From a virus, in the IMG/VR virus record IMGVR_UViG_3300044591_001406, positions 1 through 32,242 of that record: a stretch of DNA of 32,242 bases. One strand, given 5' to 3'. The notes under the pieces are model-generated. The model was not told where the DNA came from, ran no database searches, and worked only from the letters and a program-made list of their open reading frames with translations. Position 1 is the stretch's first letter. Every line of letters starts with the position of its first letter. The translations under genes were made by a program, and so were the position numbers. Below are positions 1 to 32,242 of the stretch, in pieces.

Positions 1-852
1 AGTATTTGCTTGAGCACCAGACTCAGCAACGTTATAGATGGTACGAATAACTTCGCGGTTGATTTCAGCAAGAATCTCAGTTGAGAGAAGATTTGCCAAT
101 TCCGCTTCAGCATTCAAACCATGAATTACCTTGAGGTCTTGTGCGAGTTCTAACGAGTACTCAGCTTTCAGAGCGCGTGACTTTGCAGTAACGGTGACTT
201 TCTCGATTGAGAATGCCATTTCGTTGAACTGAGGACCACCAGTCTGTCCAAGGTTTTCTGCGTTATCAGTACGCATACCTTGACCTACGTTATAGGTGGT
301 AGCGTCACCTGAAGCACCTGTGGTTGGATCAAGAAGACCTGGGTTTGAACCACGCTGAGTGGTAGTACCAAGACCAACGTTTCCGTTTGTCCAACCTTCG
401 TCTTGAGCAAAGCTTGAATCTTGTCCAGAGAATGCGGAATCTACTTCGTTGAAGAGTGCTTCCGTACCATCTTGAGTCTTATACTTCGAACGCATTGCGA
501 AGATAAGTCCAGTAGGACCATTCATTGGTTGAACACCTGCGAGGTCATATGCAACCAAGTTAGGCATTGCGCGTCTGATCAAGGAGATCAGAACTGGATC
601 GAAACCAGCGACAGGTGAAGTAGCGGTGCCACTGAAACCAGCAGCATTAGCACCACCATAAGTGCCTGATTGTGTGTTGCTTGTTGGACCTTCTGAAAGG
701 AACTCACGCTCTTCGCGGAGAGTTCTTTCTTGGTTTTCGAGCAGGACAGCGGTTACCATTCTACGATGAGAATCCTTGATTGAATCAAGTCCCTGATAGT
801 CCAGGATTGGTGCCCACTTCTCCTGCAAATATTCTGCATTGAACATTTGCAT
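1..852 (-). CDS. gp23: Major capsid protein gp23, N-terminal part (runs off left edge)
   Basis: Forms the hexameric lattice of the T4-like head. The first 284 codons are open to the window edge; the C-terminal part lies outside. The N terminus reads MQMFNAEYLQEKWAPILD, followed by stretches such as RRAMPNLVAYDLAGVQPMNG and FAMRSKYKT that are typical of gp23 in marine T4-like phages. The ATG at 852 is preceded by a clear GAGGT ribosome site about 8 nt upstream; a second ATG two codons in (846) is possible. In T4 the gp21 protease removes an N-terminal propeptide after a [LI]-x-E motif. Here Leu52-Ser53-Glu54 is a good candidate site. It follows gp22 by 53 bp, the T4 order 21-22-23. G+C is visibly higher than in the distal genes, as expected for the most expressed protein. 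Confidence 0.97.
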   Translation of the reverse strand, partial: MQMFNAEYLQEKWAPILDYQGLDSIKDSHRRMVTAVLLENQERTLREEREFLSEGPTSNTQSGTYGGANAAGFSGTATSPVAGFDPVLISLIRRAMPNLVAYDLAGVQPMNGPTGLIFAMRSKYKTQDGTEALFNEVDSAFSGQDSSFAQDEGWTNGNVGLGTTTQRGSNPGLLDPTTGASGDATTYNVGQGMRTDNAENLGQTGGPQFNEMAFSIEKVTVTAKSRALKAEYSLELAQDLKVIHGLNAEAELANLLSTEILAEINREVIRTIYNVAESGAQANT

Positions 853-888
853 TGGTTTTACCTCTATTTAAAACGTGTTAGTTTGATT

Positions 889-896
889 TGTTTATA
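889..896 (-). promoter_or_regulatory. Probable late promoter for gp23 (one mismatch)
   Basis: On the minus strand this reads TATAAACA, one base from the T4 late -10 octamer TATAAATA. It lies in the 53-bp gp22-gp23 gap, 36 nt before the gp23 ATG, a spacing like that of the perfect copies elsewhere in the window. Being degenerate, it is less certain. Confidence 0.5.
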
Positions 897-905
897 ATTT
901 AAAAA

Positions 906-2045
906 TCACTTAGTAGTTCTACTGAGAACTGAGAGATAACTTTCCATAGCACCACTAACTTGTGGAGTTTCTGGATATTCTACGCTTTCAGATAAATTCT
1001 CAGTAACTTCTCTTTGAGTACCAGCATTAGATGGGAAATACGATTCCCTCAGAGTTACCAGTTTCTCACGATAGTCTGACTCACTATCAAACTCAACATT
1101 TTCTGCAAGAGAAGCGAGTTTGTCCTTCTGAGAAAGTGCGAGACCCTCAGCGACATCTGCAAAGATTACATCAGCAACCGACTCTGCTAATCTGTTATTA
1201 AGAGCAATATTCTTTTCGATTTGCTCGTTGAGTTTTTCTTCCATTTCATCAAGTTTATCTACCATACTCTCGATTACATCATATTTCTCTTCAGGGATTG
1301 ATACATAATGATCTTCAAAAAGACCTTTCATTCCTTGGAGGAATGATTCAGTCATTTCAGTTTTAAGTCCTTGCTCAATTGCAAGTGCATTTTCTGAAAC
1401 CCACTCATCGGCAACATACTCAAGATAAGCATCAACTCTTTCGATGAGTCCTTGCTTAATGGTTTCAACTTCTTCAATAAGTGCATTTTCATAAGTTTCT
1501 TGAATCTGCTCTTTGATCTCAGATACTTTTGATCTAATAGCAGCTTCGAAGATGGTACGTGCTTTCTCTTGGAATTCCTCAGAAAGCTCCTCACCAGCAA
1601 GGAGAGCATTGACATCTTCTTCGATGTCATACTCTTCCTTCATTTCATCTTCTTCATCTTCCTTAGAAGATTTTTTCTTTTTATCTTCTTTTGAATCTTC
1701 TTCGGTATCGTCTTCGCTACCTTCATCTTCCTTTTCGGAAGCTTCTAAAAGTGCCTCATCTTCATCATACTCGGCATCTTCTTTAGCAAGACTTTGCATA
1801 GGATCTGCAGATGCAGCTCTAGCATTAACAACATTTTTGACTTGCTGAAGAGTTGTTCCAGGAGTATTGAGTCTTGCTGACTCATCATCTGTGCGATAAT
1901 TTTCTGGAGTAGGTCCACCCAAATCTTCCCATGCACCAGTTTGTCCAGGAGCAATTCCAGTGGACAACTTTTGCATTGGTTCAGCGGATGCAGCTCCTTT
2001 GGTTACTACGTTTTCCATTTCTTGTAAATTGCTACCAACGGACAT
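906..2045 (-). CDS. gp22: Prohead core scaffolding protein gp22
   Basis: Major component of the prohead core around which gp23 assembles; in T4 it is degraded by gp21 before packaging. The 379-residue protein is longer than T4 gp22 (about 270). It has three parts: an N-terminal region with an internal duplication (residues 7-27 and 66-86, each with the pattern NVV..(G/R)AASA(E/D)PMQ.L); a highly acidic Asp/Glu/Lys linker (about 88-145); and a long predicted helical domain (about 150-335). Many [LI]-x-E tripeptides (LLE, LSE, LFE, LAE, LRE) are potential gp21 cut sites. A perfect late promoter lies 27 nt before its ATG. Identification rests on position between gp21 and gp23, composition and similarity to marine-phage gp22. 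An antisense Ser-rich frame over the acidic linker is a shadow. Confidence 0.93.
   Translation of the reverse strand: MSVGSNLQEMENVVTKGAASAEPMQKLSTGIAPGQTGAWEDLGGPTPENYRTDDESARLNTPGTTLQQVKNVVNARAASADPMQSLAKEDAEYDEDEALLEASEKEDEGSEDDTEEDSKEDKKKKSSKEDEEDEMKEEYDIEEDVNALLAGEELSEEFQEKARTIFEAAIRSKVSEIKEQIQETYENALIEEVETIKQGLIERVDAYLEYVADEWVSENALAIEQGLKTEMTESFLQGMKGLFEDHYVSIPEEKYDVIESMVDKLDEMEEKLNEQIEKNIALNNRLAESVADVIFADVAEGLALSQKDKLASLAENVEFDSESDYREKLVTLRESYFPSNAGTQREVTENLSESVEYPETPQVSGAMESYLSVLSRTTK
1788..2027 (-). repeat. Internal duplication in gp22 N terminus
   Basis: Residues 7-27 and 66-86 of gp22 are two copies of a 21-residue motif (first copy starts LQEMENVV, second LQQVKNVV; both contain AASA(E/D)PMQ). 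The period is 59 residues. Between them is a Gly/Pro-rich stretch with DLGGPTPENY. Confidence 0.8.
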
Positions 2046-2072
2046 TTTAGATCTTTGTGTATAATCTATATT

Positions 2073-2080
2073 TATTTATA
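2073..2080 (-). promoter_or_regulatory. T4-type late promoter upstream of gp22
   Basis: The minus strand reads exactly TATAAATA, the T4 late-promoter -10 octamer recognised by the gp55 sigma factor with the sliding clamp. It is in the 37-bp gap between gp21 and gp22, just past the gp21 stop, 27 nt before the gp22 ATG. Confidence 0.85.
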
Positions 2081-2082
2081 AT

Positions 2083-2733
2083 TTAAAGATTTGATAAAAA
2101 ATCTTGGAATAAATGAATCTTATGCTCATCTAATCTTTTTTGATCAATCAAAGTATTGATTCTTTTCTGAGTTTTGGATGCAAGTTGCTCACGAAGAATT
2201 CCACCATCCCAAACCCACTCTTTACCTTCCATAATTCCCTGAACAAAAGCATCAGGTGCAGAAGGATCGGCAACGATATCAGCAGCAGTTGCTAACATAA
2301 AATCTTCACCCACAATTTTATGACCTTCATTGGTCATCTTGAGTGAACCAACACCACGAGAAGAAACACCAAGACAAACTCCTTCTTTGATTAAAGATTC
2401 TGCAATCTTACCCATTGGAGTTCCAAGAAGTTGTGCTTTACCTTTGATATTGCTTCCTTCACGAACTAAAGAAATAATTTTATGAGAAACGCGATCAAGA
2501 TTGACAGTAGGACCATCAGGATGTCCAAGTTCTCCAAGAGCACGACCTTTATTGACAAATGATTCATTATAACGATTCACTTCTCTCATTAAAGTTTCCA
2601 TGGGGTACATTCTTCCATTACGATTGCAAATATCTCCCTGGAGAAAAATGCCTTCGATAAACATTTTCTTTTCAGCACCTTTACCTTCGGTGATGAATTT
2701 AACCTGTTGTACTTCTTCTGTGATGAGTTTCAT
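2083..2733 (-). CDS. gp21: Prohead maturation protease gp21
   Basis: Serine protease of the T4 prohead that cuts gp22, gp23, gp67 and internal proteins after [LI]-x-E motifs and then destroys itself. At 216 residues it matches the T4 length (212). Visible motifs: the histidine motif GELGHPDG (His71) and the serine motif LGVSSRGVGS (Ser124/125), followed by an acidic GEDFML block, in the order of the phage prohead protease family. ITE at residues 4-6 and 14-16 near the N terminus are candidate self-cleavage sites. The ATG is 2 nt from the stop of the upstream 174-residue gene, implying co-translation from the gp67 promoter. No strong ribosome site is visible. Confidence 0.96.
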   Translation of the reverse strand: MKLITEEVQQVKFITEGKGAEKKMFIEGIFLQGDICNRNGRMYPMETLMREVNRYNESFVNKGRALGELGHPDGPTVNLDRVSHKIISLVREGSNIKGKAQLLGTPMGKIAESLIKEGVCLGVSSRGVGSLKMTNEGHKIVGEDFMLATAADIVADPSAPDAFVQGIMEGKEWVWDGGILREQLASKTQKRINTLIDQKRLDEHKIHLFQDFLSNL

Positions 2734-2735
2734 TT

Positions 2736-3260
2736 TTATTCGGAAACTAATTGAACTACTTCTGTGATACTTAAATTTGTATTTGCCCCGTCTGCAAGAG
2801 CAGACACCTTCACACTTCTTGCCATAGTTGCATTAGATGCAACAACACCAGTAATTGAAGAACTGTTATAATTAATGGTTACAGAAGATTCTGTTTTATC
2901 AGAAACCAAAGCATAAGTTGTATTAATTCCTGCAGGAGATGCATTTTGAATTGCTACATAATCATCAATTATGAAAGGATTACCACAATTTTCCCCAAAA
3001 GTGACAATAGTAGTTGATCCAGTAGTAATTCCTGCAATTTGTTGCTTAGCAATTCTTTCTTTCAAAACTTCTGAACTGTATGGCGAAACATAAAATGAAT
3101 TGACTGTAGCAACTGGATTACCACCACTTTCAACATATACTCCAGTCATTCCAGTAGATACTCTAAGATATCCACTTTTAAGAGCAATTGGATTGCTAGT
3201 GGCAGCTACAGAGACAGTTGGAGAAATTCTGTTTACATTCTGAACAATTTTTGTTGCCAT
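2736..3260 (-). CDS. Uncharacterised virion-region protein in the gp68 position
   Basis: A 174-residue protein between gp67 and gp21, the slot held by prohead core gp68 in T4. It does not look like a helical core protein. It is rich in Ser, Thr, Val, Ala and Asn, with alternating hydrophobic patterns (SGYLRVSTGMTGVYV, ESSVTINYNSSSITGVV) that suggest mainly beta structure, plus one short helix-like segment (SSEVLKERIAKQQ). No signal peptide or membrane segment is evident. Its ATG overlaps the gp67 stop in a TAATG junction and its stop is 2 nt from the gp21 ATG, so it is probably made with them. I do not recognise a family; a capsid decoration or head accessory role is only a guess. Confidence 0.85.
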   Translation of the reverse strand: MATKIVQNVNRISPTVSVAATSNPIALKSGYLRVSTGMTGVYVESGGNPVATVNSFYVSPYSSEVLKERIAKQQIAGITTGSTTIVTFGENCGNPFIIDDYVAIQNASPAGINTTYALVSDKTESSVTINYNSSSITGVVASNATMARSVKVSALADGANTNLSITEVVQLVSE

Positions 3261-3436
3261 TATTCCTCATCCTCGGTATAGTCTTCATCATTTTCTCCAC
3301 CAAATAACGATGAAGCGATATATGGCTTTGCGCCTTCAATTCTTTCAGATGCCTTAGCAAATAATAAATCTTTGATTTTATCGCTAATTTCAGATGGTGC
3401 AGAATCTGTGGCGATCAAATCTATAAGTTCTTCCAT
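3260..3436 (-). CDS. gp67: Prohead core protein gp67
   Basis: A 58-residue protein beginning MEELIDLIATDSAPSEISDK and ending in an acidic tail (GENDEDYTEDEE). The short helical N-terminal part, the acidic C terminus and the position directly after the portal gene match T4 gp67, a small prohead core protein cut by gp21, and gp67 of marine T4-like phages. It is shorter than T4 gp67 (80 residues). The stop overlaps the next ATG by 1 nt (TAATG). A perfect late promoter is 27 nt upstream of its ATG, but no Shine-Dalgarno sequence is visible in the very AT-rich leader. The gene is under 60 codons and easily missed. Confidence 0.87.
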   Translation of the reverse strand: MEELIDLIATDSAPSEISDKIKDLLFAKASERIEGAKPYIASSLFGGENDEDYTEDEE

Positions 3437-3463
3437 GAAAATTTAATATAGTATTATAATGAC

Positions 3464-3471
3464 TATTTATA
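3464..3471 (-). promoter_or_regulatory. T4-type late promoter upstream of gp67
   Basis: Exact TATAAATA on the minus strand, overlapping the stop codon of gp20, 27 nt before the gp67 ATG. It would drive gp67, the 174-residue gene and gp21. Confidence 0.83.
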
Positions 3472-5176
3472 TCTCTGCTTTTTTAACTTCTTTAGCAGAT
3501 GGTGCTGGGGGAGGTAATGGTGCCTCCAATTGCTGATCTATACCTTGATCCTGAGGCATTTGATCCATTGGTTGACCAGTTGCAGGATCAATTCCAGATT
3601 GATCTGGAGGTGCTAAAGGTTCTCCAGTAATTGGATCTATTGTTGATGGATCTGGAATAATACCTTTTTTAATTTCGGACTTAATCTGCTGATTAAGTTC
3701 AATAATTTCCGAATCAGTTTGGCGAAGTATTTTTCTACGAACATATTCTTGCGAATAATATTTACCAATATAAGGTTCAATAGTTGCAAGAATTCCAAGT
3801 CTTTCACTAATTAATTCTGATTCTTTTAATTCTGCAAATTGATTATCATATAAGAAATCATATTGAATATGATCACTCATTGCATCCCAATCCTCTGGAC
3901 TAACAATATTTTTCAAAACCAATTGAGTTTTGAGCATATCACTGAATAAATTAGCGAATCTTTTTCTTAATCTTCCAACAAATTTGGAAAATTTTAATTC
4001 ATCTCTAAGAATTTCTGATGATCTGCCAAGATTAAAACCATCTCCACTTCCAGTAATTCTTGATTCGGGAACTCCAAGTGCTCTGTAAAGTTTCTTTTGG
4101 AAATATTCAATATCCGAAAGTTCCCCTAGATTTTGACCACCAGGAAGTGTGGTAATTTCAGTTCCTCTACCACCTTCTCTACGAGGTAACCAAAAATCTT
4201 CCATCATAGACATAAACTTACGATCATCACGAACTTCTCCAGTTCCTGCATCATAAATTAGTTTATTTCTATAGCGAGACATAACCTCCTTGAGATATTG
4301 CTCCGCCTTTACCTTAGGAAGATTGCCGACATCAATATAAAAAATTCTTCTTTCTGGAGCACGAGATAATCTATAAATTACTAGAGAATCCTCAATCATT
4401 CTCAATTGATTGAGTGCTTTAATTGCTTTATGAAGATATGAAAGAATAGTACCTTTATTTCTATCTACAAGACCAGAAGTGACATATGTAATTGAATCCT
4501 TTGCAATTTTAATTTGCTTTTGAGATCCTCCACTTGAAAATGTTCCTCCTGGATATTGTGGGGCAGGAGAGTATAGAAAAAATTCTTCAATTTCTGGAAA
4601 AAATACCTTATCAGTTTCTTGTATTGCGTTTACATTAATTAAATTTCGATTATTTTTTTTCTTTTCTTGACGAACAAATTTCATCTTCATAGGATCAATA
4701 TATCTCAGATCCTTAATTCCTTCATGAGGTTTTTTAATGTCAATTACTTTGAGATAGTATAACTTTCCATCTACATACCAATTTCTAAAGATTTCGTGAG
4801 ATTTTCTATCAAAATCTAAAAGTTCTTTAATATATTTAAATTCTTCTCTAATTTTATCCTTTAATTTATCACTAGCATTAAGATTGGATAATTCAATTTC
4901 AACAGGGGAGTCATAAAGATCACTTACGATTGCTTCATTGACAACATCTTCAATGGCATTATCACACTCTGGGTGCAATGCCATTTCACGATATCTTTTG
5001 ATTAAATCAAATTCAGTTCTATAAACACCTTCAATATCTAAATATTGACCATAAAATCCACTTGAAATAAAATTATCTACCCCGTCGTCATTGTTGGGTG
5101 GGACGGGGGAGACAATGGATTTAGATTTTAATTTATCATTGGAATCATCAATTGAAAATCCAAAAAGTTTTGCCAT
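3467..5176 (-). CDS. gp20: Portal vertex protein gp20
   Basis: Dodecameric portal at one head vertex; docks the terminase during packaging and then the neck. The 569 residues compare with 524 in T4. Family-typical stretches include FSIDD near the start, YREMALHPECDNAIEDVVNE (about 65-85), YIDVGNLPKVKAEQYLKEVM, MMEDFWLPRREGGRGTEITT and LYRALGVPESR. The extra length is mainly a C-terminal Pro/Gln/Asp-rich tail (about the last 65 residues) containing two copies of a DP.TG.P motif. It lies 27 bp after gp19. No strong ribosome site is seen. It follows gp18 and gp19 as in T4 and is likely read from the promoter before gp18. Confidence 0.97.
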   Translation of the reverse strand: MAKLFGFSIDDSNDKLKSKSIVSPVPPNNDDGVDNFISSGFYGQYLDIEGVYRTEFDLIKRYREMALHPECDNAIEDVVNEAIVSDLYDSPVEIELSNLNASDKLKDKIREEFKYIKELLDFDRKSHEIFRNWYVDGKLYYLKVIDIKKPHEGIKDLRYIDPMKMKFVRQEKKKNNRNLINVNAIQETDKVFFPEIEEFFLYSPAPQYPGGTFSSGGSQKQIKIAKDSITYVTSGLVDRNKGTILSYLHKAIKALNQLRMIEDSLVIYRLSRAPERRIFYIDVGNLPKVKAEQYLKEVMSRYRNKLIYDAGTGEVRDDRKFMSMMEDFWLPRREGGRGTEITTLPGGQNLGELSDIEYFQKKLYRALGVPESRITGSGDGFNLGRSSEILRDELKFSKFVGRLRKRFANLFSDMLKTQLVLKNIVSPEDWDAMSDHIQYDFLYDNQFAELKESELISERLGILATIEPYIGKYYSQEYVRRKILRQTDSEIIELNQQIKSEIKKGIIPDPSTIDPITGEPLAPPDQSGIDPATGQPMDQMPQDQGIDQQLEAPLPPPAPSAKEVKKAEI

Positions 5177-5200
5177 CTTATAAGTTTAGACCGTATGTTC

Positions 5201-5207
5201 TATTTAG
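5201..5207 (-). promoter_or_regulatory. Weak late-promoter-like site before gp20
   Basis: The gp19-gp20 junction contains CTAAATA on the minus strand, overlapping the gp19 stop codon, in the same arrangement as the perfect octamers elsewhere. It lacks the full TATAAATA, so it may be inactive or weak. Confidence 0.25.
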
Positions 5208-5797
5208 TTGATGTTTTCGCCACCAGCATTTGTGCCATTACCTTTAATTGCTTCCCACCATTGAACTTGGAATTCGCAAGTAAACTCTTCAATTGCATCT
5301 GTAGTTTCATAAGAAAGTGGAATTGATCCAAGATTTGTTGGGAAAATATCATACATATGATATGCCCTGAGTGTTGATCCATCACGATCTAATTGATAAA
5401 CAAAAGCATCTGCCTGATAAAGTGCTGGGTCAGTAGCACCAGTTGCATCAGAAACTCTGTTAATTGAATTAACCCACTTCTCAAGTGCAGAACGAATTGC
5501 AAAATCAGTATCATTAATGACTGTAACAGTCCAAGATTCAAAAGTTCTGTCTCCTGCAATTTTTAGTACTCTGCCTCTGAATGGAACATTGACAGGACCA
5601 ATAGTAGATGCTGGAAGAGCGGCTGCTTTAATTAAAAATCTAATCTTATCAAGAGTATTAGAATCAGTTGGTGCAGATGCTGGGAAAGATAATACAACCT
5701 CAAAAAGATTTGCGCGAGTACCACCACCAGAGAGTTTACTCTTGAAGTCGGTAATCTTCCTTAAAGGAGGTGGATTTAATTGATTTCTGGTTGCCAT
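5204..5797 (-). CDS. gp19: Tail tube protein gp19
   Basis: Forms the inner tube of the contractile tail through which DNA passes. The 197 residues are slightly longer than T4 gp19 (163). Typical features are the basic N terminus (KITDFKSKLSGGGTRANLFEV), the segment PVNVPFRGRVLKIAGDRTFE and the C-terminal IEEFTCEFQVQWWE. A strong Shine-Dalgarno (GAGGT) precedes the ATG in the 21-bp gap after gp18. The order 18-19-20 is that of T4, and it probably shares the gp18 promoter. Confidence 0.96.
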   Translation of the reverse strand: MATRNQLNPPPLRKITDFKSKLSGGGTRANLFEVVLSFPASAPTDSNTLDKIRFLIKAAALPASTIGPVNVPFRGRVLKIAGDRTFESWTVTVINDTDFAIRSALEKWVNSINRVSDATGATDPALYQADAFVYQLDRDGSTLRAYHMYDIFPTNLGSIPLSYETTDAIEEFTCEFQVQWWEAIKGNGTNAGGENIN

Positions 5798-5818
5798 AGT
5801 TTTTTACCTCTAGATTAA

Positions 5819-8467
5819 TTAGAATTGACCGATTACTTCATCAAATGAAACGCCAGTTCTGGTGGCAACAAAAGTAAGACCAATGAAGTTAATTGATCTT
5901 GCAGGTTTAATGTAGATGTCAGCAACGAATTCATTATTATCAATCACGGCTGCAGTGTTGTTTGTTTCATCACAAACAACTACATAATCGAAGATCCCTC
6001 TCTTTGCTTGAACATCGCGGAGGAAAGGTTCAACAATGTTTACAAAGTTTGTTCTTGTAATTTCATCGTTGAATTCAAAGAGTTGATCTTTAGCAGCAGT
6101 AGAAATTGCATTCTCTAAGTAAATAAAGAGACGACGAACATTGATTCTATCAAATGCTGATGCCTTACCATATCCAGTCTTATCGCCAAATAAGATAATT
6201 CCTGCTCCTGGTGAGAAGATCACTGGATTGATTCTGTTCGAATAAAGACGATCTCTCTGAGACTTGGATGGATTATAAGCAAGTTTTACTGCATTTAGAA
6301 TTGCTCCCCTCGAAGTTCCTGCTGGCGAATACCATGGAAAATTATTAATATCATTGCGAGCACAAGTTCCCGCAATATCACCATTTAGAGGTACATATCG
6401 GAAAGTATCGGAGAATCTATCATACATGTACTTATAACCACTATCAAAAACTGCATAAGTTGAAGATGTAATAGGCCCATAGAAACTAATTACATTCTCG
6501 GTAATATCTTCTGGAGTTCTAACTGTTACTAAATTTTGATCTGAAGTATCTGTAAGAGCCGCACCTCTATATGGTGAAATAAATGCAATAGCATCTTTTC
6601 TCAGTTCAGCAACTTCAATAAGTTTTTGGGCAAGTGCCTGAGCGTCACCTAAAGCATAATTTGCAGATCCCATTAAGAGAAAATCAACTTTAAAATTATC
6701 AGTATCACCAAATAATGAATATCCATCAGAAATCTCACCAATAGTTGCAGTTAATGCACCAGATGTTGTAATTCCACTTTGACCATTGTAATTAACTCCT
6801 CCTGCAAGAATTAAATTAATTCCTCCACTAGCCCCAAAAATGATACCATCTGCTTCTTGATCCCAACCATAATCTGCTTGAGGTGTAAATCCAGAACTAA
6901 ATCCTGTCGTTACAATTCCTGTTGGAGCAGATCCGCCAAAAATATATTCCGAACTATTTGTAAGATATTTTCTCCAATAGGAAGGATTTCCAACTGAGAA
7001 CTGAGCGTCGGATGCTTTAGAAAGATTTAAATGCTTTTCAAGAATTGTTCCTGCATTGCCAGTAATTGATCCAAGTGCATCAATTACTACAACATGAAGT
7101 TCGTCAAATCTTGCTCCTCTAGCACTAGCATATTCTGAAGTAGATGGGCGATCTGCAATATTATTCCACTTGATTGTAGTATTTGTTGAGACTTGTAGTG
7201 TCTGTGCATCAAACCAATCAACATCTGATGTTGCAGTTGTTGCAACAGTATTCCCTAATAATAAACTATTAACTTTTACAAATTCTGATCCAATTGCCAA
7301 GTAACCATTTGTGTTAATTACTGTAGATATTCCAGTTCTAGTTGTACTGATACCAATAATAGTATTTGAAGAAGTAACTGTAGAAGTTACAGTTCCCACT
7401 CCAGAAGTTCTTTGAAGATAATATGCAGTTACATTGTCATTGTGAGTTGCCGCAGTAGTTCCTTCAGAACCTCTCGTTACACCTGTAACTCCACCAGCAG
7501 AAATACTAGCACTACTTAAAGAAATAATTTCATTATCAATTGCTAAAAATCTGTCTGAACCTACCGTGAGATTAGCGGTGGCAATACCAATTGTTGTATC
7601 AGAGGCACTCAGTTGTAATCCACCAGCAGTATCTAAAGTTAGTGTTGATACAAGATAATATGAAGTAATAGCAGTTCCTGCACTAATTGATGCTGCTGAA
7701 CTTCCTAATGACCCTCTTGTTCCAGAAATTGAAGTAGATCCTGCTCCAGTACCAACAAATGAAATTGCATCTGATGCAAATTTGTAAATACTTTTTGGTG
7801 TATAGTCAACAGTAGTTTCTGTACCTGCAGTGCTTACATGAGATAAAACTTTTACATCAACTTTATTAGTTATGGTATCTATTCCTGTAATAATACCTTT
7901 AAAAAATCCAGTAAGTACTGAAGTAGTTCCTGCTCCAGGTAAAACTGTATTTGCTGGAACTGCCTGACTTACACCCAAACCAACCGATAATCCAGTAGTT
8001 GAACTAACAGTTAAAGTTTGATCTGCTTTTGCATCAATGATTGCAACTTTAATTCCATTAGACCAAGAACCAGGGTTTCTTGCAACAACAGTTACGTTGG
8101 TAATTGTATTCTCATCATATCCTAATTCGGTATAATGATCTAAACTCTTAATTTTAATATTTGATGCCGAACCAGCAAAACCATTTTTCAGATCCGTATC
8201 ATCTGCCCTCACTACTCTTAGCGATCCACCATAAGCAAGATAAGATGATGCAGTTAACCAATGCTCATAATGCTTATCTACTGCATATGGTTCTCCAAAA
8301 TTATTAAGTAGATCCTGCTCAGTTTCCACTAAAGTTGGTGAATCTACAGGTCCCTTTGCGAAAGGAGCTGCAATTGCACCAATTTTATTTGAAGATGGAG
8401 TTGCTCTTCCAACTGTTAAGTCAACTTCTCTTACTACAATTCCAGGAGATGCTAAATTTAGCGCCAT
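5819..8467 (-). CDS. gp18: Tail sheath protein gp18 (enlarged)
   Basis: Contractile sheath subunit. The N terminus (LASPGIVVREVDLT, then a G.IAAPFAKGP block and DLLNNFGEP) and the C terminus (KSQRDRLYSNRINPVIFSPG, GYGKASAFDRINVRRLFIYL, and a last block ending near ARSINFIGLTFVATRTGVS) are classic gp18. Length is 882 residues against 659 in T4. The added sequence lies mainly between about residues 130 and 430 and is Ser/Thr/Gly/Ile-rich. It contains a tandem repeat with a period of about 81-82 residues, beginning TRGS.G at 250 and 331 and including LAI..E at 308 and 390. Such surface insertions would face outward on the sheath. A strong GAGGA ribosome site and a perfect late promoter precede the gene. 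Confidence 0.96.
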   Translation of the reverse strand: MALNLASPGIVVREVDLTVGRATPSSNKIGAIAAPFAKGPVDSPTLVETEQDLLNNFGEPYAVDKHYEHWLTASSYLAYGGSLRVVRADDTDLKNGFAGSASNIKIKSLDHYTELGYDENTITNVTVVARNPGSWSNGIKVAIIDAKADQTLTVSSTTGLSVGLGVSQAVPANTVLPGAGTTSVLTGFFKGIITGIDTITNKVDVKVLSHVSTAGTETTVDYTPKSIYKFASDAISFVGTGAGSTSISGTRGSLGSSAASISAGTAITSYYLVSTLTLDTAGGLQLSASDTTIGIATANLTVGSDRFLAIDNEIISLSSASISAGGVTGVTRGSEGTTAATHNDNVTAYYLQRTSGVGTVTSTVTSSNTIIGISTTRTGISTVINTNGYLAIGSEFVKVNSLLLGNTVATTATSDVDWFDAQTLQVSTNTTIKWNNIADRPSTSEYASARGARFDELHVVVIDALGSITGNAGTILEKHLNLSKASDAQFSVGNPSYWRKYLTNSSEYIFGGSAPTGIVTTGFSSGFTPQADYGWDQEADGIIFGASGGINLILAGGVNYNGQSGITTSGALTATIGEISDGYSLFGDTDNFKVDFLLMGSANYALGDAQALAQKLIEVAELRKDAIAFISPYRGAALTDTSDQNLVTVRTPEDITENVISFYGPITSSTYAVFDSGYKYMYDRFSDTFRYVPLNGDIAGTCARNDINNFPWYSPAGTSRGAILNAVKLAYNPSKSQRDRLYSNRINPVIFSPGAGIILFGDKTGYGKASAFDRINVRRLFIYLENAISTAAKDQLFEFNDEITRTNFVNIVEPFLRDVQAKRGIFDYVVVCDETNNTAAVIDNNEFVADIYIKPARSINFIGLTFVATRTGVSFDEVIGQF
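7238..7720 (-). repeat. Tandem ~82-residue repeat in gp18 insertion
   Basis: Two diverged units within gp18 residues 250-410. Each begins TRG(S)xG(S/T)(S/T)AA, then YYL about 20 residues in, then a TIGI segment, then LAI(D/G)(N/S)E. TRGS occurs at residues 250 and 331, LAI..E at 308 and 390. Confidence 0.75.
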
Positions 8468-8503
8468 CTGTATTCCTCTACAATTCCAGAATTATTCTAA
8501 AAG

Positions 8504-8511
8504 TATTTATA
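8504..8511 (-). promoter_or_regulatory. T4-type late promoter upstream of gp18
   Basis: Exact TATAAATA on the minus strand in the 57-bp gp17-gp18 gap, 36 nt before the gp18 ATG. It would drive gp18, gp19 and gp20. Confidence 0.87.
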
Positions 8512-8524
8512 AAATTCTACCCCT

Positions 8525-10246
8525 TCAGCGGTAATCCCACATATGTGAACGATCACCATATTCATCAACATTCCAAACTTCTAGAGATTGATTTTCACTT
8601 TGAGCATTTGCAAATATCCATCGATCTCCAGTTTCTGGTTCCACATAAACTTCAGTATCATCTAATCCATCTAAAATAAAACCAAAAGGTGCCATGTCTT
8701 GCTCAATTTGATTCTTTTGTTCTTCATAAATTCTTTTGCGAACATCATTGTTCGTCATTTCCTTGAAGTAATCTTGTGCTACCAACCAAGAGAATATAAC
8801 AAGACACATGGCAAGATCGTCATTGCAACCTTCTTCTGCTTCAAATGATCTACTTTTTTGAATAAATGTTGTAAGTTCCGAGATCATATCATAATCATTA
8901 ATCAAAAGTTTATCATCTTCTACTAACGTCCTTAAGTTGGAACATCCTAACTTTTTAACTGCGGATGTCATGCGAACACCGAGTTGTGATTTTTTACCAC
9001 TAAATCCCGAACCCACAATCTGTCCTGCTCTACCTCTCATCGCACACATTAAAACATTATCATACTCCAAATCAAAATGTAAAATATTTGCTACCTGATC
9101 TCCAATATCATTCACTTCGACCAATAACCATGCATCATCATATGCTTTTGCTACTTCATGAATGATAGCAGGAAACATCATCGGCTTAATTTCATTATTT
9201 TTATATTTTGCTACTGTTCTATATGGGAAATTAGTGATATCAAAAACTATAAATGCAGAGTAATCATTTCCAACTCCTCTTGCAACATCAACAGTAATTA
9301 AATAATTATGCTCTTCCTTTGGATCTTCATAAACATCGAGACCCTTATTTCGCTTTAATGGATCCTCATAAACTAAAGATCTGAGTTTAGTGGCATTAAT
9401 TAAAGTATCAACAGACCCTAAAAACTCACATTCAAACTCAACCTTAAATTGTTGTTCACTAGTGTTAGCAATCGTAGATGCCTTCCATTTGGCGTCTCTA
9501 CCAGGTACTTCTGACCAATGGACATCTGTAGGTACATATTCATTCTTTCCCTTCTCAGCGTCATGCCACATACGGTAGAAGTGATTCATACCGTGAGGTG
9601 TGGATACGATAATTACCTTTGTTGAACTACCAGATGAAATAGTAGGATATACTGATGCAAAAAACTGGTCTGCAATATTATTTGGAATGAATGCAAATTC
9701 GTCCAAGAATATAATATTATAAGATCCACCACGAACAGCAGATGCAGAAGTTGAAGCTGCAATAATTTTTGAACCATTCTCTAGTTCTAATGACTGCTTG
9801 TTCCAAGATACAATACCCTGTTGCATCCATTTCGGAAGATTTTCGTAAGCAAGTTGCAATCTACTCAAGAGATCTTTTGCAGTAGATGCTTTGTTTGCAA
9901 GAATAGCAATATTAACATTATCGTTAAAAACCGCATAATGAAGAAGATAGGACACACAGGTAGTAGATTTACCTGTCTGCCTAGGCATCTTGCAAATATT
10001 AAATCTATTCTCGTGGAATCTTTGAACTAATTTTTCTTGAAACGGAAACATATTAAATGGAATAAGTCCGTGATCCAAAGAAACAATTTTAATATAATTT
10101 TTTGCAAAATATACTGGATCTCTTGAACATTTTACCCATTCAAGAATTTGTTCTTCAGTCCATTGAATAGACGTATTTGCTCTCTTTAAATTTGGATTAG
10201 AGAGATAAGCATCTGATTGCTTTAGTTGAATATCATCAATTGCCAT
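8525..10246 (-). CDS. gp17: Large terminase subunit gp17 (packaging ATPase and nuclease)
   Basis: Motor that cuts concatemeric DNA and pumps it through the portal. The 573 residues compare with 610 in T4. The ATPase domain shows FNMFPFQ (64-70, adenine-binding Gln), Walker A MPRQTGKST (87-95), Walker B IIFLDEFAF (178-186, Asp182-Glu183) and coupling motif VSTPHG (214-219). The RNase H-like nuclease shows the acidic residues Asp320 (ITVDVARG), Glu377 (LVEVND) and Asp476/Asp477 (CNDDLAM), matching the T4 catalytic triad. All key residues are present. The ATG lies 6 nt from the stop of the upstream repeat protein and an AGGT ribosome site lies inside that gene's end. Unlike T4, three genes separate it from gp16. 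Confidence 0.98.
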   Translation of the reverse strand: MAIDDIQLKQSDAYLSNPNLKRANTSIQWTEEQILEWVKCSRDPVYFAKNYIKIVSLDHGLIPFNMFPFQEKLVQRFHENRFNICKMPRQTGKSTTCVSYLLHYAVFNDNVNIAILANKASTAKDLLSRLQLAYENLPKWMQQGIVSWNKQSLELENGSKIIAASTSASAVRGGSYNIIFLDEFAFIPNNIADQFFASVYPTISSGSSTKVIIVSTPHGMNHFYRMWHDAEKGKNEYVPTDVHWSEVPGRDAKWKASTIANTSEQQFKVEFECEFLGSVDTLINATKLRSLVYEDPLKRNKGLDVYEDPKEEHNYLITVDVARGVGNDYSAFIVFDITNFPYRTVAKYKNNEIKPMMFPAIIHEVAKAYDDAWLLVEVNDIGDQVANILHFDLEYDNVLMCAMRGRAGQIVGSGFSGKKSQLGVRMTSAVKKLGCSNLRTLVEDDKLLINDYDMISELTTFIQKSRSFEAEEGCNDDLAMCLVIFSWLVAQDYFKEMTNNDVRKRIYEEQKNQIEQDMAPFGFILDGLDDTEVYVEPETGDRWIFANAQSENQSLEVWNVDEYGDRSHMWDYR

Positions 10247-10252
10247 AATAAA

Positions 10253-12043
10253 TTACCTACTAATTTCTTCCCAGTCCATAGACCCGTGAATATCTGCACC
10301 ATTAGAATTGGAAGAAGCAACGAGAGAAAGTTCATAAGGTGTTCCTGTTAATGCATCCCTTTCCAACTGAAACTTAAATAATGCCTCTTTAAGAATATCA
10401 ACTGGTGTTGAACCTTGATTAGACCCGTACAAATATCCAGATGCTAATATTCTTCCTCCAGTATAAGTTCCACCATCAATCTTATATTCAACAGCACTAT
10501 CAATACCAGCATCGACCCAAGTTCCACCAACAGATGTTCCTGTTGCTCTTACTTGCCAGTTATAAACTGCATTGTTTGTAATACCAAGAATTGAAAGTGC
10601 AGTCATAATTACAATTGCATCCAATCTATTTGGCGTTGCTTTAAGACGAATTGATAAAACAGTATAATAAGTTCCTGCTGTTGTTAAATCAACTGGTGTT
10701 TGGACTGGTGTTCCTACTGCCTGCTGTATTCCACGAAGTTCATAACCACCCTCTGAAATTACAGTAGAACAAACTTGTTTAAGTGTGCTTGAACTTGTTG
10801 TAATTCCAGTATTTGCAATCTCATATCTCAAAGGTAATGATGCCGTTGTAATATAAGTTGAAGTGATTAAGTTTGCGTGATGGAATGAATGACAATGAAT
10901 AAACTTTCCATCAACTACAAAACCCAATCTAACTGTTCCAAGTCCTAACCATTCAATATCCATCCACAAAATTTGTGCTTTGGAAATATCTAATGTAACA
11001 CCAGATGGATTGAGATGCCCTGCACCAAGCATCGTATCAATATTCCAGTTATGTTGCGAAATTTGTGTTGTTATTCCAGTAGATAAACTTCTTTCTACAA
11101 AATATAAAGTACTTCCATCAAGTTCTAGATACATTCCATTATCTGCACCAAAGTATCCTACTCTTTGACGAAGATTTGCTTTTGCTGGGTTCATTATAAA
11201 TGTATTCAATACCTGTAATGATTTTCCTGGTTGATAAGAGAATACTTTTGTGGTTTCTCTGATGATTGATGCGGTGCTCCCAACACCAACAGTCATATTA
11301 ATCAAACCTTGTGCAGTTACAAATCCAACTGTTGAACCAGCACCAATAACTAAACCACTCCAAAGATTATTATCTCTATATCTGTGAGAACTATCAAAAA
11401 GTGTTAATGGACTTGAAGTTCTTTGTCTACCAAATGCATCAGTTGCTATTGGTGGTAATTCAATATCAACAGTTCCAGTAACAGGAAATGGATTTGTGGT
11501 GCTGACTGGTGAATTATTAAGATTGATTGATACTTGTCCGGTGGTTCCAATACCTACTGTTCCCTGAACTGTGACTGTTGAACCAATACCTGATACTGCG
11601 ACTGTTGTGACTGGATTGGTTATATAAAAACTTGTATTTGAGATTGATACTGTATTTCCAATTGATACAGTTCCACCAACAGTTACAGAAGTAACGGGAT
11701 TTAAAATATAGAATGAAGTGTTAGAGATTGATACTGTATTTCCAATTGATACAGTATTCAGTAATGTAGAAATCCCAACTGGAAGATATGGAGTTGTTAA
11801 TGTTCCACCTGTCCCAACTTCAACTATGTGATTGTGAATTGGATTATCCGCAGAACTTGTAACAGATACTATTCCAGGAATTGTAATATCTCCATTAATA
11901 GTAATATTGGAACTTCCAAGAGATACTGGAAATGGATTATCAACAGTAACTACTTCGCCATTCTTATTGGCGACCATATTAACTTCAAAAAGAGTTCTCT
12001 CTTGATTTAAAAAATCTTGAGTACTTTTATTAAATTGTGCCAT
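10253..12043 (-). CDS. Probable virion protein with NPFPV and SIGNTVSISNTSF repeats
   Basis: A 596-residue protein between the terminase genes. The N terminus (MAQFNKSTQDFLNQERTLFEV) is followed by a beta-rich low-complexity region. This holds NPFPV(S/T) twice and a 28-residue tandem repeat, each copy containing TVSIGNTVSISNTSFYI, then further VGIG/VTV strands. From about residue 200 (ATDAFGRQRTSSPLTLFDS) a globular region begins that resembles uncharacterised structural proteins of marine T4-like phages: NLWSGLVIGAG, VFSYQPGKSLQ, LRQRVGYFGADNGMYLE and WNIDTMLG, ending with MDWEEISR. It is packed between the 102-residue gene (3 nt) and gp17 (6 nt). A fibre, decoration or adsorption role is plausible, but I know of no assigned function. 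Confidence 0.85.
   Translation of the reverse strand: MAQFNKSTQDFLNQERTLFEVNMVANKNGEVVTVDNPFPVSLGSSNITINGDITIPGIVSVTSSADNPIHNHIVEVGTGGTLTTPYLPVGISTLLNTVSIGNTVSISNTSFYILNPVTSVTVGGTVSIGNTVSISNTSFYITNPVTTVAVSGIGSTVTVQGTVGIGTTGQVSINLNNSPVSTTNPFPVTGTVDIELPPIATDAFGRQRTSSPLTLFDSSHRYRDNNLWSGLVIGAGSTVGFVTAQGLINMTVGVGSTASIIRETTKVFSYQPGKSLQVLNTFIMNPAKANLRQRVGYFGADNGMYLELDGSTLYFVERSLSTGITTQISQHNWNIDTMLGAGHLNPSGVTLDISKAQILWMDIEWLGLGTVRLGFVVDGKFIHCHSFHHANLITSTYITTASLPLRYEIANTGITTSSSTLKQVCSTVISEGGYELRGIQQAVGTPVQTPVDLTTAGTYYTVLSIRLKATPNRLDAIVIMTALSILGITNNAVYNWQVRATGTSVGGTWVDAGIDSAVEYKIDGGTYTGGRILASGYLYGSNQGSTPVDILKEALFKFQLERDALTGTPYELSLVASSNSNGADIHGSMDWEEISR
11640..11755 (-). repeat. 84-bp-period tandem repeat with 32-bp identical core
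   Basis: A 32-bp sequence at 11640-11671 recurs exactly at 11724-11755, 84 bp apart (28 codons). It encodes the TVSIGNTVSIS part of the repeat. Nucleotide identity points to recent duplication or gene conversion. Confidence 0.85.
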
Positions 12044-12046
12044 AAA

Positions 12047-12355
12047 TCAATCACTCCAAGATAATCTCTCTGGTCTGTATCGTTGTGCGTTTTTAATTCT
12101 TGAAGTATTTAACTGACTTGGATAAACATTATGAACGATTGCTCCGGGATATTCTCCCTGAAGTTGTTCGGCAAGTTCATTTTTATCCATCATTTTACCT
12201 TCAACTTCCATACGATAAAGTCTTCCCTGCCAAACTACATCAGCAAGAAAAGACTCTTTAGTAGTTTCTGGTTGCGATGCATTCATATAAAGATTTCCGT
12301 TGAAATCACCAGCAATATTGATGCTTTCTGAAATAAACTGTTGAAAAGATTTCAT
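12047..12355 (-). CDS. Small protein with T4-like capsid-targeting N terminus (candidate internal head protein)
   Basis: A 102-residue protein starting MKSFQQFISES. T4 internal proteins (IPI-IPIII) carry a targeting peptide of the form MKTYQEFIAE that brings them into the prohead core and is cut by gp21 after Glu10. The first ten residues here match position by position with conservative changes (T/S, Y/F, E/Q, A/S), keep Glu10 and have Ile8-x-Glu10 for cleavage. The mature part is about 92 residues and resembles no family I recognise. It contains ADVVWQGRLYRMEVEGKMMDK, then a basic C terminus (RIKNAQRYRPERLSW). It lies between the mosaic DUF protein (2 nt after its stop by gene order) and the 596-residue protein. 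Encapsidation is inferred. Confidence 0.82.
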   Translation of the reverse strand: MKSFQQFISESINIAGDFNGNLYMNASQPETTKESFLADVVWQGRLYRMEVEGKMMDKNELAEQLQGEYPGAIVHNVYPSQLNTSRIKNAQRYRPERLSWSD

Positions 12356-12356
12356 T

Positions 12357-14342
12357 TTAGTTACAGTTCCAACGACGAAGTGCTTTGTTAATTCTTGAAT
12401 CTGGGTCTCTTGCAGTTTTTGCAGAAGTGAGTTTATCCTTCATCCCAGACATACGACTACAAAAATTTTTACGGCGCCCTGCCCTTTTACCTGTTGGATT
12501 TTTTTCAGTTACTGCCGTTTGAAGTTTTGAACCAGGATTTTCACGACGATAAGCATTCACTGCTTTTTGACTTAATCCATCAGTTTTATCTTTACGATTG
12601 ACTTTTTGCCAATCTTCAGATAATCCAAAATCTGATCTCCAGTTTGAATATTCAACTAGATCATTTTCTGGTTCATAATGTGCTTGCTGAAGACTGGGAA
12701 GTTTTGGTTCTTTATCTCCGTGCTTTTTAGGTGCTCTACCTTCTGGATATGAAAGAACTCCTCCTCCAAGACCAGACCCAGATTTTAATTTTACAGACCC
12801 ACCAACTTGCTGTTCATCAATTCCTTGAAGTTTTCCTGCTTGTTTCAAAGCAACAATTCTTTGTCTAGGAGTCATTTTATCCTTTCTTTTCATAATTTTT
12901 TCAACAGCAATATCAAAGGGTTTTTTATCTGACATTGAATCAGTATCTGCAACCTGTTCTTTCATCTCACCACTATCAACATAATCTGCAGCAGCGTCAA
13001 GATAATCTGCTGCTTTAGTAATTTTTGATTGAACCCATGCCTCAATGTTACCCTCACCTTTCATTTTTTTACGAAGTCTTTTTGCTGCAGAAACAATTGT
13101 GGAAATTTCTGAACGAGCCATTGAGTGCTCATGATCATATGATTCTGGAAAATTGCCAGGATGTGGAGTATTTGGTGTATACGTCTTTAAATTAATTGGC
13201 ATTGAGAACATATCCCAATACCTTGGTCCATATTTACATTCATTGCGAGTTTCTTCTTTTGCACATTTTGGACAATATCTCATACCATATTCCTCTTTTA
13301 CTGGTACACAATTTGGAACCATTTTCTTACCTTTCTTTTTCATACCCTTTTGCTCATAACCATCCCAACAATCTTCTTTCATTTCTGATTTTGGTTTGAT
13401 TCCTTTTTTCTTCATATTAATTGCAATCGCTGCTTGCTGTGCTGCATTTGCTGCTTCTTGAGTGAGATTACTTTCATTAATAGTTTTCCAACCACCACCT
13501 GCCTTTTTATATTCTTTTGCTGCCCAACCGTTTGCATAAGCACTTGGATAAACATCAAATTTTGATTTTGCTCTTGACTTCATGCGAGACCAAAGTGAAG
13601 GATTTGTCGGTACATTTTTTTCTTGAATATATTCTTCTTTAATTTTGTTAGATACCATGATCGGTTTTCCTCCTTTACCTGATCTATCCGATATTGGATC
13701 TTGTTTCCTCTTTCTTGTCACGGCATTTGCAATCGCCTTTGCACCCCCTTGAGAACGTAATTGGGATGCTTTCTCTTTGCTTAGGCACTTCGGTTTCGGT
13801 TCGTTTGGATTTTCCTTCGCACATTTGCCAATTCTCTCTCCTTTACTGTTATATCTATCCCATCCACCACCACCAACGCCACCTTCATCATTTTTTCCAA
13901 ACCAAAGTCGAAGATCTTCTTTCATGTTTCTTTTTGCCCAAGTATCTGGAGTTTGATGATGCTTATCAACAAAATCATTATGAAGTTTTTTAGCACTCAT
14001 TTTTCTTTTCTTCATAATGCGTCTCATCAAATTATCAATAGATCCATAAGAGGCGTCAGGTAATTCTGCAATACCTCTTTGAAGATCAGTCACTGCATCT
14101 TCTTTCACATCTTTGAACTTTTTATGTTCTTTTTTAGCAGACGCCTCCATTTTTTTCAAACGAGTATAATAATCTGGAATTTCGTCCAAATGTTGAAGAG
14201 CAATATCAGTTGCTAAAACTTTATCGCGGGTATGCTCATGTTCAATTGGAATTCCCATTTCAAGTTGATGCTTCACAAAAGAAACATCAAGACGATGCTT
14301 TTTGGCAATTTGTTCAACTGTTTTATGGGATTTCAGTCGCAT
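12357..14342 (-). CDS. Mosaic multi-DUF protein between gp16 and gp17
   Basis: A 661-residue Lys-rich protein built from separable modules. Residues 1-70 (KTVEQIAKKHRLDVSFVKHQ, then PDYYTRLKKME) look like DUF5661. Residues 143-286 include WFGKNDEGGVGGGGW, RYNSKGERIGKC and WSRMKSRAKSKF, as in DUF5872-type proteins. Residues 325-348 contain CWDGYEQKGMKKKGK and VPNCVP. Residues 352-460 start with two Cys pairs (YCPKCAKEE.RNECKYG), then PRYWDMFSMPINLKTY and ITKAADYLDAAADYV. Residues 575-661 (GLSQKAVNAYRRENPGSKL, CSRMSGMKDKLTSAKTARDP, ALRRWNC) are like DUF6321. DUF names are from memory. Modules are separated by VKE, MKE or IKE followed by Asp, Glu or Gln. Function unknown; location suggests a head-associated protein. 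Confidence 0.85.
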   Translation of the reverse strand: MRLKSHKTVEQIAKKHRLDVSFVKHQLEMGIPIEHEHTRDKVLATDIALQHLDEIPDYYTRLKKMEASAKKEHKKFKDVKEDAVTDLQRGIAELPDASYGSIDNLMRRIMKKRKMSAKKLHNDFVDKHHQTPDTWAKRNMKEDLRLWFGKNDEGGVGGGGWDRYNSKGERIGKCAKENPNEPKPKCLSKEKASQLRSQGGAKAIANAVTRKRKQDPISDRSGKGGKPIMVSNKIKEEYIQEKNVPTNPSLWSRMKSRAKSKFDVYPSAYANGWAAKEYKKAGGGWKTINESNLTQEAANAAQQAAIAINMKKKGIKPKSEMKEDCWDGYEQKGMKKKGKKMVPNCVPVKEEYGMRYCPKCAKEETRNECKYGPRYWDMFSMPINLKTYTPNTPHPGNFPESYDHEHSMARSEISTIVSAAKRLRKKMKGEGNIEAWVQSKITKAADYLDAAADYVDSGEMKEQVADTDSMSDKKPFDIAVEKIMKRKDKMTPRQRIVALKQAGKLQGIDEQQVGGSVKLKSGSGLGGGVLSYPEGRAPKKHGDKEPKLPSLQQAHYEPENDLVEYSNWRSDFGLSEDWQKVNRKDKTDGLSQKAVNAYRRENPGSKLQTAVTEKNPTGKRAGRRKNFCSRMSGMKDKLTSAKTARDPDSRINKALRRWNCN

Positions 14343-14350
14343 TTATGTAT

Positions 14351-14779
14351 TTAAGGTTTCTCTTTATTATTTAGAAAACCTTGTTTCAGTAATTTTTGCA
14401 ATTCTGATGTAGATCCAACAAACACTGCATTATTGGTCACATTATTAGTAGTTTTAGCATTATCATCTTCAATTCCCCTCATTTTCTTTTGAAGATCAAT
14501 TAATTTATCTGCAGTATCACCAACACTTTTTAAAATTTGACCAGCAACCTCATATGCTCTTGGACTAGCAGTTTCTGCTGCCAGTTCCATAATACCATTC
14601 AAAGTTTCTTGACCTTTTTCAATAAGTGAATATAATTGTGCCCTACTATATTCATAATCTTTTTGAATGTCATCGGGAGTTGTTTTTATTAATTCAACAT
14701 CCGATGTCTTTGCATCAACTTCAATGATACTACTTTCAGTATTCAGTGCTTTATCAATGGATTCAAAATCATTTACCAT
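14351..14779 (-). CDS. gp16: Small terminase subunit gp16
   Basis: DNA-recognition and regulatory subunit of the packaging terminase, which forms a ring and stimulates the gp17 ATPase. At 142 residues it is close to T4 gp16 (164). The central helical region (DYEYSRAQLYSLIEKGQETL, then ASPRAYEVAGQILKSV and DKLIDLQKKMRGIE) and the C-terminal NNAVFVGSTSELQKLL align in pattern with T4 gp16, where the latter reads NATVFMGSPTEL. It follows gp15 by 12 bp, as in T4. The next gene is not gp17 but the mosaic DUF protein, 8 bp on. Confidence 0.9.
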   Translation of the reverse strand: MVNDFESIDKALNTESSIIEVDAKTSDVELIKTTPDDIQKDYEYSRAQLYSLIEKGQETLNGIMELAAETASPRAYEVAGQILKSVGDTADKLIDLQKKMRGIEDDNAKTTNNVTNNAVFVGSTSELQKLLKQGFLNNKEKP

Positions 14780-14791
14780 ATTAATTAACCA

Positions 14792-15589
14792 TTAAATATC
14801 TGTTTGCTGATTTGGACTATAAGACTTGGAATCGTTAAAGAACTCCCAATTTTCATTAAATCCAAAATCATCATCTGGACCTGCATCAATAGGTTCTGGA
14901 ACAACAGTATATCTCATTTCTCTTTTTGAATTTACCGTATCTGTACTAGTATATGTATCAACTTGTACCTTACGAATAAGTCCATCTGTAGTATCAGAAA
15001 TAGGACCAAAGAGATAAGTTTTTGCAGTAAATTTTAATGTATAAATTAATGACCTTCTAGTAGAAAAATCTCCTTCATAGTCATCTTTAAAGGTTATATC
15101 ATCTAAATTTAAAGGAATATCTCTTTTTTCTCCGATTGAATCTACAAGATCTACAGTTAAAGTAAATGCTGGTTGAAAATATGGTAAAATTTGTTCTATA
15201 ATTTGTAAAGCATCATCATTTAATTTGCACATAATGCTTAATTCAAATCCAATGTTATATGGGACAGGCATATAAACTTTTTTTAAATTTTGCCCATCAG
15301 ATGCCTTAAAAGATTGGGTAACACTTGCTTTCCTTGCTGGATCATATCTAATAGAGGTCATTTCAAATGACATTCTTGGTAAAGTGATCTGAACAGGTTT
15401 GTTTAAATCTGCTTGCTGCGTTAAACGAGCAAGAAATTTTTGTGTTGGACCATATGCCAATGGTACTCTCAGTTCACTATAAATTTCATCATTAGCATCT
15501 TGGTGCTTAATATAAATTTGGTTAAAAACCGTACCGAAAGCAATAATTGTCTTTCGTATAATGTGATGATAATAGTAAGTTCCTAGCAT
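14792..15589 (-). CDS. gp15: Tail terminator / sheath stabiliser gp15
   Basis: Caps the tail tube and sheath and joins tail to neck. The 265 residues match T4 gp15 (272). The N terminus MLGTYYYHHIIRKTIIAFGT, with IYIKHQ and RVPLAYGPTQKFLARL soon after, is diagnostic, as are RMSFEMTSIRYDPARK, VPYNIGFELSIM and LIYTLKFTAKTYLFGP. Its ATG overlaps the gp14 stop by 1 nt (TAATG), so translational coupling is likely. Confidence 0.96.
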   Translation of the reverse strand: MLGTYYYHHIIRKTIIAFGTVFNQIYIKHQDANDEIYSELRVPLAYGPTQKFLARLTQQADLNKPVQITLPRMSFEMTSIRYDPARKASVTQSFKASDGQNLKKVYMPVPYNIGFELSIMCKLNDDALQIIEQILPYFQPAFTLTVDLVDSIGEKRDIPLNLDDITFKDDYEGDFSTRRSLIYTLKFTAKTYLFGPISDTTDGLIRKVQVDTYTSTDTVNSKREMRYTVVPEPIDAGPDDDFGFNENWEFFNDSKSYSPNQQTDI

Positions 15590-16989
15590 TAATAGTTACC
15601 AAATGGATTTGATTCTGAGAAATCTACAATGAGATCTGCCTCACTTTCAATTTCATCATTTTGTTCATATTTATCTACAGATTCACTTTTGGAAGTATTT
15701 TTAAGTGTATAACGTGCTGATGATGCCGATCCAACAATTGCTTCTCCTGGAATAAATTGTCCATCAATAACGCCAACTTCTAAAGTAGTTGAATCTTTAT
15801 ACCAAGATTTGACTCTTGCAGTAGTGCCAGAAATAGATCCAGTGACAATTTCATTAAATGAATACGTACCAATTCCAGTTACCAATGGTGGTGGTGCTAT
15901 AGTAATAGTCGGTGGAAATTCATATCCTTTTCCAGCATCTTCAATAGCAAGAAAGTCCATTTGTCCATCATTTGTAATAAATGCTCTAACTTTAGATGTT
16001 ACAATTCCAATTCCTGGACTTGGAGAACTAACAGTTACAATTGGAGCATTTGCATACCCAGAACCATAAGTTGCAATTCCAACAACATTTAACCCACTAG
16101 ATTGAGTAACCAATTCACATATTGCTTCCGCCCCAGATCCAATACCACTAATTGTGATTGATGGTGCTACAGTGTATCCAGATCCAGCAGCAGTTAATAG
16201 TATTTCTTTAATGGAACAAACCCCACCTTTACAAGTTGTAATTGCAATTGCAGAAGCAGTTTGCCCCCCTACAGGTGCGGATGTAAATGAAATGTTTGGA
16301 GTTTGTGTATATCCATGTCCATCATTATTTAAAATGACCCTTCTAACATATCCAGATGAAACTCCAACTGAATCTGCAGTAGCTGTTTGATTGCTTGTAA
16401 ATAATTGAAGAGATGTTATATAACCTTGATTTTGTAAAGTTCCATCTATCTCTTCCACGACAGAATTTACATCACTAAATCCACCAATTTCATCTTCATA
16501 TTCAAAGAGTTCACATCTTAACTCATAAACATAAGTTTTTCCTAGTTGATAGAATGGTTGCTCATGTTCTACAAATTTAACTTCAAATAATCGTTTTCCC
16601 AATGGAAAATAAATAATATCTCCTTCTCTTGGTCTTGTAGATAGGATGATTTCATCATTATCCATACTATCTAAAAATGGTGCTATAAAATCCTCAAATC
16701 TTTCTCTTGATATAATAATTGTTAATTCATCTTTTAAATTCATTCCAAATTTAGTCAAAATATCACCAGACCCAGCATACCCATCATAGTTACTTACATA
16801 TGCTTCGATGGCAAAATTATCATCAAATCTTGATGCAGTAACTTCTCTTATAATAGTTTCTTGCCTTACAAATTTCCTAGGAATATATAAAACTTCCACA
16901 CCATAAATCTTTAGTTGCTCGTTAATTAATTCCTGAACGAGTCTTTGTTCTCCTGGAGATCCTTGTAAGAAAAAGGGATTAAGTGCCAT
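15589..16989 (-). CDS. gp14: Neck protein gp14 with a beta-repeat insertion
   Basis: Head-completion/neck protein needed to join tail to head. Residues 1-170 carry the T4 gp14 fold signature (YGVEVLYIPRKFV, FGMNLKDELTIIISRERFED, REGDIIYFPLGKRLFEVKFV, EQPFYQLGKTYVYELR) and the last 25 residues (DFSESNPFGN) correspond to the T4 C terminus. Length is 466 against 256 in T4. The excess, about residues 175-435, contains four units with a G(H/S/K)GYxxxPxI core at 224, 269, 309 and 353, then an SGTTARV..WY module at 380-424. The start ATG overlaps the gp13 stop (TAATG). The insertion is probably a surface-exposed beta domain on the neck. Confidence 0.95.
   Translation of the reverse strand: MALNPFFLQGSPGEQRLVQELINEQLKIYGVEVLYIPRKFVRQETIIREVTASRFDDNFAIEAYVSNYDGYAGSGDILTKFGMNLKDELTIIISRERFEDFIAPFLDSMDNDEIILSTRPREGDIIYFPLGKRLFEVKFVEHEQPFYQLGKTYVYELRCELFEYEDEIGGFSDVNSVVEEIDGTLQNQGYITSLQLFTSNQTATADSVGVSSGYVRRVILNNDGHGYTQTPNISFTSAPVGGQTASAIAITTCKGGVCSIKEILLTAAGSGYTVAPSITISGIGSGAEAICELVTQSSGLNVVGIATYGSGYANAPIVTVSSPSPGIGIVTSKVRAFITNDGQMDFLAIEDAGKGYEFPPTITIAPPPLVTGIGTYSFNEIVTGSISGTTARVKSWYKDSTTLEVGVIDGQFIPGEAIVGSASSARYTLKNTSKSESVDKYEQNDEIESEADLIVDFSESNPFGNY
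15898..16320 (-). repeat. Four GxGYxxxPxI repeats in gp14
   Basis: Units GHGYTQTPNISF, GSGYTVAPSITI, GSGYANAPIVTV and GKGYEFPPTITI start at gp14 residues 224, 269, 309 and 353. The spacing is 40-45 residues, consistent with repeating small beta units. Confidence 0.85.
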
Positions 16990-17831
16990 TATCCGATAAA
17001 ATCGTAAGGTGGTAATTCATAATCCATTGACATTCTTTCTCTTATTGCTTCTATTTCTCTTTCTGCATCATCATACATTTCTCTACCATTTAATTCAATT
17101 CCACCAGGAAGTTTTACTCCTCTAAATTTAATCAAATTTTGTCCCCATTGTCTCTTAATCAATGCTGTAAGATATCTTTTGAGAAAACTATCATTATAAA
17201 CTTTAGTAAAATCATTTGGATTTAATATTCTATAACAATCAATCACAAAAAATGTACCTGCCTTTTGTGCTCCCCAATCAATATCCAAATACATTCTATT
17301 TTGTCTTTTATTAAATCTTATCTGTTTATCAGTTTTTAACAGAAAATCAATGTCCTCCAAATATGACTTAACCATTGCATATTGGAGAAGTTCAACAGAA
17401 TTGAAGTAGTAAAGGTCATTTAAAAATAATTGATATTTAATACTAAACATTCCTCCAGAAATATCACTAGTATCAAATTTATAGACTTTTTCAATTCCGA
17501 TTACAGAATCTGGAATTTGAATAAAATTTGAAGTTTCATAAAAATTAAAAGTTGTATTTCCAATTCCACTAATGTTTGCAGACCCTGTAGTCGTTACAAT
17601 TCCTACTCCATTTGTTCCCTTACCTTGACCTCTATTCAAATCTTCTTGTGTTATTTTGTATTTCAAATACATTCTTTCGACACCATCAAAATGCCTCTCA
17701 TGGAAGTACTGAAGGGCATCATCAACTAAATCATCTACTTGATCATCATCGACGTTAATCTCCAATACAGGAGCACCTAGGCGTCTTAGACAATAATCTA
17801 TTAACTCCTGTCTCGATGCTGGTTTTGCCAT
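16989..17831 (-). CDS. gp13: Neck protein gp13
   Basis: Head-completion protein acting with gp14 at the portal. The 280 residues compare with 309 in T4. Recognised by the N terminus (SRQELIDYCLRRLGAPVLEI), VDDALQYFHERHFDGVERMY, the SVELLQYAMVKSYLEDID region, RFNKRQNRMYLDIDW, and the end (LIKRQWGQNLIKFRGVKLPG, ERMSMDYELPPYDFIG). A short Gly/Thr-rich segment (about 82-108) looks like a small insertion. A strong GGAGGT ribosome site lies 8 nt before the ATG, within the end of the 113-residue gene, whose stop overlaps this start (TGATG). Confidence 0.96.
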   Translation of the reverse strand: MAKPASRQELIDYCLRRLGAPVLEINVDDDQVDDLVDDALQYFHERHFDGVERMYLKYKITQEDLNRGQGKGTNGVGIVTTTGSANISGIGNTTFNFYETSNFIQIPDSVIGIEKVYKFDTSDISGGMFSIKYQLFLNDLYYFNSVELLQYAMVKSYLEDIDFLLKTDKQIRFNKRQNRMYLDIDWGAQKAGTFFVIDCYRILNPNDFTKVYNDSFLKRYLTALIKRQWGQNLIKFRGVKLPGGIELNGREMYDDAEREIEAIRERMSMDYELPPYDFIG

Positions 17832-18172
17832 CAGAATCTACCTCCATCTATTGATGTTAAATTTCCAGTAATATTGCCACTAAAATACGCATCACCAAGA
17901 AATGTAGTTACTCCAACAAAAGTTGTCATACCACTTACATTGAGATGAGTAACTGATGCAATACCACCAATTACAGATGTAGAAATTCCCGATAATCCAG
18001 ATACATCTGCATAATATGCATATGCTGAGGTATTTGCAAATCCAGCTTGAACAGCGAGAGAAGCAATTCCACCTACAACGGCAGTATTTGATGCTAATAC
18101 TTTTATAGCATCCTGTTGGCCAACATTTACATGTAAATCTGGTTGACCAACTCTTACCCTTATATTAGACAT
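17831..18172 (-). CDS. Small beta-rich virion-region protein with fibre-like repeats
   Basis: A 113-residue protein directly before gp13. The N terminus (NIRVRVGQPDLHVNVGQQDA) is followed by Ala/Gly/Val-rich strands and LNVSGMTTFVGVTTFLGD, then AYFSGNITGNL. The VSG.TTF.G pattern is common in fibre-like, probably trimeric, proteins of marine T4-like phages. In T4 the gene before gp13 is wac (fibritin, neck whiskers), so a small neck or fibre component is conceivable, but there is no sequence evidence for fibritin. It overlaps the preceding gene by 1 nt (TAATG) and gp13 by 1 nt (TGATG). Confidence 0.82.
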   Translation of the reverse strand: MSNIRVRVGQPDLHVNVGQQDAIKVLASNTAVVGGIASLAVQAGFANTSAYAYYADVSGLSGISTSVIGGIASVTHLNVSGMTTFVGVTTFLGDAYFSGNITGNLTSIDGGRF

Positions 18173-18516
18173 TATTTAGTTACCCCTTCTCTCACTAAAA
18201 CCATTCCTTCAATAACTCTGGTTGTAGTGTTGTCGGTAGAATTATATGCATTAATATCGTAAATATATCTTCCAGGTTTTATAACTTTTGTAGTCGTACT
18301 AGTCAATCCAATTCTTATAGTTCCCTCAGATGCATTTACTATTGATGATGTAAAATTAATTGCAGTAGAACTAGCAGAATGCTTTCTCATCTGCGAAGTA
18401 ATAGTATAAGTAGATAAATTTAATACTGAGTTTGTGGCCGTGCTTTCTAATGTAAAAACTTGGCTAAAATCTGCTCCAGCATTAATGACTAAATTACTAA
18501 CATATACTGCAGCCAT
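18172..18516 (-). CDS. Small conserved-type virion-region protein (114 aa)
   Basis: First gene of the neck and packaging unit: a 114-residue, Thr/Ser/Val/Ile-rich, likely beta-sandwich protein with no signal peptide. It starts MAAVYVSNLVINAGADFSQV and ends with the strand-like segments GRYIYDINAYNSTDNTTTRV and IEGMVLVREGV. The overall pattern (bipolar strands, a tail ending in a VxEG..LVREG motif) resembles small baseplate or tail accessory proteins of other phages, but I cannot assign it. A perfect late promoter lies 22 nt before its ATG. It overlaps the next gene by 1 nt. Confidence 0.82.
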   Translation of the reverse strand: MAAVYVSNLVINAGADFSQVFTLESTATNSVLNLSTYTITSQMRKHSASSTAINFTSSIVNASEGTIRIGLTSTTTKVIKPGRYIYDINAYNSTDNTTTRVIEGMVLVREGVTK

Positions 18517-18538
18517 TTATAAGAACCAGATCTCTTTT

Positions 18539-18546
18539 TATTTATA
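18539..18546 (-). promoter_or_regulatory. T4-type late promoter before the 114-residue gene
   Basis: Exact TATAAATA on the minus strand in the 30-bp gap, abutting the stop codon of the preceding gene, 22 nt before the next ATG. It would start the long unit through gp13-gp17. Confidence 0.86.
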
Positions 18547-18723
18547 TTATGTATTGATATTCAACTGAGATAAACATTCTTGTTGAGCAAAATAAAGTTT
18601 TACATAAGATTTGGAAATATTTTTCAATATTTCAACATCTTCACAATTTTCTATTTCTCTTGAAATTTTTTCATATTCAAAAAGTTTTGATATTGAAGTA
18701 AGTTCTATTTTAGAGGGATCCAT
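18547..18723 (-). CDS. Small helical protein of unknown function (58 aa)
   Basis: Starts MDPSKIELTSISKLFEYEKI and continues with two predicted helices containing conserved-looking Cys residues (ENCEDVEILK and FAQQECLSQL). I prefer the ATG at 18723, preceded by a GAG ribosome site about 6 nt upstream, over a TTG three codons earlier. It overlaps the end of the 68-residue gene by 14 nt in another frame. No family is recognised. Its position directly after the giant gene suggests a chaperone or small structural partner, but that is a guess. Confidence 0.72.
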   Translation of the reverse strand: MDPSKIELTSISKLFEYEKISREIENCEDVEILKNISKSYVKLYFAQQECLSQLNINT

Positions 18724-18916
18724 TTTTCTCAAGTAATTGTTTCAATAAAGATTTTATCTCACTTATTTCATTTTTTATGTTATCAATTTCTCTTTTTTGA
18801 GAATCTCTTTTATGAAGAGAATTTACATAGTTATTATATGCTATTGTGTCATGATTGATAATAGCACCAGTTTGTTCATCCCGATATAAATTGGGATATC
18901 CTTCAACTTTTATCAT
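18710..18916 (-). CDS. Small coiled-coil protein of unknown function (68 aa)
   Basis: A 68-residue protein. The first half is MIKVEGYPNLYRDEQTGAII, reminiscent of short tail-fibre-region proteins. The second half is a heptad-like charged helix (KREIDNIKNEISEIKSLLKQ), probably a coiled coil. The start overlaps the stop of the 2441-residue gene by 4 nt (ATGA), a standard coupling arrangement. Function unknown. Confidence 0.78.
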   Translation of the reverse strand: MIKVEGYPNLYRDEQTGAIINHDTIAYNNYVNSLHKRDSQKREIDNIKNEISEIKSLLKQLLEKNGSL

Positions 18917-21900
18917 CTTACTGCTAATGTTCTAAGTTGTTTAATAATTGGAACATATGCTTGATTTGTTCCTGACATTACAATTTTAATTCGATATCCA
19001 ACGAATAAATCTAGATTATCTGCTGTGAATTCATATTCCCTAAATTCTCCATTTAAACTAGAAGGAACTTTAACATCTGGTCTTCCACTATTTCTAGATT
19101 GATCCAAAACAAGATATCCATCATTATCATTATATTTTAGATTATCATATCCTGGAAAAAGTTCAAATGATTGTGAAATTTCACTAGAATCTGCTCTATC
19201 TAAACTATAAAGAACTCTAAAATCCGAAGATTCGTGACAATATGCAGATAAAATAACTTTCAGACATTTTGCTGGATTGCTCAATGAAATTGTTTGTGAA
19301 ACATATGCCGAAGCATGTGGATCATAAAGTATAGAATTAACTCTCCCATCTGATGCATAATCATAAATTGGTTTATCAATTCTATTGCTATAAAATTCAG
19401 TGAATGCAATGTCGGTGAATAATACTGGAGATAAATTTTTATCTTCTGAAGAAAATGTTATTCCAGTGGTAAAAGATTTATTTCTAGGTAAATTAGTCAG
19501 TTTTACGGATTCATTTATTTTAGAGCATACAATTCTTGTAGAATTTAAACTGTTTAATTGACCCAATTGTACAGGTTCAAATCCTTCATCTAAGAATGAA
19601 GTTTCATCTCCACCTACACTAGTACCACTTACAGTTCTAATATTTGCATTTACAAAAGTTGTGGATCCTGGAGTTAAAATATCATAAGTTGGTACTAGTG
19701 CATTGAATTGAATATTTTCTGTTACTAAAACTTCAGAACCGCCAACAGTTTGTTGACTTGTAAATGAAAGTTGAGGACGACCAGATGCATCAGCACTTCG
19801 ATCTATACCATAGTTTCCATTTGCTGAAGTATCAATTTCCAGATAATAACCATCTAATCCGATATTTAAGTCACTAATATCATGTGTTTTATTAATTCTT
19901 CTCAAAGAAATTCCATTTAATTCATACTTATACATTAAACTATTAATTGAATGGGTAGAAACAATTGTTGAATCAATTCCTCTTCCACCAGAAATTATCG
20001 TCAAAACTCCACTAGCACTAACATTACTGTATCCAATAATTTCATTATTAACTTTTACATATCCTGGATTAGTTGGAGTTACTGGAATTCCTTCAAAGGT
20101 TGCAAAATTTGTAGTGTCTCCAGCACCGATACTAATTGAAGTTATATTTTCTGCAAGTAACTCAGAAGTTAATACAACTGGAGAAGTACTAGATTGAACA
20201 TTTTTCACAATTAGTTGATTTGTATTTGAATACATCCCATGATCAAAATGATCAACCTTTAAGAAATTGCCCGAATTTGTATTTGTTGGACTTATTTGAG
20301 GAGTTACTGAAGAACTAGTTATATAAGTATTAGCAAGAGAAATCCTATTTCCGGAGTTGTCATAATATACCAATCTCGCACTTCCATTATTAGTAAAATC
20401 TAGTGCTTGAACTCCAGTAAGATATAAAGTATCAATACTGTTACTATTTCCAGTAATAGTAATTACTGCACCTGCACCAGATCCACTTCCTGTACCTACA
20501 GTTGATGTAACAATGCCAACTACATCTCCAATTGCATATCCATGTCCTGTAGATACAATAGTTATTGCTTCGTTAACTACCCCATTAGTCGCTGAAATAT
20601 TTAAAGTTAGACCAGATCCTTTTCCAGTAATATTAAATGTACTTACATTACTATCATTAACATAATTTTTTCCACCAGTAGTAAGTCCTACAGAAGAAAC
20701 TGAACTACCAGTACCAACAATAGTTCCATATCTATATGTAATTGTATCTTCTCCAATTTTTCTTCCTGGTGTTAATATATCAGAAAGAATATATGAAGTT
20801 GTGATGCCAATAGAAGCAGTTTTTGGTAATGTTGTTAACGGATTATTATTGAGTTTTTGGACATACCCATTACTCTCATCTAGTGTTGGATTATAGAAAA
20901 ATGTTGTTCCAGTGTTTGACGTAAATTCTGCTTTATAAAGTTTAAATTTTAAGTCTTGATCATCACTTGGAGTCCATTCTGCACCATTTTGAGATTTATA
21001 TAATCTTCCGAGGGCAAATTGTTTAGTATATTTCACTTGATCAGCATCTGGTAATGATGCTGTATTAACTGTCTTCTCTTTCATCACTGCAGTCCATAAG
21101 TAATACTTGTCACTTGTATCGGCAATAATTACTACTGCATATTGTCTTCCTGGGGCTAAGTAAATTGGTTCTGGAAATACTACATGAGTTGCAACTTCCG
21201 CATTGTTAGAAATAGAAATATCTTCGGGTCTTAATGTAGCAGGAGTTCCAAGAACAGTTCTCGTTGGAGTTCCAAATTCTACAGTCCTTATTTCTACTCT
21301 TACTACATTATTTCCCTCATCTTTTGTGGCAAAATACAAATCAACTGCAGTTACGAATGCACCATTTGAATCATCATTTGTATTAATAGCAGAAGGTGCC
21401 TCAATTCTGCCACCGACAGCAAAAGTCTGTGCTAGAGGATCATAATATCTAGCGTGAGTTACACGTTCTTTCCATGTTTGAGTTTGTGTCGTTTCAACGG
21501 TAGTTATTGTAGTAGTAACTACATTTTCAAAGGTTTCGACTGTTCCTTCTGAAGTATAAAGTACTTCCGCACTAGAAAGATCTTTATTTCCTGGAAGTGG
21601 TGCTTCATTAGTGGCACTTGAATTTAATTTGAATGTCTTCTTACCAGTATTAATTCTTACTGTAGGTGCAGGATCTGTATTTGGATCTTTTAAGAAAAAT
21701 GTTCCGATTAAATCTCCATAATTATCAGTAATTAATCTGAGATCTTTGACATAAGCAACTGCTCCACTAGTTTGTCCAACTAGTCTCATACCCTTTACTA
21801 AATATCCACGATATTTTCCTTGTGCTTCTTCACATAAAGAGTAAGTATCAACATTTAAAACTTTTGAAGAAGAACTATATGTAGAAGATAATTTTTCATC

Positions 21901-24900
21901 TGGAAAATATGGATTTATTTGATATGTTTTAGATGGAGAATTGAATTGTCCATATTTATGATCTCCTGAAGCAACTCTAAAAGTAATTAAATCTTGTCCA
22001 CCATAAGTTCCAATAACAGTTTCACCTACTTCAAATTGTTTTGATGATCCATAATTTTGTAATGTAGTATCATTTGCAATTTCTATAAGTTTTGGTATAA
22101 AATCAACAGAACTATTTCCATCAAGAAAATGATAAAATTGTGTTTTTGCTTTTAAGGAAGATACCGAGAATTCAGTATTTCTAGATCTCATATATTGATC
22201 TATAGAAGATCCTAAAAATGCTCGTGTCGTGGATTGATTTGTATTGGAAGAACTAGTTGTTACTACGTTACTACGATCAAATATTTCAGTTTCATATCTT
22301 ACTGCACTTCCACTACCGGTAGATTCTCCAGTCCTATTAACATCATTTATATTAACTATACCAAGATCTAATTTGAGATTTACTGATGCTGAAACCTGTC
22401 TATCTGCCAATTGTACAGTTCTAACCCAACGATCTTCTTCAGGAGTAAGTTTTATATTTCCAATATATTCTAAAATATGGAAAGGGTTTACATTTTCTTG
22501 AGTAGTTGCAAAAGGTTGCTCTATCCATCCAATAGAATTATATTTTAAGGTTACAACTTTTCCAGTTTTTTGTACATTTGAATCTAATAATTCAAAATTA
22601 GTTGATAGATCTAATTCCTCATCAATTAAATTTTTTGCAGGTGCTAACTGACTTTTAAGGGTATTTCTACTTACAATAGGTCTTAATTCATTTCCACCAA
22701 TAGATGATCTAGATTGTGAAATTTGAATTTTGGACACATCCATATTGATCAAACTATAATTTTTAAAATCATCCACAAAGAATCCAGATTTGAATCTATC
22801 CTTTCCTTCAGCATCTTGAATTTGAAGTGATGCCGTTGATGCCTCAAGTAATGATAAAGAAGTGACTCTTTCTAAATTTTCTACTCTATTTTCTATTAAT
22901 CCAATATCTCTCATAGTATATCTTCTATTGTCAACAGCAGTTATTTTTGCATCCGAAGGATTGTAAAGATATGCTGGTAAAGTAATGGTTGCAATTTCCA
23001 TTACATCATCATTTTTAGTTGGGGGTTTTGGTGATTTTGCAGGAACACCTTTTTGAAGTAATAAAACTCCAAATTTATTAACATATAACTTATCAATTCT
23101 TGGTAAGTAATATTCATATCCAATTAAAGAACTTTCATTTGGAGATAAAATAATTTTAGGATCATTTGTAAAAATTCTAGATTCAAAATCAAATGGTGAT
23201 TCAGTTGTTGAAGAAAATACTGGAACTCTTGGTCTAAAATCTAAAGTATCTGAGCATCTAACTCCTTTAGATCCAATGGAAGGTATGTCACTTAAAAATC
23301 TTTGTTCATCATAACTTAGTACCGTGAAAACATCTCCAGAGTCACTTGCGGGTACAGTATAATGATCAAATACTATTAGCAATTGTTTGGAAGGTTCTAC
23401 ATTATTATCGTTCCTAACAATTCTAGAATAATCATAATATTGTTCTTTTTGTCCTTTATCTAATTTATATGAAGATGTTAAATTTTTATATTTTCCTTCA
23501 GTTATTGAAACAATATCTGTAGTAATATTCGATTCTTCAAATGTTACTGATTCTCCAGCAGAGAATGTATTTTCATTTAAATATACAATTCCTAAAGTAT
23601 TTGCAGATGGTTTTGTAACGACTCTTGCTACTGCTTTACTTGAATTTCCTAGGATATTTTCACCAATTATCGCATTTGTAATTACATTTGCACTAGCACT
23701 AAATTCAATTTGATCTAATACAGGAGCACTAGTATCAAAGGATTCATAAATTGCAATAATTTTTGCAACATCAGGATAATTTAGGCAAATTTCTTCATCC
23801 TGAACTCTCAAACCATAAAACCTATTATAGGTCAATCCATCATTAATTGATGAACTAGCATTACTTCCAGATTGTGAATATTTTGATAATGTTATATTAA
23901 TTGTACGACTTCTACTATATTCTTTTTTCTTACTGGTAATTCCATTTTTAATCAATGATGCATTAACTACAACATCCCCACTTAAAGATAAATTAGTTAA
24001 AGTTGCAGTAGTTAAATCTTCTGATAATACAAATTTATCAGATGTCAATGGTTCTGTTGCTCCAGTATCATAATGAAGTGAATATCTTTCCTCATCAAAT
24101 GCTTGCAAAAATGAATTAGTCAGTCCAAAATCTGAAATAGAGATTTCTGCCTCACCAAATGCTACAGATACAGTTACTTGTGCAGAAATGGAAAGATTTG
24201 ATCCTGATAAATTTACAGATGCAATATTTTTATTGGGCAACGGCGTATATAAAAATCCTGCAGTATTATTTCTTATAGTTGGCATTCCAATTGAAACATT
24301 ATATAATCCAGTAGATGGGAGACTTCCTTCACATACATTTGAAACGCTAGTAACTGTTGCAAGTGTAATTGAAAGCCCATCAGCAGAGACACCAGTTACT
24401 CTATTAAAAGTTTCTACAGTTGTTCCGGGTTCTTGATATCTAATAATACTTCCTATTTTTATTCCAGTAAAAACTGATCCATTAGAAGTAGTAGTTCCAG
24501 TGCTTCCATCAATATTTACTGAGGTTACCCCATTTGGCAAAGTAAATTTTTCGAGATAAGAATCTGCAAGAAATGCTATTGCATATCCAGATGTAGAAGT
24601 CGATTGATAGACCGATTTAATGTCATCTGTAGAGTATGTTTGAACTGATTTTATTGTTCTTGGAAAATCTACTCCATCAAGTTGAATTTGTTCTCCAACA
24701 GAAAATGATCCTGAAGTTTGGCGTAAATACATTACTGCAGATCCACTCCCATCAACAGTAGCATATCCACTTGCACCGCTACTTTTTCCTTTAATAAATG
24801 AAGTTTTCTTTAATTCTGATGAAGATACTGAAGAATTTAATGTTATTTTAGTATATGTTTGAATATCATATAAGTATAAATCCCATTTTGTGGATGCATT

Positions 24901-26238
24901 AGAATATGCAGCATCCGTTAAATTAAATGTATATACTCTAGCATCTCCAATTTTTGTTCCATTTGGAGATGAAGTTGAATTTTTTCTTTGATCATAAAGT
25001 GCTATTGTTTTATTAAATTTTGGGGTTCCGGAGACATTATTAACCCTTAAGAGATTTCCCATCTCAAATGGAACATTTGCTGCAGATATAGTTTCTTTAT
25101 CTCTAGGTTTATCAACATCAAGAATTGTTGTTCCAGTTGTAGTTACATCATATCCCTTAACGTAACATTTTCCTGGAGATATTTTTACACACATCAAATC
25201 ATCTGATGGCGTATTTCCTTGATCAGTTTTTTCGTTACTAAAAAATATTCCATTATTACCAAGTCTATCATTCAATGAATTATGTACTGAAGGAATGAAT
25301 GGATTTACTGAATAGTCTCCAGATTCATCATAAGTTCTTTGTGCAAAATAATCTTTGATTAAAGAATATTGAGTTTGTGTTTCAATTTTTTTAATCTTTC
25401 CATCTTGAACTCTTAATAATTCAATAAAATCTGTATCATTTGTATCTGTTAAAAGTTTTTTTGTTAGACTCAAATTAATTTTAAATCTATCTGCGCCAGG
25501 AGCTGCATAGTTAGTGAACCCTTTTGCATTATCATATAGTGTTTTATCATCTTTAGAGGTTATAATTAATTCATCAACTTTCAAACCAACTCTATAAGAT
25601 GGAGTATTTGTGTAATGATCAAGAATCAATGTGTCTGCTTCTACATTAGCAAAATACCCTCTAATAAAATATACACCCTTGGCAATAGAAACTGCAGATC
25701 CTATAGAAGTTGCATTTGATGATATCAATGATGCAAAAGGAGTTCCTGAATTAATAGTAGTATTTCCATATACTATAGTTTCATTTGCAGATAAAGATTC
25801 CCCGTCTTCAAATGGATTAAATTTGAAATTATTATCAGAATCTAAGTATTTTACATATATTGTTAAATCTGTCACATTATTTCCATCAGGTAATGCAACA
25901 TATTGAATAATTGCAGTTGTACCCGAAGATTGTCCTGTTATTTTTTTACCTACAAAATAATTAATATATACTGAAACATCAATGCCAAAATTGGTGGGAT
26001 TAAGTTTTACTGAATAGTATTGTCCATCATATCCCACATTACCTGGGATCACCATGGATCCCTCTTTGAACATATGACTACCAAAAGATTCTATTTGATT
26101 TTGAAGAATCGATTGAAAAGTTGTTAGTTCTCTAGCTTGAACTGGTCGCCCTGGATTAAATAAGACTTTATAATAATTCTTCTCAGAATTAAAATCATCA
26201 TAATATGGACTAACATTTAAATTTGTTTTTTGTGCCAT
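18913..26238 (-). CDS. Giant DUF4815-type virion/baseplate protein (2441 aa)
   Basis: Follows gp8 by 6 bp and fills, with four small genes, the interval of T4 genes 9-12 and wac. The N-terminal region (NVSPYYDDFNSEKNYYKVLF, NPGRPVQARELTTFQSILQN, GSHMFKEGSMVIPG) is the DUF4815-type domain found in marine T4-like phages. Other recognisable parts are DTLDFRPRVP, a region near residues 1580-1700 (TFAVGGRIEAPSAI, DLYFATKDEG, PIYLAPGRQYAVVI), a GxGY segment and a C-terminal domain ending LDLFVGYRIKIVMSG. At least four copies of a G..I.G.SSG..A module occur near residues 97, 480, 860 and 1480. Probably a baseplate-peripheral or fibre-like structural protein; I know of no direct functional assignment. 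Confidence 0.92.
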   Translation of the reverse strand: MAQKTNLNVSPYYDDFNSEKNYYKVLFNPGRPVQARELTTFQSILQNQIESFGSHMFKEGSMVIPGNVGYDGQYYSVKLNPTNFGIDVSVYINYFVGKKITGQSSGTTAIIQYVALPDGNNVTDLTIYVKYLDSDNNFKFNPFEDGESLSANETIVYGNTTINSGTPFASLISSNATSIGSAVSIAKGVYFIRGYFANVEADTLILDHYTNTPSYRVGLKVDELIITSKDDKTLYDNAKGFTNYAAPGADRFKINLSLTKKLLTDTNDTDFIELLRVQDGKIKKIETQTQYSLIKDYFAQRTYDESGDYSVNPFIPSVHNSLNDRLGNNGIFFSNEKTDQGNTPSDDLMCVKISPGKCYVKGYDVTTTGTTILDVDKPRDKETISAANVPFEMGNLLRVNNVSGTPKFNKTIALYDQRKNSTSSPNGTKIGDARVYTFNLTDAAYSNASTKWDLYLYDIQTYTKITLNSSVSSSELKKTSFIKGKSSGASGYATVDGSGSAVMYLRQTSGSFSVGEQIQLDGVDFPRTIKSVQTYSTDDIKSVYQSTSTSGYAIAFLADSYLEKFTLPNGVTSVNIDGSTGTTTSNGSVFTGIKIGSIIRYQEPGTTVETFNRVTGVSADGLSITLATVTSVSNVCEGSLPSTGLYNVSIGMPTIRNNTAGFLYTPLPNKNIASVNLSGSNLSISAQVTVSVAFGEAEISISDFGLTNSFLQAFDEERYSLHYDTGATEPLTSDKFVLSEDLTTATLTNLSLSGDVVVNASLIKNGITSKKKEYSRSRTINITLSKYSQSGSNASSSINDGLTYNRFYGLRVQDEEICLNYPDVAKIIAIYESFDTSAPVLDQIEFSASANVITNAIIGENILGNSSKAVARVVTKPSANTLGIVYLNENTFSAGESVTFEESNITTDIVSITEGKYKNLTSSYKLDKGQKEQYYDYSRIVRNDNNVEPSKQLLIVFDHYTVPASDSGDVFTVLSYDEQRFLSDIPSIGSKGVRCSDTLDFRPRVPVFSSTTESPFDFESRIFTNDPKIILSPNESSLIGYEYYLPRIDKLYVNKFGVLLLQKGVPAKSPKPPTKNDDVMEIATITLPAYLYNPSDAKITAVDNRRYTMRDIGLIENRVENLERVTSLSLLEASTASLQIQDAEGKDRFKSGFFVDDFKNYSLINMDVSKIQISQSRSSIGGNELRPIVSRNTLKSQLAPAKNLIDEELDLSTNFELLDSNVQKTGKVVTLKYNSIGWIEQPFATTQENVNPFHILEYIGNIKLTPEEDRWVRTVQLADRQVSASVNLKLDLGIVNINDVNRTGESTGSGSAVRYETEIFDRSNVVTTSSSNTNQSTTRAFLGSSIDQYMRSRNTEFSVSSLKAKTQFYHFLDGNSSVDFIPKLIEIANDTTLQNYGSSKQFEVGETVIGTYGGQDLITFRVASGDHKYGQFNSPSKTYQINPYFPDEKLSSTYSSSSKVLNVDTYSLCEEAQGKYRGYLVKGMRLVGQTSGAVAYVKDLRLITDNYGDLIGTFFLKDPNTDPAPTVRINTGKKTFKLNSSATNEAPLPGNKDLSSAEVLYTSEGTVETFENVVTTTITTVETTQTQTWKERVTHARYYDPLAQTFAVGGRIEAPSAINTNDDSNGAFVTAVDLYFATKDEGNNVVRVEIRTVEFGTPTRTVLGTPATLRPEDISISNNAEVATHVVFPEPIYLAPGRQYAVVIIADTSDKYYLWTAVMKEKTVNTASLPDADQVKYTKQFALGRLYKSQNGAEWTPSDDQDLKFKLYKAEFTSNTGTTFFYNPTLDESNGYVQKLNNNPLTTLPKTASIGITTSYILSDILTPGRKIGEDTITYRYGTIVGTGSSVSSVGLTTGGKNYVNDSNVSTFNITGKGSGLTLNISATNGVVNEAITIVSTGHGYAIGDVVGIVTSTVGTGSGSGAGAVITITGNSNSIDTLYLTGVQALDFTNNGSARLVYYDNSGNRISLANTYITSSSVTPQISPTNTNSGNFLKVDHFDHGMYSNTNQLIVKNVQSSTSPVVLTSELLAENITSISIGAGDTTNFATFEGIPVTPTNPGYVKVNNEIIGYSNVSASGVLTIISGGRGIDSTIVSTHSINSLMYKYELNGISLRRINKTHDISDLNIGLDGYYLEIDTSANGNYGIDRSADASGRPQLSFTSQQTVGGSEVLVTENIQFNALVPTYDILTPGSTTFVNANIRTVSGTSVGGDETSFLDEGFEPVQLGQLNSLNSTRIVCSKINESVKLTNLPRNKSFTTGITFSSEDKNLSPVLFTDIAFTEFYSNRIDKPIYDYASDGRVNSILYDPHASAYVSQTISLSNPAKCLKVILSAYCHESSDFRVLYSLDRADSSEISQSFELFPGYDNLKYNDNDGYLVLDQSRNSGRPDVKVPSSLNGEFREYEFTADNLDLFVGYRIKIVMSGTNQAYVPIIKQLRTLAVR

Positions 26239-26244
26239 TTTTCT

Positions 26245-27795
26245 TTAAAATTCCAGGATAATTTTAATGTCTTCTTTTTGTCGTGAACTTCTAGAAACTA
26301 GAGGTCGATTATCAATGTAAATAATATCGCCCGATGATTTATTTATCTCTGGATTTGCCAGTCCTTGAGTAAAAGTAACACCTAGGTCTATTACTTTACT
26401 TCCTACAGTAACTTTATTTGTGGGAGTAGGATTTCCAAAAGATGTATCAATAGATCCAGAAAAGGGTCCAATTGATCCCCCAGATGAACTAAATGGTAAA
26501 ACTTTAGAATCATCACTTACAGAATCATAGTCGGTCTGATCACTATTTCCAGTAGATCCAAAAAACAATGATCTATCTCGATAATACTTTAAAACTTTAG
26601 TTTCACTATCATAAGAAGCAACGTATCCCCTCGCAGTTCCTCCACTAACTGTTTGTGTAATTTCTTGTCCAATAGTAGGAGTGTTAGAACTAGAAGATAA
26701 TTTTATTGAATACAATGATGAATATTGATTATCTTTAAAAATATCATTAGTACCATATGTAATTGGATTTTTCAAAATACCAATTTGTGAAAAACTAGTG
26801 TCTGTTGGAAAATCCTTTGTAGAATCGTCAAATCTCGCATAAATTAAGACTTTATCAGTACCTAATTCGGTATAAAGATCATATCCATGTCCCTTAGAGG
26901 GTGGAATAATAGGTATAAGTTTTGCTGGATTATCAATAGTTGAAGGTTGAATTGGTCCTAAATCAACTATACCATAAGTATATCCGCTGCCTCCAGTAAC
27001 GACACTAGTTGAAACTATTACTCCATCTTGTGTTTCAACTAAAACCCTGCCACCACTACCATCTCCAAGAATATTACAAGTTCCAGTACTGTATCCACTT
27101 CCACCATTTTCAATATAAACTTTTTTAATTTGATTATTATTAGCAGAAGAATCTCCATTTTCTTTAATACGAAGTATTTCCGCATCATCAAGTAAATCCG
27201 AATTCCAATCATTAGGAACAACAATATACTCTGTAGAATCAAATTTAATTACATCTGATGGTGAAATGGTAAAAAGATATTTCCAAACATAACCATCTCC
27301 ACTTTCTCCAGCTGGGGATGGTTCTGCATCTGTAAATTTTGGTTGATCTAAAGATCCATTAATGGACGGATTTATACCAGAAGATCCGTTATCAATACAA
27401 ATGTAAACTCTATAGTCACTATTAATGACATAATAATTCGCATCATAAAGTCTACTAGAATCAGTTAATGGACTTCGATTTGAAATACTATAATCGTGCC
27501 TATACATTTCATATTTTGTATTAGCAGTCCATTCAATTTTTCTTATAATTCTTCTAATATTTGAACTTGTAATTCTTTTGCCAAAAATTGAGGTATCACG
27601 ATAATGAGATAGGTAGTCTAAATTATCAACAGGTGACAATGGATCAGTATTCCAATCATCAGTCCTCCCAAATCCAACTTGCGTAGGATTAGTCAATCCA
27701 AGAAATACATAATATGCATTTGCAGAATCTGTTACAGAATCCACAAAATTACTTGCATTTATAATTCTAAATTGATCTGTTACGACTGCAGACAT
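26245..27795 (-). CDS. gp8: Baseplate wedge subunit gp8
   Basis: Component of the six baseplate wedges. The 516 residues compare with 334 in T4. The N-terminal part (FRIINASNFVDSVTDSANAY, YYVFLGL, then RRIIRKIEWTANTKYEMYRH), YYVINSDYRVYICIDN and GDGYVWKYLFTISPSDVIKF are typical of gp8, including marine-phage versions. The C terminus returns to family type (GDIIYIDNRPLVSRSSRQKED, IKIILEF). The middle carries an insertion with two GGSGY units and an SGGTARGYV module also present in other virion proteins here. A perfect late promoter is 17 nt from the ATG; no clear ribosome site is visible. Confidence 0.93.
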   Translation of the reverse strand: MSAVVTDQFRIINASNFVDSVTDSANAYYVFLGLTNPTQVGFGRTDDWNTDPLSPVDNLDYLSHYRDTSIFGKRITSSNIRRIIRKIEWTANTKYEMYRHDYSISNRSPLTDSSRLYDANYYVINSDYRVYICIDNGSSGINPSINGSLDQPKFTDAEPSPAGESGDGYVWKYLFTISPSDVIKFDSTEYIVVPNDWNSDLLDDAEILRIKENGDSSANNNQIKKVYIENGGSGYSTGTCNILGDGSGGRVLVETQDGVIVSTSVVTGGSGYTYGIVDLGPIQPSTIDNPAKLIPIIPPSKGHGYDLYTELGTDKVLIYARFDDSTKDFPTDTSFSQIGILKNPITYGTNDIFKDNQYSSLYSIKLSSSSNTPTIGQEITQTVSGGTARGYVASYDSETKVLKYYRDRSLFFGSTGNSDQTDYDSVSDDSKVLPFSSSGGSIGPFSGSIDTSFGNPTPTNKVTVGSKVIDLGVTFTQGLANPEINKSSGDIIYIDNRPLVSRSSRQKEDIKIILEF

Positions 27796-27812
27796 ATTAC
27801 TAGTTTTTTCTA

Positions 27813-27820
27813 TATTTATA
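27813..27820 (-). promoter_or_regulatory. T4-type late promoter upstream of gp8
   Basis: Exact TATAAATA on the minus strand in the 33-bp gap, 17 nt before the gp8 ATG. It would drive gp8, the giant gene and the two tiny genes. Confidence 0.86.
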
Positions 27821-27828
27821 ATCCATCA

Positions 27829-30800
27829 TTAGGATATTTTTTTAGGTAATGATCCAGTGCCTCGTATACCAATACCTTGCTCCCCAGTGCTTCTTCTTTG
27901 AATTGTTGAAAGAGTTGTTAATCCAGCACCAACATCAATTATGTTTCCAGAAACACCTATTGAAATTGGCGAACTAGATCTAGTAAATCCACTCATTCTT
28001 CCCCAAGAGAAATTTCCGACCATAGATTCAAAAGTTGTAAGACCTATTGTAGAAGTTGTGGATAATATATTGCAAGTAATGATTCCAATATTTTGTGATA
28101 CATAAGATGCACTAATATTATAAATGTTATCTAAGAAGGTATTTGCAATTCCAACAACTGAAGAATCTGAAGTATAAATTGAAGTAACTCCCATTCCAAT
28201 ATTTGTATTAAAAATATAAATTGGATAACCAGTTGGGACACTCATCGCTACTCCAACAGGGCACTTTAAATAAAATTTAAGTGCCAAAGGAACTCCTATT
28301 CCAGATGTTGTAGTTATGCCAGTAATGATCCCCGAAGAACCTTGAACAACAGAGATATTAGTTATAACTTCTTTTTTGAAATTAGTAGTTAATCCAACAG
28401 TATTTACAGAATTGGGATCAATAATTATAGCATTAAATTGTGGAGTATTGTCATTCTCATAATTAAAGAATTGTGCATTGTCAACAAAAATCTCATTATC
28501 AGTAATAGAAAAATCTTTAATTATTTTGGCAGTTGGGTATACTAATGATTCAATGGAATCTCTAGATTTATAAACTATTTCACCGTTAATAAAACTATCT
28601 TTTTTTTGTTTGATCCAACTCATTGGTTTATAATTTACAGTATCCACACCTTGATCAGAATATGAATTAGTTTCAAATTTATCAGAGTATGTTAAATCAA
28701 ATACTATTCTTTTATTTTGAGATACTGTTTCTCTTATATCATTTCTTTTTAATATTTGAATAGTATCACCTTTTTTTATAGTTTCTGGCACGTCTAAATT
28801 AAGTTTACTATCAGAACCCTTAGTTCCTCTATAAAAGAATATTGCAATTTTATCTTCTGGTTTTGGTGCAGAAGTAAATACAAAAGATGTTCCTCCAACG
28901 AATTGATATGAAACTCCAGGTTCTTGAATAACTCCATTAATAACAATAAACAATAAGTTATTTAAATCTATAGTAGAATCTGGTAATGTTTCAAAACTAA
29001 GTAGTTGTGAATTATAATATAATGGAAATCTGGTTCTTACTCCATCTTGATAATTTTTTACTGAATCTATATAATCAAGTTCACCAAATTGCCAAGATGC
29101 AAAGGAATCTGAAAATGTATCAATAACTGTCAGTTGAAATTCTGATATTGGAGACAATAATCTTCTATCAGTAACTAATCCAACAGGTTTAAACACATCT
29201 CCACGATTAAATGAATATCCTTGTCTAGCAATTTTAAATGAGGATACACCAAAATAAGTAGATCCTATTCCAGTAGAAGAGGTAATACCAGCATCAACAT
29301 CAACTGTTAATAATAATCCAATTCCTGTGTCTGTTGTTGATCCAATCCCCAATCTGGAAATTCCAATAACTTCCAAATTCTCATAAGATGGTGGAGAAAC
29401 TAATATTTTTGGATTTGTGTATCCTGTTCCACCATCGCCAATAATTGTAAAAGATAATGTTCCTCCTGCGCCAACAGACGCTCTTATAGACGCTGCTGTT
29501 CCAGTATGTCCACTTTGATATACACTTACACCTATAGAAACAATTCCATTATATCCAGAACCAAGATTATCGGTAGTTCCTAGACCAACTGATACAATAC
29601 TACCTCCTGCGCCAACTACGGCAGTAACTGACACCCCAACAAGAGGTGCATACCCTAATCCAAGTGTTGATCCAAGAGAAACAATTATTCCTCCTCTTGG
29701 TGTTTGATTTTGATTTACATCCAATTCAGAAGTAATAAATTGTCCATTAGCTGGATTTTGGATGCCAGAAAATACAACACTTGATATTCCAGAATTGTCA
29801 TTTCCAATAATTATAAAATTATTTTCTGGATTATTATCTGTTGTTGGAGTTTGGAAAATTCCATTTATAAAGAGAATTCCATTTCCTCCGATAGTTCCCA
29901 ATCCTACAGTACTAATTCCTTGATTGGTTAATGTAAAAGTTCTTCCTATTCCTGTAAATTTATAAGATATATCATCATAAATTTGATTTGTACTATAATC
30001 ATTTCTTAAAAATACTCTTCCAGAAAAATCTGAAGTTTCATATAATAAATTGCTTCTACCTATTCTTAATTGTGGATTTCCTCTTGGTGCTTCTACAAAG
30101 AAAATTTTACTTCCAACAATATTAAAAGATCCTCTATAAATTGTTCCAATTCCTGTAGTATCAGCATGATTAGTTGCAGATGAACCAACAAAACCTCTAG
30201 AAACTTCAACTAATGAGAAAGATCCTGAATTAGTAATAGGGCCGACACTTGTAGTACCAAGTCCAACAGAGATGACTTTCATATACTCATTATCAACTCT
30301 AAGTATATCTTTTGGTACTATTGAAGAAATACCACTTAGAGAAAATATAGTTGAAGTAGCATTAATTTGTCCACCATTGTTGGTAAGTCTATAATTTATT
30401 GGTGTATATGATAGTGGATATTGTGCAATATTATCTACAGTAATTAATGATTTATCATTTTTGTGATACATTTCAAGTTGGTGAGCATTTCCCAGTCCAT
30501 AAGAAGTAAACGTTACACCTATTCCCAATAATGCATAATCTTTTCTAGTTGATAATTTAAACGTATTATCAGAAATTTTGATCACATACACTTCTGATGG
30601 CAACCTATCAGTAACAATTCCAGAAGAATTTAACGTATGTCCTATTCCTACAGCACTTTCACCAATTCCAATAAATGTAGATTTGGGAGTATAAATCAAT
30701 CTCTCAGCATTACTAAAGAAGTGATTTGGAATTGTAAATCTACCAGTAGAAGGATTTAAAACTGTTATATCAGTAGGATTAAAAGTTTTTGCAAATATTG

Positions 30801-32242
30801 GTATTTCATTTGTTTTTAAATCAAAATCCAATCTTGAAATTCTATCACCATTAATTGCATTATAAGAAACAATTTCAAAAGATTCATCAACTTTTCCATA
30901 AGAAAGATTTGGTGGAATATTTTCAGTATTTGTAGCAGTGTATATGCATTGATTAAATGAAAGAATATTAATATTTGAATTTATATTTGGATCTTTATAA
31001 AATTTAAATTGGAAATTGTTACCAGAATATTCTGCTCCAAATGTTCCTATTCCCAATGTTCCTATTCCTAATGCTCCTTCAACTGAAAGAAATGTAGATT
31101 GTTGAATATAGAAATTTGTTTGGTCATGAACTAATAAAATCTTATGTAAAGAACTAGTCGATCCCATGCTTACTTTAACAAAAGATTTAATTGCATTAAA
31201 ATCAAATTTATTTAAAGTTGTTAAAGTTGTAGATGCTGAAGAAACATTTTTTAGATACTTAGATTCATACATTGCAGTCTGCTCATAACCATCTATTTCT
31301 CCAGGTAATTTGAATCTATATGTCCCTACTCCAACTGATGTCGATCCAAATCCAACAATTTTTGAACTAATATTTACAGTATTTGTTGAATTATTAGTAT
31401 AGTTTAATGACAATATTCCACCAGGTGAAATATTGGATCCAAAAGTTCCAATCAAATTGCCAGAATAATTATTTGTCGAAGATTCTGAGTCAAAATAATA
31501 TTCTGAAATGTAAGTATTTGTACCATCATAGTTTAGATAAACATTGACAAAATTCATTTGATTAGTTAAATTGTCAACTATTTTAACATTTGCATATAAA
31601 GATTCAAAATTATATGATGGGATAGAAATGATTGTAGTTGTTATTCCGGATTGTGAAGTTGTTACTACGCCACTCAAATTTACAAATCCTATAGATGTAG
31701 TTCCAATCCCTGCAGTAGATGAATTAAATTTGCTACGAATTAATTTAATATCATAATCATAATCATATGGATTTGTTGGAATAAACTGAATATAATTTTC
31801 ACCTATTTCATCTTCATAAATTGAAAATTGCCCAATCTGTTCTCCGGGAATATGAGTAGTTCCTGCTCCAACTCCAGTTAATGATTCTTGTTCGAGTAAG
31901 AAAACATTAGTACCATTATTCAGTATTATTAATTCTGTTAATTGTATCTGTGTATATGAAGTATTCGAAATTTTAAAAAGTAATTCATTATATGAATCTG
32001 AAGAATTTAATTTAAAAACATTTAAAAATGTTAATGGAGTTCCATCAATATCAGAAAAGTTTTTACTTATGTCATCTATTTTTAAAACTACATTACTTAT
32101 ACATTGAATATAGTCGGATAATTTTTTATTCTTTAATTTTATAAACTTTGATGAATTATTTACTGTATCAATATCATTAACTAAATCAAAATTATAAATT
32201 GTATCTACTTTATTTTCTTCTACTATATTATTGACAATATTT
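27829..32242 (-). CDS. Giant virion structural protein, 5' end beyond window (at least 1470 codons)
   Basis: The frame is open from its stop at 27829 to the right edge, so the start lies outside. A TTG at 31677 gives an apparent 1282-residue product, but 188 more in-frame codons upstream continue the same protein (for example YNELLFKISNTSYTQIQLTE and ENYIQFIPTNPYDYDYDIKL). It is Gly/Ile/Ser/Thr/Asn-rich with many GIG, GIGT and VGLGTT motifs, three GxGY units around 29395-29675 and a VDNEYMKV...SRGFVGSSATNH module at 30155-30305. The C-terminal third looks globular (LDYIDSVKNYQDGVRTRFPL, INGVIQEPGVSYQF, SWIKQKKDSFINGEIVYKSR). It precedes gp8, the place of gp7 in T4; marine phages often have a large structural protein here, sometimes called VrlC. 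No clear gp7 signature was seen. Confidence 0.9.
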   Translation of the reverse strand, partial: NIVNNIVEENKVDTIYNFDLVNDIDTVNNSSKFIKLKNKKLSDYIQCISNVVLKIDDISKNFSDIDGTPLTFLNVFKLNSSDSYNELLFKISNTSYTQIQLTELIILNNGTNVFLLEQESLTGVGAGTTHIPGEQIGQFSIYEDEIGENYIQFIPTNPYDYDYDIKLIRSKFNSSTAGIGTTSIGFVNLSGVVTTSQSGITTTIISIPSYNFESLYANVKIVDNLTNQMNFVNVYLNYDGTNTYISEYYFDSESSTNNYSGNLIGTFGSNISPGGILSLNYTNNSTNTVNISSKIVGFGSTSVGVGTYRFKLPGEIDGYEQTAMYESKYLKNVSSASTTLTTLNKFDFNAIKSFVKVSMGSTSSLHKILLVHDQTNFYIQQSTFLSVEGALGIGTLGIGTFGAEYSGNNFQFKFYKDPNINSNINILSFNQCIYTATNTENIPPNLSYGKVDESFEIVSYNAINGDRISRLDFDLKTNEIPIFAKTFNPTDITVLNPSTGRFTIPNHFFSNAERLIYTPKSTFIGIGESAVGIGHTLNSSGIVTDRLPSEVYVIKISDNTFKLSTRKDYALLGIGVTFTSYGLGNAHQLEMYHKNDKSLITVDNIAQYPLSYTPINYRLTNNGGQINATSTIFSLSGISSIVPKDILRVDNEYMKVISVGLGTTSVGPITNSGSFSLVEVSRGFVGSSATNHADTTGIGTIYRGSFNIVGSKIFFVEAPRGNPQLRIGRSNLLYETSDFSGRVFLRNDYSTNQIYDDISYKFTGIGRTFTLTNQGISTVGLGTIGGNGILFINGIFQTPTTDNNPENNFIIIGNDNSGISSVVFSGIQNPANGQFITSELDVNQNQTPRGGIIVSLGSTLGLGYAPLVGVSVTAVVGAGGSIVSVGLGTTDNLGSGYNGIVSIGVSVYQSGHTGTAASIRASVGAGGTLSFTIIGDGGTGYTNPKILVSPPSYENLEVIGISRLGIGSTTDTGIGLLLTVDVDAGITSSTGIGSTYFGVSSFKIARQGYSFNRGDVFKPVGLVTDRRLLSPISEFQLTVIDTFSDSFASWQFGELDYIDSVKNYQDGVRTRFPLYYNSQLLSFETLPDSTIDLNNLLFIVINGVIQEPGVSYQFVGGTSFVFTSAPKPEDKIAIFFYRGTKGSDSKLNLDVPETIKKGDTIQILKRNDIRETVSQNKRIVFDLTYSDKFETNSYSDQGVDTVNYKPMSWIKQKKDSFINGEIVYKSRDSIESLVYPTAKIIKDFSITDNEIFVDNAQFFNYENDNTPQFNAIIIDPNSVNTVGLTTNFKKEVITNISVVQGSSGIITGITTTSGIGVPLALKFYLKCPVGVAMSVPTGYPIYIFNTNIGMGVTSIYTSDSSVVGIANTFLDNIYNISASYVSQNIGIITCNILSTTSTIGLTTFESMVGNFSWGRMSGFTRSSSPISIGVSGNIIDVGAGLTTLSTIQRRSTGEQGIGIRGTGSLPKKIS
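31040..31068 (-). repeat. 15-bp direct repeat encoding LGIGT units
   Basis: A 14-bp core (plus strand AATGTTCCTATTCC) occurs at 31040-31053 and 31055-31068, with a third degenerate copy after it. It encodes LGIGTLGIGTFG. Confidence 0.7.

Follow-up and report, generated by a model that had tools for sequence, protein, structure and literature searches.

The DNA analyzed here (the window) is a stretch of 32,242 nucleotides, positions 1 to 32,242 of IMG/VR virus record IMGVR_UViG_3300044591_001406. The open reading frame at 5819–8467 on the minus strand (gene 18) encodes a protein of 882 residues that was found to match Pfam families PF17482 (58 bits, cut-off 26.9) and PF04984 (46.4 bits, cut-off 31.4) and the tail sheath family PHROG 23 (E 3.2e-122). 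In a structural comparison, this protein matched the T4 structure 3foa with a Z score of 23.6 (352 aligned residues, 3.3 Å). The gene 18 product is a contractile tail sheath of the T4 type (gp18), with the subtilisin-like and C-terminal sheath domains present, and the virus that carries it is of the marine cyanophage type. The open reading frames at 8525–10246 and 5204–5797 adjoin the sheath gene and have the place and size expected for the genes of the terminase large subunit and the tail tube; in isolates, the tail tube gene comes after the sheath gene. In GenBank record MW015081.1, the sheath of S-SRM01 (130000–132174) is labelled as a terminase large subunit, and the RefSeq copy is labelled as a tail sheath.

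The sheath contains an insertion at a loop designated site 2 (residues ~234–411; 7235–7768, minus strand), which was delimited by the distance between two conserved anchors in long versus short sheaths. At least 599 candidate stretches were found in IMG/VR and 80 loci were kept. Full-length sheaths were obtained from 74 of the 80, or 75 with the window included. Among the matches listed, 46 of these proteins have 716–734 residues, 11 have 800–832, and 18 have 882–902; because the loci were selected for similarity to the sheath or the insert of the window, these class counts are not prevalences. The gap between the two anchors is 216–233 residues in the 18 long sheaths and 58–67 residues in the 46 short sheaths. 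Thus, among the matches listed, the insertion is absent from 46 of the 75 full-length sheaths compared. The isolates S-SRM01, S-SKS1, P-SSM2, S-T4, S-CAM7, and ACG-2014f also do without it. A diverged version is found in S-CAM9, S-PRM1, and S-8S55; of these, S-PRM1 did not reach the automatic threshold and was assigned to the site-2 class by hand.

The sheaths of intermediate length were found to carry other inserts. Nine of the 11 sheaths with 800–832 residues are extended by another insert at a loop that comes earlier in the chain (site 1); this loop measures 91–105 residues in these proteins and 11–18 residues in most short sheaths. This site-1 insert of ~80–90 residues is carried by L016, L018, L022, L024, L026, L029, L035, L036, and L064, which are scattered across the core tree described below. 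Another insert of ~82 residues lies in the site-2 loop of L020 and L021 and was not scored as the repeat unit. When the unit was sought in the 11 sheaths of ~800 residues, none was scored at an E value of 1e-3. A series of zero, one, and two copies, with one unit for each ~800-residue sheath, was rejected because these sheaths carry other inserts.

An earlier note on this DNA, made from the sequence alone, had described a tandem repeat inside a tail sheath insertion at 7238–7720 (minus strand), which corresponds to residues 250–410 of the 882-residue protein, and had proposed a dot plot, a comparison of insertion lengths, and a predicted structure as checks. The Pfam and PHROG 23 matches agree with the assignment as a sheath, and the relatives of 716–734 residues and the anchor gaps given above agree with the stretch being an insertion. 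The insertion contains two copies with a period of 81–82 residues. In an ungapped dot plot, the diagonal at an offset of 82 (residues 299/381, 31 points) is present and among the best windows, with offsets 39 and 601 scoring level with it; the claim of a repeat therefore rests on the gapped and profile tests. A gapped self-alignment has a score of 85. None of 1000 shuffles on a matched grid reached this value (mean 45.4, standard deviation 6.9, maximum 76). An initial set of 300 shuffles, for which the split grid was coarser than for the observed value, gave a mean of 52 and a maximum of 79. A diverged repeat beyond chance is confirmed in the sheath insertion, as the note had stated.

A tblastn search of a phage collection with the window insert, with the low-complexity filter on, gave no match at an E value of 0.01. 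The insert of a relative, used as the query on the isolates, found six records, all of them tail sheaths. The empty search thus reflects, at least in part, a limit of sensitivity, and low-complexity filtering may have contributed. It is highly improbable that the repeat is a by-product of composition with no folded module, as the richness of the region in S, T, G, A, and V and the empty filtered search might suggest, since this origin is contradicted by the composition-preserving shuffles that never reach the observed score, by 12 columns that are invariant across 39 members, and by the confident model of the insert.

The boundaries of the repeating unit were determined with a profile of the central 72 residues from 17 members. 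The upstream flank matches mainly the second half of this profile and the downstream flank mainly the first half. In the window, a half-unit C' (residues 235–268; 7664–7765, minus strand) aligns with profile positions 36–70 at 9.3 bits, and a half-unit N' (residues 362–408; 7244–7384, minus strand) aligns with positions 5–47 at 20.7 bits. The complete central unit N-C (residues 280–351; 7415–7630, minus strand) lies between them, defined by the unit boundaries, an independent profile, and the fold matches. Because the flanks match complementary halves of the profile, the order of the insertion is C'-[N-C]-N'. The natural module is the N-C unit of ~72 residues, and the insertion is one complete unit flanked by complementary halves. 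When the two flanks were joined, their score exceeded that of every one of 1020 shuffles (maximum 7.0 bits) in 13 of the 17 members, with 15.8 bits for the window; L004, L008, L009, and L013 did not pass this test. The independent profile, which was built from only six units of S-WAM1, P-TIM40, and S-SZBM1, matches the central unit in all 17 members (E 5e-12 for the window) and extends across both joined halves in some of them, the window match being weak (E 0.017). Within the central unit, E313 and R332 are each kept in 39 of 39 members. The residues of the split halves, E395 and R251, are kept in 37 and 39 of the 39, respectively, and would be expected to meet in space.

The insert was modelled from 39 sequences with a mean pLDDT of 87.6 and a pTM of 0.80, most blocks being above 90, and is thus a confident model. 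The model of the whole sheath is likewise confident over the insertion residues and poor over much of residues 698–882. A Foldseek search of the PDB returned nothing at an E value of 0.001 (best E 0.54). Against the PDB sequences, the whole-insert profile gave only a chance match (E 2) and the unit profile gave no match up to an E value of 10. The structural matches come from a second look at the PDB candidates of Foldseek, with the contiguous central unit (residues ~273–355) as the query. This unit matched the VP1 capsid chain 9in6_M (Z 9.9, 75 aligned, 2.2 Å, 25% identity), the Chi tail tip 8vjh_A (Z 9.1, 74 aligned, 2.0 Å), the JBD30 baseplate 8rk3_b (Z 8.9, 75 aligned, 2.4 Å, 21% identity), GP4 8jov_1 (Z 8.1, 79 aligned, 2.7 Å), and the Mystique tail tube (Z 7.5). 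Unrelated F1-ATPase barrels score a Z of 6–7, and the JBD30 value is above these values but not far above them. No text on the structures of VP1 or Chi was found in a literature search. In a comparison with predicted viral structures, S-H9-1 gave the best match with a tail-fibre-like protein (TM 0.71, normalized by query length); S-WAM2 has a tail protein that scores 0.57, and the S-WAM1 sheath ranks fifth at 0.43.

The JBD30 match covers residues 479–559 of the baseplate chain, which probably correspond to domain VI of the hub. The passages on this domain describe a small six-stranded β-barrel that stabilizes the baseplate (PMC11445458). Unlike the sheath insertion, JBD30 has a single barrel in the hub of a siphophage. 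In some members, the central unit also aligns with positions 32–97 of Pfam family PF23666 (Rcc01698_C), a C-terminal domain family whose name comes from a Rhodobacter GTA protein. Ten of the 29 units searched match this family at E ≤ 1 (best E 0.00059), the window unit has no match among them, and the best score of 20.4 bits (L019) lies below the cut-off of 27 bits.

The same module was found in other proteins. In the window, a copy in the canonical N-C order lies at 30148–30357 on the minus strand (residues 629–698, profile domain E 6.1e-6), within an open reading frame at 27829–32241 that is open at the window end and matches PHROG 2885, baseplate wedge. A weaker copy lies at 19948–20133 on the minus strand (residues 2036–2097, E 0.0023, 8.3 bits) in a structural protein of 2441 residues (18913–26238, minus strand); this protein also carries DUF4815. 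When 29 unit members were compared with the PHROGs at an E value of 0.01, matches were obtained to tail protein (24/29), tail fibre (19/29), virion structural protein (19/29), an unnamed PHROG (18/29), and baseplate wedge (5/29). The sheaths of the isolates S-WAM1, P-TIM40, and S-SZBM1 resemble that of the window in having this unit within a cyanophage sheath, but they contain a tandem pair of whole N-C units at an earlier loop, whereas the window has C'-[N-C]-N' at site 2. A tblastn search with the S-WAM1 tandem also touches cyanophage gp15 sheath stabilizers and baseplate wedge proteins. A hypothetical protein of S-H38 (NC_070964.1, 53149–53499) matches 80% of this query with 29% identity (E 6e-4) and, judged from its sequence, may be another tandem barrel protein.

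These results bear on the unit as it was first described, a segment of 82 residues running from TRG to LAI..E. Its period of 81–82 residues stands, but its limits are shifted in phase relative to the module shared with other proteins. An arrangement in that original phase would place two tandem barrels on the sheath like beads on a string, with each 82-residue C-N copy forming its own circularly permuted barrel. The regular period and the contiguity of the two C-N copies are as this arrangement predicts. We nevertheless consider it unlikely, since the matches to solved structures cover the contiguous N-C unit rather than C-N, and other proteins carry the N-C order.

The distribution of the insertion was examined on a quick core tree of 97 sheaths and 695 columns from which the insert columns were excluded. 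The tree has long branches (P-SSM2, L008, L022, L078, L050, L023, L090, and L053), and two long groups join near the root. On this tree the insertion requires 9 changes, with gains and losses counted alike, and at least 6 of these are forced by the starred branches. The core of L025, which lacks the insertion, is 80% identical to that of the window, and the core of L003, which has it, is 69% identical. The identity of the insert follows that of the core with r 0.91 over 666 pairs, a comparison from which L133 was excluded because one flanking pattern was not found. L090 is an outlier, with a core that is 76–77% and an insert that is 76–82% identical to the window group. Its flanks are mostly nearer S-SRM01 and L027, and its residues ~125–410 are nearer L001; this pattern fits either a double crossover or a chimeric contig. 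We read this as a cassette that comes and goes among related viruses and is probably passed between them by recombination.

According to the passages on domains I and II of T4 gp18 (PMC3004832), these domains (residues 83–365) lie on the sheath in contact with the surrounding solution. The insertion sits between conserved anchors that flank the part of the sheath equivalent to domains I and II. With MAFFT, the mapping to T4 domain I is ambiguous and the region is badly placed; hhalign aligned only residues 552 onward, the C-terminal part, to T4 gp18; and a pairwise test against T4 domain I gave scores close to or at the limit set by shuffling in most of the five sheaths. By homology to T4, we infer that the insertion is exposed on the virion and densely repeated along the tail.

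The insertion would be a captured stretch of a portable phage β-barrel module. Capture out of phase would have left a half-barrel C', a whole barrel N-C, and a half-barrel N'. The whole N-C unit would fold as one barrel, and the C' and N' halves, which are brought together because both ends of the insertion return to the same host loop, would most likely close into a second barrel that is circularly permuted. This barrel pair would occupy the solvent-facing middle part of each sheath subunit, like domains I and II of T4, and recur along the tail. Its role would most likely be an accessory one, either weak adhesion to material on the cell surface or lateral contacts by which the tail or folded-back fibres are stabilized. 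In cyanophage A-1(L), long tail fibres are described as folded back along the sheath groove in the relevant passages of PMC10966104, and a contact between insertion and fibre could be another possibility.

It is possible, but on balance improbable, that the insertion acts in assembly only, packing between subunits as a cement with no contact to the cell. Domain VI of the JBD30 hub is described as a small barrel that stabilizes its baseplate, and the additional domains of other sheaths have been proposed as virion stabilizers (passages of PMC9230969). However, 46 of the 75 sheaths, isolates among them, do without the insertion, and it is therefore not generally required for assembly. We favor, with moderate confidence, the reading of an out-of-phase captured portable barrel pair that is exposed on the sheath and serves in accessory adhesion or lateral stabilization. 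More tentatively, and at somewhat less than an even chance, we propose a nested double barrel with an outer barrel made from both ends of the insertion, derived by out-of-phase capture from a tandem array and used as an exchangeable surface cassette of cyanophages that covers the tail with host-interacting modules, with the same module captured separately, in canonical phase and at another slot, in other cyanophage sheaths.

Extra sheath domains are already known. In type 3 (multidomain) phage tail sheath proteins, the additional domains are often Ig-like, according to the passages on such domains in Evseev et al. 2022 (PMC9230969). The insertion resembles these in being an extra β-rich domain in the sheath, probably likewise away from the tube side, and adhesion or virion stability was proposed for them. 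It differs from them in resembling small barrels, in being doubled in a permuted phase, and in recurring in baseplate proteins. With regard to an Ig-like fold, the fold matches listed for the central unit are small phage barrels and F1-ATPase barrels. The passages of that paper on additional sheath domains make no mention of the site-2 insert, and no title or opening abstract that describes it was found in the literature. What stands out here is the permuted order of the unit, the use of a second slot, and the probable exchange. A repeated structural protein is decorated with a module that also occurs in baseplates; at least two slots and two phases are used, and there are signs that viruses exchange the module. 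Completion of the outer barrel across the ends of the insertion, if it occurs, would make this a clear natural example of repeat capture with a shift of phase, and the sheath could then serve as a testable accessory adhesion surface.

Elsewhere in the window, an open reading frame of 466 residues in the neck and tail gene run (15589–16989, minus strand) has several GYxxxPxI-like stretches that were noted by eye, and these may perhaps represent a different repeated module.
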